A stretch of DNA of 64,000 bases from positions 7,695 through 71,694 of the forward strand of contig VEFU01000009.1 of the NCBI GenBank assembly GCA_007679095.1, written 5' to 3'. Shown one piece after another: positions 1 to 64,000 of this stretch. The notes below the pieces were generated by a model. The model was not told the origin of the DNA and did no database searches. It saw only the letters and a list, made by a program, of their open reading frames with translations. Made by a program: the position numbers and the translations under genes. Each line of letters begins with the position of its first letter. Within the stretch, counting starts at the first letter, position 1. The DNA is from Paenibacillus bovis (GTDB lineage: Bacteria > Bacillota > Bacilli > Bacillales > Bacillaceae_C).

Positions 1-640
1 AGGAACTCAAATGAACGGGAATCAAAGCGGTCATATGATTCCCGTTAGGAGAGAGCCCCAGGGAAAAAGGGAAACAAAGTGCGTGTATGATTCCCTTTAT
101 AAGAAGGAACTCAAATGAACGGGAATCAAAGCGGTCATATGATTCCCGTTAGGAGAGAGCCCCAGGGAAAAAGGGAAACAAAATGCGTGTATGATTCCCA
201 TTAAAGGAGGAAACTCAGATGATTGGGAATCAAAGCGGTCATATGATTCCCGTTAGGAGAGAGCCCCAGGGAAAAAGGGAATCAAAGTGCGTGTATGATT
301 CCCATTATAAGAAGGAACTCAAATGAACGGGAATCAAAGCGGTCATATGATTCCCGCTAGGAGAGAGCTTCCGGGAGAAAGGGAAACAAAATGCGTGTAT
401 GATTCCCATTATAAGAAGAAACTCAGATGAATGGGAATCAAAATGCGTGTATGATTCCCGCTAGGAGAGAGCTTCCGGGAGAACGGGAAACAAAGTGCGT
501 GTATGATTCCCTTTATAAGAAGAAACTTAAATGAACGGGAATCAAACACGTTGTACGATTCCCAACAATGCTAAAAATTCAAAGAATCGGGAATCAAAAT
601 GCAGTTATCATTCCCGCACAACCCCCCAGAGCAACTAAAA
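1..640. repeat. 52-bp-period tandem hairpin array (12 units, continues off left edge)
   Basis: Units start with GGGAA(T/A)CAAA at 17, 69, 121, 173, 225, 277, 329, 381, 433, 485, 537 and 589, so the spacing is exactly 52 bp eleven times. Each unit holds a ~27-bp hairpin (arm GGGAATCA, loop of about 10, arm TGATTCCC) and a ~25-bp spacer. Two spacer types alternate (one with AGGAGAGAGC, one with AAGAAGGAACTC), giving a 104-bp higher-order unit in the first 400 bp. The period is not a multiple of three and there is no open frame, so it is noncoding. Units are too similar, and their spacers too repetitive, to be CRISPR. It lies downstream of gdhA. Confidence 0.93.
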
Positions 641-667
641 GGAATCAAAGAACTCATAAAATGCCAA

Positions 668-702
668 TTAAAAAAGCAATCCTTCCCTTAGGAAGAATTA
701 CT
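668..702 (-). terminator. gdhA intrinsic terminator
   Basis: Read on the minus strand, AATTCTTCC and GGAAGGATT form a short stem, followed by a run of six T. It sits directly after the gdhA stop codon and separates the gene from the repeat array. Confidence 0.75.
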
Positions 703-707
703 TTTCA

Positions 708-2245
<1,538 letters not shown>

Positions 2246-3151
2246 ATGGAACTAAGACAAATACAATATTTCATTGAAGTAGCTAAACGAGAGCATATGA
2301 CAGAAGCTGCAGACGCTTTACATGTCGCACAGTCTGCCGTAAGTAGGCAAATCGTAAACCTGGAAGCTGAGTTAGGAATTGATCTATTTATTCGAGAGGG
2401 TAGAAATATTCGTCTAACCCCAATTGGAAAAATGTTTTTGGATAAAATGGAACAAGCAATGGATGTTATAGAGCAATCAAGAAGGGAAATTGAGGAACAT
2501 CTAGACCCTGAAAAGGGAACTGTTCGTGTTGGATTTCCAAGTAGTTTAGCTGCACATTTACTTCCTACAGTAATATCTGCATTCCGTAAAAAACATCCAA
2601 AGGTTAAATTTCAACTACACCAGGATTCTTATCATAGTCTAATTGATTCTGTCGTAACAGGTCAAATTGATATGGCTTTACTCGGACCATTGCCTTTAGA
2701 AGAGAGGCGAGTAAAGAGTGAAATAATGTTTTTAGAAAATCTTGTAGCTCTTGTACCTTCTACACACGAGTTAGTTGGGAAACCTTCTATTACACTTGCT
2801 GATTTACGAAGTGATGCTTTTATATTATCCCCAAAAGGGTATATACTTCGTGATATTGTTGTAAAAGCTTGTAAACAACATGGTTTTGAGCCCCTTGTTT
2901 CGTTTGAAGGGAAAGATATTGATGCCATTAAAGGTCTCGTTTCTGCTGGTTTAGGTGTTACATTGCTACCAGAAATTACACTTGTTGACAGTTTACCCCG
3001 GTCAACGATAAAAATTCGCATCGATGAACCAAAAGTTACTCGTACAGTAGGGGTTATCATTCCGAGGGACCGAGATCTTTTGCCAACGGAATTACTTTTT
3101 TATAATTTTGTGAAAAACTTCTTTGACACATTGAGTGGATATCAACAATAA
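2246..3151 (+). CDS. gltC: LysR-type regulator, GltC-like
   Basis: 301 aa. LysR-family transcription factor: N-terminal winged HTH (about 1-60, AAQ.AVSRQI-type recognition helix seen as HVAQSAVSRQI) followed by a two-lobed effector-binding domain (about 90-295). The sequence closely follows B. subtilis GltC as I remember it (ELRQIQYF start, REGRNIRLTPIGK, FPSSLAAHLLPTVISAF, DAIKGLVSAG.GVTLLPE). GltC in B. subtilis activates the glutamate synthase genes gltAB and responds to 2-oxoglutarate and glutamate, partly through GDH. Here it is divergent from gdhA instead, and no gltAB is in the window, so its direct target may be gdhA. Confidence 0.88.
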   Translation: MELRQIQYFIEVAKREHMTEAADALHVAQSAVSRQIVNLEAELGIDLFIREGRNIRLTPIGKMFLDKMEQAMDVIEQSRREIEEHLDPEKGTVRVGFPSSLAAHLLPTVISAFRKKHPKVKFQLHQDSYHSLIDSVVTGQIDMALLGPLPLEERRVKSEIMFLENLVALVPSTHELVGKPSITLADLRSDAFILSPKGYILRDIVVKACKQHGFEPLVSFEGKDIDAIKGLVSAGLGVTLLPEITLVDSLPRSTIKIRIDEPKVTRTVGVIIPRDRDLLPTELLFYNFVKNFFDTLSGYQQ

Positions 3152-3278
3152 TATTTATATTCTAGATGCCTATATAAAGACAAAGCGAAATGTCGGAATA
3201 TTTTTTCGGACATGTTTTCGCAATTTTTATGCTATGCTGAAAACCTAGAAATTACTTCAGGGAGAGAAGGTATGTCGA

Positions 3279-3962
3279 ATGAAATTTGTGTATCAAGGTA
3301 AGACAAAAGACGTGTATGCTCTTGAAAGCGGAAATTACTTATTAAAATTTAAGGACGATGTGACAGGAGAAGACGGAGTTTTTGATCCTGGTGCAAATAC
3401 AGTTGGCCTTCAAATTGAAGGGGCAGGGCAAGCAGGCCTTCGACTAACGAAGTACTTTTTTGAAATCTTACAGGAAAAAGGCATTCCTACACATTTTGTG
3501 GATGCAAATATTGAAAATGCAGAGATGACGGTGAGACCAGCAAAGGTATTTGGAAAAGGTCTTGAAGTGATTTGTCGTTATCGTGCTGTTGGCAGCTTCT
3601 TGCGTCGCTATGGTGCTTATGCAGAGGAAGGACAAGCTTTAGATGGCTTTGTTGAAGTAACGCTGAAAGATGATGAGCGTCAAGATCCTCCAATAAGTGC
3701 AGAAGCTTTACATATGCTAGGGATTTTAACGCTTAATGAATATGATGAATTAAAAAACTTAACTAGAAAAATTTCTGATGTGGTTAAAACAGAATTAGCG
3801 AAAAAAGGTATTGAATTGTATGATATAAAACTTGAATTCGGGAGAGATGCAGAAGATAATAGCATTCTTCTAATTGACGAAATTTCAGGTGGGAATATGA
3901 GAGCATATAAAGATGGAGAGTATATTGAACCACTAGAATTAGAAAAATTAATGGTACAGTAA
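3279..3962 (+). CDS. purC: SAICAR synthetase (PurC family), stand-alone
   Basis: 227 aa. Phosphoribosylaminoimidazole-succinocarboxamide synthase: joins CAIR and aspartate with ATP in purine synthesis. Seen: ATP-site start YQGKTKDVY (5-13), RYRAVGSFLRRYG (100-112) and LEFGRDAEDNSILLIDEIS near 186-204, in the PurC order, with length near the usual ~235 aa. The start ATG at 3279 follows GAGAGAAGG; an ATG at 3272 is in another frame. An extended -10 (TGCTATGCT) lies at 3230-3238. It is a single-gene unit outside any pur operon, so it may be a second, divergent PurC; only the fold and reaction are supported. Confidence 0.85.
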   Translation: MKFVYQGKTKDVYALESGNYLLKFKDDVTGEDGVFDPGANTVGLQIEGAGQAGLRLTKYFFEILQEKGIPTHFVDANIENAEMTVRPAKVFGKGLEVICRYRAVGSFLRRYGAYAEEGQALDGFVEVTLKDDERQDPPISAEALHMLGILTLNEYDELKNLTRKISDVVKTELAKKGIELYDIKLEFGRDAEDNSILLIDEISGGNMRAYKDGEYIEPLELEKLMVQ

Positions 3963-3966
3963 GAAG

Positions 3967-4005
3967 AAGGCCAGTCCTCTACACGAGAAGACTGGCCTTT
4001 ATTCA
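3967..4005. terminator. bidirectional terminator between purC-type gene and MFS gene
   Basis: Perfect 10-bp stem AAGGCCAGTC (3967-3976) and GACTGGCCTT (3990-3999), with T-rich sequence on the plus side and the A-rich complement on the other. It lies in the short gap between convergent genes and ends on the stop of the minus-strand gene. Confidence 0.85.
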
Positions 4006-5150
4006 TTAGCTACTTCTTTTTCACTCTTCACATAACGCAATAAAATGATAGGGATGATGACCATTGCTGCTGATATAAATGGTGCATATAAGAGACCATC
4101 CTGTTCGATAATAATTCCACCTATTAACGCACCTAATCCTATACCTATATTCAAAGCGGACATATTTAAGCTTAGTGCTAATTCAGATGCCCGTGGATTT
4201 ATATGAATCAGTGCGTATTGAATAGCAGGGTTTGTAGACCATTGTACAAAATTCCAAATAAATACGATGACAGAGAACAAGAAAATAAATGGTAAACTAA
4301 CTCGTAGTAATAGCATCATGAGCGAAAAGACGATACATGCAACGAGCAGTGATTTTTTTGGTCCAAATATATCCGATGCAGAACCGCCTGCACTAGTCCC
4401 GATTGTTCCTGCTATCCCTGCAAGTAGTAAGATAAAGCTAACAGCAGATAATGAATGTCCTGCATTCGTCATGAGTGGACTAATGTAGGAATATACAATG
4501 TAATGGGCAGCTAACAATATGGTTGTAATGGAAAGTAACGCCATTACTTGCTGATTTTTAAAGGCAGAGGTCATCTTTATTTTGCTCGCTTCTTGTTCTC
4601 CTTCTGTTTTTGGTAGAAGGATCATGATAAGAACAAAGCAAATAATAGACAGTGTGGCAATTAGCCAAAAGGTAGAACGCCATCCAAAAGCTACTCCGAC
4701 ATAGGTGCCAGCAGGAACACCAAATACATTTGCAGCACTAAAACCCATGTATACTAATCCTAAAATTCTTCCTTGTTTTGCTGGATCTGCAAGTTTGGCT
4801 GCAGTAGATAACACTACTACAATAAAAACTGCTGCTGATAAAGCCGTTATGACACGTACAATGGCCAGCATAAGGTAGGATGTGCTTAAAGCAGAAATGA
4901 TATTACTCACGATAAAAATAAGTAGTGATGTAAGTAGTACCTTTTTGCGCTCTAATTTCGCTGTTTTTACAGATAAAATAGGGGCTCCGATGGCAAAGGA
5001 AAAGGCGTATATCGTTATTAATTGCCCAGACAGCGACTCACTGATATGGAGATCAGAAGCAACAAGTTCTAATATGCCAGCAATAATTAACTCTACTGTG
5101 CCAACGACAAAAGTACTCATGATGAATAAAAATAATAGCCTTTTTTTCAT
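3999..5150 (-). CDS. MFS transporter, DHA1/AraJ-like drug or sugar exporter
   Basis: 383 aa, about 12 hydrophobic segments spread over the whole protein. Major facilitator of the proton-antiport DHA1 group, acting in the cytoplasmic membrane. Seen: motif A-type loop between TM2 and TM3 (PILSVKTAKLERKKVLL), a motif C-like stretch in TM5 (GFSAANVFGVPAGTYVG), and a central hydrophilic loop (KTEGEQEASKIK). The substrate cannot be read from sequence. The start is placed at the ATG at 5150 (MKKRLLFLF); an upstream TTG at 5183 would add 11 charged residues and has no RBS. Convergent with the purC-type gene. Confidence 0.85.
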   Translation of the reverse strand: MKKRLLFLFIMSTFVVGTVELIIAGILELVASDLHISESLSGQLITIYAFSFAIGAPILSVKTAKLERKKVLLTSLLIFIVSNIISALSTSYLMLAIVRVITALSAAVFIVVVLSTAAKLADPAKQGRILGLVYMGFSAANVFGVPAGTYVGVAFGWRSTFWLIATLSIICFVLIMILLPKTEGEQEASKIKMTSAFKNQQVMALLSITTILLAAHYIVYSYISPLMTNAGHSLSAVSFILLLAGIAGTIGTSAGGSASDIFGPKKSLLVACIVFSLMMLLLRVSLPFIFLFSVIVFIWNFVQWSTNPAIQYALIHINPRASELALSLNMSALNIGIGLGALIGGIIIEQDGLLYAPFISAAMVIIPIILLRYVKSEKEVANE

Positions 5151-5282
5151 GGAATCAATCTTCTTTCTTTTCGATTTAAACAATTAGGCGAAAGTGTTTT
5201 TAGTTTGTTAAAATGGATGATATGAGTATCAAGAAAATATTGTATCGAAAATAAATAGAAAAAGTAAAGAAAGGAGCAGGAT

Positions 5283-6320
5283 ATGGGTTCAACTCTTTCG
5301 AAGAAAAAGAAACAGAGAATAATAATAGGAATTCTCCTTGTTTTTGCCATTACACTATTTATTCCAACTCCATATTACATATATCGCCCAGGTACGGTGG
5401 AAGAATTAGCTTCCAAAGTTACGGTAGAAGATGGCGATAAAAGTGCTGAAGGAAGCTTATATTTAACGACGGTATTATCAATGCGTGCAAGTAATATTTA
5501 TTATTTAGCATATGGCTTACTTGCTCCCCATACGGACTTGCGTAAGGTAAAAGAGGTAAGGGGAAATATGAGTGACGAAGAGTATAGTCGTCTACTGGAA
5601 CATATGATGAATACATCTCAGCAAAATGCCTATGCTGCAGCATTCCAAGCAGCAAATGAAGAGATTACAATTACACCAAAAGGAGTATTTGTCCGCCAAA
5701 TTACGGAAACATCTGATGCCTTCAATAAGTTAGAGGTTGGAGATGTCATTACTCAAGTGGACGAACAACCTGTAAAGGAAGCAACAGACTTTATAGATTA
5801 TCTTGCACATAAAAAGGCTGGAGATACAATCAAACTTACTTTTGTTCGAGATAGCTCCGAAAAAACAGAGAGTATCAAACTGATTCCATTAGAAAATGGA
5901 GCAAACTCAGCGGGAGTAGGGATTGTTACAGAAACGAAGTATACGGTGGATACAGCGCGAAATGTAAATATAGATGCGGAAGATATTGGTGGTCCTTCTG
6001 CAGGTTTAATGTTTTCACTGGAGATTTACAACCAGCTAACACCTGGTGATATTACGAAAGGCTATGAAATTGCTGGTACAGGTACAATTGATATGAATGG
6101 AAATGTCGGTCAAATAGGTGGAATACGTGAAAAAATAACGGCCGTTGATCGTGCTGATATCGATATCTTCTTTTGCCCTGCTGATATTGGGGAGTATGAT
6201 ACAAATGAAAAAGAAGTGTTGGAAAAAGCGAAGGAAGAAGGATACGACGTAACCATCGTTCCTGTAAAAACATTACAAGAAGCGATTGATTACTTACAAA
6301 ATCTACCGGAGAAAAAGTAA
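5283..6320 (+). CDS. ylbL: membrane-anchored PDZ-Lon serine protease, YlbL/SepM family
   Basis: 345 aa. Seen: short basic N-terminus and one membrane segment (about 12-30), a PDZ domain (about 125-200: KGVFVRQITE ... VGDVITQVDEQPV), and a C-terminal Lon-type proteolytic domain. The Ser-Lys dyad is visible: Ser239 in IGGPSAG and Lys284 in GGIREK. The protease domain should face outside. In streptococci SepM trims a competence pheromone; B. subtilis YlbL is the closest family member and is linked to stress/SOS recovery. The start follows an AAAGGAGC-like RBS. It is monocistronic here, and the substrate is unknown. Confidence 0.88.
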   Translation: MGSTLSKKKKQRIIIGILLVFAITLFIPTPYYIYRPGTVEELASKVTVEDGDKSAEGSLYLTTVLSMRASNIYYLAYGLLAPHTDLRKVKEVRGNMSDEEYSRLLEHMMNTSQQNAYAAAFQAANEEITITPKGVFVRQITETSDAFNKLEVGDVITQVDEQPVKEATDFIDYLAHKKAGDTIKLTFVRDSSEKTESIKLIPLENGANSAGVGIVTETKYTVDTARNVNIDAEDIGGPSAGLMFSLEIYNQLTPGDITKGYEIAGTGTIDMNGNVGQIGGIREKITAVDRADIDIFFCPADIGEYDTNEKEVLEKAKEEGYDVTIVPVKTLQEAIDYLQNLPEKK

Positions 6321-6383
6321 TTGGTAGAGTGATTTAATAATTGGCAATCCTCAACTTTTCTATTATTCATTTTTATATGTGAT

Positions 6384-6513
6384 GGTTGATTTCGCTGCAG
6401 ATGTTCGCTTTCCGCGGGCGGCTCGGTGAGCCTCCTCGGCGCTGAACGCGCCTGTGGGGTCTCACCCTGACCCTTCATCCCGCAGGAGTCTCACATCTTC
6501 CGCTCCATCAACC
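6384..6513. repeat. Bacillaceae-type 130-bp intergenic palindromic element
   Basis: GC-rich block in AT-rich DNA. It starts GGTTGAT, ends ATCAACC, and contains the characteristic CTTTCCGCGGGCGG, GTGAGCCTCCTCG, GGGGTCTCACC and ATCCCGCAGGAGTC pieces. I recall near-identical elements between genes in many Bacillus/Lysinibacillus genomes. No coding capacity. Its function is unknown; it behaves like a dispersed MITE or REP sequence. Confidence 0.85.
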
Positions 6514-6684
6514 TTGTATAAATTAATATATTGAGTTTTCGATATGTGTGGATAAAAATCTCCTTACTTTCATTTTCGGAAATAAAGGTGAATTATAACA
6601 ATTACATCACGTCTTAACTTCCTGTAAGGAAGAGTACACGCAGGTGCTACAGGAAAAGCTCTTACCAATAAAATATTACTACAA

Positions 6685-6728
6685 AAAGCCAAACTATCTT
6701 GAACTGTCTCAATTGATAGTTTGGCTTT
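6685..6728. terminator. hairpin, possible terminator
   Basis: 14-bp perfect stem AAAGCCAAACTATC / GATAGTTTGGCTTT with a 16-nt loop. Neither side has a strong T run, so termination is uncertain. Its arm is related to the terminator at 19755-19799 (GCCGAACTATC), which suggests a shared repeat origin. Confidence 0.5.
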
Positions 6729-6861
6729 ACTCATTGGATGCAATTGTTATAAATTTTAATGTCCTAGATGTGCTGTGCTTACTAAAAAGAATATCTGTAA
6801 TAAAAAATGAATGATACAAGCGTAGTGTATTTCCGTAGCGGTATATTTATTCTAGTAAGTT

Positions 6862-7878
6862 TTAATGAAATACCAAAATAACAATAAAATACACAACCAT
6901 GGCTGCTAGTCCGATGGGGAGTCCGATGCGTGCCCATTCGCGGCTTGTGATGTTGAGTTTTCCAGCGGCGATAATGTTAGGGATATTCCCTGGGATAAGC
7001 ATTCCTCCACTAATGAGCAGACCTAAAAGAATAGCTTTTATTGTTGGTCCATCCATTGCAGGACTAATTTCTGCTGCAGCAAGCGTTGCGTTGTCGAGAA
7101 CTGCAGAAATCATATTAATCCAATAAAGGATAAGAGGACTAAGTCCGAGCAAAAATCTTTCAATAAATGGTTCAAATCCCGCACCAAGTAACGTTAAGCC
7201 CATTACAAATAGATAAATTTTAACTGTACGAAGAAGAATTTCTTTATAAGTTTCAGGTTTTAACGAAGAAGAAAGTCCATTTCTGCCTGATTTTGGTGTT
7301 ACAAGCAAAGCAGCCATTATTGCAAATATAAGAACACCAGGAACGACATTTGCCCCAATTAATTTAAGTAAATAGAAGAAATCCTCGTCCAACTTATTTA
7401 CAACAATAGTGGAAAGAGGTTCTCCAATTGGTGTTAATGCTGCGCCAAGTCCAATCGAGAAACAAGCAAGTACTACTAGATATAATTCAGACTTTCTATC
7501 TAACTTCAATACACTAACAACAAGCACAAGTACAATTGCTGCAATAATTGCTGTAATAATACTAGAAAATAATCCTAAAACTGCTACAAATAATGCAATG
7601 AAAAGCCGAAATGGGATTGCTTTACTCATTCCTAGTATCCCTTTTTCTAACGGTGCTTGTAACCAGCGGAATAATAGTCCGGCGATAAGGACTGCTAACG
7701 TAATATGAATAGGATCCTCTAATGCCTTAATAATTAAATTCTGATCGAGAACTTTGCTAATTGCTGCTGCTGCGATTCCCATTGCAAACAGAAAGATTTC
7801 CAGGTTTTCTTCCACAACCTTGACAGTGAAAGGTAGCAACAAAACGAGTAATAATATAATAGTTAATCCAATAATCAT
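6862..7878 (-). CDS. DUF1646-type integral membrane protein (putative cation transporter)
   Basis: 338 aa, about 10-11 hydrophobic segments. It resembles the DUF1646 family, distant relatives of ion transporters of the ArsB/NhaD type. Seen: an N-terminal hydrophobic hairpin, a glycine-rich GLGAALTPIGEPLSTIV segment (like the discontinuous helices of ion exchangers), and ISGGMLIPGNIPNIIAAGKL near the C-terminus, the most conserved part. No experimentally defined substrate is known to me. The start is the ATG at 7878, preceded by AAGAAGG; a TTG 36 nt upstream would add a charged tail with no RBS. Confidence 0.75.
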   Translation of the reverse strand: MIIGLTIILLLVLLLPFTVKVVEENLEIFLFAMGIAAAAISKVLDQNLIIKALEDPIHITLAVLIAGLLFRWLQAPLEKGILGMSKAIPFRLFIALFVAVLGLFSSIITAIIAAIVLVLVVSVLKLDRKSELYLVVLACFSIGLGAALTPIGEPLSTIVVNKLDEDFFYLLKLIGANVVPGVLIFAIMAALLVTPKSGRNGLSSSLKPETYKEILLRTVKIYLFVMGLTLLGAGFEPFIERFLLGLSPLILYWINMISAVLDNATLAAAEISPAMDGPTIKAILLGLLISGGMLIPGNIPNIIAAGKLNITSREWARIGLPIGLAAMVVYFIVILVFH

Positions 7879-7930
7879 ATATTTAACCTTCTTTAAATAT
7901 AAGATTTCCCTCAATCAAGGAAGTTTGCCT

Positions 7931-8122
7931 TTACATAATATTCTTAACTCTTCCTACTTGTCCACTCTCCAGCCTTACTTTTATTCCATGAGGATGAAAG
8001 GAAGACTTCGTTAAAATATCCTTTACAATGCCTCTTGTTAACTTTCCTGTGCGTTGATCTTGTTTCAATACAATCTCCACTTGCATACCAGGAGTAATAT
8101 CCTTACGATTTTGTCCATTCAT
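7931..8122 (-). CDS. ywbE: YwbE family small protein
   Basis: 63 aa. It matches the YwbE/DUF2196 family nearly end to end: PGM.VEIVLKQDQRTGKLTRGIVKDILT and HPHGIKVRLE.GQVGRVKNI. It is a compact SH3-like beta protein of unknown function, widespread in Firmicutes. Soluble, no signal peptide. It is transcribed with the AAA ATPase upstream of it on the minus strand (18-bp gap). Confidence 0.92.
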   Translation of the reverse strand: MNGQNRKDITPGMQVEIVLKQDQRTGKLTRGIVKDILTKSSFHPHGIKVRLESGQVGRVKNIM

Positions 8123-8140
8123 AGTATTATCATTCCTATT

Positions 8141-8905
8141 CTAATGTCTTTCGTTTAACAAATGATGTAACAACCTATCCTTATCATCGAAGAATTGCTT
8201 CATAAGCATATAATGTTGTGTTTCTTCGAGAGTTTTTTCTGCAATGCCATCACGTGAAAATTCATAAATAATCGAATTGGGATATGCCATTAATATTGGT
8301 GAATGGGTAGCGATGATAAGCTGAGATTCTTGTTGAGCAAGCTCGTGAATTCTTGCTAACATAGATAGCTGGCGTAAGGGGGATAAAGCGGCCTCAGGCT
8401 CATCCATGATGTACAAACCCTCCCCGTCAAGGCGATTTAAAAAAGTCGCAAAGAACGATTCCCCATGGGATTGTTCATGTAAAGAAACTCCGCCATAGCG
8501 TTCGATTATTTTAGGACTCGGACTAGGCTCACGATCTAATTCTTCAATATTAGTAGCTACATTGTAATATGATTCTGCCCTTAGAAAAAATCCATCTTTA
8601 GGTCTTTGAATCCCTTTTATTAATCGGATATATTGTTCTAATTCAGAATGAGAATCATGAGTAGAGAAGTTAAAGTTAAAGGAGCCTCCTTCAGGGTTAA
8701 AGCCCGCACATATCGCAATTGCTTCCAGTAATGTAGATTTCCCCATCCCATTTTCACCAATTAAATATGTAACCTGTGGGTGGAATTCAAGTTCGTCCAT
8801 GGTTTTTATTATTGGCAGATTAAAAGGGTATTTATTGTATGAAGATATGAAGTCTCTTAGGAGTTTAACACTTCTAATATATTGATTTGTCTTTGATAAG
8901 TACAT
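8141..8905 (-). CDS. AAA/ABC-like ATPase (single-domain, predicted SMC/OLD-type)
   Basis: 254 aa. Seen: Walker A GENGMGKST (50-58), a signature-like SHGESFFATFLNRL, Walker B GLYIMDEPEAALSP, and an H-loop ATHSPILMAYP. This order is that of ABC-type soluble ATPases such as the YhaN/DUF2813-like group, often called AAA family ATPase. No coiled-coil arms or nuclease (Toprim) domain, so not a complete OLD nuclease. Cytosolic. Biological role unknown; it precedes ywbE in the same direction. Confidence 0.85.
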   Translation of the reverse strand: MYLSKTNQYIRSVKLLRDFISSYNKYPFNLPIIKTMDELEFHPQVTYLIGENGMGKSTLLEAIAICAGFNPEGGSFNFNFSTHDSHSELEQYIRLIKGIQRPKDGFFLRAESYYNVATNIEELDREPSPSPKIIERYGGVSLHEQSHGESFFATFLNRLDGEGLYIMDEPEAALSPLRQLSMLARIHELAQQESQLIIATHSPILMAYPNSIIYEFSRDGIAEKTLEETQHYMLMKQFFDDKDRLLHHLLNERH

Positions 8906-9089
8906 GGCACCACCCCAAATGATAAAATGTCTATTTCCAGTTTAACGTATTCCACAAAAAAGGACAGTATCAAATGTTGAAATGCGTCATATTCCCTCGG
9001 AAATATTCGAAAAAGCAATCATTATTTTCTTATATAATGAAAACTATCCCATATACATAATAATGGTGAGTGGGAAGGAGAGGTAATGA

Positions 9090-10013
9090 GTGGATTATAA
9101 TCACGGGAAATTATTAAATAAAGGTGATACGGTTGGATTGACTGCACCTGCTGGACCAGTAAAGGCAGATAAGTTAGAGGCGGCTATAAATGTAATAAAG
9201 GAAATGGGATTCGAAGTAGAAATTGGTCAAACATGTTTTGTGAATTATGGTGGTTATTTAGCTGGTCCACCAGAGCTTAGGGCTCGTGAATTAAATGCAA
9301 TGTTTGCTAATCCAAATATATCTGCAATTTTTTGTTTGCGTGGTGGTTACGGATCTCCGCAACTATTACATATGTTGGATTATGAACTGATTTTTCGTCA
9401 TCCAAAATTATTCATTGGATATAGTGATATAACTGCTCTTCATATTGCTTTACAGCAACAGAGTAAGCTGGCTACAATTCATGGTCCAATGCCTGCATCA
9501 GACTTGATAGAAGCAGATGAGTTTACGAAAGCAAATCTCCAGAATGTATTAATGCATCCGAGGCAATTAAGAGTAATGAAAAACCCAGGGGAGAAACAAA
9601 TCGGTTGTCTCGTACCAGGCTTTGCACAAGGTATTTTAACAGGAGGGAATTTAACCCTTATTACGAGCCTGCTAGGCACCCCGTATGAAATTGAGACGAA
9701 TGGTAAAATACTTTTCTTAGAAGATATTGCAGAAGAACCATACAAAATTGATCGGATGTTAACTCAGCTTGCTTTAGCAGGGAAGTTTTCTGATGTAGCC
9801 GGAATAATTTTAGGAACTTGGACTAATTGCACTTCCAAAGAAGGACAGGAAAGTTTTCAGGTGGAAGATTTATTTGAAAAAATCATCGCCCCATATAATA
9901 AGCCTACGATTTATAATGTTCAAGCTGGTCATTGCAAACCAGCACTAACGTTACCTTTTGGAGAAGTCGCTTATGTGGATGCAACGAATAAAACCTTTTT
10001 GTTAGGAGTTTAG
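9090..10013 (+). CDS. LD-carboxypeptidase family protein (peptidase S66)
   Basis: 307 aa. Serine peptidase of family S66 (LdcA/MccF; B. subtilis YkfA is a member), which cleaves L,D- bonds of murein peptides or related amide conjugates in the cytosol. Seen: nucleophile Ser112 in GYSDITALH, Glu211 in FLEDIAEEP, His281 in QAGHCKPALTLPFG, and the N-terminal GDTVGLTAPAGP. All three catalytic residues are present. The start is the GTG at 9090, with GGAAGGAGAGG upstream. An ATG at 9086 in another frame gives only ATGAGTGGATTATAA and cannot be the gene start. Convergent with the next gene, overlapping its 3' end by 12 bp. Confidence 0.9.
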   Translation: MDYNHGKLLNKGDTVGLTAPAGPVKADKLEAAINVIKEMGFEVEIGQTCFVNYGGYLAGPPELRARELNAMFANPNISAIFCLRGGYGSPQLLHMLDYELIFRHPKLFIGYSDITALHIALQQQSKLATIHGPMPASDLIEADEFTKANLQNVLMHPRQLRVMKNPGEKQIGCLVPGFAQGILTGGNLTLITSLLGTPYEIETNGKILFLEDIAEEPYKIDRMLTQLALAGKFSDVAGIILGTWTNCTSKEGQESFQVEDLFEKIIAPYNKPTIYNVQAGHCKPALTLPFGEVAYVDATNKTFLLGV

Positions 10014-10817
10014 CTTGCTTATTTTTTTTCCTATCCAGTATGCATTAATTAATCCACCAATTAATAGTACAGCTGCTGATAAGTAAAACCAAATCATAAG
10101 TACAATGATACTTCCAATCTGACCGTACAGTTTCGTATAACTTGCAAAGGTAACATAGTAGGAAAAAGCAACTGATACACTTTGCCAGCCAATCGTAGCA
10201 AATATTGCACCAGGTATGATATGAACTAACTTAATCTTGGTGCTCGGTACGAACTTGTATACTAATAGGAAAAAGAAAAATAAATAGACGGAACCAAATA
10301 CCCATTTTAATAGGAGCCACCATTCTTGAATGGTGGCAGAGTATTTGATATGAGAGGAAATATACACACGTCCAATTTCTTCTCCTACCGGCACTAAAAG
10401 CGAAACAGTTAAGGTAATCATTAAACTGGCAGTTAGTATAAGGTCTTTACCTAAGGCAAGAAAGAATCCTTCTTTACGCTTAATTTGATATGCATCGTTC
10501 ATGGCTCTAACAAGTGACTGAACCGCCATAGAGGCAATCCAAAAGGATGCGAGTAAACTTAAGGAAGCAAGTTGGGTTTGCTGTTCACCAAGAATACCTC
10601 GTAAATTCGCTTCAATTAAAGAGAAACTTCTTTTGGGGGCATATGGCTCAATCACTAAGAGTACATCCTCCGTCTTAACCGGTAGGAAACTAATTAGTGA
10701 TACTGCAAAGATGAGAAAAGGAAAAATGGAAAGCATAAAATAATATGCCATATGAGCAGATTGATCATGAAAACGTTCTGTGAAAAAACGTTTAATAATT
10801 AATAAAACACTACTCAT
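10002..10817 (-). CDS. YihY/BrkB family membrane protein
   Basis: 271 aa, six predicted membrane segments. Member of the YihY/UPF0761 family (formerly annotated RNase BN, B. subtilis YfkH-like). Seen: the family N-terminus FTERFHDQSAHMAYYFMLSIFPFLIF, AMNDAYQIK after TM2, and a C-terminal FASYTKLYGQIGSIIVLMIWFYLSAAVLLIGGLINA. The ribonuclease name is an old misassignment; function is unknown (possibly lipid or envelope related). Overlaps the S66 gene tail to tail. Confidence 0.9.
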   Translation of the reverse strand: MSSVLLIIKRFFTERFHDQSAHMAYYFMLSIFPFLIFAVSLISFLPVKTEDVLLVIEPYAPKRSFSLIEANLRGILGEQQTQLASLSLLASFWIASMAVQSLVRAMNDAYQIKRKEGFFLALGKDLILTASLMITLTVSLLVPVGEEIGRVYISSHIKYSATIQEWWLLLKWVFGSVYLFFFFLLVYKFVPSTKIKLVHIIPGAIFATIGWQSVSVAFSYYVTFASYTKLYGQIGSIIVLMIWFYLSAAVLLIGGLINAYWIGKKISKLNS

Positions 10818-10880
10818 TTACATTCTCCTCACATCATTTCCTCCTTTATATCTTGTACAAAAATGTCAAAAAAATGTTCG

Positions 10881-11864
10881 TTAGCCATTAACGCGTAATA
10901 CGATCTTACCTGCATTTTTATTTGCTTCCATATGCTGGTGTGCATCATTCACTTCTTGCCAATCCCATACAGAATCAATGATAGGTTTTAAGGAACCATC
11001 GGCAAATTTTAATAATGAATAAGAGGCAAACTCTTTTGTTAACGCAATTTTTTTCTCCATTGGTTGTACACGTAGAGCAGTGCCAATTACTTGTACTCTT
11101 TTAAAAAGTATTTTTCCAAGATCAACATTCTCTAATGTTGAACCACCCATTGTTCCAACGAGAATTAGTTTTCCGTCTAATGCTAGGGAATCAATATTTT
11201 GTTCCCAATATGGTGCTCCAATAAAATCAAGAATCAGGTTAACACCTTTACCGTCTGTTGCTTCCAGTACTTTTTCAGCAAAAGCACCTTCCTTGTAATC
11301 GATTGCGACATCTGCACCAAGTGATGTACAAAGAGCGCGCTTTTCTTCAGTTCCAGCAGTAACGATTATTTTCGCACCAATGTCCCGTGCAAGTTGGATT
11401 GCTGCAGTCCCTACACCACTTGCACCTGCATGGATGAGTATCGTTTCTCCTTGTTTTAGTTTTCCAAGCCAAATGGTATTTAAATAGGCTGTTAAGAAAA
11501 CCTCCGGAATGGCAGCAGCTTCTTCAAATGAAAGGTTTTCTGGGATGGGTATCGCCATATCAGCAGGAATTGCTGCATATTCAGCATATCCTCCCCCAGG
11601 GAGTAGGGCACAAACACGGTCCCCTTTTTTCCAACCTGTTACATCACCGCCAATCTCCTCAATTACGCCACTCATTTCTAATCCAATAATCGGAGAAGCT
11701 CCTTTAGGAGGTGGATAATGTCCTCTTTTTTGTAAAAGATCAGCACGATTCAATGCAGTAGCTTTTATCTTGATAAGCAAATCCTTATTTCCAATCGTTG
11801 GTTTTTCTACCTTATCGAAAAACATGCTTTGTGTATCTTCGTTAACGAGCAATGCTTTCATCAT
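10881..11864 (-). CDS. NAD(P)H:quinone oxidoreductase, PIG3/MDR family
   Basis: 327 aa. Zinc-independent medium-chain dehydrogenase/reductase like the PIG3/QorA group: reduces quinones or enones with NADPH. Seen: GroES-like N-terminal domain (LNRADLLQKRGHYPPPKGASPIIGLEMSGVI, GDRVCALLPGGGYAEY), Rossmann motif HAGASGVGTAAIQLA, and the NADPH-site VTAGTEEKRALCTSLGAD. The zinc cysteine/histidine set of alcohol dehydrogenases is absent. The start ATG at 11864 or the ATG one codon downstream both follow AGGAGATG. Monocistronic. Confidence 0.9.
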   Translation of the reverse strand: MMKALLVNEDTQSMFFDKVEKPTIGNKDLLIKIKATALNRADLLQKRGHYPPPKGASPIIGLEMSGVIEEIGGDVTGWKKGDRVCALLPGGGYAEYAAIPADMAIPIPENLSFEEAAAIPEVFLTAYLNTIWLGKLKQGETILIHAGASGVGTAAIQLARDIGAKIIVTAGTEEKRALCTSLGADVAIDYKEGAFAEKVLEATDGKGVNLILDFIGAPYWEQNIDSLALDGKLILVGTMGGSTLENVDLGKILFKRVQVIGTALRVQPMEKKIALTKEFASYSLLKFADGSLKPIIDSVWDWQEVNDAHQHMEANKNAGKIVLRVNG

Positions 11865-11993
11865 CAGAAATCATCTCCTTACAAAATAAAAGTCAAAAGC
11901 CCCATTATATGTTATCGTATAGAAGCAAGTAGAAACTTACAAATATTTCGAATGGACAATCTATATTTTGGGATAAATGAGGGTACATAGAAG

Positions 11994-13202
11994 ATGACAA
12001 TCAAACATAGCAGGCTTCAAAGCTTTATTTTAATTTTAGGCATCATATTTATTGCCTTTAACTTACGTCCAGCAATCACATCTGTTGGTCCTTTAATTGG
12101 CGATATACGTGCTGATCTTGGTATCTCCAACGGTGTTGCGGGTATGATCACAACTTTACCACTATTAGGATTTGCGGTATTTTCACTAACAGCGCCAAAG
12201 ATTGCTAGAAATCTTGGCACAGAGCGTACAATCTTTTTCAGTCTAATTGTGTTGTTAATCGGGATTTTTGTACGAAATACGAGTAGTGTTGCCATTTTAT
12301 TTTTGGGAACTGCTTTAATTGGAATTGGTATTGCTATTTGTAATGTGCTACTTCCTGCAATAGTGAAAAAGTATTTCCCAACAAAAGCAGGCATCATGAC
12401 AAGTGTGTATTCTACCTCGATGGGATTATGTGCAGCGGTAGCATCCGGTATTAGTATTCCGATTGCAACAGGGTTAGGGGTAGGCTGGAAACAAGCACTG
12501 CTAGTATGGGGAATAATCGCCTTTCTTGGAATTGTGATATGGCTGCCACAGATTATCAACCACAACAATGGATCTGTTGACCGTAAAACGAATAAACCAT
12601 CAGCAAAATTATGGACATCAACCTTAGCTTGGCAAGTTACTTTCTTTATAGGGTTGCAGTCGATTCTCTTCTACTGTTCCATCGCATGGATGCCACAAAT
12701 CTTAATGGATCGTGGACTCAACATTTCGAGTGCAGGCTGGATGTTATCGATTATGCAATTTGCAAGCTTACCTGCTAATTTTATTACACCAGTACTCGCT
12801 GGAAAACTAGAGACTCAACGACCAATCGTTTTAGTAAATGGAGTATTGTATGTATCAAGTTTATTAGGAATATTGATAGGTGAGGGGAGTGTTTTTCTAA
12901 CAGTTTGTATCATTCTCCTGGGAATTGCGCAAGGATCAAGTATAAGTTTAGCGTTAACATTCTTTAGTTTACGGGCTCGGAATGTAAGTAGTGCTGCACA
13001 GTTATCAGGAATGGCTCAGTCAGTAGGCTATTTATTGGCGGCAATAGGACCATTACTGCTTGGAATTTTATTTGATTTTACCCAATCATGGACATTACCG
13101 CTTATCACATTATTAATTGTTGCAGGAGCTACAACTTTGGCTGGAATCGGAGCAGGACGCAATGAGTATGTGGATACTCATAATGCTGCGATGAAATATT
13201 GA
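11994..13202 (+). CDS. MFS transporter, CynX/NimT (YycB-like) family
   Basis: 402 aa, 12 hydrophobic segments. Seen: the family opening FNLRPAITSVGPLIGDIRADLGIS with the conserved Arg-Pro-Ala in TM1, a symmetric second half (NISSAGWMLSIMQFASLPANF), and a motif C-like FSLRARNVSSAAQLSGMAQSVGYLLAAIGPLLLG. This matches CynX/NimT proteins (cyanate or 2-nitroimidazole transport in E. coli). The actual substrate is not predictable. No clear SD; the start is taken at the ATG giving the family N-terminus. A DUF-free single gene, followed closely by a small coiled-coil ORF. Confidence 0.88.
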   Translation: MTIKHSRLQSFILILGIIFIAFNLRPAITSVGPLIGDIRADLGISNGVAGMITTLPLLGFAVFSLTAPKIARNLGTERTIFFSLIVLLIGIFVRNTSSVAILFLGTALIGIGIAICNVLLPAIVKKYFPTKAGIMTSVYSTSMGLCAAVASGISIPIATGLGVGWKQALLVWGIIAFLGIVIWLPQIINHNNGSVDRKTNKPSAKLWTSTLAWQVTFFIGLQSILFYCSIAWMPQILMDRGLNISSAGWMLSIMQFASLPANFITPVLAGKLETQRPIVLVNGVLYVSSLLGILIGEGSVFLTVCIILLGIAQGSSISLALTFFSLRARNVSSAAQLSGMAQSVGYLLAAIGPLLLGILFDFTQSWTLPLITLLIVAGATTLAGIGAGRNEYVDTHNAAMKY

Positions 13203-13245
13203 TATAATATGAACTGATGGATAACTTAAATGATGAGGTGCACTA

Positions 13246-13437
13246 ATGAACAAAAAAGAAATCGAATATAAAATTGCAGACTTAAAAGCAGACTATGTAA
13301 GATTACAACATGATTTGGAGAAGCTAGAATATGTGAAAGGGAATCTCCATCCGTTAGAACGACAATTAGAACAAATTGAAAATGAACTACGTGAATTAAA
13401 TAAACAGCTTGATGAACTAGACGATAGCCAATTCTAA
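13246..13437 (+). CDS. small coiled-coil protein (SE1832-like)
   Basis: 63 aa, soluble, almost all predicted alpha-helical with heptad-like spacing (IADLKADYVRLQHDLEKLEYV ... LERQLEQIENELRELNKQLDEL). The size and MNKKEIEYKIADLKADYVRLQHDLEKLE-type opening resemble the SE1832 family of small Firmicutes proteins; this name rests on memory. It has a GATGAGGTG RBS. It sits between the transporter and the PRK06851-type ATPase, all on the plus strand. Function unknown. Confidence 0.75.
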   Translation: MNKKEIEYKIADLKADYVRLQHDLEKLEYVKGNLHPLERQLEQIENELRELNKQLDELDDSQF

Positions 13438-13505
13438 TATAGGACGTTGCCAAGCATTCGTGCATAGCCTAAATAGAATCATCCTTCAAAAAGGAGTTGA
13501 CAACA

Positions 13506-14630
13506 ATGAGTGCGAATATCTTAAGGTATTTTGCGGGTGGGAATACAGCGAAAGGTTTCTATAATTTATATGATTCCAATTTAGCTGGATTAGAGCGTGT
13601 TTTTATCCTATCTGGAAAGTCAAAAGTAGAAAAATCAAACATAATTGAACGCTTAGTAACGAAATGGGAAGACGGTCCATATCCATTAGAAATTATTCAT
13701 AGAGCAAGTGATCCAGAGCGGGTCGAAGGTTTTATCATTCGACAACTTGGAGTAGCGGTGTTAGATGGTGATCATCCAAGTGTAGTGGGCGAAGAATTTG
13801 TTGGATCACAATGGGAAACGATCGATTTAGATCAAAATCAGTTGCCTGCTAAGTTGGATGAAAAAGCAGATATCATTCACGATATAAAAACGAAAATGGA
13901 ACGCGCATTTAATAATGCCTACGCAGCATATGCAGAAGGCCTCCGTGTCCATGACGATTGGGAAGGTATATACATTGGAAAAATGGATTTTAATAAGGCC
14001 AATGAAGTGACAAACAGGTTAATCGCTCACATATTGCCAAAGGCGAACAAAAGAAATGAACCAGCGACTAGTACGGATTTGTTAATAAAAAGAAGATTTC
14101 TTGGAGCAGCCACTCCCGCAGGACCGGTAGACTTTGTCGATAATATTACAGAGGGACTAGGGAAAAGATTTTTTCTAAAAGGAAGAGCTGGAACTGGAAA
14201 GTCGACATTGCTGAAGAAGATTGCTGCCGAAGCGAAGGAGCAAGGATATGAAACAGAAGTATATCATTGTGGTTTTGCGCCGGAGAGCTTGGATATGGTG
14301 CTAGTAAGAGAACTTGGTTGGGCTGTATTTGATAGTACTAGTCCACATGAGTATTTTCCGAGTAGACCAAATGATGAGATTGTGGATATGTATGAATTAA
14401 CCGTTGCCCCTGGAACAGATGAAGCATTTGCAGAGGAAATCGCTAAAATTGAAGCGAAATATCGTGAAAACATGGCAGAAGCGAAGAGCTTTTTACAAGA
14501 GGCAAAAGGGTTTCAAGATCAATTAGAAGAAATTTATCGGGAAGTGACTGACAGTTCGCATCTTGATGAAATATATCAAGGCTTGGATAGTGAAATTCAA
14601 ATAATTGCAGATAATGCGGAGCAAAAATAA
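13506..14630 (+). CDS. PRK06851-type ATPase, duplicated P-loop domain
   Basis: 374 aa. The family has two homologous P-loop NTPase halves. In the first half the P-loop is degenerate (LSGKSKVEKSNIIERL, about 38-53). The second keeps a full Walker A, LKGRAGTGKSTLLKKI (about 219-234). Repeated motifs such as EIIHRASDPERVEGFIIRQLGVAVLDGDHPS and EVYHCGFAPESLDMVLVRELGWAVFDSTSPH confirm the duplication. A charged helical C-terminus follows. Soluble, role unknown; common in Bacillus. The start at the ATG at 13506 is set by AAGGAG at 13491-13496; a TTG at 13497 overlaps the RBS. Confidence 0.85.
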   Translation: MSANILRYFAGGNTAKGFYNLYDSNLAGLERVFILSGKSKVEKSNIIERLVTKWEDGPYPLEIIHRASDPERVEGFIIRQLGVAVLDGDHPSVVGEEFVGSQWETIDLDQNQLPAKLDEKADIIHDIKTKMERAFNNAYAAYAEGLRVHDDWEGIYIGKMDFNKANEVTNRLIAHILPKANKRNEPATSTDLLIKRRFLGAATPAGPVDFVDNITEGLGKRFFLKGRAGTGKSTLLKKIAAEAKEQGYETEVYHCGFAPESLDMVLVRELGWAVFDSTSPHEYFPSRPNDEIVDMYELTVAPGTDEAFAEEIAKIEAKYRENMAEAKSFLQEAKGFQDQLEEIYREVTDSSHLDEIYQGLDSEIQIIADNAEQK

Positions 14631-14632
14631 TG

Positions 14633-14663
14633 CCTTCTTACTAGCAAGTAAGAAGGTTTTTCT
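14633..14663 (+). terminator. terminator after the PRK06851-type gene
   Basis: 9-bp stem CCTTCTTAC / GTAAGAAGG with a 6-nt loop and TTTTTCTT behind it. Confidence 0.9.
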
Positions 14664-14728
14664 TATTGTTCAGGAGCAAAGATTTTTTTGCTATACTAAA
14701 GCTAATGAACAAAATGGAGGTTTTTGTA

Positions 14729-16858
14729 TTGTTGCCAAAAGCACAGGAAATACTGCAGTCCAAATTTGGATACAATCAGTTTCGCCAGGGTCAGGAGGCG
14801 ATTATCCAAAAAATAATGGATGGCAAAGATACACTTGGGATTATGCCAACAGGTGGGGGGAAATCGGTTTGTTACCAAATTCCCGCAATGTTAATGCGTG
14901 GCGTTACAATTGTTGTTTCTCCACTAATATCATTAATGAAGGATCAGGTAGATGCGCTTGAGAAAACTGGGATACCATCTACTTATATAAATAGTGCGAT
15001 TAGTAACGAAGAAATGCAAGAACGTCTAGCTAGTATTTATAACGGAGAATATAAACTGGTCTATATTGCACCTGAACGTTTAGAAACACCTTCTTTTTTA
15101 CGACTATTAGAAGGAATTTATGTCTCTTTTGTTGCGATTGATGAAGCACATTGTATCTCGCAATGGGGGCATGACTTTCGTCCGAGCTACTTACATATAA
15201 AAAAATTAATTGGACATTTGCGTCCAAAACCGACTGTGCTAGCTTTAACAGCTACTGCAACGCCGCAAGTACAATCGGACATCAGTGATTTACTTGAGAT
15301 TCACGAAGAAGATGTAGTCGTCACAGGTTTCGAGCGGAAAAATCTCCACTTTCAAGTTGTTAAAGGCCAGAATCGTGATCACTTTTTGTTCGATTATATT
15401 GAAAAGAATAGAGAGCAAGCAGGTATCATTTATGCAGCAACCCGGAAAGAAGTGGACAGGATCCATCACTTTTTAGAAGCAAGAGGATTGCGAGTCGGAA
15501 AATATCACGCAGGACTGTCTGAACAACAACGGAATCAGCAACAAGAACGTTTTTTATATGATGATATTTCCATTATGGTGGCAACGAATGCATTTGGAAT
15601 GGGGATTAATAAATCAAATGTGCGCTATGTGATTCATTATCATATACCAAGAAATATGGAGGCATATTATCAAGAAGCCGGGAGAGCGGGAAGAGATGGA
15701 GAAGAAAGTGCCTGTATTTTATTGTTTGCTCCACAAGATACCCACATCCAATCTTTCTTAATTGATCAATCTGATATGGATGAAGCTCGGAAAGAAAATG
15801 AATATGCGAAATTACGAAAAATGGTCGCCTATGGTCATACTGAATCATGCTTACAACAATATATTCTTCATTACTTCGGTGAAGAAAATGCTCCGGAATG
15901 TGGAAAATGTGGTAACTGTACAGATGACCGTGCACAAATTGATGTGACGGTTGAGGCACAAATGGTGTTATCTTGCATTCGCCGTATGAACGAACGCTTC
16001 GGAAAAACAATGATTACAAAGGTATTAACAGGTTCTGGAGATAAGAAGATTAAAAGTTTTGGTTTTGATAAGTTAACGACATACGGAATAATGAAAGAGA
16101 AAACACAAAAAGCCGTAAATGAGTTTATAGACTTTTTAACAGCAGAGGGCTATTTAAGGCCAACAGACGGAGCCTACCCTGTATTAATGATAACGGAGAA
16201 ATCTGGTGATGTACTCCGTGGAACCGAGAAAGTGTATCGGAAGGAAAGAGTGCGAATCGCTCAAATTGTGAAGGATGATGAGTTGTTTGAGCGGTTGCGA
16301 ATGGTACGTAAGGAAATCGCTGAAGCAGAAAAGGTGCCTCCATATATCATTTTCTCCGATGTTACATTAAGAGAAATGAGTGCTAAACTACCAATGAGTA
16401 AAAGTGAACTTATACAAATAAAAGGGGTAGGGGAGCGGAAATTAGAATCCTATGGGGAAGCATTTTTGCTGGAGATCCAACAATACTGTGAGGAAAATAA
16501 TATAGAGAGAAAGGTGGAAATCGAGAGGGAGAGTACACCAATTTCAAGAACTACAACAATGAAAAGTGATAAGGAAAAAAGCCATCACACGACATATGAT
16601 CTTTTGCAAGAAGGATTTACGATTGCTGAAATAGCTACACAGCGTGGTCTTTCCGAAAGAACGATTGAAAATCACATTATTAAATGTGCCGAAGAAGGCA
16701 TGGATGTTAATTGGGATTCCTTCATACCAGAAGGAGCAGAGGAACTCATTGCAACTGCGGTCGAAGAAGCTGATTCCGAGCGCCTAACCCCGATAAAACA
16801 ACTGCTTCCTGAAGAAATAAGCTTTTTTATGATAAGAGCTTACTTGGAAAAACAATAA
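14729..16858 (+). CDS. recQ: RecQ family ATP-dependent DNA helicase
   Basis: 709 aa from the TTG at 14729 (MLPKAQEILQSKFGY), set by GGAGG at 14716-14720; an ATG further upstream overlaps that RBS. 3'-5' helicase for recombination and replication-fork repair. Domains in order: SF2 helicase (Walker A GIMPTGGGKS at 37-46, DEAH box, ALTATATP, AGRAGRDG), zinc-binding module (C.QYILHYFGEENAPECGKCGNC), RQC winged helix, HRDC (about 505-585, VPPYIIFSDVTLREMSAKLP), then a helix-turn-helix tail (DLLQEGFTIAEIATQRGLSERTIENHI). Longer than B. subtilis RecQ because of the C-terminal HTH_40-type extension. Confidence 0.94.
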   Translation: MLPKAQEILQSKFGYNQFRQGQEAIIQKIMDGKDTLGIMPTGGGKSVCYQIPAMLMRGVTIVVSPLISLMKDQVDALEKTGIPSTYINSAISNEEMQERLASIYNGEYKLVYIAPERLETPSFLRLLEGIYVSFVAIDEAHCISQWGHDFRPSYLHIKKLIGHLRPKPTVLALTATATPQVQSDISDLLEIHEEDVVVTGFERKNLHFQVVKGQNRDHFLFDYIEKNREQAGIIYAATRKEVDRIHHFLEARGLRVGKYHAGLSEQQRNQQQERFLYDDISIMVATNAFGMGINKSNVRYVIHYHIPRNMEAYYQEAGRAGRDGEESACILLFAPQDTHIQSFLIDQSDMDEARKENEYAKLRKMVAYGHTESCLQQYILHYFGEENAPECGKCGNCTDDRAQIDVTVEAQMVLSCIRRMNERFGKTMITKVLTGSGDKKIKSFGFDKLTTYGIMKEKTQKAVNEFIDFLTAEGYLRPTDGAYPVLMITEKSGDVLRGTEKVYRKERVRIAQIVKDDELFERLRMVRKEIAEAEKVPPYIIFSDVTLREMSAKLPMSKSELIQIKGVGERKLESYGEAFLLEIQQYCEENNIERKVEIERESTPISRTTTMKSDKEKSHHTTYDLLQEGFTIAEIATQRGLSERTIENHIIKCAEEGMDVNWDSFIPEGAEELIATAVEEADSERLTPIKQLLPEEISFFMIRAYLEKQ

Positions 16859-16976
16859 AAATGAGGCTGCATTAAAACGCTTTGTCCTGTATGTGAATCC
16901 GATGAATAAAAGTAAAGCAATATTCGGAAATACACTGCGCTTTCAGGGTGCACATGGAGATATATCTTTTTACTTA

Positions 16977-17026
16977 AAGGCTCTGTTAAAGTTCATTGTT
17001 GATAACAACTTAGTTTAACAGAGCTT
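16977..17026. repeat. MITE-like 50-bp palindrome
   Basis: Arms GCTCTGTTAAA and TTTAACAGAGC (11 bp, perfect) flank a 23-nt centre with GTTGATAACAAC. No T tract, so not a terminator; it resembles remnants of IS or MITE ends seen in Bacillus intergenic DNA. Confidence 0.6.
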
Positions 17027-17142
17027 ACTTAAAAATTACAATTGTGATTTTTAAGTCGTATTTGCATTCATTAAGTATATTTTAAAATTACTGTACAAGT
17101 TAGAGCATTTAGACGACTGTTCATAGTAGTGAGTTTCTTGGT

Positions 17143-17167
17143 GCGGAAATCAACTTTATGAATGGAT
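17143..17167 (+). repeat. dispersed repeat, copy 1
   Basis: GCGGAAATCAACTTTATGAA, then TGGAT, with ATCATTCAGAGCTCTTTT downstream. The second copy at 19847 shares the 21-bp core, and also ATCATT and AGCT at the same distances. Confidence 0.7.
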
Positions 17168-17242
17168 AAATCATTCAGAGCTCTTTTACATTGGTATCGT
17201 GCTTCGAACAGAGGATTTCACCGAAATTTTTATAGTGAGGCA

Positions 17243-17277
17243 TAAAAAATAGTCACGAACAAAATGCTCGTGACTGC
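17243..17277 (-). terminator. terminator of the YjiH-type gene
   Basis: 8-bp stem AGTCACGA / TCGTGACT, followed on the minus strand by ATTTTTTATG. Confidence 0.85.
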
Positions 17278-17284
17278 TTAGAAA

Positions 17285-18640
17285 TTAAAAGATAAAATGT
17301 GCAATTGCTGTAATAATCGGCAATGTAATGATTGTACGTAATAGGAAAATGATAATTAAATCCTTCATACCTACTGGAATCTTAGAACCGATTAGTAGTC
17401 CACCAACTTCAGACATATAGATGAGCTGTGTGACGGATACTCCAGCGATGACGAAGCGAGTTAATTCTGATTCAATACCTTCCGCTAAAATGGCAGGTAA
17501 GAACATATCGGCAAAACCAACAACCATTGTTTGTGAAGCAGCTTTTGCCTCTGGAATTTGTAGTAACTCTAGAATAGGAACAAACGGTGTTCCTAGCCAT
17601 TGGAAAACAGGTGTAAATTCTGCAATTACTAATGCAAGTGTTCCTAGTGCCATAACAATTGGTGCAACACCAATCCACATATCTAATATATTTTTAGAGC
17701 CGTCCTGGAAAAACTTTTTCACACTTGTACTTTTTTGAGCTTGTAGTTGTGCTTGTTCTAATCCAAATTGGAGACGAGAATATCCTTCAGGAATTAACTC
17801 TGATGTATGATCATCTTCTTTATCGTTTATGAACGTATTTGGCTTCTTTGCTAGTGGCCATATACGTGGCATAATAATTGCTGCAATAAAACCAGAAAAA
17901 GTAACTGCTAAATAAAATGGGAAGAAATAATTCATTAAGCCAACTTGACCGATGATAACAATACAGAAAGTAATCGATACAATCGAGAAAGTCGTTCCAA
18001 TAATGGCGGCTTCTTTTTTTGTATAATGTCCATCTTCATACTGTTTACTTGTAAGAAGCACCCCAATCGTTCCATCTCCAAGCCATGAAGCTATCGCATC
18101 GATCGATGAACGTCCAGGTAATTTAAATAATGGGCGCATAAATTTCGTCAACAATGCACCAAATAACTCCAGCAAACCAAAGTTTAATAGTAGAGGTAAC
18201 AAAAGACCTGCAAATAAAAATACACTAAAAAGAACGGGTAATAAATCGAAAAGTAAAACTCCACCTGTATTTTCAGACCAAATTGCTTCAGGTCCCAATT
18301 CGAAATAAACCATTACAGCGAATATTGCTGCAAGTACACGAGCGATAACCCAAATTACTGGAATATCAAATAACGCAGTGAAAAATGGTGAATTTTTAAT
18401 AAATGCAGGCTTTACTGTTTTTGCAAGGATAGTCCCTAGTAAAGCTATCATAATAATGACAAGCATAATAGCTGGTATGCTTGACCCTAGTAGTTCTTGC
18501 AAAAAGTTTGCCATGGCAGCAACTGGAATCGTAATTCCACTTTCTTTAGATGGAAGTGGAATCATGAATAGAAAAATCCCTAGTAAAGAAGGTATTAAAA
18601 ATAGTAAAAAGTGCGATAGATTAAATTGTTTATTATTCAA
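17285..18640 (-). CDS. YjiH family membrane protein
   Basis: 451 aa, about 10-11 hydrophobic segments. Matches the YjiH family, which carries nucleoside-recognition (Gate) domains. Seen: NLSHFLLFLIPSLLGIFLFMIP, PLFKLPGRSSIDAIASWLGDGTIGVLLTSKQYEDGHYTKKEAAIIGTTFSIVSITF (first Gate), and MVVGFADMFLPAILAEGIESELTRFVIAGVSVTQLIYMSEVGGLLIGSKIPV (second Gate). Probably a transporter; substrate unknown. The start is a TTG at 18640 (NNKQFNL), preceded by AAAGGTGA at normal spacing. Confidence 0.88.
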   Translation of the reverse strand: MNNKQFNLSHFLLFLIPSLLGIFLFMIPLPSKESGITIPVAAMANFLQELLGSSIPAIMLVIIMIALLGTILAKTVKPAFIKNSPFFTALFDIPVIWVIARVLAAIFAVMVYFELGPEAIWSENTGGVLLFDLLPVLFSVFLFAGLLLPLLLNFGLLELFGALLTKFMRPLFKLPGRSSIDAIASWLGDGTIGVLLTSKQYEDGHYTKKEAAIIGTTFSIVSITFCIVIIGQVGLMNYFFPFYLAVTFSGFIAAIIMPRIWPLAKKPNTFINDKEDDHTSELIPEGYSRLQFGLEQAQLQAQKSTSVKKFFQDGSKNILDMWIGVAPIVMALGTLALVIAEFTPVFQWLGTPFVPILELLQIPEAKAASQTMVVGFADMFLPAILAEGIESELTRFVIAGVSVTQLIYMSEVGGLLIGSKIPVGMKDLIIIFLLRTIITLPIITAIAHFIF

Positions 18641-18856
18641 TGATGTTCACCTTTTCGTTTATAAATATTCAATAAAACTTATTTTAATGCATAAGTGCTG
18701 AAATTGCTAGTCTTATTTTTATGGAAAATAGTAGAAAACTAAAGTTGTGCAATTGAATAAAATATGAATTTTCTATAAACCGCATTTTTGCAATGTTATC
18801 GATAATTAGCTAGAATTACAATATATACAAATTGCAACACGAAGGAGCTAATACCA

Positions 18857-19720
18857 TTGATTAAATGTATAGCATCAGACATGGACGGAACGTTGTTAAA
18901 TGAACGCCAAGAAGTAAGTGCAGCTACGATTGAAGCAATAAAAGCTGTACAAGCCAAGGGTATAGATTTTGTTATTTGTTCAGGAAGATCTTATAGAGAA
19001 GTACGTTTTGTATTAGATAAAGCAGAAATCGAGTGCCCAGCTATTTGTGTAAATGGTGGAGAAATTCGTGATGAAGAAGGGAATATTACTTATTCTGCCT
19101 ATTTAGATGGAGTCACATCCATGAAAATTACAAATGTATTTGAAAGTGTCGATATGTACTTTGAACTGTATACACCAAAAGGGACTTTTACATCTGATCG
19201 CGAAAGAGGAATTCAAGCAATTGTGGATGTTTTTCATACAGCTAATCCTTCTGTAGATGTAGAGGAAATAATTGAAGCTGCAGAAGAACGATATAAAAAT
19301 CGCCTTATCCAAGTTGTAGATGATTATCGAAACATATACGATGCGAAGGATTGCGAAGTGAATAAGTTTCTAGCATTCTCTCTAGATGAACAGCTATTAT
19401 TTGATGTCACGGAAAAATTAAAAAACATAGAGGGAATCGAAGTAACATCCTCAGGACGAAATAATATTGAAGTCATGCATAAGGATGCTAAAAAAGGACT
19501 AGCTTTAAAAAGATATGTAGAAAGTAAAGGCATCTCGCTTGCGGATACGATGGCGCTTGGAGATAACTACAATGATCTTTCCATGCTAGAAATAGTAGGT
19601 CACTCCGTTGCGATGGGCAATGCCGAGCCAGCTATAAAGACAGTATGTAAACATGTTACAGAAACAAATGAAAATGAAGGTGTCGCAAAAGCAATTATCA
19701 AAGTATTGGAAGAAATGTAG
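18857..19720 (+). CDS. Cof-type HAD-IIB phosphatase
   Basis: 287 aa. Haloacid dehalogenase superfamily, Cof/YidA group: cytosolic phosphatase acting on sugar phosphates, FMN or similar. Seen: motif I DMDGTLL (8-14) with nucleophile Asp8 and Asp10, motif II ICSGRSYREV, Lys in GLALKRYVE, motif III/IV ALGDNYNDLSMLE. IIB cap in the middle. The start is the TTG at 18857 behind GAAGGAG. Monocistronic with its own terminator; substrate not predictable. Confidence 0.92.
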   Translation: MIKCIASDMDGTLLNERQEVSAATIEAIKAVQAKGIDFVICSGRSYREVRFVLDKAEIECPAICVNGGEIRDEEGNITYSAYLDGVTSMKITNVFESVDMYFELYTPKGTFTSDRERGIQAIVDVFHTANPSVDVEEIIEAAEERYKNRLIQVVDDYRNIYDAKDCEVNKFLAFSLDEQLLFDVTEKLKNIEGIEVTSSGRNNIEVMHKDAKKGLALKRYVESKGISLADTMALGDNYNDLSMLEIVGHSVAMGNAEPAIKTVCKHVTETNENEGVAKAIIKVLEEM

Positions 19721-19754
19721 TAATAATAAATAGCATAGAAAAATGTAGGTTATG

Positions 19755-19799
19755 AAAGCCGAACTATCTTGAAACTATCAAGTTAGCTCGGCTTTTTTT
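19755..19799 (+). terminator. terminator of the HAD gene
   Basis: Stem AAAGCCGA-CT-TCTTGA / TCAAG-AG-TCGGCTTT followed by seven T. Confidence 0.9.
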
Positions 19800-19846
19800 A
19801 GTAAAACTACTTTTGTTTATATCATGAGGGAAAGCGTCGGCCTATA

Positions 19847-19871
19847 GCGGAAATCAACTTTATGAATTGAT
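19847..19871 (+). repeat. dispersed repeat, copy 2
   Basis: GCGGAAATCAACTTTATGAA then TTGAT; see copy 1 at 17143. Confidence 0.7.
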
Positions 19872-19922
19872 TCCATCATTTATAGCTTTTTCCCGTTTTT
19901 ATTGATTGGTTGTACATAAAAG

Positions 19923-19940
19923 ATATGACAGCTGTCATAT
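19923..19940. promoter_or_regulatory. perfect 18-bp palindrome upstream of DUF418-desKR-like operon
   Basis: ATATGACAGCTGTCATAT reads the same on both strands. It lies 88 bp upstream of the first gene of an operon that encodes its own NarL-type response regulator, so it is a good candidate operator. A second inverted repeat, AATAAAGAT-aacaa-ATCTTTATT (19988-20010), sits immediately before the RBS. Confidence 0.6.
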
Positions 19941-20027
19941 GTAATTGCTGATAGGTGTGAATTCTCCGTCATTCTTTCAACATTTAAAATAAAGATAACA
20001 AATCTTTATTAGAAAAGAGTGATGCAA

Positions 20028-21155
20028 ATGAGGACACAGAGGATTCGACTATTAGATATCCTGCGTGGATTTGCCGTATTAGGAACACTTGGAACAAATA
20101 TTTGGATTTTCGCTTACTTTGGTGACCTATCCTATATTACAACATATGCCTATACATCATGGTGGGAGCTGGATGACCTAATTCGAATGATTGTGTTGTT
20201 TCTTGTAAATGGAAAGTTACTTGGTCTTCTGACAATTATGTTCGGAGTAGGACTCGAACTAAAGTATCGACAAGCACTTAAAAGAGGGAATGCATGGCCA
20301 GGTATTTATATATGGACTTCCTGTATATTAATGATAGAAGGGTTAATCCATTTTACACTTGTGATGGAATATGACATTTTAATGAGCTATGGAGTGACCG
20401 CAATCATTGTCTCCTTTATTATTAAAGGAGGAGATAAAGTTATTTCTAAAGTAATGAAATGGATTGCAGGCATCCATGGAGGACTTATCCTATTGCTTTT
20501 AATTGTGAGCTTTCTCGGGGCAAATATGTCATTGGGAAGCTTCGATGAAGTTGTATTATTATATAAAGAAGCTACATGGCTTGAACAGGTACAGTACCGT
20601 TTATCTAACTTTCTAATATTAAGAAGTGAAGCTATTCTCATCATTCCGATGAATATTTTTCTCTTTTTACTAGGTGTGCGAATGATGCGGTCAGGTGTCT
20701 TTTCTCCAGATGAAAGTGGTAAACAGAAACGAGCAAAACTTCTTAAAATAGGGTTATACATTGGGGTACCACTAAACATGCTTATCTTTGTTCCTGGAGG
20801 CATGTTCGATATGCCAGTTCGTTATCTTTTTGCACCGCTTCTCTCATTAGGTTATATTGCCTTGATTGCAAGATTAGTAGAGATGAAAGAGCAGTTTTGG
20901 CTGTGGAAACGGCTAGAAGATGTCGGAAAAATGTCTTTAAGTTGCTATGTACTTCAAAATTTACTTGCTTCCATCCTTTTTTACAAATGGGGCTTCGGAC
21001 TTGGTGAAACGCTGAGTTCTATTGCTGTTATTTTCATTTGGCTACTGATTTCTGCTGTGCAAATATTTTTTGCAGCTGTTTGGTTGCGGAAGTTTCCGTT
21101 TGGTCCAATGGAGTTAGCACGGAAGCAGGTAGCGAGTATAAGGCTCATTAGATAA
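20028..21155 (+). CDS. DUF418 family membrane protein
   Basis: 375 aa, about 9-10 hydrophobic segments. Seen: the DUF418 family opening RIRLLDILRGFAVLGTLGTNIWIF, and the C-terminal DUF418 domain (GKMSLSCYVLQNLLASILFYKWGFGLG ... FAAVWLRKFPFGPMELARK). These proteins are of unknown function and distantly like acyltransferase-3 membrane proteins. The start is the ATG at 20028, with AAAGAG upstream; GTG 20019 and ATG 20022 are possible alternatives. It is first in an operon with a DesK/DesR-like pair, suggesting it is a regulated target in membrane homeostasis. Confidence 0.85.
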   Translation: MRTQRIRLLDILRGFAVLGTLGTNIWIFAYFGDLSYITTYAYTSWWELDDLIRMIVLFLVNGKLLGLLTIMFGVGLELKYRQALKRGNAWPGIYIWTSCILMIEGLIHFTLVMEYDILMSYGVTAIIVSFIIKGGDKVISKVMKWIAGIHGGLILLLLIVSFLGANMSLGSFDEVVLLYKEATWLEQVQYRLSNFLILRSEAILIIPMNIFLFLLGVRMMRSGVFSPDESGKQKRAKLLKIGLYIGVPLNMLIFVPGGMFDMPVRYLFAPLLSLGYIALIARLVEMKEQFWLWKRLEDVGKMSLSCYVLQNLLASILFYKWGFGLGETLSSIAVIFIWLLISAVQIFFAAVWLRKFPFGPMELARKQVASIRLIR

Positions 21156-21171
21156 GTTTAGGAGGTGTTGT

Positions 21172-22293
21172 ATGTTTAGTAAAATCTATCCAAGCGATCA
21201 AATACGCAGGTACCTAATATTAGATGTTGCAGGGATTATCTTTCTCTTTTCATTTGTGCTAAGTACTAATCATACAATGAATCTCCTTTATAAATTGCTA
21301 CTACTAATTCTCTTTCTAGTATCGTTTTATATTAGTCTCTGGCATAGAAATTGGCTCTTACTAATGGGAGTAACGATCGGGTACGGTTCTCTTGCTATAT
21401 TAGCATATTTTTTCGGCTCCTCACTATTATTATTTGGTTTCTTTTTTGCAGATTTACTTGGGAGAGCAAATAAAAAGAAAATAATTGCTATTGGAATTCC
21501 GATAATAGCAACATTTGCTACATTCGTTATTTGGCATGGGGAAGGAAGTTACTTTACAGTAGAAAACCCTGCGCTGCTATCAATTTTAATTGTGCAATTA
21601 CTGTATCCAATATTAATGCATATACGATTGAAGGCAATCAATTTGCAAACTGAATTGGACGCTGCGAATGAACAAATTGAACAATATATACAAGAAGAAG
21701 AACGGCACCGAATAGCAAGGGATCTCCATGACACTCTAGGGCAAACATTAACAATGATTAAATTAAAAAGTGAGTTAACAACTAGATTAATAGATAAAGA
21801 CCCTAAACTAGCTAAGCAAGAGCTGAATGATATTTTAGGGACAGCACGAATTGCCTTGAAGCAAGTACGGGAACTAGTGACTGATATGAAGTTTGTTTCA
21901 TTGGAAAGTGAAATTGAAAATGCACAAAAACTACTGGGGACAGCAGGGATAGATGTCGTTGTGGAAAGAAAAGGACAAATCCATGTTTTATCTAGTGTCG
22001 ATGAAACGATGCTCGCACTTGCAGTTCGTGAAGCAGTTACGAATGTGATGAAGCATAGTCAAGCGCAAAACTGTAAGTTAGTATTACAAGCAAATAATGA
22101 AAGTTATACCGTAATAATACAAGATGATGGAATTGGATTATTCCATAAGAATAGAGGAAACGGGATACAATCAATGAAGGAGCGAATGCATGCGATACAG
22201 GGGACGATGGAAGTTGAAAATGTTCCTGATGGAGGTACGGTAGTTACATTAAGTGTACCGATTTATTTGCGAAAGGAGAACCCAGTTTTATGA
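21172..22293 (+). CDS. sensor histidine kinase, DesK-like
   Basis: 373 aa. Seen: four to five membrane segments (about 15-135), a short coiled linker (LQTELDAANEQIEQYIQEEE), HisKA_3 with phosphoacceptor His in RHRIARDLHDTLGQTL, and HATPase_c (ALAVREAVTNVMKHSQA, GDG-type boxes DDGIGL and GNGIQSMKERM). The cytoplasmic part closely follows B. subtilis DesK as I recall it. DesK senses membrane thickness/fluidity and controls the fatty-acid desaturase gene. There is no des gene here; the neighbour is a DUF418 membrane protein, so the output may differ. Overlaps the regulator gene by 4 bp (ATGA). Confidence 0.85.
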   Translation: MFSKIYPSDQIRRYLILDVAGIIFLFSFVLSTNHTMNLLYKLLLLILFLVSFYISLWHRNWLLLMGVTIGYGSLAILAYFFGSSLLLFGFFFADLLGRANKKKIIAIGIPIIATFATFVIWHGEGSYFTVENPALLSILIVQLLYPILMHIRLKAINLQTELDAANEQIEQYIQEEERHRIARDLHDTLGQTLTMIKLKSELTTRLIDKDPKLAKQELNDILGTARIALKQVRELVTDMKFVSLESEIENAQKLLGTAGIDVVVERKGQIHVLSSVDETMLALAVREAVTNVMKHSQAQNCKLVLQANNESYTVIIQDDGIGLFHKNRGNGIQSMKERMHAIQGTMEVENVPDGGTVVTLSVPIYLRKENPVL

Positions 22294-22895
22294 TACGAGT
22301 ATTGATTGCAGAAGATCAAAGCATGCTTCGTGGTGCTCTCACTTCGCTTCTGAAATTTGAAGAAGATATGGAAGTGGTTGCGGAAGTTTCAGATGGTGAG
22401 CAGGCACTAGCAGCAATCGAGAAGTTGTCACCAGATGTTTGTCTCTTAGATATCGAAATGCCACATATAAGTGGACTTGAATTAGCGGAAAAACTAAGAG
22501 AATCCGGGAATAAATGTAAGATTATGATTGTAACTACCTTTGCACGTCCAGGCTATCTACAAAAGGCAGTCGATGCAAAAGTAGAAGGATACTTATTAAA
22601 AGATGAACCAATTGAATACTTGATAGAATCTATTCGTAAGGTAATGAACGGAGAACGAGTGATTAGTACCGACCTCGCAGCAGCCCTCTTTTTAAAGGAA
22701 GAAAGTCCGTTGACGGAGCGGGAGGAAGAAGTATTGCGCTTAGCAAATGCCGGAATGACAACAGATCAAATTAGTAAACAACTATTTTTAACAAAAGGAA
22801 CAGTAAGAAACTATTTTTCTACCGCTATTCAAAAGCTACATGCTGAATCCAGACAACAGGCAGTAAATACCGCGGTGGAAAAGGGCTGGATTTGA
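22290..22895 (+). CDS. NarL/FixJ-type response regulator, DesR-like
   Basis: 201 aa. Receiver domain 1-120 with acidic pocket EDQ, phospho-acceptor Asp in VCLLDIEMPHISG, Thr/Lys switch residues TTFARPGYL and GYLLKDEP; C-terminal LuxR-type HTH (LTEREEEVLRLANAGMTTDQISKQLFLTKGTVRNY). Partner of the kinase immediately upstream. The TTFARPGYLQKAVDAKVEGYLLKDEP stretch is very DesR-like. Likely binds the palindrome at 19923 (inference). Confidence 0.88.
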   Translation: MIRVLIAEDQSMLRGALTSLLKFEEDMEVVAEVSDGEQALAAIEKLSPDVCLLDIEMPHISGLELAEKLRESGNKCKIMIVTTFARPGYLQKAVDAKVEGYLLKDEPIEYLIESIRKVMNGERVISTDLAAALFLKEESPLTEREEEVLRLANAGMTTDQISKQLFLTKGTVRNYFSTAIQKLHAESRQQAVNTAVEKGWI

Positions 22896-22906
22896 ACTCG
22901 TAAAAA

Positions 22907-22939
22907 GTAATCTCAGCAACACTATGTTGCTGGGATTAC
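22907..22939. terminator. bidirectional terminator
   Basis: 15-bp stem GTAATCTCAGCAACA / TGTTGCTGGGATTAC with a 3-nt loop. It lies between convergent genes, and its right arm encodes the last codons of the minus-strand gene. Confidence 0.8.
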
Positions 22940-23746
22940 TACTGCGTTACACGCCTTTTCATAAAATTCGATTGGACCAGCGCCACCGATAATCGCATAT
23001 TCATAGCCGATTTTTTTCATGTCTCGTAAACAATGATGGAGTAGCTGATATCCAATTCGGTTTCTTCGCTTTGTAACCCCCATCGGTCCGAAATAACATT
23101 TTTTATTTTGATAAACATCATATGCGGCAAAGCCGACAATTTCCTTCTCATCTACTGCTATATAAATGGTAGGTTGCTCTTTTAAGAAACCATTCTTTAT
23201 TGTATCAGCCCACTCATGAGAAAAATGGTTAGAGACAAAGGAAGTAAGTATTTGAAAGTCTGCTTGTGTTACCCTTCTAATCATGGGAGATTGCAGTTGT
23301 GGGAACGTATAGTTTCCTAAATGTGTAATCATATCGCGTGAGGTTGTCCCTAACGATAATATCATCTCTCTATTTTCTTCTGTTAAAAAATGGTCTACTA
23401 CGTTTGTTTTCATTAATGCCTTAAGTAAATGTCCTTCGTTTAAATAAATCTGATTATATTTCCTCATATATTGAATGGATTGATTGAATACTACAAGTAC
23501 TTCTTTTGTAATAGCGGTGTTAACAAAAGGATGTTGTAAACTATTATGTTCAGAAGGAAGTGTCTGCTTCCATGATTGAATATCAATATCACATTTAAGA
23601 AAAATCTCACCGAGGACACCTGTCTTTTCTAAAAAACAGGAAGCGAGTAAATGAATAGGTGTCACTACTGCGTTCGCTGCCGCAGCTTTTTGCTCTGCTC
23701 TCCTAATAATCCTCTGAACTCTATCTGTTAGTAGAACATTTTTCAT
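22922..23746 (-). CDS. Clp_N domain fused to GNAT acetyltransferase
   Basis: 274 aa. N-terminal about 1-145 looks like the double Clp repeat (LTDRVQRIIRRAEQKAAAANAVVTPIHLLASCFLEKTGVLGEIF, then NEGHLLKALMKTNVVDHFL), the substrate/adaptor-binding module of ClpC-type ATPases. C-terminal about 155-272 is a GNAT fold (IRRVTQADFQILTSFV, ADTIKNGFLKEQPTIYIAVDEKEIVGFAAYDV, acetyl-CoA loop GVTKRRNRIGYQLL). There is no ATPase domain. GNAT with a Clp_N head suggests acetylation of clients or a sensor for protein damage, but that is inference. The start follows GGGGGAG. Confidence 0.8.
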   Translation of the reverse strand: MKNVLLTDRVQRIIRRAEQKAAAANAVVTPIHLLASCFLEKTGVLGEIFLKCDIDIQSWKQTLPSEHNSLQHPFVNTAITKEVLVVFNQSIQYMRKYNQIYLNEGHLLKALMKTNVVDHFLTEENREMILSLGTTSRDMITHLGNYTFPQLQSPMIRRVTQADFQILTSFVSNHFSHEWADTIKNGFLKEQPTIYIAVDEKEIVGFAAYDVYQNKKCYFGPMGVTKRRNRIGYQLLHHCLRDMKKIGYEYAIIGGAGPIEFYEKACNAVVIPAT

Positions 23747-23855
23747 GTTAATCTCCCCCTTACATAAGAAGGGTTCGTTATGAATCTAGAAAAATCCTTT
23801 CATACGTTTGAGCTAGTCCGATATTTTCTAAAAACTTGCTAGAAAGGGCCTGTCC

Positions 23856-24002
23856 TCAGCCCTTGCGTCTACCTGCCATCATTTGGAAAATAAAGACGAT
23901 TAAAGCAATAACTAATAATACATGTACTAGGTTACCTGCAATATCAAATAGGAATCCTAATAACCATAAAACGAAGATAATACCTATAATGGTCCATAAC
24001 AT
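23856..24002 (-). CDS. Lmo0937-type small membrane protein
   Basis: 48 aa: MLWTIIGIIFVLWLLGFLFD followed by IAGNLVHVLLVIALIVFIFQ and MMAGRRKG. Two hydrophobic segments and a basic tail, matching the Lmo0937 family of Firmicutes small membrane proteins, often stress (SigB)-associated. AAAGGAGAGG lies 8 nt before the ATG at 24002. Too short for routine ORF lists. It is on the minus strand in the 410-bp gap between the GNAT gene and the response regulator. Function unknown. Confidence 0.88.
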   Translation of the reverse strand: MLWTIIGIIFVLWLLGFLFDIAGNLVHVLLVIALIVFIFQMMAGRRKG

Positions 24003-24157
24003 AACTTGATCCTCTCCTTTACTTTTAGTGATATATACCTTTTCATCCTATTGATTAAACACAGTACTTTTCTTTTTTTGATGATAGAAATAACTTGGAG
24101 GAAAAGTATGAATGCATTAAGATAAAATTATCCGATAAAATAGTCAGGAGATTCGTG

Positions 24158-24841
24158 ATGAAAATATTACTTGTAGAAGATGATAAAACAATCGCATCTG
24201 GTTTGGATTATTCACTACAACAGGATCAGTTTTCCACTATTCTTTGTTATAATGTTGAATCTGCAAAAAAGATAATTCAAGAACAGTTAAAAGATATTTC
24301 TTTATGTTTATTTGATTTGTCTTTACCGGATGGTAGTGGCTATGAACTATGTAAACTCGTCAAGGAACGGGCAGATGTTCCGGTTATTTTTCTGACTGCT
24401 GTCGATGATGAAGTAAATGTTGTAATGGGACTTGATATGGGAGCGGATGATTATATTACGAAACCTTTTCGCATTAGGGAGTTACTATCTCGAATAAAAT
24501 CAGTGCTACGTAGATATCAAAAGCATTCGCAATCCAACTCCATGATAGAGCTGGGAGATGTCCGCATTAATTTGTTAGAAGGAAAAGTGTATAAACATGG
24601 GGAAGAGGTTGTGTTAACAGCACTAGAGTATCGGCTATTACTTGTATTTGCCAATCATTTGGGGCAAGTAATGTCCAGAAACCAATTGCTTGAGCAGATC
24701 TGGGATGTTGCAGGCGACTTTGTGAATGACAATACTCTTACAGTATATATCAAAAGATTGCGCGAGAAATTGGAGGATGATCCGCAATCCCCAACCATAA
24801 TAAAAACAATTCGTGGATTAGGTTATAAGGTTGGTGATTAA
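24158..24841 (+). CDS. OmpR-type response regulator of an ABC-transporter-linked system
   Basis: 227 aa. Receiver 1-115 (MKILLVEDD, phospho-Asp in CLFDLSLPDGSG, VIFLTAVDDEVNVVMGLDMGADDYITKPF) and C-terminal winged helix (LTALEYRLLLVFANHLGQVMSRNQLLEQIWD ... LTVYIKRLREKLEDDPQSPTIIKTIRGLGYK). The start is the ATG at 24158 with AGGAG 7 nt upstream. Kinase and ABC genes follow, as in BceRS-AB/VraR-type detoxification modules. A tiny five-codon ORF (ATGAATGCATTAAGATAA, 24108) with its own GGAGG lies in the leader. Confidence 0.9.
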   Translation: MKILLVEDDKTIASGLDYSLQQDQFSTILCYNVESAKKIIQEQLKDISLCLFDLSLPDGSGYELCKLVKERADVPVIFLTAVDDEVNVVMGLDMGADDYITKPFRIRELLSRIKSVLRRYQKHSQSNSMIELGDVRINLLEGKVYKHGEEVVLTALEYRLLLVFANHLGQVMSRNQLLEQIWDVAGDFVNDNTLTVYIKRLREKLEDDPQSPTIIKTIRGLGYKVGD

Positions 24842-24842
24842 C

Positions 24843-25844
24843 GTGCTACGGAACCGTGAAGTGCAAATATTCCTGCTTGTAACCGTCTCTATTGGGATTA
24901 TTATTACAATAATTGCTAGTATTTTCTCAACAGTTGCAGCAATTTTTTCCGCATTCACATCGATACTATTAATTACTGCAGCGATTATCTTTACACGCTG
25001 GAGATATCGCGAAATTGAAAAATTGGCCTCGTATTTACGAAAAGTTAGTAGCGGAGATTATACACTGGATGTACGCGATAACTTTGAAGGGGAACTTAGT
25101 ATTTTAAAAAGTGATATTTACAAAGTAACGCGGATGTTGTCAGAGCAACGTGCTTTATTACAGCAAGATAAGTTAATGCTGACAGATGCTATTTCTGATA
25201 TTTCGCACCAGCTTAAAACACCATTAACGTCGATGATGGTGATGGTTGACTTATTAAGTGACTCGAACTTGCCAGATGAAAAAAGAACGGAATTCACAAA
25301 CAATATTCGTATTCAACTGGAACGAATTGAATGGCTCGTGTCATCTTTACTTAAGCTTTCTAAAATTGATGCAGGGACAGCCCAGTTTAAAAAAGAACGG
25401 GTGGAAGTTAAATCTCTAATACAAAAAGCACTAAAGCCGATTTTAATTCCGATAGATATTAAAGAGCAGAAATTATCGATTACAGGTGATGCTTCTGTAT
25501 CTTTTTTAGGCGATGTGAATTGGACAACTGAAGCATTAATTAATATCTTGAAGAACTGTGTAGAACACACGCAGGATGGCGGGGAAATCATGATTTCCTT
25601 TTCTGAAAACGCCTTGTATACAGAAATAACCATTACGGATAATGGCAAGGGAATTCCAAGAGAGGATCTTCCTTATATTTTCAAACGATTTTTTAAAGGC
25701 AAAAATGCAAGTGATGAAAGTATTGGTATCGGACTTGCCATGGCACATAGTATTATTACGAGCCAGAATGGTACGATTGAAGTGAAAAGTGATGAAAATG
25801 TAGGAACAGAGTTTCATATTAAGTTTTATAAACAGGTTATTTAA
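24843..25844 (+). CDS. intramembrane-sensing histidine kinase
   Basis: 333 aa. Two membrane segments almost back to back (about 8-27 and 31-51), so no extracellular sensor; such kinases usually sense through an associated ABC transporter. HAMP-like linker, HisKA with His in ISDISHQLKTPLTSMM, HATPase_c (N box NILKNCVEHTQDGG, G boxes DNGKGIPREDLPYIFKRF, GIGLAMAHSII). The start is the GTG at 24843, one base after the regulator stop, with AAGGTTGGTGA before it; TTG 24831 and GTG 24834 are alternatives. Ends at a strong terminator. Confidence 0.88.
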   Translation: MLRNREVQIFLLVTVSIGIIITIIASIFSTVAAIFSAFTSILLITAAIIFTRWRYREIEKLASYLRKVSSGDYTLDVRDNFEGELSILKSDIYKVTRMLSEQRALLQQDKLMLTDAISDISHQLKTPLTSMMVMVDLLSDSNLPDEKRTEFTNNIRIQLERIEWLVSSLLKLSKIDAGTAQFKKERVEVKSLIQKALKPILIPIDIKEQKLSITGDASVSFLGDVNWTTEALINILKNCVEHTQDGGEIMISFSENALYTEITITDNGKGIPREDLPYIFKRFFKGKNASDESIGIGLAMAHSIITSQNGTIEVKSDENVGTEFHIKFYKQVI

Positions 25845-25851
25845 GTATTGA

Positions 25852-25886
25852 GAACTACCATTCGTTGTACCAGGTAGTTCTTTTTT
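25852..25886 (+). terminator. terminator of the regulator-kinase pair
   Basis: Stem GAACTACC / GGTAGTTC followed by six T. The ABC genes therefore have their own promoter. Confidence 0.9.
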
Positions 25887-26017
25887 GTTTTTATTTATCT
25901 CAAAACATTTGCATGTCACGGACAAGCATGATGCGGGTCAGGAGGTCGCTACTTAAGCCTACCGACAGGATGTGTGCCTTAGCCTTCCTTCAAGTGCCGT
26001 TCGTATTTTTTCATCTT

Positions 26018-26048
26018 AAGTGACTAAATTGTTATTTTTAAGTCACTT
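26018..26048. promoter_or_regulatory. candidate operator upstream of the ABC transporter
   Basis: Inverted repeat AAGTGACT-N15-AGTCACTT, 58 bp before the ABC start. It is placed where the cognate OmpR-type regulator would be expected to bind. Confidence 0.5.
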
Positions 26049-26105
26049 GAAAGTCATTTTGGATGGATAAACTGTAATCATAGTCATTCATACGGAGGTA
26101 ATAAA

Positions 26106-26789
26106 ATGGAAATTTTAAAAATAGAGAATCTATCGAAGGTATATGGTAAGGGAGAAACGGCGGTAAAGGCTTTAGATAATGTATCTTTTTCTGTAAAAAA
26201 AGGTGAGTTTGTCGCTATTATTGGACCATCTGGGTCTGGGAAATCTACCTTACTACATTTACTTGGCGGTGTGGACAGACCGTCAAGCGGTAAGGTATAT
26301 GTAGATAATACTGATATTTACAATTTGAATGAAACTCAGTTAGCTATTTTTAGAAGAAGACAAATAGGGTTAATCTATCAATTTTATAATTTGATTCCAG
26401 TTTTAACAGTGGAAGAGAATATTTCATTGCCTATGTTACTGGATGGACATAAAGTTGATCCGAAACAGTTTGCGGATATTGTAAAAACTTTAAATTTAGA
26501 AAATCGACTTACTCACTTGCCGAACCAGCTTTCTGGTGGACAGCAACAACGGGTATCAATTGGAAGAGCTATCATTAGCAATCCCGCTATTATGTTGGCG
26601 GATGAACCGACAGGGAATCTAGATAGTAAGAATAGTAATGAAATTATTGATTTGTTAAAAATGTTGAATAAAACATACAATCAAACCTTGATTATCATTA
26701 CGCATGACGAGCGCATTGCTCTCCAAGCAGATAGGGTAATCATGATTGAAGATGGAAAAATCGCCAAAGATGAGGTGGTTCGTCCGTGA
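26106..26789 (+). CDS. ABC transporter ATPase, MacB/BceA group
   Basis: 227 aa. Walker [12 protein letters not shown] (38-48), Q-loop [15 protein letters not shown], signature [14 protein letters not shown], Walker [14 protein letters not shown]-loop IITHDERIA. Typical cytosolic ATPase of the LolD/MacB/BceA class that pairs with FtsX-type permeases. GGAGG RBS. Overlaps the permease by 4 bp (GTGA), so the two are translationally coupled. Confidence 0.95.
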
Positions 26790-29380
26790 ATATTGTCAAT
26801 AAGCTAACGCTCAGACACTTGAAAGAAAATAAACGAAGAACACTCGTTACGATTATCGGTGTTATCATTTCAGTTGCCATGCTAACTGCTGTAGCGACAA
26901 TTGGGGTTTCCTTTTTAGATTTGATGAAGCGTCAAGAGATTGCAGATAATGGTGAATGGCATGTACTATACAAAAATGTGAATGAGAAACAAATAGAAGC
27001 GATAAAAAAGGATGATAATTCGAAGAAAGTAGTACTTTCTCGTGATTTAGGTTATGCCAAGTTAGAAGGTAGTGAAAATGTTTATAAACCATATTTTTTC
27101 ATAAAAGAATATAATCACCATGGTTTTAAACAATTTCCAATTGAATTAAGCTCAGGTCGTTTACCACGTTCAGCTGGTGAAGTAGTCATTTCTGATGCAA
27201 TAGCAGCAAATGCTAATGTTGAATATAAGGTAGGAGATATTTTAACGTTAGATATAGGGGAGCGTTTTGCTGATTCAGGTAATGGCAACGCCTTAAGTCA
27301 GGTCGATGCCTTGCAAGTAGACGAAGATGGGAATGTGCTAGAAACATTAACACACAAAACATCGAGAACATTTAAAATTGTGGGTATTATTGAAAGGCCA
27401 ACTTGGGAGCCTACTTGGTCACCCGGGTACACGATTATTAGTTATGTAGATGAAAACTCACTTGCAAGTGGAGACACGGTTAACGCATCTGTTGTATTAA
27501 ATAAAGTGAATAGATCGCTTTATTCACATGCTGAAGAGTTAGCTGCTGAAATACAGTTAGACAAGACATCTATCGGATATAATAGTGAACTTCTTCGATA
27601 CCATGGATTAACAAATAATGATAACTTACGGGCTACACTTTATTCCTTAACGGCAATCATTATGGCGGTCATCATTATTGGTTCTGTATCGCTTATTTAT
27701 AATGCATTTGCGATTTCCGTTTCGGAACGTTCCCGTCATTTAGGAATGCTTGCTAGTATCGGTGCTACAAAACAACAAAAGCGTAATTCTGTGTTTTTTG
27801 AAGGTGCAGTCATTGGTTTAATCAGCATACCAATTGGGATTTTTAGCGGACTGGCCGGAATTGGTATTACTTTTTATTTCATTAACACCTATATTCATGG
27901 AGCACTAAATGTATCTGAGAAATTAGCTGTAGCAGTTACACCAATGTCGATTTTAGTAGCTTGTGTTGTTTCCATCCTTACAATTTTTATATCTACTTAT
28001 ATACCTGCGAAAAGAGCATCCAAAGTATCAGCAATAGATGCTATTCGCCAATCAACAGATATAAAACTTACTGGTAAAGCTGTCAAAACGTCAAAACTAG
28101 TACGTAAGCTGTTTGGAATAGAAGCGGAATTTGGTTTAAAGAACTTAAAAAGAAATAAGCGCAGATACCAAGCAACGGTGTTTTCACTAGTGATTAGTAT
28201 CGTCCTTTTCTTAGCGGTATCGTATTTTACAGATAGTCTCAAAAAGTCATTACAGCTTTCTCAAGATGGGGTTAGTTATGATATTCAAGTATCATTCCGA
28301 GGGGAGGGGATTGATCATCAGATAGTGGACTCCATTACGTCACTTAAGAATGTAACAGGCAGCAGTATTGTGCGAGAAATGAGCTTATCTACATGGATTG
28401 AAGAAGAGGCAATTTCTAAAGAGTTAAAAGAACTTGTAGAGCAAGATAAAAGCATGCTTCAGGATGGAAAGATTAACCATTTTATTAATATGACCGCGCT
28501 CGATGATGAAAGTTTAGAAGCATATGCAAAAAAAATAGGTATCGATAAAAATCAGTTGTTCGATTCAGAACGTATTAAAGGAATTGTGATTGATACAAAT
28601 TCCTATCAAGACGCATATACTGGCAAATTTATTGAGTCCAAAGCAATCAATACAGAAGTTGGCAAAACGTTAGAGTTGTTATCTTGGAACGATGATGATG
28701 AAGAAGAGTTTGTAGATACAATGGAAATTGCAGCACTAACGGATGAACTACCGATGGGAGTAAATCAAGTTGGTGGAGCAAGCCTGAATGTTATTGTTTC
28801 CGAACAATCATTGGAAAAACTACTAGCGAATAAATATTTAAGATCTTATGCATATCTTTATTTAAACACTTCTGATCCAATGAAAACACAACAACAGATC
28901 GAGGATTTAAAAGAAAGCGGGCTATATATTTACAATGTGTATCAACGAAGGCAACAACAAGAACAAATGATTATGTTAATGTCCGTATTCACATATGGCT
29001 TCATTTTATTGATAACGGCAATTTCGATTGCGAATATCTTTAATACCATTTCAACGAGTATTTCGCTCCGTAAACGTGAATTTGCAATGCTTAAGTCAGT
29101 TGGAATGACACCAAAGGGATTCAATAAAATGATAAATTACGAAAGTGTTTTTTATGGAATGAAATCATTACTTTACGGATTACCAATCAGTATCCTTGTT
29201 ATGTATTTAATTCATAGATCTATGATGAACACGTTTAGTTATCAGTTTGAATTACCTTGGTTAAGCATACTATATGTTATTGTTGCAGTCTTTTTCATTG
29301 TAGGGTCTGCAATGCTCTACTCTAGCACTAAAGTGAAAAAAGAAAATATTATTGATGCGTTAAAACAAGAAAGTATATAA
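26786..29380 (+). CDS. FtsX-like ABC permease (two-module)
   Basis: 864 aa. Two MacB/FtsX-like modules: TM at about 20-40, extracytoplasmic domain to about 285, then three TMs (about 285-305, 335-360, 380-410) with the cytoplasmic EFxKRAS-like coupling segment SERSRHLGMLASIGATKQQKRNSVFFEGAVIGL; then a second set with TM at about 465-485, a large outside domain, and three TMs at about 735-855 with SLRKREFAMLKSVGMTPKGFNKM. This is the architecture of long FtsX permeases in peptide-antibiotic resistance or envelope-stress systems rather than the 10-TM BceB type. With the two-component genes upstream it forms a sensing/detoxification module; the ligand is unknown. Confidence 0.88.
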   Translation: MNIVNKLTLRHLKENKRRTLVTIIGVIISVAMLTAVATIGVSFLDLMKRQEIADNGEWHVLYKNVNEKQIEAIKKDDNSKKVVLSRDLGYAKLEGSENVYKPYFFIKEYNHHGFKQFPIELSSGRLPRSAGEVVISDAIAANANVEYKVGDILTLDIGERFADSGNGNALSQVDALQVDEDGNVLETLTHKTSRTFKIVGIIERPTWEPTWSPGYTIISYVDENSLASGDTVNASVVLNKVNRSLYSHAEELAAEIQLDKTSIGYNSELLRYHGLTNNDNLRATLYSLTAIIMAVIIIGSVSLIYNAFAISVSERSRHLGMLASIGATKQQKRNSVFFEGAVIGLISIPIGIFSGLAGIGITFYFINTYIHGALNVSEKLAVAVTPMSILVACVVSILTIFISTYIPAKRASKVSAIDAIRQSTDIKLTGKAVKTSKLVRKLFGIEAEFGLKNLKRNKRRYQATVFSLVISIVLFLAVSYFTDSLKKSLQLSQDGVSYDIQVSFRGEGIDHQIVDSITSLKNVTGSSIVREMSLSTWIEEEAISKELKELVEQDKSMLQDGKINHFINMTALDDESLEAYAKKIGIDKNQLFDSERIKGIVIDTNSYQDAYTGKFIESKAINTEVGKTLELLSWNDDDEEEFVDTMEIAALTDELPMGVNQVGGASLNVIVSEQSLEKLLANKYLRSYAYLYLNTSDPMKTQQQIEDLKESGLYIYNVYQRRQQQEQMIMLMSVFTYGFILLITAISIANIFNTISTSISLRKREFAMLKSVGMTPKGFNKMINYESVFYGMKSLLYGLPISILVMYLIHRSMMNTFSYQFELPWLSILYVIVAVFFIVGSAMLYSSTKVKKENIIDALKQESI

Positions 29381-29425
29381 AATGGCAAAACAGGCTTCCA
29401 ATATGGTGGCCTGTTTGCATTTTAT
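29381..29425 (+). terminator. terminator of the ABC operon
   Basis: Stem AATGGCAAAACAGGC / GCCTGTTTGCATTTT around a 13-nt loop, T-rich 3' arm. Confidence 0.8.
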
Positions 29426-29475
29426 GAAACTATTTGGAATAACCATTCGTACGTATGATAGCGGAGGTGGAGAAA

Positions 29476-30735
29476 ATGAGTAAAAGTGTACAGCAATGGG
29501 AGAATGAACTTAAATCACATTGGGGTTTGAATGATTTTGAGTTGCGACATTCAACCATTCATCGTGAAGTTTCCCCGATTAAAACGACTGAATATAAATT
29601 AGATATGGAATGGTTTCCTCCTGGAACGGAGATGGAGGATGACTTGAATCCCCCGGGAACTGTTGCTACTACTGTGAATTTAACTAATGGTGTGTTAACT
29701 AGTTTTATTGTAGTCATGAGCGAAGACCACAGAGAGAATCCGCCTATCTTACCTAGTTCTAATTTGAATGATGTAGTTGCTTGGATAGAGTTACAAACAG
29801 GTTTAAAGTATAAGGTGGATTTCCAGTATAAGCGTAAAAAAACAGAAGATAATGGTGAAGAATATTTATTTATTGCTGTTTTAAATGGAAAAAAAGTATC
29901 TCCAGGTGGCTGGATAGAAATAAAAGTGAATGAAGCAGGAAGCATTGTTTTCTATTCATTGTACGGATATTTCCCAGCATTTTATCCTCCAATTGGAATC
30001 GAAGAGAGTCCAAAACTGAACGATTTATATGTAAAAGAGGTAATAAAACAACAGGTTATATTATTTGGAACGTTAGAAGAAGAGTACAAGCTTTTATATG
30101 GGGTAGAGGAAACATTTGTAGATGGAGTGGAGTTGCCGCGACAGGATGAATTAATTATTCGTTGGGAAGAAACCGATCCACCAGTAGATGTGGAAATAAC
30201 AGATCAATATATCGGTGAAGATTGGGATGACTTTCGCATATCACAAACCATAACAGAAGAGGAGATAGCTAATAATATAGCTCATCCTGACACCTTACCA
30301 ATTACAGTTGAGGAAAAACAAGCATGTATTCATTTAGTTACGAACTATATACGTAATAGTCGTCCACATCAAAATGGAGAATGGAAAATAGAGAAGTTTG
30401 AGCGGGATTATGGGGATATTTATATGGAAGTAGTTCCAGTAAGTACGTTAGATCGAATCACAGATAAATTGAAAATTACTTATAACCATGAAAAAGGTGC
30501 TATCTTGAGTGTGCTCGATAAAAAGGAGATGTTCAGCCGATTTATGGACTTACCCGCGCCCCCATTAGAGCAAATCAGCATTTCACAAGAGCAAGCAATT
30601 GCTATTCTAGAAGAAGACATTTATTTTGAAGAACACTACGTCTATGATATCGAACGAAAAAAATTAAAGCTAATGTACAAAATAGATTGCGATTCATTTG
30701 TAAACGCAGTAACAGGAGAGAAGTTTAGTAGTTAA
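29476..30735 (+). CDS. protein of unknown function with PepSY/YcdB-like tail
   Basis: 419 aa, soluble, acidic, no signal peptide. I do not recognise it firmly. Three internal similar blocks can be suspected: each ends with a stretch like YKLDMEWFPPGTE, IRWEETDPPVDVE and LKITYNHEKGAILSV, and has an alpha segment before it (VAWIELQTGLKY, ACIHLVTNYIRN, QAIAILEEDIYF). The end LMYKIDCDSFVNAVTGEKF resembles the closing strand of PepSY/YcdB (DUF4901)-type repeats. The start is the ATG at 29476 because GGAGGTGG directly precedes it; an ATG at 29455 would place the RBS inside the gene. Own promoter region, no operon partner. Confidence 0.7.
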   Translation: MSKSVQQWENELKSHWGLNDFELRHSTIHREVSPIKTTEYKLDMEWFPPGTEMEDDLNPPGTVATTVNLTNGVLTSFIVVMSEDHRENPPILPSSNLNDVVAWIELQTGLKYKVDFQYKRKKTEDNGEEYLFIAVLNGKKVSPGGWIEIKVNEAGSIVFYSLYGYFPAFYPPIGIEESPKLNDLYVKEVIKQQVILFGTLEEEYKLLYGVEETFVDGVELPRQDELIIRWEETDPPVDVEITDQYIGEDWDDFRISQTITEEEIANNIAHPDTLPITVEEKQACIHLVTNYIRNSRPHQNGEWKIEKFERDYGDIYMEVVPVSTLDRITDKLKITYNHEKGAILSVLDKKEMFSRFMDLPAPPLEQISISQEQAIAILEEDIYFEEHYVYDIERKKLKLMYKIDCDSFVNAVTGEKFSS

Positions 30736-30858
30736 ATATGTTGTGTTGGTATAGGTGTTTACAAGGAAGAAAACTGTAGTAAATGTGAGTTGTGTTTTCG
30801 TGACTGTGGGGGATATGCGTTCGTGCGAGGGTTATTTGTGGTTTTGTAATGAGATATT

Positions 30859-31540
30859 CGCGATAATGGAGCTTGTTTTCGCGGAAACGAGGTTATTCTC
30901 GGGATAATGGAGAGTTTTCTCGCAATTATGGGGGGATTCTCGTGATTATGAGGATATTCTCGCGATTAAAGGATTATATTCGCGATTATGAGGTTATTCT
31001 CGCGATTATGAGGTTATTCTCGCGATTAAAGGATTATATTCGCGATTATGAGGATATTCTCGCGATTATGAGGTTATTCTCGCGATTAAAGGATTATATT
31101 CGTGATTATGAGGATATTCTCGTGATTATGAGGATATTCTCGTGATTAAAGGATTATATTCGCGATTATGAGGTTATTCTCGCGATTAAAGGATTATATT
31201 CGCGATAATGAGGATATTCTCGTGATTATGAGGTTATTCTCGCGATTATGTGATTATTCTCGCGATTAAAGGATTATATTCGCGATTATGAGGTTATTCT
31301 CGCGATTATGAGGATATTCTCGCGATTATGAGGATATTCTCGTGATTATGAGGTTATTCTCGCGATTATGAGGTTATTCTCACGATTATGAGGATATTCT
31401 CGCGATTATGAGGATGTTCTCGCGATTATGAGGATATTCTCGTGATTATGAGGATATTCTCGTGATTATGAGGATATTCTCGTGATTATGAGGTTATTCT
31501 CGCGGTTATGAGGTTATTCTCGCGATTATGAGATTATATA
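30859..31540. repeat. 20-bp tandem array, about 34 units
   Basis: From 30921 to 31540 the sequence is 31 exact-length 20-bp units in perfect register; three degenerate units precede it. Unit A is CGCGATTATGAGGWTATTCT, unit B is CGCGATTAAAGGATTATATT. In 30961-31140 the order B-A-A makes a 60-bp higher-order repeat three times. Nearly every unit junction carries the palindrome TCGCGA or its variant TCGTGA. An apparent 90-codon frame at 30873 is a by-product of periodicity. It lies between an unknown gene and bshB2. Confidence 0.95.
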
Positions 31541-31615
31541 CTCGAAACCAGTAGAATTACTCGTGCAATCGAGTGAAGTGGAGGGGTCCTCACAAAAACT
31601 ATGGGATACAGACGC

Positions 31616-31656
31616 AAAAAAATCTGCATGGAATAGTAATCCGTGCAGATTTTTTA
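31616..31656. terminator. bidirectional terminator of bshB2
   Basis: Stem AAAAAAATCTGCA.GG / CC.TGCAGATTTTTT: A run and T run on opposite sides, so it works in both directions. It overlaps the bshB2 stop region. Confidence 0.9.
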
Positions 31657-32340
31657 TTATAAGACTTTATCATTATCCCAATCATACGTCCAGAAGCGTT
31701 CTTTTTTCCAATGGGCGAGTAAGTCAGGATTGTCATCGGATATTTGTTTTTCCATATCAGCAAGCATCCATGCTGTTTGTGAGATGTGGGCTTTTAATGC
31801 ACCAAGCTTTTGTTCCCAAGCATCACTAACATCATGAACGATATCTGCTGGGCCAATTTCTGCTTCATGACCTTTCGAGAATGCAACACAATGCAGTTTC
31901 GGGCGTTTTTCGATAGGTAATCTGCGAACTGCCCGGACAACGGCACGTCCAGTAGCTTCATGATCTGGGTGAACAGAATATCCAGGGTAAAAAGTGATGA
32001 CAAGTGATGGATTTAATTCTTCAATTAAGCCAAATACCATATTGGCTAGAGCTTGATCATTTTCAAATTCTAGTGTTTTATCACGATAACCCATCATTCG
32101 TAAGTCGGTAATTCCCATTGCTTTTGCAGCAGCTTCTAACTCTGCCTTTCGCACTTTTGGAAGTGATTCTCGTGTAGCAAATGGAGGGTTACCAAGGTTT
32201 CTTCCCATCTCTCCGAGTGTTAAGCACGCATATGTTACAGGTGTTCCATTTTTTATATGGCTCGCGATTGTCCCAGATACACCGAAAGCTTCGTCATCGG
32301 GATGAGGAAATACAACTAATACATGGCGTTCTTTTTCCAT
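31657..32340 (-). CDS. bshB2: bacillithiol biosynthesis deacetylase BshB2
   Basis: 227 aa. Zn-dependent LmbE/PIG-L deacetylase; removes acetyl from GlcNAc-malate (or bacillithiol conjugates) in bacillithiol synthesis/recycling in the cytosol. Seen: PHPDDEAFGVSG (about 11-22) with metal ligands His-Pro-Asp-Asp, catalytic/ligand His in HPDHEATGR, ending with KKERFWTYDW. Matches B. subtilis YojG (BshB2) in length. The start is the ATG at 32340, with AAAGGAG upstream. Paired with yojF just as in B. subtilis. Confidence 0.93.
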   Translation of the reverse strand: MEKERHVLVVFPHPDDEAFGVSGTIASHIKNGTPVTYACLTLGEMGRNLGNPPFATRESLPKVRKAELEAAAKAMGITDLRMMGYRDKTLEFENDQALANMVFGLIEELNPSLVITFYPGYSVHPDHEATGRAVVRAVRRLPIEKRPKLHCVAFSKGHEAEIGPADIVHDVSDAWEQKLGALKAHISQTAWMLADMEKQISDDNPDLLAHWKKERFWTYDWDNDKVL

Positions 32341-32365
32341 TAAAGTAACTCCTTTCCTTCCTCGT

Positions 32366-32713
32366 TTATTCAAACGGCGTCTTACTGATCTCCAAAGCAA
32401 CGGCTAGTTTTCCATCAAAGCCGTGTCCTGCAAGAAGAAGTCTACCTAATTCATCTACTTCATAATGGGTAAGACCCTCTGCGTAAATCCAGCCAATTGG
32501 AAGTTTTAAGCCGACACGAAACGGTCCATCGCCAACAATTTTTCCGTGTTCATAGCTAACTTGCGCATTACGAATAAATGCTCCCGCTGAAAAAAATGAT
32601 TCATCATTATGGGCTGCATATGCTCCATTAGTCGTTTCTAAATGTATGTAAACAGTCTCTCCAGCAAAGTCATTAATCAATTGCTGTACTTTATTAACAT
32701 TAATAACCTCCAT
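32366..32713 (-). CDS. yojF: YojF family protein (DUF1806)
   Basis: 115 aa. Matches YojF: VQQLINDFAGETVYIHLETTNGAYAAH, AFIRNAQVSYEHGKI, GPFRVGLKLPIGWIYAEGLTHYE, ending DGKLAVALEISKTPFE. In B. subtilis yojF precedes bshB2, and the same order and direction hold here with a 25-bp gap. A small soluble beta protein; function unknown, inferred to relate to bacillithiol. GGAGG-like RBS before the ATG. Confidence 0.92.
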   Translation of the reverse strand: MEVINVNKVQQLINDFAGETVYIHLETTNGAYAAHNDESFFSAGAFIRNAQVSYEHGKIVGDGPFRVGLKLPIGWIYAEGLTHYEVDELGRLLLAGHGFDGKLAVALEISKTPFE

Positions 32714-32859
32714 GACAAATGCCTCCTTCCATATGAAAGCTAATATTATTTTACTAAAAATTACAGGAGATTACGATTTAAAAGTTTTATACAATGCTGA
32801 GGAATTTCATAAGTGGGATAGTGGTAATAGTTTTTCTCTTGACCGATACTGTACTCATA

Positions 32860-33720
32860 TCTTTACACAATGGTCGAGAGAACACTCGTCATGACGGTTT
32901 TAATAAGAGAACCCCCTCACAATCGTCGAGAGAACGTTCCTCACGACAGATTTCATGAGGTCAGTAGTACATATTGGTTGAGAGGCTGTCCGTCAAGACG
33001 AATTCATTGAGGGAAGCATCTCATAATGGTCGAGAGAACGCTTGTCACGACGTTTTCAAAGGGAATAGCAACACACAATGGTTGAGAGAAGGTTGCTCAA
33101 GACGGATACACTAAGTTGAGAACCTGGAAATAGTCGAGAGACCGTCTGTCACGATGTTTTCAGATGGAGAACCCCCACAAAATCGTTGAGAGACCGCCCT
33201 TCAAGACGAATTCATTGAGGGAAGCATCTCATAATGGTTGAGAGAACGTTCGTCACGACGTTTTCAAAGGGAATAGCAAAACACAATGGTTGAGAGAAGG
33301 TTGCTCAAGACGGATACACTAAGTTGAGAACCTGGAAATAGTCGAGAGACCGTCTGTCACGATGTTTTCAGATGGAGAACCCCCACAAAATCGTTGAGAG
33401 ACCGCCCTTCAAGACGAATTCATTGAGGGAAGCATCTCATAATGGTCGAGAGAACGCTTGTCAAGACGATTTCAGAGGGAGTATCTTCACAAAATGATCG
33501 AGAGAACGTTCGTCAAGACGAATTCATTGAGGGAAGCATCTCATAATCGTCGAAAGAATGGTTGTCACGACGAATTAAACTAAAAAATTCCGCGAAATGG
33601 TCGAGAGAACACTCGTCACGACGTTTTCAATGAGAGAAGCCATTCACAATCGTCGAGAGACCGCTCGTAACGACAAATTCCATGAAGACACCAGCACAAA
33701 TTCGATGAGAAGCCTTCCCT
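32860..33720. repeat. second 52-bp-period tandem array (16-17 units)
   Basis: The motif GT(C/T)GAGAG recurs at 32873, 32925, 32977, 33029, 33081, 33133, 33185, 33237, 33289, 33341, 33393, 33445, 33497, 33549, 33601 and 33653, always 52 bp apart, with a decayed unit near 33705. Each unit is GTCGAGAGAACGxTCGTCACGAC plus a ~29-bp spacer; outer GTCG/CGAC and inner GAG/CTC can pair. A block of four units (208 bp) starting at 33113 is repeated almost exactly at 33321. Not coding (52 is not a multiple of 3). Confidence 0.95.
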
Positions 33721-33805
33721 CTAGACTGACGTACAGTGAAAAGGAGCTGACATTAGTTTAGAGGTAAAAAAACTCAAACAAGAAGTACATTAGACACTAA
33801 CAGAC

Positions 33806-33846
33806 GAACAAAAACCCAGCAGTGCTGATAACACTTACTGGGTCTG
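33806..33846 (-). terminator. pdxK terminator
   Basis: On the minus strand CCCAGTAAGTG / CACTGCTGGG with the tail TTTTTG; directly after the pdxK stop. Confidence 0.8.
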
Positions 33847-33849
33847 GTT

Positions 33850-34671
33850 TTATTTTTTCGCGTTGCCTACAAATTCGTTATATGCGCCATGTTTTACAGG
33901 TCCAACATATTCGTTTAGTTTCCAACCGTGTTCAATGGCAGCTGTGACGAATTCTTTTGCTGCTGAAACTGCTTCTTTTACAGATTTTCCTTTTGCTAAG
34001 TTAGCGGTAATTGCTGCAGCAAATGTACAGCCGGCGCCGTGGTTGTATGTTGTTTCTAGTTTTTCTTTTTCTAATAAAACAAATTCTTGTCCATCATAGA
34101 AAAGGTCGACTGCTTTGTCATAGTTTAAGCCTTTTCCACCTTTTATGACAACATTTTTTGCACCTTGGTCTAAAATTTTCACAGCAGCTTCTTTCATATC
34201 GTCAATTGTTTTTATTGGGCCTGTTTTCGCTAGTTGCCATGCTTCAAATAAATTTGGAGTTACAATTGTTGCACGTGGCAATAACAATTCACGCATTGCT
34301 TCTGTGTTTTCGGGTTGTAGTACCTCGTCTTCTCCTTTACAAACCATTACAGGGTCAATCACGACTTTATCAAGTTTGTGTTCATCGATTTTACGAGCAC
34401 CTAGTTCAATAATATCCACAGATCCAAGCATTCCTGTTTTCATTGCATCGATGCCAACTGAAAGGATGGTATTTAATTGTTGTTCTACGATATCAACGTC
34501 AATTGGAAAAACGCCATGGCTCCAATTGTTTTCTGGATCCATCGTTACGATTGACGTTAGAGCGTTCATACCATAAACGCCATTTTCTTGGAATGTTTTT
34601 AAATCTGCTTGTATACCTGCACCACCGCTAGAATCAGAACCAGCAAGTGTTAATACTTTTTTCATTGTCAT
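33850..34671 (-). CDS. pdxK: pyridoxine/pyridoxal (hydroxymethylpyrimidine) kinase
   Basis: 273 aa. ThiD-type ribokinase-fold kinase. Matches B. subtilis PdxK closely ([69 protein letters not shown]). It phosphorylates pyridoxal/pyridoxine and can act on HMP. Seen: substrate site GSDSSGGAG (about 10-18), ATP/anion hole [11 protein letters not shown] with the catalytic Cys/Asp-region. The start is the ATG at 34671 behind GGGAGG. Monocistronic; own terminator beside the 52-bp array. Confidence 0.92.
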
Positions 34672-34782
34672 TACAGTTGCCTCCCAGTTGAAATTTAACT
34701 TAAGTTTAGAATATACCAATTAATTACTAAAGAAAAGTAATAAATACTACCTATTTTAACCAAGAAAACGCTTAAAAATTGC

Positions 34783-34811
34783 TTTACAATAATGAAACGC
34801 CAATGTAAACT
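34783..34811 (+). promoter_or_regulatory. SigA-like promoter of a small transcription unit
   Basis: TTTACA (34783-34788), 17-nt spacer, TAAACT (34806-34811). It is 43 bp upstream of a 22-codon ORF with a strong SD. Confidence 0.5.
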
Positions 34812-34853
34812 GAAATTGTAAAATTTTACTGATTTTCCAAGGGGGAGTGTCGC

Positions 34854-34922
34854 ATGAGCATCATTCATATGTTTTGCGAAGATAATTTAATAATACCCTT
34901 AAGGAAATTAGTATGGAATTGA
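34854..34922 (+). CDS. candidate 22-aa small protein
   Basis: ATG at 34854 with GGGGGAG 6 nt upstream. Peptide: MSIIHMFCEDNLIIPLRKLV then WN. No homologue recognised. Supported by a promoter-like pair upstream and a hairpin/T-run at 34983-35012. A second SD-like copy (TTTTCCAGGGGGAATGTG, 34932) follows the ORF and mimics the first, without a start codon in range. Could be a short peptide gene or a small RNA; evidence is only structural. Confidence 0.4.
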   Translation: MSIIHMFCEDNLIIPLRKLVWN

Positions 34923-34982
34923 TATAGGTCTATTTTCCAGGGGGAATGTGTAGCTCACGGTTATTAATAACAAAATGTAAAA

Positions 34983-35012
34983 GCGCCAGCCGCTGTGGGC
35001 GGTTATTTTTTA
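34983..35012 (+). terminator. terminator of the small transcription unit
   Basis: GCGCCAGCCGC / GTGGGCGG hairpin, then TTATTTTTTATG. It also lies 27 bp before the rsgA-like fragment. Confidence 0.65.
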
Positions 35013-35038
35013 TGTAAAAATATCATTGGAGGATAGAC

Positions 35039-35147
35039 ATGAATTTAGAAACATTAGGTTGGGGACCTTTTTTTGAAGCAGAGTTTACAGAATACAAAGA
35101 TGAAGGATATGCAGTAGGGAGAGTATCATTAGAACATAAACGTTTAT
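35039..35147 (+). pseudogene. rsgA-like gene, N-terminal fragment cut by the TnpB element
   Basis: ATG with GGAGG at normal spacing, then MNLETLGWGPFFEAEFTEYK and DEGYAVGRVSLEHKRL. This is the typical start of the long-form ribosome small-subunit GTPase RsgA (OB-fold start). After codon ~36 the frame enters the left end of the TnpB element and becomes unrelated. The remainder of rsgA is not found downstream of the element, so the gene is dead or was already broken. A functional copy should exist elsewhere (inference). Confidence 0.75.
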
Positions 35148-36558
35148 CATCCCCCGAAAAAAGACTCCCTCTTCAAGCTCGTGAAGGGCTTAAGCCCAAA
35201 GATAAGGTGGGAGATGAATTTCGCTTGGTGGTAGCCAAAACCTCCCTCCATTTGATATAATAAGAACATACATTCTGTTTTGGGGTGAGGTGAAAATAAT
35301 GCTGGTAAAAAAAGCGTTCAAATTTCGAATCTATCCAAATAAAGAACAAACAATCCTCATTGAAAAAACTTTCGGATGCACTCGTTTTGTCTATAACTAT
35401 TTTATAGGAAAACAAATAGACAGGGATTCCTATTGGTATGTTGTGAATGAAATGGTTCAGAATGGTCAACTTCCTAGTAATAATTGGAAGGGGGAATTCT
35501 TCCACAAAAACAAGTCTATTAAAGAAATTCCTGAGTTGAAGAAACACTACCCATTCTTAAAAGAAGTAGACAGCATTGCACTCCAAAAGTCTGTTGAAAT
35601 TGTGAACGATGCCTATACGCGCTATTATAAAAAACAAAATGGTGAGCCACGTTTTAAGTCAAAAAAGAATCCCATCCAATCGTATACAACAAAATACACA
35701 AACGGAAATATCGCTATTGTGAAAAACAAAATAAAAATTCCAAAGCTTGGATACGTACGATTTGCAAAAAGTCGTGAAATACATGGGCGTATTATCAATG
35801 CCACTATCAGGCGCAATCCAAGTGGTAAATACTTCATTTCTATTTTGTCCGAAACGGAAGTACAAGCGATGAAAAAGACAGGGTCCATCATTGGGATAGA
35901 TGTAGGATTAAAGGATTTTGCAACATTGTCGGATGGTACAATCTATCCTAATCCGAAGTTTTTCCGTACATTAGAAGAAAAGTTAGCAAGAGCACAACGT
36001 ATTCTTTCTAGACGAAAATTAGGATCATCCAATTGGCTCAAGCAACGGATAAAAGTGGCTCGTATTCACGAAAAAATTACAAATGCAAGGAAGGATATGT
36101 TAGACAAGATTCCCACTCAAATTGTCAAAAACCACGACATTATTGGGATGGAGGACTTATCTACGAAAAATATGATGAAAAATAAAAACCTTGCCAAAGC
36201 GATTAGTGAAGTCTCATGGTCAAAATTTAGAACAATGTTGGAATATAAAGCAAGGTGGTATGGAAAAGAAGTAGTAGCTGTGGCTAAAAACTTTGCCTCC
36301 AGTCAACTATGTTCCAATTGTGGTCATAAGCATAAAGACGTTAAAAACCTGGCTTTGCGTGAATGGACTTGCCCGAAATGTATGCGCTATCACCGAAGTC
36401 GTGATATTAACGCAAGTATAAATATTCGTAATGAAGCATTGTGATTAACCGCAGGAACTGCGGGGATAGCCTAATCCATAATTAACCGATAGGTTAGTGT
36501 TCTTAGGAATCCCCCACTTCAAACAGCTCATAAGAGCGTTAAGTGGCGGGGAGTTCAA
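35148..36558 (+). mobile_element. IS605/IS1341-type element carrying only tnpB
   Basis: Left end begins right after TTTAT (35143-35147), the type of target-adjacent motif reported for Geobacillus TnpB elements. The left-end region has subterminal hairpin-forming sequence (AAGGTGGGAG, GGTGGTAGCCAAAACCTCC). It carries one gene, tnpB, and no tnpA Y1 transposase. The right end forms CCCCCACTT / AAGTGGCGGGG and closes with GAGTTCAA (36551-36558). No target duplication is expected for this family. Boundaries are inferred from structure. Confidence 0.8.
35299..36444 (+). CDS. tnpB: RNA-guided nuclease TnpB
   Basis: 381 aa. Compact Cas12-ancestor nuclease using an omega RNA. Seen: HTH/N-terminal [30 protein letters not shown]; RuvC motifs with Asp in [15 protein letters not shown], Glu in [12 protein letters not shown], Asp in [13 protein letters not shown]; zinc ribbon [24 protein letters not shown]. 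All catalytic residues are present, so the protein looks active. The start is the ATG at 35299, set by GGGGTGAGG; a GTG at 35290 is possible. It reaches to the omega RNA at its 3' end. Confidence 0.92.
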
Positions 36559-36578
36559 TACATAAATATGTAAAGACT
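36445..36578 (+). ncRNA. putative omega RNA scaffold 3' part with guide
   Basis: Just after the tnpB stop: hairpins CCGCAG-gaa-CTGCGG (36449-36463) and AACC-gata-GGTT (36484-36495), then the terminal stem CCCCCACTT ... AAGTGGCGGGG (36511-36551). The guide should start after TTCAA, at 36559: TACATAAATATGTAAAGACT. The RNA probably begins inside the tnpB 3' end. Assignment follows the known organisation of TnpB loci. Confidence 0.65.
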
Positions 36579-36647
36579 TTTCAAATGCTATGTAATTAGA
36601 TAGAATGAAAGGACAAGTGTTAGAATAAAAGATTGAGGGTGAAGAAG

Positions 36648-37490
36648 ATGAAGACGGTAGTAGTGACCGATAGTACTTCATACATACCTAAACACATTCG
36701 GGAAAATCTTAATATACATATGATTCCATTAAGTGTTGTCATTAACGGCGAGACATATCGCGAAGAAGTTGATTTAAATGTTTCAGATTTTTATGATGCA
36801 GTAAAAACGATTGAAACGCTTCCTACGACTACACAACCACCAATTGGTGAGTTTGAACAATTATATTCAAAACTAGCGGAAGAGTATGATGCTATTATTA
36901 GTATTCATCTTTCGAGTGGAATTAGTGGTACATATCAAGGAGCAGTTGCCGCTGCAGAAATGGCAGAGAATGTAAGGGTATACACGTATGATTCTGAAAT
37001 TAGCTGTATGGCACAAGGCTTCTATGTACTAGAGGCAGCGTCTATGGCGCAAGCAGGTAAAACTCCAGAGGAAATTCTCCCGCGTTTAGATGAATTAAAA
37101 GCGGAGATGAGTGCGTATTTTATGGTTGATGATTTATCCCATCTGCAACGTGGTGGTAGACTTTCAAGTGCACAAGCTGTCATTGGAAGTCTCTTAAATA
37201 TTAAACCATTACTTCATTTCCAGGATAAAGTGATAGTTCCTTTTGAGAAAATCCGAACTCGAAAAAAAGCGATGAAGCGGATTGTTGACTTACTCGCGGA
37301 AGATGTAGAGAAAGGGAAGTTCTTACGTGCTACCATTATTCACGCCAATCGTGTGCAGGAAGCTGCAGATTGGAAGGCAGAATTAGCGGTACAATTCCCA
37401 ACGGTTGATTTTAGTATTAGTTATTTCGGTCCTGTCATCGGTACCCATTTAGGGGAAGGTTCGATGGGGATGGCTTGGACGATTAAATAA
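36648..37490 (+). CDS. degV: DegV family fatty-acid-binding protein
   Basis: 280 aa. DegV/FakB fold that binds a fatty acid for phosphorylation by FakA. Seen: VVTDSTSYIPKHI, fatty-acid site ETLPTTTQPPIGEFEQLY, SIHLSSGISGTYQGA, DDLSHLQRGGRLSSAQAVIGSLLNIKPLL and GPVIGTHLGEGSMG. Precedes comFA as in B. subtilis (degV-comFA). The start is the ATG at 36648 with GAGGGTG upstream; a GTG at 36633 overlaps the RBS. Confidence 0.92.
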   Translation: MKTVVVTDSTSYIPKHIRENLNIHMIPLSVVINGETYREEVDLNVSDFYDAVKTIETLPTTTQPPIGEFEQLYSKLAEEYDAIISIHLSSGISGTYQGAVAAAEMAENVRVYTYDSEISCMAQGFYVLEAASMAQAGKTPEEILPRLDELKAEMSAYFMVDDLSHLQRGGRLSSAQAVIGSLLNIKPLLHFQDKVIVPFEKIRTRKKAMKRIVDLLAEDVEKGKFLRATIIHANRVQEAADWKAELAVQFPTVDFSISYFGPVIGTHLGEGSMGMAWTIK

Positions 37491-37500
37491 TAAACATCTT

Positions 37501-37534
37501 AAAGGGTTGTCTTCTTGGAGACGGCCCTTTTCCT
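37501..37534 (+). terminator. degV terminator
   Basis: AAAGGG-GTCTTC / GAGAC-CCCTTTTCC hairpin, ending 22 bp before comFA. Confidence 0.8.
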
Positions 37535-37556
37535 ATAAACTATATGAGGTGATATT

Positions 37557-38960
37557 TTGAAAGAAAGAAAATTAACTCCAATCACACCTTCCTCATCGCT
37601 AGATCTCTCCACTTACCTCTCCGGTCGTTCGCTTCTTGCTAGTGAGATTCCTTATCCAGAAGAAAAACTTCAAAAGGTTGAACATGTTCATGTTAGCCCT
37701 GGGCTTACGAAAAAGGCGAATAGTTGGCAGTGTAATCGTTGTGGAAATAGCAAGCAGCGGTTATTTGGGAATTTTCCTTGTGCTAATTGTCGTCAAGAGG
37801 AAGGATGCTATTATTGTAGGAGCTGTATCATGATGGGCAGGGTTTCTTCTTGTACACCTTTGTATCAGTGGGCTGGTCCAGCACCAGAAATAATACCGGC
37901 GTCCCATCTTGCCTGGGACGGTGAACTATCAGTAGGACAACAACATGCATCTGATGAAGCTGTTCGCGCTGTAGAAACCGCTTCTGAACTGCTTGTGTGG
38001 GCAGTTTGTGGCGCAGGTAAAACGGAAGTGCTTTTTCAAGCGATTGATAAAGCATTACAGTTAGGAAAAAGGATTTGTATTGCTACCCCAAGAACTGATG
38101 TCGTATTAGAATTAGCTCCTCGTTTTAAGAAGGTGTTTCCTACTATTTCAGTAGCTGCTCTGTATGGAGGCAGTGAAGACCGTCATTTATTTGCTCCTCT
38201 CACCATTTCCACCACTCACCAACTTTTCCGTTTTAAAGATGCTTTCGATGTAATGGTAGTCGATGAGGTTGATGCTTTTCCGTTTTCATATGATGAAAAT
38301 TTACAATGGGCAGTCGAAAAAGCAACAAAGCAAACTGGCACCCGTATATTTCTCACGGCGACTCCAAGTGAAAAATGGCAACTTGAATGTGCACAGGGTA
38401 AACGTCCCCATGTGAAAATTCCAGCTCGTTTCCATCGTCATCCACTTCCACTTCCAACATTTAAATGGGCTGGAAACTGGGAGAAACACCTTCGAAAAGG
38501 CCACATTCCAGCACCGATTGCAAAATGGGTACAACAACGAAAAGACAGCGGAAAACAAGCACTGCTTTTCCTCCCAAACATCGCATTAATGGAACAAGTT
38601 CTTCCCTTGTTTGAAAAACTAAATCCGAGTATTGCTGCGGTCCATTCCGAAGATCCGGCACGGAAAGAAAAGGTAGAGAAGATGCGCCGCAATGAAATCT
38701 CCCTTTTACTAACGACGACAATTTTAGAAAGAGGAGTAACATTTCCGAATATTGATGTTGGCGTTATTGGTGCTGAGGACGCTATTTTCACGGAAGCCGC
38801 ACTCGTACAAATTGCAGGTCGAGTCGGAAGAAGTGTAGATTTTCCCACCGGAAATATAACGTTTTTTCATTTTGGCAGATCGAAGGCAATGCTACGCGCT
38901 TTATTTCATATTGACCTGATGAATAAAACGGCAAGAAAGCAGGGATTAATCGATGAATAG
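37557..38960 (+). CDS. comFA: competence DNA helicase ComFA
   Basis: 467 aa. ATP-driven motor for single-strand DNA uptake on the inner face of the membrane. Seen: N-terminal four-Cys zinc module (CNRCGNSKQRLFGNFPCANC, CYYCRSC), Walker A WAVCGAGKTEVL, DEAD-box VVDEVDAFPFS, motif III FLTATPS, C-terminal motifs TTTILERGVTF and QIAGRVGRS. The start is a TTG at 37557 with TGAGGTG 5-6 nt upstream. Overlaps comFC by 8 bp. Its presence suggests (does not prove) competence. Confidence 0.93.
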   Translation: MKERKLTPITPSSSLDLSTYLSGRSLLASEIPYPEEKLQKVEHVHVSPGLTKKANSWQCNRCGNSKQRLFGNFPCANCRQEEGCYYCRSCIMMGRVSSCTPLYQWAGPAPEIIPASHLAWDGELSVGQQHASDEAVRAVETASELLVWAVCGAGKTEVLFQAIDKALQLGKRICIATPRTDVVLELAPRFKKVFPTISVAALYGGSEDRHLFAPLTISTTHQLFRFKDAFDVMVVDEVDAFPFSYDENLQWAVEKATKQTGTRIFLTATPSEKWQLECAQGKRPHVKIPARFHRHPLPLPTFKWAGNWEKHLRKGHIPAPIAKWVQQRKDSGKQALLFLPNIALMEQVLPLFEKLNPSIAAVHSEDPARKEKVEKMRRNEISLLLTTTILERGVTFPNIDVGVIGAEDAIFTEAALVQIAGRVGRSVDFPTGNITFFHFGRSKAMLRALFHIDLMNKTARKQGLIDE

Positions 38961-39645
38961 TCATTGCCTATATTGTGATTCCTTTATACAAGGGCAAGTT
39001 TCATGGATGTCATTTTTATTTCCAACAGACGAACCAACATTGTGCAGCACTTGTTTACGACAATTACATGTAATAGAAGGAAAACGATGTGATATATGTT
39101 CTCGTAGCCTTGAAAATTTAAAAACGGAGTACATCGAAGATAATATATGTTTGGATTGTATACGTTGGCGCAAGCAAGGGGATGTATTAGAGAAAAATAT
39201 CTCCCTGTATCATTACAATGATTTTATGAAAGAGTTAATGGCGAAATTTAAGTTTCGCGGTGACTATGAATTAGGAAAAGTGTTTGTACCAGCAATACGG
39301 AAGGCGCTGAAAAAAATGGAATATGACATGCTTGTACCAATACCGCTAAGTAGGGAAAGACTGAAAGAAAGAGGCTTTAATCAAGCAGCTGCCCTTGGAC
39401 AACTGGCTGGCTTTGAAATAACCGATGTGTTAGAACGACACCATTCCGAAAAACAATCGAAGAAAACAAGAAGGGAAAGGTTACAGCAATCAAGCATTTT
39501 CACATTAAAAAGAGATGACGTAAGCAGAAAGAAAATTCTCCTGATTGACGATATTTATACAACCGGGACAACGTTACGACATGCAGCAAAAACATTAAAA
39601 AATGCGGGCGCAAAATATATTCAAGCTTTAACGATTGCAAGATAG
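38953..39645 (+). CDS. comFC: competence protein ComFC (phosphoribosyltransferase-like)
   Basis: 230 aa. Seen: zinc ribbons at the N-terminus (CLYCDSF, CSTCLRQL, CDICSRS, CLDCIRW), and a type I PRTase domain with the PRPP loop KKILLIDDIYTTGTTLRHAAKTL and the ComF motif VPIPLSRERLKERGFNQA. Works with ComFA in DNA uptake. ATG start overlapping comFA, so coupled. Confidence 0.92.
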   Translation: MNSHCLYCDSFIQGQVSWMSFLFPTDEPTLCSTCLRQLHVIEGKRCDICSRSLENLKTEYIEDNICLDCIRWRKQGDVLEKNISLYHYNDFMKELMAKFKFRGDYELGKVFVPAIRKALKKMEYDMLVPIPLSRERLKERGFNQAAALGQLAGFEITDVLERHHSEKQSKKTRRERLQQSSIFTLKRDDVSRKKILLIDDIYTTGTTLRHAAKTLKNAGAKYIQALTIAR

Positions 39646-39672
39646 TGAAAAAGTTTAAAAAATAGCCGATAT
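39646..39672 (+). promoter_or_regulatory. SigD promoter of yvyF-flgM
   Basis: TGAA-N15-GCCGATAT: -10 at 39665-39672 is the exact SigD consensus and -35 is one base off TAAA. Confidence 0.75.
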
Positions 39673-39711
39673 AAAGGATAGGATCATTGGATGTAAAGGA
39701 GCGTTCTTAAA

Positions 39712-40107
39712 ATGAATTTGTCAAACTGTCCAAAGTGCGGCGAAATTTTTGTGAAAAACGCTGTTAGGGAAATGTGTGAAAAGTGTTTTCGTGAGGAAGA
39801 AAAACTATTCCAGAAAGTATATACTTTTTTAAAAAAGCGAGAAAATAGAGCTGCTACAATTGAAACTGTCGTAAAAGCTAACAATGTGGAAGCAGAATTA
39901 CTATATAAATGGATTAAAAAGGGAAAACTTCATACGACGCTTTTTCCAAATATGGGTTATCCTTGTGATAATTGTGGAACAATAATTACGAAGGGCAAGC
40001 TTTGTGATAAATGTTCGAATACAATTACAAGTGAATTAGCAATATTTGAAGAAGAAAAAGAGCGAATGGAGAAGCTACATAGAAGCACGTACCACTCGCA
40101 GAAATAG
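39712..40107 (+). CDS. yvyF: flagellar-region zinc protein YvyF (TIGR03826 type)
   Basis: 131 aa. Two zinc-finger pairs: CPKCGEIF ... CEKCF and CDNCGTIITKGKLCDKC, with a helical middle (LLYKWIKKGKLHTTL, HTH-like). Family always next to flgM; function in flagellar regulation not defined. Strong RBS (AAAGGAG). First gene after comFC, in front of flgM. Confidence 0.9.
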   Translation: MNLSNCPKCGEIFVKNAVREMCEKCFREEEKLFQKVYTFLKKRENRAATIETVVKANNVEAELLYKWIKKGKLHTTLFPNMGYPCDNCGTIITKGKLCDKCSNTITSELAIFEEEKERMEKLHRSTYHSQK

Positions 40108-40212
40108 TCGAAAATTGAAGAAAGGTTCTTTGATGATGTGACTAAACATTTATTACAAGCAACCGATAAAAAGAGTACAAGGTAATTTTGGACGGATTGA
40201 AGGAGTGAGAAT

Positions 40213-40467
40213 ATGAAGATCAATCCTTTTCGACATGTGGATATGAACCCATATAAAAAGCAAATCAATAAAGTTGAACAACCACAAGTAACTGGAAAAA
40301 AGGATAAGGTGGAGATTTCATCAGAAGCGAAAGAAATGATGCAAGTTTCCTCTGTTGTGAAAGAACGCGAAGCTCGTGTTGCTGAGTTGAAGAACCAAGT
40401 TCAAAGTGGTAACTATAAACCAGACCCAAAAGCAATAGCCAAGGGAATTGCAAATTTTTATAAGTAA
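40213..40467 (+). CDS. flgM: anti-sigma-D factor FlgM
   Basis: 84 aa. Unstructured N-terminus, C-terminal SigD-binding helices with the signature DKVEISSEAKEM and YKPDPKAIAKGIANF. Binds and blocks SigD until the hook-basal body is complete. GAAGGAGTGAG RBS. Here it does not run directly into flgN: a terminator and five inserted genes follow. Confidence 0.92.
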   Translation: MKINPFRHVDMNPYKKQINKVEQPQVTGKKDKVEISSEAKEMMQVSSVVKEREARVAELKNQVQSGNYKPDPKAIAKGIANFYK

Positions 40468-40652
40468 ATAGATAAGGAACGGATTCGATGATTGCTCAAG
40501 GATGAGCATCCATGTATGCAGCAAAGGCCAATATTGTTGGTTTTATTTGCTGAGCTTACTTTTTGAGAATCTGACCTGTAGGAATGTACCCTGCAAGGCG
40601 GTTGCAGACAAGGTATATTCCTTTTTTATTTTGATCAAAAGGTGTGAAAACC
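40468..40652 (+). promoter_or_regulatory. structured leader with terminator ahead of ylqG-like gene
   Basis: Hairpins TGCTCA-agga-TGAGCA (40493-40508) and CAGCAAA.. CCAA-tattg-TTGG ..TTTGCTG (40518-40554), then a long terminator-like stem with GGAATGTACC at 40581-40590 and GGTATATTCC at 40612-40621 and six T (40622-40627). The RBS AAAGGTG follows directly, so read-through would decide expression. I cannot match it to a known riboswitch. Confidence 0.6.
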
Positions 40653-42902
40653 ATGATTATACAAAACCAAACTCAATCTACAAAAATAGCACAGACCCCA
40701 CAGCCAGTGAAAACTGGAACGACTCATCAAGCGACTGTAGTCGAAAAACTACCAAATGATGAAGCAATTGTACAAATGAAGGGCCAGGATGTCCGTGTGA
40801 AGGTGGAGGGGGAACTACCTGCATCCGGAAGAGTCATGTTGCAAATAAAAGATGCTTCACAGGATATGCCTGTTGTGAAAGTAATACCTTCACCTGTATC
40901 AAAGGAACAAACGACAAAACCAACTCCTGCATTACCAGAAAGCTTAAGACAAGTTGTACAACTATTACAAGACAATAAAGTTCCGATATCACGGGAAATG
41001 CTTCAGCAAATAAAGACCTTTCTGGACAAGACTCCTAACGCAACTGCACAACAGCTTGAAACAATCACACGGATGGTGCAAAAGAAACTTGATTTTACAC
41101 CAACGCAAATGAAGGCAGTGCATGAAGCGTTACACGGAAATAAGCTAGGAGCTGTTTTACAAGACTTACTAACAGACATGGATCCTGATTTCCAAGTACA
41201 ACAAACAAAGCCGAATGAGTCATCTCGTGTTGTTGCATTGCTGAGTAAACTCGAACAAGTTGTTGCTGAACCAGCAAAATTGCAAGCTATCCAGCAGTTA
41301 CTAAATCAAGCGACAAAGGGAGAGAGCGTCGATAAAATTGCTAAAGCGATCATGAATCAATTTTCTCATGAATTAAAGGCAAATCCAGAACTGGCGAGAG
41401 AAGTTGCTGCCATCATTAAAGAAGCATCTGCTACAAAACCAAGTGCCATTACCATTCAACTTTCTGGATCTGAAGCTACTTTAGCGAAAGAAGATTCTCC
41501 TTTACAAGCAATGCTGAAGCAAGCGATGCAACAAATAAAATCGGGTACAGATTTGCAAAAAGTTATTCAATTGATAAAAAATGGACTCGAGCAAGTAGAA
41601 CTACCTTCAAATGAAAAGCTGCATATCCAAACTGCTCTTTCCCAAGCGGAGCAACTACAAGGACTCGGAAAAGAATTAGCAGCTCGCCAACAATTGGCTC
41701 AAGCAGTTAGTAAGGTAGAAGTACCACAAGTACCGGCTCCAGAAGCTGGACAAGCGGAATCCACTTATCGCTTGAGTAGTGATCTTTTAGCAAGTATTCC
41801 TATTCAATCACGAGACATTCTCGTCACAACGATAACGAAGAAACTGTCCCAAGCTGCCACTGACTTTAAAGCAGTCCAACGCGATATAAGCAATTCATTA
41901 CGGACGGCAGACAGCTTAATTCGTCAGGCGCCAATTCAAGCGCGACCTTCTCTGGAATCCGCAATTAAACAGTTAGATAACGCGATTTTAAAAAGTGACT
42001 TTATGTTATATACCGATATGAAAACAGAGAAACAACTTCTTCAAGCTAGTTCGCAACTTCATGAAGCACGGAAATTACTAAATAGAGGAGAACGCGGGCA
42101 AGCGAGTGAAATCATTCATCAAGTAAGACAAACAGTGGAGAAAATCATGTTCCAACCTTCAGACCAACGAGTAAAACATTTTGTATCAGACGAATTAATG
42201 AAGCTAGAAGAAATCCCATTAGCGAAGCAACTAGCACGATCCATTGAAGAACCATTACAAACATTAAGAAGTGAACCTACTGCTAGAAATACGCTCGAGT
42301 ATGTCCGCAGCCTAGGATTAATGCGTGATTCTGATATTGCACATCGTTTAGTTGCTGGGGATGGAAGTAAAGCAGAAACAGATGCATCATTAAAAAGTAC
42401 ATTAATGAAACTGATTCAAGCAGAAGGAAATAGTGCTGCAGGTCAAAGGGCAGAACAAGCATTACAAAATATCACTGGTCAACAATTATTAAGTAAAAGT
42501 GATGCAAGTGGTTTACAGACAATGCTATTTTCTCTGCCAATAGTTTTACGCGACCAAGTGGAAAATGTAAAAGTATTTTTAAAATCACAAAGCAATCAAC
42601 AAAAGATAGATTGGGAGAATTGTAGTTTATACTTTCTCCTCGAAACAAAAAGGATGGGGGATGTCGGCATTATGCTGACAGCTGTTGACCGCAACTTATC
42701 AATTACCATTAAAAATGATAGCGAGCAATTTCAGGAACGGATTACTCCACTTGCTGAAAAAGCGAAAGAAAGGCTAGAAGACATCGGCTATCACATTGGC
42801 AAAATCCAATTCAGTCCTTTAACGGAAGTAGAAAAAATACAAGAAGCAAAAACAGAAAAAAAGCCAACTTTCACAGAAAGAGGGTACGATTTTACCGTAT
42901 GA
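40653..42902 (+). CDS. ylqG: FliK/YlqG-like flagellar protein
   Basis: 749 aa, hydrophilic, Gln/Ala-rich, largely helical, no membrane segment. The N-terminal TIEDKLP/MKGQDVRVKVEGELPASGRVMLQIKD block resembles a short OB-like start. The C-terminus (SLYFLLETKRMGDVGIMLTAVDRNLSITIKN ... AEKAKERLEDIGYHIGKIQFSPL) resembles FliK C-terminal domains, where a Lewis-type fold checks hook length. In B. subtilis ylqG-ylqH are paired, and here the next gene is ylqH. A hook-length or export-control function is inference. The start is the ATG at 40653, behind AAAGGTG. Confidence 0.75.
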   Translation: MIIQNQTQSTKIAQTPQPVKTGTTHQATVVEKLPNDEAIVQMKGQDVRVKVEGELPASGRVMLQIKDASQDMPVVKVIPSPVSKEQTTKPTPALPESLRQVVQLLQDNKVPISREMLQQIKTFLDKTPNATAQQLETITRMVQKKLDFTPTQMKAVHEALHGNKLGAVLQDLLTDMDPDFQVQQTKPNESSRVVALLSKLEQVVAEPAKLQAIQQLLNQATKGESVDKIAKAIMNQFSHELKANPELAREVAAIIKEASATKPSAITIQLSGSEATLAKEDSPLQAMLKQAMQQIKSGTDLQKVIQLIKNGLEQVELPSNEKLHIQTALSQAEQLQGLGKELAARQQLAQAVSKVEVPQVPAPEAGQAESTYRLSSDLLASIPIQSRDILVTTITKKLSQAATDFKAVQRDISNSLRTADSLIRQAPIQARPSLESAIKQLDNAILKSDFMLYTDMKTEKQLLQASSQLHEARKLLNRGERGQASEIIHQVRQTVEKIMFQPSDQRVKHFVSDELMKLEEIPLAKQLARSIEEPLQTLRSEPTARNTLEYVRSLGLMRDSDIAHRLVAGDGSKAETDASLKSTLMKLIQAEGNSAAGQRAEQALQNITGQQLLSKSDASGLQTMLFSLPIVLRDQVENVKVFLKSQSNQQKIDWENCSLYFLLETKRMGDVGIMLTAVDRNLSITIKNDSEQFQERITPLAEKAKERLEDIGYHIGKIQFSPLTEVEKIQEAKTEKKPTFTERGYDFTV

Positions 42903-43198
42903 TACCAAACTACTATAACCAAAAAAATCGTCGTCTCAAGAATGGACCTTCTGCAGCCGTCATTCGCTATGATGAGGCAGAAGGTCAAGCGCCAACCGTT
43001 GTCGCCCAAGGAACAGGAGCAGTGGCAACGAAAATAATGGCACTCGCCAAACAGCACGGCATCCAAATGCAAGAGGATGAAAGTCTCGTAGGCCAGCTGC
43101 TAGATATTGATCTCGGGAGCAATGTTCCACCACAGCTTTATTCTGTGATTGCAGAGATATTACTGCTGTTGGAAGAAATGGACCGGAAACACCGCTAA
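42899..43198 (+). CDS. ylqH: FlhB C-terminal-like protein YlqH
   Basis: 99 aa. Matches the cytoplasmic tail of FlhB (substrate-specificity switch domain): AAVIRYDEAEGQAPTVVAQGTGAVATKIMALAKQHGIQMQEDESLVGQLLDIDLGSNVPPQLYSVIAEILLLL. The autocleavage NPTH motif of true FlhB is absent. Overlaps the ylqG-like gene by 4 bp (ATGA). Pairing with a FliK-like protein mirrors the FliK-FlhB interaction. Confidence 0.88.
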   Translation: MIPNYYNQKNRRLKNGPSAAVIRYDEAEGQAPTVVAQGTGAVATKIMALAKQHGIQMQEDESLVGQLLDIDLGSNVPPQLYSVIAEILLLLEEMDRKHR

Positions 43199-43232
43199 GA
43201 GATTTATTACAATCTATTTTCAAAAATAACAG

Positions 43233-43259
43233 TAAAAAAAATGTCGAAATAACCGATAT
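43233..43259 (+). promoter_or_regulatory. SigD promoter of fliS-flagellin unit
   Basis: TAAA (43233-43236) - 15 nt - ACCGATAT (43252-43259): one base from consensus. It lies 24 bp before the fliS ATG. Confidence 0.85.
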
Positions 43260-43282
43260 GTAATATGAATGGAGGAAGACGT

Positions 43283-43711
43283 ATGGACTTTTTAACAAAA
43301 GAATTAATCTATCAGAAGACGCCGCAGCAAATCACTGCGCTCCTCTATGAAGCAGGTATCGCTAAATTAACGGAAGCAATTAAACAAATAGAAGCAAACC
43401 AACCACTTGCTGCAAATGAAAACTTGCAAAAAGTGAATGATATTATTGAACGTCTCGGTGCTGGAATTAACTATGAGGCAGGCATTATCGCCGATCAACT
43501 AGACACTTTATACAATTACATGGCCAACCAAGTAGTAGTAGGTAACTTAAAGAAAGATGTATCGATCTTACAAGAGGTCCTACAAATTATGGAAGATATC
43601 GCAAGTGCATGGAACGAAGCGATGGTATCTGGAAATCAAGATGCACAAAAGGCATTACATAAAAAGACAAGTGCGTATGAACAAAATGTGAAGGTGCTAA
43701 CTCGCGACTAG
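43283..43711 (+). CDS. fliS: flagellin export chaperone FliS
   Basis: 142 aa. Four-helix FliS fold that binds the flagellin C-terminus: LLYEAGIAKLTEAIKQIEANQ, NDIIERLGAGINYEAGIIADQLDTLYNYMANQVV, EVLQIMEDIASAWNEAM. The start is the ATG at 43283 with GGAGG 7 nt upstream. Followed by a flagellin gene. B. subtilis has fliS in the fliDST operon; this copy is linked to its own flagellin. Confidence 0.9.
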   Translation: MDFLTKELIYQKTPQQITALLYEAGIAKLTEAIKQIEANQPLAANENLQKVNDIIERLGAGINYEAGIIADQLDTLYNYMANQVVVGNLKKDVSILQEVLQIMEDIASAWNEAMVSGNQDAQKALHKKTSAYEQNVKVLTRD

Positions 43712-43725
43712 GGGGAAAAGAAAAG

Positions 43726-44541
43726 ATGAGAATTAATCATAATATCCAAGCGTTAAACGCTTATCGAAATCTATCACAAACAATGGCAGCTACATCGAAA
43801 AGCCTAGAAAAGCTATCATCTGGATTACGAATTAATCGCGCAGCAGATGATGCAGCTGGTCTAGCAATCTCTGAAAAAATGCGTTCGCAAATTCGTGGAC
43901 TTAATATGGCAGAGCGCAATGCCCTTGATGCTGTATCACTTATCCAAACGGCAGAAGGCGCATTAAATGAAACTCACTCGATTTTACAAAGAATGCGTGA
44001 ACTGAGTGTTCAAGCTGCAAACGGGACGATGGAAGACGACGATCGCAAATCAATTCAGCTAGAAATTGATCAGTTGGTTGAAGAAGTGGATAGAATAGCA
44101 GAAAAAACCGAGTTTAATGCGAAGTCATTGTTAGACGGGACTAATTCCGCAGGGTTTGTTTTTCAAATTGGAGCAAATAATGGGGATCAACTTACTGTTG
44201 ATATTGGAAAAATGGATAGTGCTAGTATTGGAATAGGCTCAGTAGATATATCTACTGTAGCGGGTGCAAACAATGCCTTGACAGCAATTGATAGTGCTAT
44301 TGCTGCTGTTTCTGAACAACGTGCAAAACTCGGAGCATACCAAAACCGCCTTGAGCACACTGTTACAAACTTACAAACAGCAAATGAAAACTTAACAGCT
44401 GCTGAATCACGTATTCGCGACCTTGATATGGCGCTAGAAATGTCCAACTTCACGAAGAGTAATATCTTAAACCAAGCAGGACAAGCGATGCTAGCTCAAG
44501 CAAATCAGTTGCCACAAGGAATATTACAATTACTACAATAA
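43726..44541 (+). CDS. second flagellin
   Basis: 271 aa. Complete flagellin: N-terminal D0/D1 (MRINHNIQALNAYRNLSQTM, SSGLRINRAADDAAGLAISEKMRSQIRGL), short middle, C-terminal D1/D0 (KLGAYQNRLEHTVTNLQTANENLTAAESRIRDLDMALEMSNFTKSNILNQAGQAMLAQANQLPQGILQLLQ). It lacks a long variable D2/D3. Contrast hag: no intron here, and its C-terminus DMALEM differs from MAKEMM. Directly after fliS, from the same SigD promoter. Probably a minor or alternative filament protein. Confidence 0.93.
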   Translation: MRINHNIQALNAYRNLSQTMAATSKSLEKLSSGLRINRAADDAAGLAISEKMRSQIRGLNMAERNALDAVSLIQTAEGALNETHSILQRMRELSVQAANGTMEDDDRKSIQLEIDQLVEEVDRIAEKTEFNAKSLLDGTNSAGFVFQIGANNGDQLTVDIGKMDSASIGIGSVDISTVAGANNALTAIDSAIAAVSEQRAKLGAYQNRLEHTVTNLQTANENLTAAESRIRDLDMALEMSNFTKSNILNQAGQAMLAQANQLPQGILQLLQ

Positions 44542-44548
44542 TGATGTA

Positions 44549-44586
44549 TAGGGGTGACTCTATTTTGACATTGAGCCACCCCTAAA
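44549..44586. terminator. hairpin after the second flagellin
   Basis: AGGGGTG.CTC / GAGC.CACCCCT with a 12-nt loop, but no T run; weak or transcript-stabilising. Confidence 0.5.
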
Positions 44587-44649
44587 TACTTTCTTATCGT
44601 TTTCATGTGATAAAATAAAAAGCAATATTTTAAAGACGGAGTGATCTTC

Positions 44650-45087
44650 ATGGATGTGCGTAGAATTGAAAAAGCCGGAATCAATAATGTGCAACGTAAG
44701 GAACAAGTAGCTACGGATTCCGTTAAGTTTTCCGAAGTGATGGCGAAAGGCCGAGAAAACATTGTTTATGAACGGATGGCACAATTACGCATCGAAATTG
44801 AACAGCAAGGCCAGAAACTTGCCAAATCACAAACTATTGAAGATTTTAAAAAGTACAAGCAGCTCGTGAAGTCCTTTATGGAAGACGCTGTCGGCAGTGG
44901 ATTGCAACTGGAAGAACAACGCGGACTTGATTGGCGTGGACGTACAAAAGTATACAAAATCGTCAAAGAAGTAGATAAGAAATTAATTGATTTGGCAAAT
45001 ACTGTCCTTGACAAAGAGCAAAGAGGTTTAGATATTCTGGCACTCGTAGGCGAAATCCAAGGATTACTGATCAATATTTACGCTTAA
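44650..45087 (+). CDS. yaaR: YaaR family protein (DUF327)
   Basis: 145 aa, start at the ATG at 44650 (MDVRRIEK) after GGAGTGATCTTC. All-alpha DUF327: VKFSEVMAKGRE, LRIEIEQQGQKLAKSQTIEDFKKYKQLVKSFMEDAV, QRGLDWRGRTKVYKIVKEVDKKLIDLANTVLDKEQRGLDILALVGEIQGLLINIYA. In B. subtilis yaaR is far from the flagellar genes; here it sits between a flagellin and flgN, hinting at a flagellar or secretion role. Confidence 0.88.
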   Translation: MDVRRIEKAGINNVQRKEQVATDSVKFSEVMAKGRENIVYERMAQLRIEIEQQGQKLAKSQTIEDFKKYKQLVKSFMEDAVGSGLQLEEQRGLDWRGRTKVYKIVKEVDKKLIDLANTVLDKEQRGLDILALVGEIQGLLINIYA

Positions 45088-45110
45088 TATTAAGCTGATT
45101 TTGTCGATAT
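45084..45110 (+). promoter_or_regulatory. SigD-like promoter of flgN-flgK-flgL
   Basis: TTAA-N15-GTCGATAT: -10 at 45103-45110, GCCGATAT with one change; -35 one base off TAAA. It overlaps the yaaR stop. Confidence 0.7.
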
Positions 45111-45132
45111 AAAAATATAGGAGGGTCATAGG

Positions 45133-45618
45133 ATGACGACCCAAACATTAATTACAGCAATGCAAAAATTGCTCGAGTTACACAAAGAGCTTTTACAAAC
45201 AGCTAATGAAAAAACTGCTGCTTTGAAAAACAATGATGTCGAAGAGCTAACAAAAATTCTTCGTACAGAGCAAAAAATAGCAGCAAGTATTCAAATTACG
45301 AATAATAAACGTCAGCAAGTAGCTGAAGTTTTAGCAAAAGGCAATAAAGACGTAACGATATCAGATATTATTGCGATGCTTGAAGGAGCGGAGCAGGAAG
45401 AGTTACAGCAGCTACAAGAAGAGTTAGGAGCTGTTCTTGCGCAACTGAAAGATGTAAATGAACTTAACCAACAGCTGCTAAAACTCTCACTACAATTTAT
45501 TCACTTAAACCTCGATTTAATGGCACCTGAGCTAGACAATGCCAATTATACAAAAACAAGAAACGAAGCAAATGATCATCCAAGTCCAGGAAAATCAATA
45601 TTCGATTCTAAGGCTTAA
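45133..45618 (+). CDS. flgN: flagellar chaperone FlgN
   Basis: 161 aa. Alpha-helical chaperone for the hook-filament proteins FlgK and FlgL: LITAMQKLLELHKELLQTANEKTAALKNNDVEELTKILRTEQKIAASIQ, QLLKLSLQFIHLNLDLMAPEL. Positioned directly before flgK, GAGGG RBS. Equivalent to B. subtilis yvyG. Confidence 0.88.
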   Translation: MTTQTLITAMQKLLELHKELLQTANEKTAALKNNDVEELTKILRTEQKIAASIQITNNKRQQVAEVLAKGNKDVTISDIIAMLEGAEQEELQQLQEELGAVLAQLKDVNELNQQLLKLSLQFIHLNLDLMAPELDNANYTKTRNEANDHPSPGKSIFDSKA

Positions 45619-45636
45619 CAGAAGGGAGGAAACAAG

Positions 45637-47121
45637 ATGCGTTCTACATTTATGGGATTAGAAACAGCGAAACGTGGGATGTACACACAGCAAAGTGCCA
45701 TCCATGTAACAGGTCATAATATCGCTAATAAAAATACGCCTGGATATTCAAGACAACGTGTGCACTTTAAACAAAGTGAACCATATCCAGCGGCATCCAT
45801 GAACCGACCACAAATTCCAGGACAAGTAGGAACAGGGGTTCATGGAGGAATCATCGAACGCATTCGCGATTCCTTTGTAGATGAACAGTTTCGCGGTGAA
45901 AATACGAAGCTTGGCTACTATGAATCAATGGCAAGCTCGATTTCAAAAATGGAAGACATTATGAACGAACCAAGTGATGTCGGCTTAGCAAAAGCGATGG
46001 CACAATTTTGGCAATCACTTCAGAGCTTAAGTACGAATCCAGAAAATGAAGGTTCAAGACGAGTTGTAATCCAACGTGCAACATCTGTCGCAGAAACGTT
46101 CAACTATTTACATGATTCCTTAACTACAATCAAAAATGATACGAAAAAAGAGTTAGATATAACAGTAAATGAAATCAATGCCCTTGCTACGGATATTGCA
46201 GCGATTAATAAGCAAATCAGTGAAATTGAGCCACATGGATATTTACCAAATGATTTATATGATGAAAGAGATAGATTGATAGACCAATTATCTAAGCTCG
46301 TTCCAATTGAATCAGAAAGTGTCCAATATGGCGGTAACTCGTTATCGATTGCAGAAGGTGGTCGTACCATTTCGATTACACTCAATGGTGCAAAAGTGCG
46401 ACTTGTTAATGATACCGAAACAAATAAGCTAGAATGGGATAATACGAAGGAACATTTATATTTAAATAATAGAGAAGTCTCCTTTGATAGTTTAGGTGAA
46501 GGGAAAGGAAAGTTAGCTGCCTTATTCCATGCCCATGATGTCGATTATCCAGACATGCTTAAAGACTTAGATAAGTATGCATATACATTTGCGCAAGTGT
46601 TCAATGAAGTGCATTCTCAAGGACTTGATTTAAATGGGGATGCTGGACAGGCTCTATTTGATGTCGGTGCTTTACAAGGAGCGGCTGGTAGAATGAATGT
46701 CATCATTACAGACCCAGCAAAAATTGCCGCTGCATTACAAGGAACGGAAAGCGGGAACGGTGGTAACGCACTGAATCTAGCAAAAATAAAAGATGCTGTA
46801 ATTTCAGAAGGTGTTATTGAAGGTTTAGAAAACTTACCGCCACTCGAAATTAGATCAGGTACAATGCAATCGTTCTATGAAGGGGTAATCGGTTCTATGG
46901 CGGTAAAGGGGCAACATGCGAACCGTCTCCTATATAATACAAATGTTTTAGTAGATTCTGTAAGTCAAACTCGCAGTTCGATTAGTGAAGTGTCACTCGA
47001 TGAAGAATTCTCGAATTTAATTCAGTATCAGCATGCATACTCCGCATCTGCACGAATGATTTCAGTCATTGATGAGATGCTAGAGAAAATTATTAACGGC
47101 ATGGGAATTGCCGGTAGATAA
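45637..47121 (+). CDS. flgK: hook-filament junction protein FlgK (HAP1)
   Basis: 494 aa. Flagellar-rod N-terminus MRSTFMGLETAKRGMYTQQSAIHVTGHNIANKNTPGYSRQRV (the ANVNTPGYSRQ-type motif), long middle, and C-terminal heptad helix EVSLDEEFSNLIQYQHAYSASARMISVIDEMLEKIINGMG. First hook-associated protein. GGAGG RBS; 18 bp after flgN. Confidence 0.95.
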   Translation: MRSTFMGLETAKRGMYTQQSAIHVTGHNIANKNTPGYSRQRVHFKQSEPYPAASMNRPQIPGQVGTGVHGGIIERIRDSFVDEQFRGENTKLGYYESMASSISKMEDIMNEPSDVGLAKAMAQFWQSLQSLSTNPENEGSRRVVIQRATSVAETFNYLHDSLTTIKNDTKKELDITVNEINALATDIAAINKQISEIEPHGYLPNDLYDERDRLIDQLSKLVPIESESVQYGGNSLSIAEGGRTISITLNGAKVRLVNDTETNKLEWDNTKEHLYLNNREVSFDSLGEGKGKLAALFHAHDVDYPDMLKDLDKYAYTFAQVFNEVHSQGLDLNGDAGQALFDVGALQGAAGRMNVIITDPAKIAAALQGTESGNGGNALNLAKIKDAVISEGVIEGLENLPPLEIRSGTMQSFYEGVIGSMAVKGQHANRLLYNTNVLVDSVSQTRSSISEVSLDEEFSNLIQYQHAYSASARMISVIDEMLEKIINGMGIAGR

Positions 47122-47134
47122 GAAGGTGTAACAA

Positions 47135-48010
47135 ATGCGCGTAACAGATAGCATGATTGCTAGAAGTGTCATGAATAATATTAATCAAAGCTACGGGCGC
47201 CTTGATCGCTTGTTTGAGCAAGTACAAACACAGAAAAAGATCTCTCGTCCATCTGATGATCCAGTTGTTGCGATGAAGGGAATGTTTTATCGGACTAACG
47301 TGATTGAAGTGGAGCAGTTCAAGCAAAACTTCTCCGAAGCACGTAACTGGGTGGAAACAACTGATTCTGCGATTGGAGAAGCGACTCAAGTAATGGCGCG
47401 TATTCGTGAATTAACGGTGCAAGCAAGTAATGAAACATATGATGCTTCTCAGCTCGAAGCAGTTGCGGAAGAGGTTGCACAGTTAAAAGACCATTTAAAA
47501 ACAATTGCTAACTCCAAAGTGGGAGATAAGTATATTTTTAATGGAACAAATACATTAAACCCACCAATTGATGAAGCTGGAAATGTTGCATTTGGAACGG
47601 ATAATGTAGAATATGAGCTTGCGAAAGGCATTATGGTCTCTGTTAATATGCAGGGAGCGAATGTATTTGGAGCTGGAGGTAGTGTATTTGCGGTACTTGA
47701 TCAACTAGAATCTTCCTTACGTGCCGGTGATACGAAAGCTATCGGTGATGTGTTAGATGATCTTGATGAAAGTGCTGATAATATGATTTCCGCACGAGCA
47801 GAGCTTGGTGCACGTACAAACCGCCTGGATTTCATGGAACAACGGATTGATAACCAAGAAATTATTGCAAAACGGATTATGTCTGATAATGAAGACGTAG
47901 AGTTCGAAAAAGTATTGATGGAATTTAAAGCCCAAGAAGCTGTCCATCGTGCAGCAATGTCCGTCGGTGCTCGTATTATTCAACCGACATTAATGGACTT
48001 TTTAAGATAA
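47135..48010 (+). CDS. flgL: hook-filament junction protein FlgL (HAP3)
   Basis: 291 aa. Flagellin-like: RVTDSMIARSVMNNINQSYGRLDRLFEQVQTQKKISRPSDDPVVAMKGM at the N-terminus, SARAELGARTNRLDFMEQRIDNQEIIAKRIMSDNEDVEFEKVLMEFKAQEAVHRAAMSVGARIIQPTLMDFLR at the C-terminus. Follows flgK by 13 bp. Confidence 0.95.
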   Translation: MRVTDSMIARSVMNNINQSYGRLDRLFEQVQTQKKISRPSDDPVVAMKGMFYRTNVIEVEQFKQNFSEARNWVETTDSAIGEATQVMARIRELTVQASNETYDASQLEAVAEEVAQLKDHLKTIANSKVGDKYIFNGTNTLNPPIDEAGNVAFGTDNVEYELAKGIMVSVNMQGANVFGAGGSVFAVLDQLESSLRAGDTKAIGDVLDDLDESADNMISARAELGARTNRLDFMEQRIDNQEIIAKRIMSDNEDVEFEKVLMEFKAQEAVHRAAMSVGARIIQPTLMDFLR

Positions 48011-48023
48011 AGTGAAACTTCAA

Positions 48024-48050
48024 TCAGTGGACGTTCCTTGCCACTGATTG
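48024..48050 (+). terminator. hairpin after flgL
   Basis: AATCAGTGG / CCACTGATT with a 9-nt loop, followed by GTTAGTTG; moderate T content, so a processing or weak termination site. Confidence 0.55.
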
Positions 48051-48068
48051 TTAGTTGAACGAATCGGG

Positions 48069-48149
48069 CATTTACTGGCAGTTAATCTCTCATTTCTAAT
48101 TCTCTACTTATTGAATACATTAATCAGGAGATTTTACTGCCAGTTAATG
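48069..48149. repeat. 81-bp long inverted repeat upstream of yviE
   Basis: Left arm at 48069-48089 (core TACTGGCAGTTAATCTC) and right arm at 48128-48149 (core GAGATTTTACTGCCAGTTAA) are imperfect reverse complements (about 20 of 22 positions). Ends match as GCATT ... AATGC. MITE-like or an RNA leader stem. Confidence 0.65.
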
Positions 48150-48163
48150 CGGGATAGAATATT

Positions 48164-48198
48164 AGGGTCTACCTCTTAAAGAGGTTTGACCCTTTTTT
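48164..48198 (+). terminator. terminator directly in front of yviE RBS
   Basis: GGGTC-CCTCTT / AGAGG-GACCC stem, then six T (48193-48198). The yviE RBS AGGAGGTGG begins immediately after. Confidence 0.85.
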
Positions 48199-48213
48199 AG
48201 GAGGTGGAAGCAA

Positions 48214-48768
48214 ATGCAAATTCCGCAAATTCGTATGCAATCTCAATATGCGAAAATCGCAATCAATACGACACCAGCGAGACAATCCATTCAACAACCG
48301 CAAGCAGAGATGCATATATCGCAACCAAAAGCAGAAATGAGGATTAAACAAAATCCTGGGAGATTGACAATTGACCAAACACAAGCTTGGGAAGAACTAG
48401 GATTAAAGAGTATGAAATCATTTACGCGGGATAATACTCAAAAGGCATACAAAAAAGCAAGTGAAGCAATCTCCAAAATTGTAACCGATGGAAATGAAAT
48501 GTTGAATTTTCATAATGGAGTTAATGCATACGCAGAACAAGCGAGACGTCATGCAAATCCACCTCCACCAGATGTCAATATAAAATATATCCCATCGCCT
48601 TTTTCTGTAAAAGTACATTACCAACGTGGTAAAGTAGATATAAATGTACAAACAAGACAACCTATAATCGATGCACAGGCACGTAAGCCAATCATCTCCT
48701 ATCATCCAGGTGATGTTCACGTATCATTACAACAGAAAAACAGCTTACATATTGATTTTGTAAAATAA
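48214..48768 (+). CDS. yviE: YviE/DUF6470 family flagellar-region protein
   Basis: 184 aa. Matches YviE: MQIPQIRMQSQYAKIAINTTPARQSIQQPQAEMHISQPKAEM, conserved ANPPPPDVNIKYIPSPFSVKVHYQRG, ending KPIISYHPGDVHVSLQQKNSLHIDF. A conserved resident between flgL and fliW; function unknown. Strong AGGAGGTGG RBS. Confidence 0.9.
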   Translation: MQIPQIRMQSQYAKIAINTTPARQSIQQPQAEMHISQPKAEMRIKQNPGRLTIDQTQAWEELGLKSMKSFTRDNTQKAYKKASEAISKIVTDGNEMLNFHNGVNAYAEQARRHANPPPPDVNIKYIPSPFSVKVHYQRGKVDINVQTRQPIIDAQARKPIISYHPGDVHVSLQQKNSLHIDFVK

Positions 48769-48783
48769 GATGGAGTGTGACGA

Positions 48784-49221
48784 ATGAAAATACAAACGAA
48801 ATATCATGGTGAAGTTGAAATTGTGGAAGATACAATCTTAATATTTGAAAAAGGGATTCCAGGGTTCCCAGATGAAAAAAAGTTTACTTTACTACCTTTA
48901 CCAGATTTAACGAATATGTCCGTTATGCAATCTGTGACAACTCCTGCACTTGCGTTAGTAGTTGCAGATCCATATACACTCTTTTCTCCATATGAATTTG
49001 CATTAGATGACAACACAGTAGAAGAACTAGAAATAGCAGGTCCAGAAGATGTAAGTGCACTTGTCATTTTAACAGTACAAGATCCATTTGAAAAAAGTAC
49101 GGCTAATCTACAAGCACCGATCGTGATGAATATGAAAAAGAATAAAGGTAAGCAAGTCATCTTAAACAATGAAAACTACAAAACAAAGCAGCCATTATTT
49201 GGCCAGCCTGTGAAGGGGTGA
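48784..49221 (+). CDS. fliW: flagellar assembly factor FliW
   Basis: 145 aa. Beta-barrel protein that binds CsrA and flagellin: [64 protein letters not shown]. When flagellin leaves the cell FliW is free to sequester CsrA. Overlaps in operon with csrA (5-bp gap). Confidence 0.95.
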
Positions 49222-49225
49222 TGAC

Positions 49226-49453
49226 ATGCTCGTACTGACAAGGAAAAAAGGCGAATCCATTCAAATCGGCAACGACATCGAAATCACCATCGCAGCCATC
49301 AAAGGCGATCAAGTAAAAATCGGGATCAACGCCCCAAAGAATGTGGAGATTCATCGGAAAGAAGTATGGATGGAGATACAGAGTGAGAATACAGCGGCAT
49401 CTGCTGAAGTAAGTGATTTATTTGGAATATTGGCAAAGGCTAAGAAGGCGTAA
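49226..49453 (+). CDS. csrA: carbon storage regulator CsrA
   Basis: 75 aa. RNA-binding dimer: [45 protein letters not shown]-terminal extension [23 protein letters not shown] is the FliW-binding type found in Bacillus. Translational repressor of hag; its target site is visible at 49612-49645. Confidence 0.95.
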
Positions 49454-49480
49454 AGGCCAAAGTAAAGAAGCTTTGGCTTT
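49454..49480 (+). terminator. csrA terminator
   Basis: AGGCCAAAG / CTTTGGCTTTTATTCC, 8-nt loop. Confidence 0.8.
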
Positions 49481-49527
49481 TATTCCTTTTTCTTTTTCTA
49501 TAAAAGGAAATTTTTATCGAAATCTAT

Positions 49528-49553
49528 TAAATAAAATCGAACCATGACGATAT
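49528..49553 (+). promoter_or_regulatory. SigD promoter of hag
   Basis: TAAA (49528-49531) - 14 nt - GACGATAT (49546-49553), giving a leader of about 95 nt. Confidence 0.8.
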
Positions 49554-49611
49554 AACTATTGAAGCGAATAAAGAAGGGCGGCCGACCTTTAATATCCGCA
49601 CAAATAAACAC

Positions 49612-49645
49612 CATCTACATGGAAGTAGATGACACATTCAAGGAG
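49612..49645 (+). promoter_or_regulatory. CsrA-binding sites in hag leader
   Basis: Perfect 7-bp hairpin CATCTAC / GTAGATG with GGA in the loop (ATGGAA) at 49612-49631, the standard high-affinity CsrA site, and a second GGA in the SD CAAGGAGGAA at 49639-49648. This is the two-site arrangement of B. subtilis hag. Confidence 0.85.
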
Positions 49646-49654
49646 GAAAAATAA

Positions 49655-50890
49655 ATGATTATTAATCACAATATTGCTGCATTGAACACGCACCGTCAAT
49701 TAGGTGCAGCAACAAGTGCACAAAGCAAATCAATGGAGAAATTAGCTTCAGGTATGCGTATTAATAAGGCTGGTGATGATGCAGCTGGTCTAGCAATTTC
49801 TGAAAAAATGCGTGGCCAAATTCGCGGGTTGGATATGGCAGCTAAAAATGCGCAAGATGGTATCTCCCTTATTCAAACAGCTGAAGGCGCATTGAATGAA
49901 ACTCATTCTATACTACAACGTATGCGCGAACTTGCTGTACAATCTGCTAACGACACAAATACAGATTCAGATCGTGGAGAACTTCAAAAGGAATTAAATG
50001 AACTTATTGATGAAATTGATAGAATTGCTGGAAATACTGAGTTCAATACCCAAAATTTGCTAGGTGCTAAAGATGCTAGTGGTGCTTTTACAGGTGCTGC
50101 ACAGACATTTACATTCCACATTGGTGCTAATTCTGGACAAAATATTGAACTTGAAATTGAATCAATGGATGCCGCAAGATTGGGGAATTCTGGAACAAAA
50201 ATTAATTCATTAAAGGTTACTGGAAATAGTGGTGGAATTTCAACGCAATCTGGTGCTGATGATGCAATTACTGTTATAAATGATGCTATTGAACAAGTTT
50301 CTTCTGAAAGATCTAAATTAGGTGCATATCAAAATCGCTTAGAGCACACAATTAATAATTTAGGCACAGCATCTGAAAACCTAACAGCAGCAGAATCACG
50401 TATTCGTGACGTGGATTATACTGAAGCCGCCTAGTGGTGAATGTACAGTCGTCCTGACTGGTAACGGTCAGTGATAATTATCGGGTGAATTGCTGGAAAA
50501 CCTTTAGAGCTTTCTTCCCCACAACGGAGCTGGAAACAGCAAACGTGATGGGTAGAAAAGAAGAAAGATTAGGCAATCAGCAGCCAAGTTCCTGTCTCGA
50601 AAGAGTGGAAAAGGTTCAACGACTAGGATATACCATCTAAAGCCAAGGTTATGATGATGAAATCCGTAGGTGAGACAATGTCCATCAACATTGTGAATCC
50701 GAAGTGCCCGACCCCTACTAGAAAGCTAGAGGGTGAAGATATAGTCTAGTCATTTACGAAAGTAAATGTTCGCACGATGGCGAAAGAAATGATGGAACAA
50801 ACGAAGAATTCTATTTTATCTCAAGCAGCACAAGCAATGCTTGCTCAAGCAAATCAAGCTCCTCAAGGAGTATTGCAACTTCTTCGATAA
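49655..50890 (+). CDS. hag: major flagellin Hag, gene split by an intron
   Basis: Exon 1 is 49655-50416 (254 codons), exon 2 is 50777-50890 (37 codons plus stop); joined protein 291 aa. Exon 1: MIINHNIAALNTHRQLGAAT through ESRIRDVD; exon 2: MAKEMMEQTKNSILSQAAQA and MLAQANQAPQGVLQLLR. RDVD-MAKEMM is the standard Bacillus flagellin sequence, so removal of 360 nt restores it exactly. Unspliced RNA would give YTEAA and a stop, losing the C-terminal D0 helix. Two different flagellins, a Maf glycosyltransferase and nonulosonate genes are close by. SigD promoter; CsrA/FliW control. Confidence 0.9.
50417..50776 (+). ncRNA. group I self-splicing intron in hag, 360 nt, no ORF
   Basis: Seen: 5' exon ends in U (50416) and the intron ends in G (50776), as required. 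IGS GUCC (50451-50454) pairs with exon GGAU, with the U-G wobble at the splice site; ACUG/CAGU extends P1. P2 CTGAC/GTCAG follows. Conserved P-element GGTGAATTGCTGG (50484-50496), Q-element AATCAGCAGCCAAG (50575-50588), R-element GTTCAACGACTA (50614-50625) and S-element AAGATATAGTCT (50736-50747); P7 GACTA/TAGTC is visible. Exact removal restores the reading frame. Similar introns in flagellin genes of thermophilic bacilli have been reported. No homing endonuclease inside, so not self-mobile. Confidence 0.88.
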
Positions 50891-50899
50891 CTATATATA

Positions 50900-50932
50900 A
50901 ACACGGCCAAAGTATTGGCCGTGTTTTATTAA
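50900..50932 (+). terminator. hag terminator
   Basis: Perfect stem AACACGGCCAA / TTGGCCGTGTT, then TTATTAATAAA. Confidence 0.92.
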
Positions 50933-51087
50933 TAAATATCGGTAATTCAACTTTGTGTACATTGTTAAGATATAAAACAAAGAAGTAATTTGTGGAAAAA
51001 CTGAAAAGATAAAGCGTATATAAACAAATATAGTAAGATTTCCATTTCATCATAAATAGTAATCCTCAATATATCCTTAATAGCCCC

Positions 51088-51114
51088 TAAAAAACTTGTG
51101 AATTTTGTCGATAT
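51088..51114 (+). promoter_or_regulatory. SigD promoter of the flagellin-glycosylation operon
   Basis: TAAA (51088-51091) - 15 nt - GTCGATAT (51107-51114), one change from consensus. It is 50 bp before the first gene. Confidence 0.85.
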
Positions 51115-51163
51115 TATATATGACTATCTTTACTTATAATAAAATGACGGAGGAATCCGCTTT

Positions 51164-51766
51164 ATGAAGCTTATTTTCAAAGATGAAGTTATACAGTTTG
51201 ATACACAACCGACAGTAGAAGTTATGTTAAATAAAATTAATCAATTATTAGATAATCATTATTATTTCAGCCATCTTATTGTAGATGATAAAGAAGTATT
51301 TGATGATCCTGAACGATACTTACAGGATTATTTAAGTGGAATTAGAGAAATAGAAATTGTTGCAAAAACGGTCAAGCAGTTTATTAACGATCTATTATTA
51401 TCTGCTAAAGAGTATATCAGAAGAGCAAAACCTGAAATAGACTCACTTTCTGATGAATTTTATCAAAATCCAACACATGAAAGCTGGCATAAGTTTACCC
51501 AACTATTAGAAGGGATTCAGTGGATAAATCAGGTAATCCAAACAATTGATACGACAAAAGAGAAACCAAAAAATTGGATGAATTATATAGATCTCATCAG
51601 TACTTTAGATTCAGAACTGAAAAATATGGAAGAGGCTATCGAGAATAGTGACAGTGTGCTAATTGCCGATTTAATTAAATATGAAATTCTTTCAATTATA
51701 GAATCACTTGGAAGTGAAATTCAATCAACAATTGATACAGAGGGTTACCATCATGATCTTAATTAA
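51164..51766 (+). CDS. unknown protein heading the Maf operon
   Basis: 200 aa, soluble, acidic, no signal peptide. N-terminus about 1-65 is alpha/beta (MKLIFKDEVIQFDTQPTVEVMLNKINQLLD), the rest helical (FINDLLLSAKEYIRRAKPEIDSLSDEFYQ; LDSELKNMEEAIEN). Not recognised. RBS GGAGG. It overlaps the Maf gene by 14 bp and lies just behind the SigD promoter, so a partner of the glycosyltransferase or a flagellar chaperone is plausible. Confidence 0.75.
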   Translation: MKLIFKDEVIQFDTQPTVEVMLNKINQLLDNHYYFSHLIVDDKEVFDDPERYLQDYLSGIREIEIVAKTVKQFINDLLLSAKEYIRRAKPEIDSLSDEFYQNPTHESWHKFTQLLEGIQWINQVIQTIDTTKEKPKNWMNYIDLISTLDSELKNMEEAIENSDSVLIADLIKYEILSIIESLGSEIQSTIDTEGYHHDLN

Positions 51767-53636
51767 TAATCGTAACTATTTGAGACTTCAAAATCGTTCA
51801 TTGTTAAATAAGTTGAACGAAATTGAAGGACAATTGGATGAAAAAATTGTTACCCTTGAACAATCGAGAAAAGAAGTCGCCACGCTTAAGATTAATGTTA
51901 AAGGGAAAATGCAGTATATTCATAGTAAATACGATCCTATTATAGAAGCAGAACGTCTAATCGACCAGAAAAAAAATATTGAACTGTATGATCATGTTCT
52001 TTTTATTGGAGCAGGTCTTGGATATCATATTAAACAATTCAATGAAGTATATCCAGATATAAAAATATCCATTTATGAACCCAATATAGAAGTGTTTTAT
52101 CACTTTTTTTCAATTCAGAATATGGAGGAATTAAAGGATAGTATTGGAAAAGTATTTACTTCTATTAATGAAGATACGGTCAAGCATGAAGTGGAAAACA
52201 TTATTCAGATTTACGGAAAGAACATTTTGTTTTTTACCTTACCAGTTTATGAAAAGCTATATCAAAAAGAAGTGCATTTTCTCCTAGAAACATTTAAGCA
52301 CAATTTAAAAGATAGAAAGAGCAGTATTGCCGCAAATGCATCGTTTCAAAAAAGGTGGACAATTAATGCAATTAAAAACTTTCCAACAATACTAAGAACA
52401 CCTAATATTCTTTATGACGTAGATAAAAAGGCGTTTGCGGGAAAGCCAGCTATTATTGTTGCGGCAGGACCATCTTTATCAGAGGAGTTTGAAAATCTAA
52501 GATATATTAAAGATAATGGCCTTGCTTATATTTTCTCGGTAGGGTCTGCTATTAATGCTTTAATTGAACATGGGATATTTCCAGATGCGGCATGTACTTA
52601 TGATCCTACTCATCTTAATCAAGTAGTAATTCAAAAAATTAAAGATAAAAACATTACCGAGATACCACTAATTTTTGGTAGTTCGGTTGGTTATGAAACA
52701 ATAGAAGACTATCCAGGTCCAATGTTTCACATGATTACAAGCCAAGATACAGTTACAAGACATTTTATTTCAAATGCCAATCAAGTTAAAGTTGTTCTTG
52801 ACGCACCTTCAATTGCAGTCGTTACATTTCAATTATTAAAACAACTCGGTAGTAAGCAGATTATCCTTGTCGGACAAAACTTAGCTTATCAAAATGACCA
52901 ACTTTACGCTGATGGAATAAAATATGATTTTGTTTCCAATGAATTGGATGAATCAGAATTAGGTGATTTATTAAGTATTAAAGATGTCTATGGAAATGAG
53001 ATAAAAACAAATGAAGATTTTAACAAAATGCGTGCCCAGTTGGAACTATATATTGAAGCTTCAAATGATATTGAAGTTATTAATACTACTAAAGGTGGAG
53101 CGGAAATTAAAGGTACATCATTTACACCATTGGACAAAGTGATTTTATTTAAGCTGAAATCAAAAGTTGTGGAATCCGATTGGCTTCAAGCCAAAAATTC
53201 ATACGATTTAAAATATGTTAAATATCAATTGGTTAAAATGAAATATTGTATGGATCAATATAAAAATTTGGTAGATGGTATATTAAATGAATTAAAGGTA
53301 ATTGAAAGCAATATTCAAAAGAAAAGAACATATCAACTAGAATACAGGTTTGTAAAGTTTGATAAAGAATTTGCTAAGATGAAAAACAACCATTTCTATA
53401 AAGCTATGGTCGAGCCAATGATGAGAGTTCAAACGGAATTACTCTCAGAAAAAAGTAAAAAAATAAAATATGAAAATAACCTTTCAATAAAAGGTCAAGC
53501 AGTATTAGAAGCTTTTGGTCCATTTTTAAATGAATGTGTGACTCATTATGAATTTGCCACTCAGCTATTTGAAGAAATGAAAGAACATGTGGAAGAGTGG
53601 ATATCAACTGTTAAGGTAGGTGACAAGGGTGAGTAA
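51753..53636 (+). CDS. motility-associated factor (Maf) glycosyltransferase
   Basis: 627 aa, start at the ATG at 51753 (MILINNRNYLRLQNRSLL), 14 bp inside the preceding gene. Maf_flag10/DUF115 central domain: IIVAAGPSLSEEFENLRYIKDNGLAYIFSVGSAINALIEHGIFPDAACTYDPTHLNQVV. C-terminal helices. Maf proteins transfer nonulosonic acids (pseudaminic or legionaminic) onto flagellin Ser/Thr in the cytosol, which fits the sugar genes downstream. Overlaps legB by 8 bp. Confidence 0.92.
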   Translation: MILINNRNYLRLQNRSLLNKLNEIEGQLDEKIVTLEQSRKEVATLKINVKGKMQYIHSKYDPIIEAERLIDQKKNIELYDHVLFIGAGLGYHIKQFNEVYPDIKISIYEPNIEVFYHFFSIQNMEELKDSIGKVFTSINEDTVKHEVENIIQIYGKNILFFTLPVYEKLYQKEVHFLLETFKHNLKDRKSSIAANASFQKRWTINAIKNFPTILRTPNILYDVDKKAFAGKPAIIVAAGPSLSEEFENLRYIKDNGLAYIFSVGSAINALIEHGIFPDAACTYDPTHLNQVVIQKIKDKNITEIPLIFGSSVGYETIEDYPGPMFHMITSQDTVTRHFISNANQVKVVLDAPSIAVVTFQLLKQLGSKQIILVGQNLAYQNDQLYADGIKYDFVSNELDESELGDLLSIKDVYGNEIKTNEDFNKMRAQLELYIEASNDIEVINTTKGGAEIKGTSFTPLDKVILFKLKSKVVESDWLQAKNSYDLKYVKYQLVKMKYCMDQYKNLVDGILNELKVIESNIQKKRTYQLEYRFVKFDKEFAKMKNNHFYKAMVEPMMRVQTELLSEKSKKIKYENNLSIKGQAVLEAFGPFLNECVTHYEFATQLFEEMKEHVEEWISTVKVGDKGE

Positions 53637-54627
53637 AGTTCTTATCACAGGTGCAGATGGTTTCCTAGGATCACATTTAACAGAAGATCTAATACGAAAA
53701 GGTTATGATGTTCGTCCATTTGTATTTTATAATTCTTTTAATTCCTGGGGATGGCTAGACACTCTTTCATTAGAGATGAGAAATGAACTAGATGTATTTT
53801 CTGGAGATATACGTGATCCCCATGGGGTGAAAGAAGCTATGAAGGGATGCGACAAAGTATTACATTTAGCATCTCTAATTGCAATACCTTATTCATACCA
53901 TTCACCTGATACCTATGTAGACACGAATATTAAAGGGACCCTGAATATTCTTCAAGCAGCGCGTGAATTAGACGTAACTAGAGTAGTACATACCTCAACA
54001 AGCGAAGTGTATGGAACAGCTCAATATGTACCAATAGATGAAAATCATCCTCTACAAGGACAATCACCCTATTCTGCATCAAAAATTGGAGCAGATCAAT
54101 TGGCTTTATCATTTTATCGTTCATTTGAAACACCTGTCTCTATAATTCGTCCGTTTAATACGTATGGACCACGACAGTCAGCTCGTGCTGTCATTCCTAC
54201 AATCATCACTCAGCTTGCATCTGGAAAAAGAAAAATAAAGCTTGGTGCCTTAAGTCCTACTCGTGACTTTAATTATGTTAAAGATACTGTAAATGGCTTT
54301 ATTCAAATGATGAACAGCGATAAAGCTTTAGGTGAGGTTGTTAATATAGGTAGTAATTTTGAAGTCTCAATAGGTGAAACTGCAAAAATTATTGCAGAGA
54401 TAATGGGAGTAAAAATTGAAATTGAAACAGATGAGATTAGAATTCGTCCGAAGAAAAGTGAAGTAGAACGTTTATGGGCGGATAATGAAAAGGCAAAGGT
54501 TCTTCTGGGATGGGAGCCAGCATACGGAGGACTTGAGGGATTTAAACAAGGGATGAAAGAGACAATTGAATGGTTTACAAATACAAAAAATCTATCTAAC
54601 TACAAGGCAGATGTGTATAACATATGA
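53629..54627 (+). CDS. legB: LegB-type NAD-dependent sugar 4,6-dehydratase
   Basis: 332 aa from the GTG at 53629 (MSKVLITGADGFLGSHLTE), overlapping the Maf stop; a GTG at 53620 is possible. Extended SDR: Rossmann GADGFLGSHL, GDIRDPHGVKEA, catalytic triad with TSTSEVYGTAQ and YSASKIG (Tyr-x3-Lys), RPFNTYGPRQSARAVIPTII. Dehydrates nucleotide-GlcNAc to the 4-keto-6-deoxy sugar, step 1 of legionaminic acid. Confidence 0.9.
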   Translation: MSKVLITGADGFLGSHLTEDLIRKGYDVRPFVFYNSFNSWGWLDTLSLEMRNELDVFSGDIRDPHGVKEAMKGCDKVLHLASLIAIPYSYHSPDTYVDTNIKGTLNILQAARELDVTRVVHTSTSEVYGTAQYVPIDENHPLQGQSPYSASKIGADQLALSFYRSFETPVSIIRPFNTYGPRQSARAVIPTIITQLASGKRKIKLGALSPTRDFNYVKDTVNGFIQMMNSDKALGEVVNIGSNFEVSIGETAKIIAEIMGVKIEIETDEIRIRPKKSEVERLWADNEKAKVLLGWEPAYGGLEGFKQGMKETIEWFTNTKNLSNYKADVYNI

Positions 54628-55793
54628 ATAGTCAATGGTCCCAGATAGTAAAAGAGATAAAGGAAATTTATAAGAATAAAGACTTTGTTCCTTTACATGA
54701 ACCAACATTTAGTGAAACAGACATAGAATATGTAACGGATTGCATACGCTCAGGCTGGGTTTCTTCTGTTGGCAAATATGTAGATGATTTTGAGAAAAAA
54801 CTCGCCGAATATACAGGTGTAAAAAGAGTCGTCGCAGTGGTTAATGGTACGGCCGCACTACATATAGCATTGAAAGTAGCTGGGGTTCAAGCTAACGATG
54901 AAGTATTTATGCCCGCACTTACTTTTGTTGCAACAGCAAATGCAGCAACTTATTTACAAGCTATTCCTCATTTTGTTGATGTATCGGAAGAAACACTAGG
55001 ATTAGATCCAGTAAAATTGGAAAATTATATTCAAGAAATTGGCGAAATGAGGAATGGTCAATTAGTAAATAAAAAGACAAATAGAGTTATACGTGCTGTT
55101 GTACCAATGCATACATTCGGCCATCCTGTTGATTTGGATCCACTTATAGAATTATGTAGTAAATATCATTTAATACTTGTTGAAGATGCCGCTGAATCTC
55201 TTGGTTCGTTTTACAAGGGTAAGCACACAGGTGGTTTTGGAGTTGCAAGTGCACTTAGCTTTAATGGCAATAAAATTATGACAACTGGTGGCGGAGGAGC
55301 GATTTTAACAAATAATGAAAAATTAGCCGACTACGCAAAACATATCACAACCACAGCAAAAGTCCCGCATCGTTGGGAATATGTACATGATGAAGCAGGA
55401 TATAATTATCGAATGCCAAATATTAATGCAGCTTTGGGGTGTGCGCAATTAGAAAAGCTTGATTCTTTTATAGCTTCGAAAAGGCAATTAACAAATAGAT
55501 ATAAGAAGTTATTTGAACAAGTTGAAAGTTTGAAAGTATTTAGCGAACCAATCTTTGCTAAAAGTAATTTTTGGCTTCAAACGTTAATCATTGAGCGGAA
55601 AAAATATAATCGTGATGAAATACTAGAAATGTTGAATAATAATGGAATAATGGCACGTCCTATATGGAAACCATTAGATCAATTAGTTTCTTACGCCGAT
55701 TGTCCTAAAAGTGATCTTACTACAACTAATAAAATAAATAATATTATAATAAATCTCCCATCTAGCCCACCGATAGGAGGTACTTCCTCATGA
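54624..55793 (+). CDS. legC: LegC-type PLP aminotransferase
   Basis: 389 aa. DegT/DnrJ/EryC1/StrS aminotransferase: NGTAALHIALKVAGVQ, LVEDAAESLGS (Asp on PLP), Schiff-base Lys in FNGNKIMTTGGGG. Adds the 4-amino group to the keto sugar. ATGA overlap with legB and neuC-type gene. Confidence 0.9.
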   Translation: MNSQWSQIVKEIKEIYKNKDFVPLHEPTFSETDIEYVTDCIRSGWVSSVGKYVDDFEKKLAEYTGVKRVVAVVNGTAALHIALKVAGVQANDEVFMPALTFVATANAATYLQAIPHFVDVSEETLGLDPVKLENYIQEIGEMRNGQLVNKKTNRVIRAVVPMHTFGHPVDLDPLIELCSKYHLILVEDAAESLGSFYKGKHTGGFGVASALSFNGNKIMTTGGGGAILTNNEKLADYAKHITTTAKVPHRWEYVHDEAGYNYRMPNINAALGCAQLEKLDSFIASKRQLTNRYKKLFEQVESLKVFSEPIFAKSNFWLQTLIIERKKYNRDEILEMLNNNGIMARPIWKPLDQLVSYADCPKSDLTTTNKINNIIINLPSSPPIGGTSS

Positions 55794-56920
55794 AGAAAAG
55801 AAAAATTTGTGTCGTGACGGGAACGCGTGCAGAATATGGCTTACTTTATTGGTTAATGAAAGAAATTCAACAAGATGAAGAATTTGAATTACAATTAGTA
55901 GTTACAGGGATGCATTTGTCTCCAGAATTTGGATTGACTTATAAGGAAATTAAAGAAGAAGGATTTGTAATAAATGAAAAGATAGAAATACTGCTGTCTT
56001 CAGATTCCGCGGTTGGTGTTGTAAAATCTATGGGTCTTGCTGTTATTGAATTTGCAGGTGTCTTTAATAAGCTCTCACCAGATTTGGTGATTATACTAGG
56101 TGATAGATTTGAAATGCTAGCTGTTGCTCAAACAGCACTTATTGAAAACATTCCAATTGCTCATATTCACGGTGGAGAGCTTACATTCGGTGCGTACGAT
56201 GATTCCATTAGACATGCAATCACAAAAATGGCAACTTGGCACTTTACAAGTACTGAGGAATATCGTAACAGAGTCATTCAATTAGGAGAAAATCCTAATC
56301 GTGTTTGGAATGTTGGGGCATTAGGTATAGAAAATATTTTAAAATTAAATTTACTTTCAGAAGAAGAACTACTTTCTGACATAGGAATTATCGAAAATAA
56401 ACCTTACTTTCTAATTACACAACACCCTGAAACAAATGGTTCATCCAAAGGAATAGATAAGCTTTTGTTAGCGTTAGCTAAGTTTGAAAATTACAATTTA
56501 ATTTTCACAAAATCGAATGCTGACAATGGTGGTAGGTATATAAATGATACTATAGAACAATTTGTTATAAATCATCAAAACGCATATTTATATGACTCTC
56601 TTGGACAATTACGCTATCTTAGTGCTGTTAAACATGCAAAAGTAGTTATCGGAAATTCATCTAGTGGACTAATTGAAGCACCATACCTAGAGACGCCGAC
56701 TGTCAATTGTGGTAATAGACAAGATGGTAGACAAAAAATGTCATCAGTTTTTGATGCGGAATTAAACGAGACATCAATAATAAATGAAATTCATAATGCC
56801 CTGTTATTTAGTGGAATCTACGAAAAAAAATTTGGTGTGGGAAATTCGTCTAAAAAAATCATCGAGTTATTAAAAGAGGTTAAGGTGTATAGAGTTCAAA
56901 AGGAGTTTTATGACTTATGA
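55790..56920 (+). CDS. legG: NeuC/LegG hydrolysing 2-epimerase
   Basis: 376 aa. UDP-GlcNAc 2-epimerase (hydrolysing) fold: VTGTRAEYGLLYWLMKE, LGDRFEMLAVAQTALIENIPIAHIHGGELTFGAYDDSIRHAITKMATWHF, VVIGNSSSGLIEAPYLETPTVNCGNRQDGRQK. Releases the 2,4-diamino-hexose from the nucleotide. Overlaps both neighbours by 4 bp. Confidence 0.9.
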   Translation: MKKRKICVVTGTRAEYGLLYWLMKEIQQDEEFELQLVVTGMHLSPEFGLTYKEIKEEGFVINEKIEILLSSDSAVGVVKSMGLAVIEFAGVFNKLSPDLVIILGDRFEMLAVAQTALIENIPIAHIHGGELTFGAYDDSIRHAITKMATWHFTSTEEYRNRVIQLGENPNRVWNVGALGIENILKLNLLSEEELLSDIGIIENKPYFLITQHPETNGSSKGIDKLLLALAKFENYNLIFTKSNADNGGRYINDTIEQFVINHQNAYLYDSLGQLRYLSAVKHAKVVIGNSSSGLIEAPYLETPTVNCGNRQDGRQKMSSVFDAELNETSIINEIHNALLFSGIYEKKFGVGNSSKKIIELLKEVKVYRVQKEFYDL

Positions 56921-57993
56921 GTAAAACATATATCATTGCTGAAGCTGGTGTAAATCATAATGGATCTTTAGACTTGGCATTTGAATTAGTAGATATTGCG
57001 GTAAAGGCAGGAGCAGATGCAGTTAAATTTCAAACGTTTAAAGCAGAAAATCTAGTAACAAGGAAAGCACAACAAGCTGCGTACCAGATTGAAAATATTG
57101 GTGAAGAGACATCACAGTTTGAAATGTTAAAAAACTTAGAACTTAGTTATAATGAACTTTTGCGGTTAAAAGCATATTGTGATGAAAGAAATATAGAATT
57201 TTTGTCGACACCTTTTGACTTTGAAAGTGTCGATTTTTTGCTGGAAATAATAGACATTAATACAGTGAAAATTTCATCTGGAGAACTGACTAACTCTCCG
57301 TTCGTTCATTATATAGCTACTAAACGCAAGCCAATTATTTTATCAACGGGAATGGCAAATATGGAAGAGATTATTGAAGCATTATCCTTTATTGCTTACG
57401 GTTTGGCATTTCCGAACAAGACAGTTGAGTTGGAGTCTGTACGTAGTTATTACTCAACAGATGAGGCAAAAAAATGGTTGAAGCGATATGTAACTATTCT
57501 TCAATGTACAACAGAGTATCCAACTCCTTATAATGATATCAATTTACAAGCTATGGACCATTTGAAAAGGGAATTACAATTAGAAATTGGATTGTCGGAT
57601 CACTCAAAAGGTATATATGTTCCAATTGCAGCAGTGGGTAAAGGAGCAAAAGTAATTGAAAAACACTTTACAATCAATCGTATGTTGCCGGGACCAGACC
57701 ATCAAGCATCTCTAGAACCTGCTGAACTAACCGAAATGGTGAAGGGTATTAGAATTGTGGAAGCGTCACTAGGGAATAGTGAAAAAAAACCAACAGCAAA
57801 TGAAGAAAAGAATCAAATTGCAGCTAGAAAAAGTCTCGTAGCAGCAAAAGCGATTGAAGCAGGAGAACCATTTACAAGTGATAATTTAGCAATAAAGCGG
57901 CCAGGAAATGGTTTAGCTCCTTCTAATTGGTGGGGGCTTTTAGGAACAACTGCCTCAAAAAGTTATGAAGAGGATGAGCTGATTGATGAATAA
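56917..57993 (+). CDS. legI: NeuB/LegI nonulosonate synthase
   Basis: 358 aa. Condenses PEP with the 6-carbon sugar into a 9-carbon legionaminic-type acid. TIM barrel: IIAEAGVNHNGSLDLAFELVDIAVKAGADAVKFQTFKAENLVT, LSTGMANMEEI, LQCTTEYPTPYNDINLQAM, IGLSDHSKG, EKHFTINRMLPGPDHQASLEP; C-terminal SAF/antifreeze-like domain AARKSLVAAKAIEAGEPFTSDNLAIKRPG. Confidence 0.93.
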   Translation: MSKTYIIAEAGVNHNGSLDLAFELVDIAVKAGADAVKFQTFKAENLVTRKAQQAAYQIENIGEETSQFEMLKNLELSYNELLRLKAYCDERNIEFLSTPFDFESVDFLLEIIDINTVKISSGELTNSPFVHYIATKRKPIILSTGMANMEEIIEALSFIAYGLAFPNKTVELESVRSYYSTDEAKKWLKRYVTILQCTTEYPTPYNDINLQAMDHLKRELQLEIGLSDHSKGIYVPIAAVGKGAKVIEKHFTINRMLPGPDHQASLEPAELTEMVKGIRIVEASLGNSEKKPTANEEKNQIAARKSLVAAKAIEAGEPFTSDNLAIKRPGNGLAPSNWWGLLGTTASKSYEEDELIDE

Positions 57994-58585
57994 ACCGGTT
58001 ATTATTATAGGAAATGGTGGACATGCGGGAGTACTAACTGAAATTTTACTTCAGCAAAAAAGAACCATTATAGGTTTTACTGCACCGGAAAAGCAGGAAA
58101 ACCAATTTGGGATTAAATACCTTGGATCCGATGAAGTTATTAATACATTTAACAATCAAAAGATTGAACTGGTCCTAGGAATTGGAGCAGTAGATGTATC
58201 TGAAACTAGGTCAATAAAATTTAAGGAATTTAAGGAGAAACGGTTTGACTTTGCAACAGTTATTCATAAAAGTTCTATTATTTCTCCTAGTGCAATTCTA
58301 GGAGAGGGAGTCCATGTAATGGCAGGATCTGTCATTCAATCTTTTGTGAATATTACCGATAACACAATTATAAATACATCTTCTAGTATAGATCATGACT
58401 CTTATATTGGAAAACACAGCCATGTTGCTCCAGGAGCCACTATATCTGGAGGTGTAAAGGTGGGGCAATTAACGCATATTGGTGCTGGTGCTATCATTAT
58501 TCAAAATATCCAGATTGGAAGTCATGTAATGATAAGAGCTGGGTCACTTGTAAAGCAACATGTGGCTGACTATTCTAAAATATAA
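57986..58585 (+). CDS. NeuD/PglD-type sugar O/N-acetyltransferase
   Basis: 199 aa, ATG 57986, 8 bp inside legI. Left-handed beta-helix hexapeptide repeats: IIGNGGHAGVLTEI at the N-terminus, ILGEGVHVMAGSVIQSFVNITDNTIINTSSSIDHDSYIGKHSHVAPGATISGGVKVGQLTHIGAGAIIIQNIQIGSHVMIRAGSL. His in DHDSYIG is the catalytic base. Probably acetylates the 4- or 7-amino group (LegH role). Confidence 0.9.
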   Translation: MNKPVIIIGNGGHAGVLTEILLQQKRTIIGFTAPEKQENQFGIKYLGSDEVINTFNNQKIELVLGIGAVDVSETRSIKFKEFKEKRFDFATVIHKSSIISPSAILGEGVHVMAGSVIQSFVNITDNTIINTSSSIDHDSYIGKHSHVAPGATISGGVKVGQLTHIGAGAIIIQNIQIGSHVMIRAGSLVKQHVADYSKI

Positions 58586-58612
58586 ATTATCTAGTTCGGA
58601 GGAAATAAAAAG

Positions 58613-59723
58613 ATGAAGTACTGTGTACAATGTGTAATGCCAAATACGAGACCAGGGATTTATTTTGATGAACAGGGAGTATGCCAAGCATGCCGAGCGG
58701 AAGAACAAAAAAAATAAAATCAATTGGAATGCAAGGCTTCAAGAATTAAAAATATTATGTGATAAATATCGAAGAAAAGACGATTCTGAATTTGATTGTA
58801 TAATTGCGGTTAGTGGTGGAAAAGATAGTCACTTCCAAGTTTATTTCTTCAAAGAAGTGTTAGGTATGAATCCATTGCTAGTTACTGTCGAAGATAATTT
58901 TGAAATGACAGAAGCTGGAAAACATAATATTAAGAATATATCAGAAAGATTCGGATGCCATATCATTTCATTGAAGCCTAATTTAAAAGCACAAAAACAT
59001 ATTATGAGAAAAACCTTTGAAAAATATGGAAAACCAACATGGTTTATCGATCGTTTAATTTATACCTATCCACTTCATATTGCAAATAAGTTTAAAATTC
59101 CACTAATTGTTTATGGAGAGAATATTAGCTATGAATATGGTGGTAGCGACCGTACTGAAACATACTCTGCAAAAGAACAAATTAATAATGGCGTTGCATC
59201 GGAGATTGATTATAATGAACTAATTGATGAGAATATTTCACTAAAAGATTTAATTTTTTGCACCCCACCAAGCGAAAACGACATTTCTAAATTAGAACCA
59301 ATTTATTTAAGTTACTTTACTAAGTGGAATAGTTATGCCAATTATATTTTTGCAAGAAAAAATGGTTTTAAAGATTTAACACATGAATGGGAACGAGAAC
59401 ATACATTCGAAAACTTTGACCAAGTTGAAACTCCTGCATATCTAATTCACCCATGGTTGAAATATCCTAAATTTGGACATGCCTCAGCAACTGATTATGC
59501 TTCAAAATTTATTCGGTATGGTCTGATTACTAGAGAAGAAGGAATCCAACTTGTAAAAAAACATGATCATAGAGTTGATCAAAAATCTGTACAATCATTT
59601 ATTGACTTTTTAGGGTATTCTCATACTGATTTCTATAATATTATTGATAAGCTATACAATAAAAAGTTATTTAATAAAAATCAATATGGAGAGTGGGAAT
59701 TAAAAAACCCCATTTGGAAGTGA
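58613..59723 (+). pseudogene. N-acetyl sugar amidotransferase, frameshifted at A8
   Basis: The family N-terminus MKYCVQCVMPNTRPGIYFDE then QGVCQACRAEEQKK is encoded from the ATG at 58613 (RBS GGAGG), but a stop follows. The rest (KINWNARLQELKILCDKYR ... FDCIIAVSGGKDSHFQVYFFKEVLG, to 59723) is in the next frame. The switch lies at CAAAAAAAAT (58706-58716 region, eight A). Removing one A joins both parts into a ~369-aa WbpG/PseA-like amidotransferase (PP-loop SGGKDSH; Cys pairs). This enzyme makes an acetamidino group. May be phase-variable, slippage-decoded, or a sequencing error. Confidence 0.85.
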
Positions 59724-59731
59724 GTTTTAAG

Positions 59732-60799
59732 ATGGTAAATTGGAAAAATATTTTAATTAAAAAAAATAATTCTATTCTGCAGACAATGAGGATTATTGAA
59801 TCATCTTCTCTTCAATTTGCTGTCGTAGTAGATGATGAAATGTGTTTGCTTGGGACGGTTACTGACGGTGATATTCGTAGAGGGTTAATAAAAGGACTTC
59901 AACTTAACACACCAATTCAGGAAGTTATGAATAAAAAACCTATTTTTCTTTATTCTGGTAAAAGGCAATCGTATTATAAATCATATATGGAAAGAACTGC
60001 ACTTAGGCAACTACCAATCGTTGATAGAAAAAAAAGGGTAGAGGTAGTGTTGTTTTCTGACCGCCTACAAATACAAACTTTACAGAAAGAAAATCCAGTG
60101 ATTTTAATGGCTGGAGGCCTTGGAACTAGGCTTCGCCCGTTAACAAATAATATCCCTAAACCTATGTTAAAAGTGGGAGACAAACCAATTTTAGAAATTA
60201 TTATCGAAAACTGTAAGAATTTTGGATTTGTAAACTTTATAATACCAGTAAATTATAGAAAGGAAATTATTCAAGATTACTTTCAAGAGGGACAACATCA
60301 TGGGGTAAATATTACTTATATAGAGGAAACGAAAAGACTTGGAACAGCAGGTGCACTATCACTTTTAACAGAGAAACCCAAGGCCCCTTTTTTTGTAATG
60401 AATGGAGATCTGTTAACTAAAATTAACTTTGAACAACTGTTAGATTTTCATAATGAAACAAATTCATTAGCGACGATGTGTGTTCGTGATTATGAATATC
60501 AGATACCATATGGAGTCATTAAAACCGATAATTATCGCCTTCTCTCTATTGAAGAAAAACCAGTTCATAAAAGTTTTGTTAATGCAGGGATATACGTTCT
60601 TAACCCCGAGATAATTTCTCATATACCATATAATGAATATCTTGATATGCCAGAGCTTTTTAGAAAGTTAATTTCAGATGAGAAAACTGTTACTGCTTTT
60701 CCATTGAGGGAATATTGGCTTGACATTGGACAACTTAGAGATTATGAAAAGGCTAATGTTGAGTTTAATGAATATTTTATTGAGGACGAGAACAAATGA
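59732..60799 (+). CDS. CBS-nucleotidyltransferase, PtmE-like
   Basis: 355 aa from the ATG at 59732 with GGAAGTGAG upstream. Two CBS motifs at 1-120 (SSLQFAVVVDDEMCLLGTVTDGDIRRGL; TALRQLPIVDRKKRVEVV), then a sugar-1-phosphate nucleotidyltransferase: ILMAGGLGTRLRPLTNNIPKPMLKVGDKPIL, FVMNGDLLTKINF, EKPVHKSFVNAGIYVLNPEII. In Campylobacter PtmE makes GDP-glucosamine for the legionaminic route; that reaction here is inference. Confidence 0.88.
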   Translation: MVNWKNILIKKNNSILQTMRIIESSSLQFAVVVDDEMCLLGTVTDGDIRRGLIKGLQLNTPIQEVMNKKPIFLYSGKRQSYYKSYMERTALRQLPIVDRKKRVEVVLFSDRLQIQTLQKENPVILMAGGLGTRLRPLTNNIPKPMLKVGDKPILEIIIENCKNFGFVNFIIPVNYRKEIIQDYFQEGQHHGVNITYIEETKRLGTAGALSLLTEKPKAPFFVMNGDLLTKINFEQLLDFHNETNSLATMCVRDYEYQIPYGVIKTDNYRLLSIEEKPVHKSFVNAGIYVLNPEIISHIPYNEYLDMPELFRKLISDEKTVTAFPLREYWLDIGQLRDYEKANVEFNEYFIEDENK

Positions 60800-61716
60800 T
60801 ATCATGCCGTTGTGTAGTAATTGGATATGGATCTATCGGTCAACGGCATGCTCGTATATTACGTAAATTAGGACATTATGTAGCAGTAGTCTCGAAAAGG
60901 AATATTAATCACCCTAACTTATATCATAATATAGAAGAGGCGTTAAAAAAAGAAAATCCTGACTATATAGTAATTGCAAATGAAACAGATAAACATGAAG
61001 ATACACTTGTGGAACTTGAGCGTAATGGGTATAACAATAAAATATTAGTTGAGAAACCTTTATTTTCATATGCAAGTGAAAGAAATTTCAACTTTTCAAA
61101 ATTATTTGTTGGTTATAATTTACGACAACACCCACTTATTAAAAAAATATGTGAAAAGATAAAAGATAAAGAAGTTATAGCAGTTCAAGCATATGTTGGT
61201 CAGTATTTACCCAATTGGAGACCAGAAATGGATTACACAAAGTCATATTCTGCGAAATCAGATTTTGGTGGCGGGGTTATTCGAGACCTTAGTCACGAGT
61301 TAGACTATTTACAATTTCTATTTGGAGAATGGGATAGTCTAGTTGCATTAGGAGGAAAGTTTAGTCATTTATCAATTGATTCCGATGATAATTATGCAAT
61401 TATGTATAAAACTAAACGAGTTCCAATTATTTCTCTCCAGATGAATTATTTGGATCAAATAACGCAGCGTTTCGTTATTATAAATACTTCAGAAGATACC
61501 TATAAGGCGGATTTTATTACGAATACTCTTCAGATAAATGACAAAGTATATAACTTTAATATGGGGAGAGATACAACGTATATTTTGCAGCATGTTTCAA
61601 TATTGAATAATAAATCTGAATTCCTATGTACGTACGAAAGTGGAATGAAAATCACCAAAATGATTGAAGCAGCGGAAAAAAGTTCAATGGAGAAAGTGTG
61701 GATTATCAATGAATAG
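60796..61716 (+). CDS. Gfo/Idh/MocA-type oxidoreductase
   Basis: 306 aa. Rossmann CVVIGYGSIGQRHARILRKLG (5-25), DYIVIANETDKHEDTLVELERNG, EKPLFSY catalytic Lys region, GGVIRDLSHELDYLQFLFGEWDSLVALGG. NAD(P)-dependent sugar oxidoreductase. Overlaps the nucleotidyltransferase by 4 bp and neuA by 8 bp. Its step in the sugar pathway is unknown. Confidence 0.85.
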   Translation: MISCRCVVIGYGSIGQRHARILRKLGHYVAVVSKRNINHPNLYHNIEEALKKENPDYIVIANETDKHEDTLVELERNGYNNKILVEKPLFSYASERNFNFSKLFVGYNLRQHPLIKKICEKIKDKEVIAVQAYVGQYLPNWRPEMDYTKSYSAKSDFGGGVIRDLSHELDYLQFLFGEWDSLVALGGKFSHLSIDSDDNYAIMYKTKRVPIISLQMNYLDQITQRFVIINTSEDTYKADFITNTLQINDKVYNFNMGRDTTYILQHVSILNNKSEFLCTYESGMKITKMIEAAEKSSMEKVWIINE

Positions 61717-62413
61717 AATATGTACAATCTGTGCTAGGGGCGGATCAAAAGGTGTGAAAGGCAAAAACATTAGAAAGTTATTAAATATTCCATTAATTGC
61801 ACATAGTATTATTCAAGCAAAAAAGAGCGATATGTTTGATTGCATTGCAGTTAGCAGTGATAGTAAGGATATATTAGATATTGCTAAGGAATATGGAGCA
61901 GACTTGTTAATTGTAAGACCTAAAGAACTGGCGACAGATCAGGCAGCTAAATTACCTGTAATACAGCATTGTGTTAAAGTTTCTGAAGAAAAATTAGAAA
62001 GAGAATTTGACATCGTAGTAGATTTAGATGTTACTTCTCCACTTAGATCAATTGAAGATATTGTTCATAGCCTTGCACAGTTCGAGGAAAATGAAGATGC
62101 TACGAATTTAATATCTGGTGCTCCAGCTCGAAGAAGTCCCTATTTTAATCTGGTAGAAGTTAAAGATGGTTATGTATCACTTTCAAAACCGTTAGAAAAA
62201 GGAATTGTCCGACGTCAAGATGCACCACAAAGTTATGATATGAATGCTTCTATATATATATGGCGAAGAGAATCATTAATGAAATCTACTTCTGTTTTTC
62301 AATCAAATACAATCCTATATGAGATGCCAGAAGAACGTTCCATTGATATTGATTCAGAGTTAGATTTTGAATTTGTTTCTTTTCTTGCAAAAAAAAGAGG
62401 AGAAATAGGATGA
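61709..62413 (+). CDS. legF: NeuA/LegF CMP-nonulosonate cytidylyltransferase
   Basis: 234 aa, start at the ATG at 61709 (MNRICTICARGGSKGVKGKNIRKL), 8 bp inside the upstream gene. CTP-binding ARGGSKGVKGKN, DLDVTSPLRSIEDI, PRRSPYFNLVE, ending IDIDSELDFEFV. Activates the nonulosonic acid to CMP-sugar for the Maf transferase. Confidence 0.92.
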   Translation: MNRICTICARGGSKGVKGKNIRKLLNIPLIAHSIIQAKKSDMFDCIAVSSDSKDILDIAKEYGADLLIVRPKELATDQAAKLPVIQHCVKVSEEKLEREFDIVVDLDVTSPLRSIEDIVHSLAQFEENEDATNLISGAPARRSPYFNLVEVKDGYVSLSKPLEKGIVRRQDAPQSYDMNASIYIWRRESLMKSTSVFQSNTILYEMPEERSIDIDSELDFEFVSFLAKKRGEIG

Positions 62414-63234
62414 AAAAAAAATATTTTGACAAATTTAGATTAGATGGGAAAACAGCCATTGTTACTGGTGGGGCAGGGATTTTAGGACATCATTTTTGTA
62501 CAGGTTTAGCAGATGCAGGTGCAAATGTTGCTGTTGTAGATATTAATCTTCAGGAAGCTCAAAAAACAGCATTATTTATTAAAAAAAATTATAAGACTCA
62601 TGCAGTAGCGTTTCAATGTGATGTATCATCTGAGGAATCAGTGATGTTAATGGTTCAAAATGTGAAAAAGGAATTTGGGAGGATAGATGTCCTTCATAAT
62701 AATGCTGCTGGAAAATCTAGTAACTTAGATAAGTTTTTTGCTGATTTTGAAGAATTCGAGCTTGATCAATGGAAAGAAATTATGGGAATCAATTTAGATG
62801 GCATGTTTTTAGTTGCTAAACATGTTGGACAAGTAATCAAGGAGCAACGGACTGGTGGGTCAATCATTCAAACATCTTCTATATATGGAGTGATGGCTCC
62901 TGATCAACGCATATATGAGGGATCAAATTATCTAGGACGTCAAATTAATACACCTGCAATCTATTCCGCTTCTAAAGCTGGAGTAATTGGACTTACAAAA
63001 TATTTAGCAACTTATTGGGCAAAGGATAAAATCAGGGTTAATACCATTACCCCTGGTGGAGTCGAAAGTGGACAGAATGATACCTTTAAAAATAAATATA
63101 GAAACCGGGTCCCACTGGGCCGTATGGCTCAGCCAGAAGAGATGGTTGGTGCATTAATCTATCTTGCTTCAGATGCTTCAAGTTATGTAACAGGACAGAA
63201 TATTATAGTAGATGGTGGATTAAATGCTTGGTGA
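62410..63234 (+). CDS. SDR oxidoreductase, PtmA-like
   Basis: 274 aa. Classical SDR: TGGAGILGHHFCTGLADAGANVAVVDI (TGxxxGxG), NNAAG, catalytic Ser in QTSSIYGVM and YSASKAG (Tyr-x3-Lys), TPGGVESGQND. PtmA in Campylobacter has this fold and acts in the legionaminic acid pathway. ATGA overlap with legF; last gene of the overlapping block. Confidence 0.88.
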   Translation: MKKKYFDKFRLDGKTAIVTGGAGILGHHFCTGLADAGANVAVVDINLQEAQKTALFIKKNYKTHAVAFQCDVSSEESVMLMVQNVKKEFGRIDVLHNNAAGKSSNLDKFFADFEEFELDQWKEIMGINLDGMFLVAKHVGQVIKEQRTGGSIIQTSSIYGVMAPDQRIYEGSNYLGRQINTPAIYSASKAGVIGLTKYLATYWAKDKIRVNTITPGGVESGQNDTFKNKYRNRVPLGRMAQPEEMVGALIYLASDASSYVTGQNIIVDGGLNAW

Positions 63235-63352
63235 GATAGTTTCTTCTAAACTAAACAAGTCAAATATCCAAGAATAAGTGATTCTAGTACTTATAAGAAG
63301 GATAAGTGGTTATATAAAAAACTTGTGATATATAAATTAAGGAGTCGCAGGC

Positions 63353-64000
63353 ATGTCTAAAGACTATAAACTTCATTGGCCTTCTCATCCCAATATCTAT
63401 GGTGGGAACGGAGTAAGAAAATTTAATATATATTTCTCAGAACCAGATCAAGGTGTCAATGAAGAAACGGGAATTTTATTATTGATACCTGGATTTGGAG
63501 CCAATGCAAGTTCAAACGTATATAAAAAAATGAGAAAAAACTTTGCTGATCAATATAATTTAATCGTAGTTCAGTGTGATTATTTTGGACAGGAATTTAT
63601 GCAAGGCAGCAGGTCGGTTCAAATGAACTTTTCTCGAGATAATCTATCAGGAATTTTCTCAAGTTCTGAGATAGAAAATATCTTTAAAGATGGATTTAAT
63701 GGAAGAAAATTTATTGAGATTGGTAGTAAGTACTCTATCAATTTATCATTAAAGGAAATATTAAATGAGACAGCAGACAATTTTAATGATATGGGTTTAA
63801 TGCAGGCTATGGACCATCTCACATCTATTTATTATGTAATAAAAATTTTGGAGGACAATGGTCTAACATTTAATACTAACAAAATTATCGCATACGGGCA
63901 TTCACATGGAGCCTATTTATGTTATCTATGTAATGCAATGGCTCCACATCTGTTTTCGTTGATAATAGATAACTCAGCCTGGTTACAACCAGTATATTTA
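63353..64000 (+). CDS. DUF2920-type alpha/beta hydrolase, partial
   Basis: 216 codons seen; open at the right edge. Start ATG with AAGGAG 8-9 nt upstream. ILLLIPGFGANASSNVYKKM, NLIVVQCDYFGQEFMQ, nucleophile elbow AYGHSHGAYLCYLCN. Resembles the DUF2920 family linked to Campylobacter motility/flagellin loci; this fits the sugar operon. A 118-bp gap without a terminator separates it from the SDR. Confidence 0.78.
   Translation, partial: MSKDYKLHWPSHPNIYGGNGVRKFNIYFSEPDQGVNEETGILLLIPGFGANASSNVYKKMRKNFADQYNLIVVQCDYFGQEFMQGSRSVQMNFSRDNLSGIFSSSEIENIFKDGFNGRKFIEIGSKYSINLSLKEILNETADNFNDMGLMQAMDHLTSIYYVIKILEDNGLTFNTNKIIAYGHSHGAYLCYLCNAMAPHLFSLIIDNSAWLQPVYL

Follow-up and report, generated by a model that had tools for sequence, protein, structure and literature searches.

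An in-frame Ala-Ala tail in the P1 loop of a flagellin group I intron of Paenibacillus bovis: a candidate degron-like ending for late-splicing transcripts

The intron-split flagellin gene and its surroundings

The window, meaning the whole 64,000-nucleotide stretch of Paenibacillus bovis contig VEFU01000009.1 that was analysed, carries a flagellin gene (49655-50890) split by a group I intron and preceded directly by fliW and csrA (Table 1). The candidate promoter ahead of it resembles, by eye, the sigma-D consensus, and the leader hairpin is a candidate CsrA site, the fold of the whole leader reaching a z-score of only -1.06. The genes downstream (51164-58585) look like a flagellin glycosylation block, with an MptE-like/Maf protein at 51750-53636 (Pfam) followed by what appear, by eye, to be nonulosonic acid synthesis genes.

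Table 1. Features of the flagellin locus in the window, with the basis of each assignment.
Feature	Positions	Strand	Description	Basis
Second flagellin	43726..44541	+	intronless	Pfam Flagellin_N and complete Flagellin_C 1-86
fliW	48784..49221	+		Pfam FliW
csrA	49226..49453	+		Pfam CsrA
Candidate sigma-D promoter	49528..49553	+	TAAA-N14-GACGATAT	by eye
Leader hairpin	49612..49631	+	CAUCUAC-AUGGAA-GUAGAUG, GGA in loop, ahead of Shine-Dalgarno	fold
Flagellin exon 1	49655..50416	+	254 codons, end ...ESRIRDVD	Pfam Flagellin_N and Flagellin_C positions 1-50
P1 core 5' strand	50414..50417	+	exon GAU and intron U; U50416 at splice site	sequence and P1 pattern of relatives
Group I intron	50417..50776	+	360 nt	RF00028, 95.2 bits; exact exon junction
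In-frame intron-encoded tail	50417..50434	+	YTEAA, stop TAG; P1 loop, between splice site and guide	
Hairpin over tail	50426..50438	+	Ala-Ala codons and stop region against downstream strand	fold; pairing and covariation in relatives
Guide	50447..50450	+	A-GUC pairing with exon GAU and intron U; GUC = 50448-50450; G50448 opposite U50416	
P2-like hairpin	50454..50471	+	CUGAC...GUCAG	sequence, by eye
Flagellin exon 2	50777..50890	+	37 codons and stop, MAKEMM...LQLLR	Pfam Flagellin_C positions 51-86

A sequence-only reading of this DNA had placed a group I intron at exactly these borders and had proposed a search with the Rfam group I model as a check. That search returned a full-length match to RF00028 (model positions 1-253) at 50407-50768 on the + strand, scoring 95.2 bits against a gathering score of 50 (E 2.8e-23), the sole Rfam match in the 64-kb window above its family's gathering score. 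The intron falls between positions 50 and 51 of the 86-position Flagellin_C profile, and since the two exons match positions 1-50 and 51-86, removal of 50417-50776 neither loses nor adds a profile position, agreeing with the frame-preserving excision that had been proposed. Uninterrupted copies, in which GAYGTNGAT is joined directly to ATGGCNAARGARATG, occur in 8 of the 183 loci scanned, amounting to seven copies in six places (ten raw counts, two loci overlapping two others), and one congener locus holds two such copies beside an intron copy. The U.G wobble and the terminal G named in that reading are likewise found, with U50416 able to pair with guide G50448 and G50776 as the last intron base. 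Within the intron the ORF list has no + strand entry that reaches 60 codons. The element is thus a group I intron whose predicted removal restores the flagellin frame.

Placing the 5' border after GACGU and ending the intron at 50772 also keeps the frame but gives RDVTMAKEMM in place of the conserved RDVD followed by M and of the uninterrupted copies, and these borders were rejected. In plasmid and phage collections the intron found partial matches only, none spanning 80% of its length.

The class is not new, as had been pointed out from the sequence: the flagellin group I introns of Geobacillus stearothermophilus and thermophilic Bacillus (Hayakawa and Ishizuka 2009, 2012) are cited in the part of PMC3984707 available to us, which also describes stops in frame with the upstream exon as common in such introns and links them generally to splicing-translation coupling. 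The ribosomal stop after YTEAA can be read directly as an in-frame tail, and the suggestion that translation into P1 may link splicing to translation is plausible by analogy with such introns. csrA and an intronless paralogue are both present, but the combination of CsrA control with such a paralogue, previously singled out as noteworthy, is not what makes the locus unusual. Flagellin group I introns and their in-frame stops are known; the unusual element here is the YTEAA tail with its stop, a peptide-conserved Ala-Ala ending that resembles ssrA and alanine-tail degrons.

In-frame tails at this insertion site and at other flagellin sites

The insertion site of this intron is termed site B, and its introns are phase 0. 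A pattern scan of the genome collection, using the 3' junction only and hence blind to the intron 5' end, gave at least 117 stretches with the site B junction among the matches listed, in records bearing at least 37 genus names, one of which (Pseudomonas) is probably a misnaming. From the junction scan and whole-genome searches 144 distinct site B introns were assembled, 122 collected without any tail filter and 22 more through a filter for a stop 4-8 codons in. In the unfiltered introns the first in-frame stop lies 5 codons in (106/122) or 6 codons in (16/122) and nowhere else, even though the distance from stop to guide varies between 10 and 24 nt and the intron lengths are spread about evenly modulo 3 (36/46/40). 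Over all 144 introns the stop stands 5 (128) or 6 (16) codons in, ahead of the guide.

An Ala-Ala ending is found in 137 of the 144 distinct introns, the window's included (118/122 unfiltered, 19/22 filtered). The tails comprise YALAA (79), YAEAA (10), YTEAA (8, the window among them), YDLAAA (6), YVLAA (5), YDLAA (4), YVLSAA (4) and others, with Tyr1 near invariant (142/144) and the residue before Ala-Ala, position -3, being Leu in 95, Glu in 20, Ser in 10, Ala in 8, Ile in 6, Phe in 3, Gln in 1 and Lys in 1. The seven tails ending otherwise are YALVA (two), YALTA, YVLSVA, YALAS, YALVS and YASVA; PMC9382460 lists LVA and SVA among the variants of the ssrA tag. As a baseline, among 380 non-overlapping ORFs of at least 200 codons from the junction-scan loci and the window, one ends in AA and none in LAA. 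The median intron-body identity at site B is 0.85, and shared descent of the introns means that these counts are not independent events.

A sample of the order drawn by RNA family rather than by junction, with 115 entries from roughly 150 or more RF00028 places, gave a comparable picture among the matches listed: 37 of 41 site B entries end in -AA, corresponding to 36 of 40 places, one having been read twice. Upstream frames other than flagellin, again among the matches listed, end in -AA in 2 of 45 entries and, quite frequently, in some Ala (13 of 45), the latter counted from the listing and mostly ribonucleotide reductase introns (KSA, KVA, RVA); some of these 45 frames are probably not host exons, two of them looking like HNH endonucleases, and nine further entries have no readable upstream frame. 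Because non-flagellin introns mostly do not end in Ala-Ala and those at flagellin site A of the same gene end otherwise, group I architecture does not in general bring such a tail as a by-product.

Three further flagellin insertion sites were distinguished. Site A follows NAQDG and site C follows QAMLA; site D, found in other classes of the phylum, precedes C by 4 nt. Site A introns (seven loci) carry KLEMPL, KREMPL, RLEMPL, RQEMPR or K before the stop, endings that are not degron-like. RF00028 matches at E 1e-10 or better were present in 17 of 299 genomes sampled across the phylum, two of these 17 being the own genome and one of its order. Flagellin introns account for 12 of the 17 phylum-sample loci, with four at site B (YAEAA), two site C-like and six at site D; the two site C-like introns lie in one genome and encode the full C-terminus.

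Site D introns are phase 2, and all 15 tails resolved among 17 loci end in -AA before a stop, although six of the 15 were picked after their tails had been seen, the other nine coming from 11 loci found afterwards by searching the order and class of two site D genomes. The tails are ERMAA (4), EEIAA (2), EGIAA (2), EEMAA (2), DEMAA, EVRWAA, EGLAA, EAPAA and EGMAA, with TAA, TAG and TGA all serving as stops, and in most site D folds the codon of the last alanine, Ala5, lies in the hairpin loop rather than in the stem. The string UAGCUGCAUAAGC is common to B and D loops in some members, and the two sites are thus possibly not independent origins but may share a common loop ancestry; even then, the frame relative to the exon has been kept or regained.

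The P1 loop of site C introns carries, in frame, the coding sequence of an entire flagellin C-terminus, QSNQMPQGVLQLLR in 36 of the 80 distinct copies, and the exon after the intron encodes the C-terminus again (61/80 being QANQQPQGVLQLLR). With a complete C-terminus in the loop, unspliced RNA of site C genes would still give full-length flagellin. The loop has a dN/dS of 0.089 over all 14 codons, against 0.078 for the true last exon, and of 0.147 (pS 0.61) over the nine codons outside VLQLL, a motif that the site C finder required, so that broken copies are missed and those five codons pull the 14-codon value down. The order sample imposed no VLQLL requirement, and there 19 of 20 site C-like entries among the matches listed are complete; one site C-like intron (L292), in which the loop frame is broken, is a counter-example to the rule. 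A site C intron follows the site B intron in the same gene in 43 of 119 parsed site B introns among the matches listed. Introns with an alternative C-terminus of this kind were noted in ten named loci and others.

Several flagellin genes in tandem, all interrupted by similar introns of their own, were observed at L180 and L317 (Salirhabdus euzebyi) and at L086/L164 (Paucisalibacillus globulus). Genes that by eye resemble ribonucleotide reductase carry the intron tails KDAA, KDVA, KKVA and KNVA at four loci and KTA, KLA, KVA, KSA (two) and KAA at six more. Possibly these tails are the same trick in another gene.

RNA pairing and selection on the peptide

The tail of site B lies in a region that also pairs, and coding and pairing constraints have to be separated. 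In equally spaced introns P1 consists of three helices, the first pairing exon GAU and intron U with A-GUC, the second pairing UGCUU with AAGCA and running from the end of codon 1 into the start of codon 3, and the third pairing GCNGC with GCNGU, covering the two Ala codons and closing a loop that holds the stop. Changes on the two strands of the third helix were counted by parsimony in 77 introns of equal spacing, on a tree built from the rest of the intron. At the four paired positions where a change in the Ala-Ala codons would be non-synonymous there is one change, and at their four non-coding partners there are 26 (binomial p 4e-7); the synonymous paired position shows seven changes on the coding strand and seven on the partner strand. 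A smaller first set of 64 introns gave 0 against 17 changes, and the contrast was 0 against 8 (p 0.008) among 13 equally spaced introns chosen as representatives that share less than 90% identity.

Taking all 128 five-codon introns together, positions 1 and 2 of the two Ala codons accumulated seven changes, and the two third positions 12 and 49. The dN/dS ratio of codons 4-5 is 0.036 and that of codons 1-3 is 0.71. All four bases occur at the third position of the Ala5 codon. In the helix next to the Ala-Ala helix, changes on the coding side are compensated, altering codon 2 among Ala, Asp, Val and Thr. Codon 3 has an unpaired third base that is A in 123 of the 128 introns; this near invariance, together with that of Tyr1, indicates that RNA constraint acts here too. 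The strand contrast and the dN/dS values argue that Ala-Ala is kept as peptide, a well-supported conclusion from sequence comparison in which RNA pairing forms a second constraint and which is bounded by the short sequence, the shared descent, the near-invariant Tyr1 and the unpaired near-invariant A at codon 3.

A proposed ending for late-splicing transcripts, its alternatives and known systems

Our preferred reading, to which we give a probability of roughly 60%, is that the P1 loop encodes an ending for ribosomes that arrive before splicing, here a degron-like tail by which truncated flagellin would be removed. Flagellin mRNA would be translated while it is being made, and ribosomes reaching the 5' splice site before splicing would run on into the P1 loop and terminate there after five codons, 15 nt inside the intron. 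The product would be a truncated flagellin without its last 37 residues, which form the C-terminal D0 helix, ending in ...DVD-YTEAA here and in ...DVD-YALAA in most relatives. Such a fragment may enter flagellin handling without being able to complete the D0 domain, and could poison filament assembly. The terminal Ala-Ala would act as a cis-encoded imitation of the tmRNA (ssrA) tag or of RqcH alanine tails, leading ClpXP, probably, or a similar protease to remove the fragment, and we propose that Ala-Ala is kept by selection because it works in this way. The stop inside P1 would at the same time keep ribosomes out of the catalytic core, allowing P1 to re-form and the intron, presumably, to splice. 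The P1 loop would accordingly provide a late-splicing protein ending in one of two forms, a degron-like tail at sites B and D or the native C-terminus at site C. With somewhat more reserve, we lean slightly towards a general form of this idea, in which bacterial group I introns in protein genes evolved fail-safe endings in the P1 loop that protect the host from the late-splicing product, either a cis ssrA-like degron (flagellin sites B and D, perhaps ribonucleotide reductase with KVA, KSA and KDAA) or a substitute C-terminus (site C).

The tail might instead serve the RNA only, the GCNGC string and the stop being kept for the P1 extension hairpin and for a stop near the splice site, with a peptide that has no role. 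The pairing of the Ala-Ala codons within the hairpin with covariation at third bases, the near-invariant Tyr1 and codon 3 third base, and the frequency of in-frame stops in such introns (PMC3984707, in its available part) all fit that explanation, but it sits poorly with a coding strand that shows one non-synonymous change against 26 on the pairing strand (none against eight in the representatives) and with an Ala5 third base that is free to take any of the four bases. A first stop always 5 or 6 codons in, the retention of Ala-Ala at site D in a different pairing register, and compensated changes in the adjoining helix that alter the amino acid at codon 2 also tell against it, and we consider it unlikely.

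A ribosome terminating in P1 could also be the regulator itself, forming a translation-coupled splicing switch that senses translation or growth state, with the tail setting the speed of termination rather than the stability of the product. We rate this as quite improbable: the placement of the stop 5 or 6 codons in and before the guide in 144 of 144 introns and the position of fliW and csrA directly upstream speak for it, but the slow-terminating endings documented in the accessible text of PMC7246954 contain Pro or a Thr motif, not Ala-Ala, and the full C-terminus encoded at site C would be left unexplained. A role for the truncated flagellin as a functional isoform, such as a FliW-CsrA regulator or an exported non-polymerising flagellin, appears very improbable, even though exon 1 keeps Flagellin_N and 50 of the 86 Flagellin_C positions, given that the peptide-selected part of the tail is an ending of the destruction-marking kind and that codons 2-3 vary (dN/dS 0.71 for codons 1-3).

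The preferred reading, a degron-like ending for late-splicing transcripts, bears on the conflict of group I introns in bacterial protein genes with coupled translation, and on how hosts tolerate such introns where the gene is expressed at a very high level. If it is correct, a conserved intron-encoded degron is a direct answer, the intron disposing of its own by-product; flagellin introns would also represent a natural case of a protein quality-control tag evolved in cis and could be a source of short degrons for Bacillota. Within the portions of the open-licence literature available to us we came across no account of an intron that encodes a conserved degron or a tail resembling the ssrA tag, and met none of a P1-loop substitute C-terminus in searches not aimed at it; for the known flagellin introns, the available part of PMC3984707 mentions no Ala-Ala tail.

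A close comparison is the tmRNA tag, which also places an ALAA or -AA C-terminus on truncated chains. Such tags commonly end in LAA, the last three residues being critical (PMC9382460, in part), and B. subtilis ClpXP recognises both ssrA and poly-Ala ends according to the accessible part of PMC8957991; ClpX is present in the own genome. Tag sequences were sought in 30 hosts, hand-picked in favour of unusual tails, of which 27 were read (25 by ARAGORN and two by hand) and three were not. In 28 of 28 tags, from the 27 hosts and the own genome, the residue before Ala-Ala is Phe, Val, Leu, Tyr or Ala, as in GKENYALAA of one host and GKENNNFAFAA of the own genome. The window tail YTEAA shares the C-terminal Ala-Ala of an ssrA-type degron and has Glu where those tags have Leu or another non-polar or aromatic residue, which leaves its strength as a degron uncertain. 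An LAAA intron tail accompanies an LAAA host tag in three of four cases, four of seven hosts with an LAAA tag lack an LAAA tail, and 19 have neither, a distribution confounded by kinship; whether intron tail and host tag match in detail is not clear.

The own genome's tmRNA gene lies on another contig (L059:1501-1843; G000 contig C121) and breaks off within the T-loop (...GGGUUCGAUU), at the point where a weak group I match starts (C121:55099-55376, 37.6 bits, below the cut-off). The gene is probably an intron form, a known kind according to the available part of PMC11915505.

Likeness to tmRNA extends to the RNA, the stop region lying in a hairpin loop in the five tmRNA tag regions folded as it does in the intron. 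The mode of addition differs, however: the tmRNA tag is added in trans to stalled ribosomes, whereas the flagellin tail is encoded in cis by the intron itself and ends at a normal stop codon, placing it outside trans-translation. The poly-alanine tails added by RqcH in Bacillus subtilis RQC also resemble it, being C-terminal alanines on truncated chains that ClpXP recognises (PMC8957991, in part). Those tails are not encoded by mRNA, whereas the flagellin tail is encoded by the intron. Site C has a different parallel in organelle introns that hold a second copy of the 3' coding end and so likewise supply the C-terminal coding sequence of the host gene themselves; at site C, in distinction from these, the copy is housed in the P1 loop of a flagellin group I intron.
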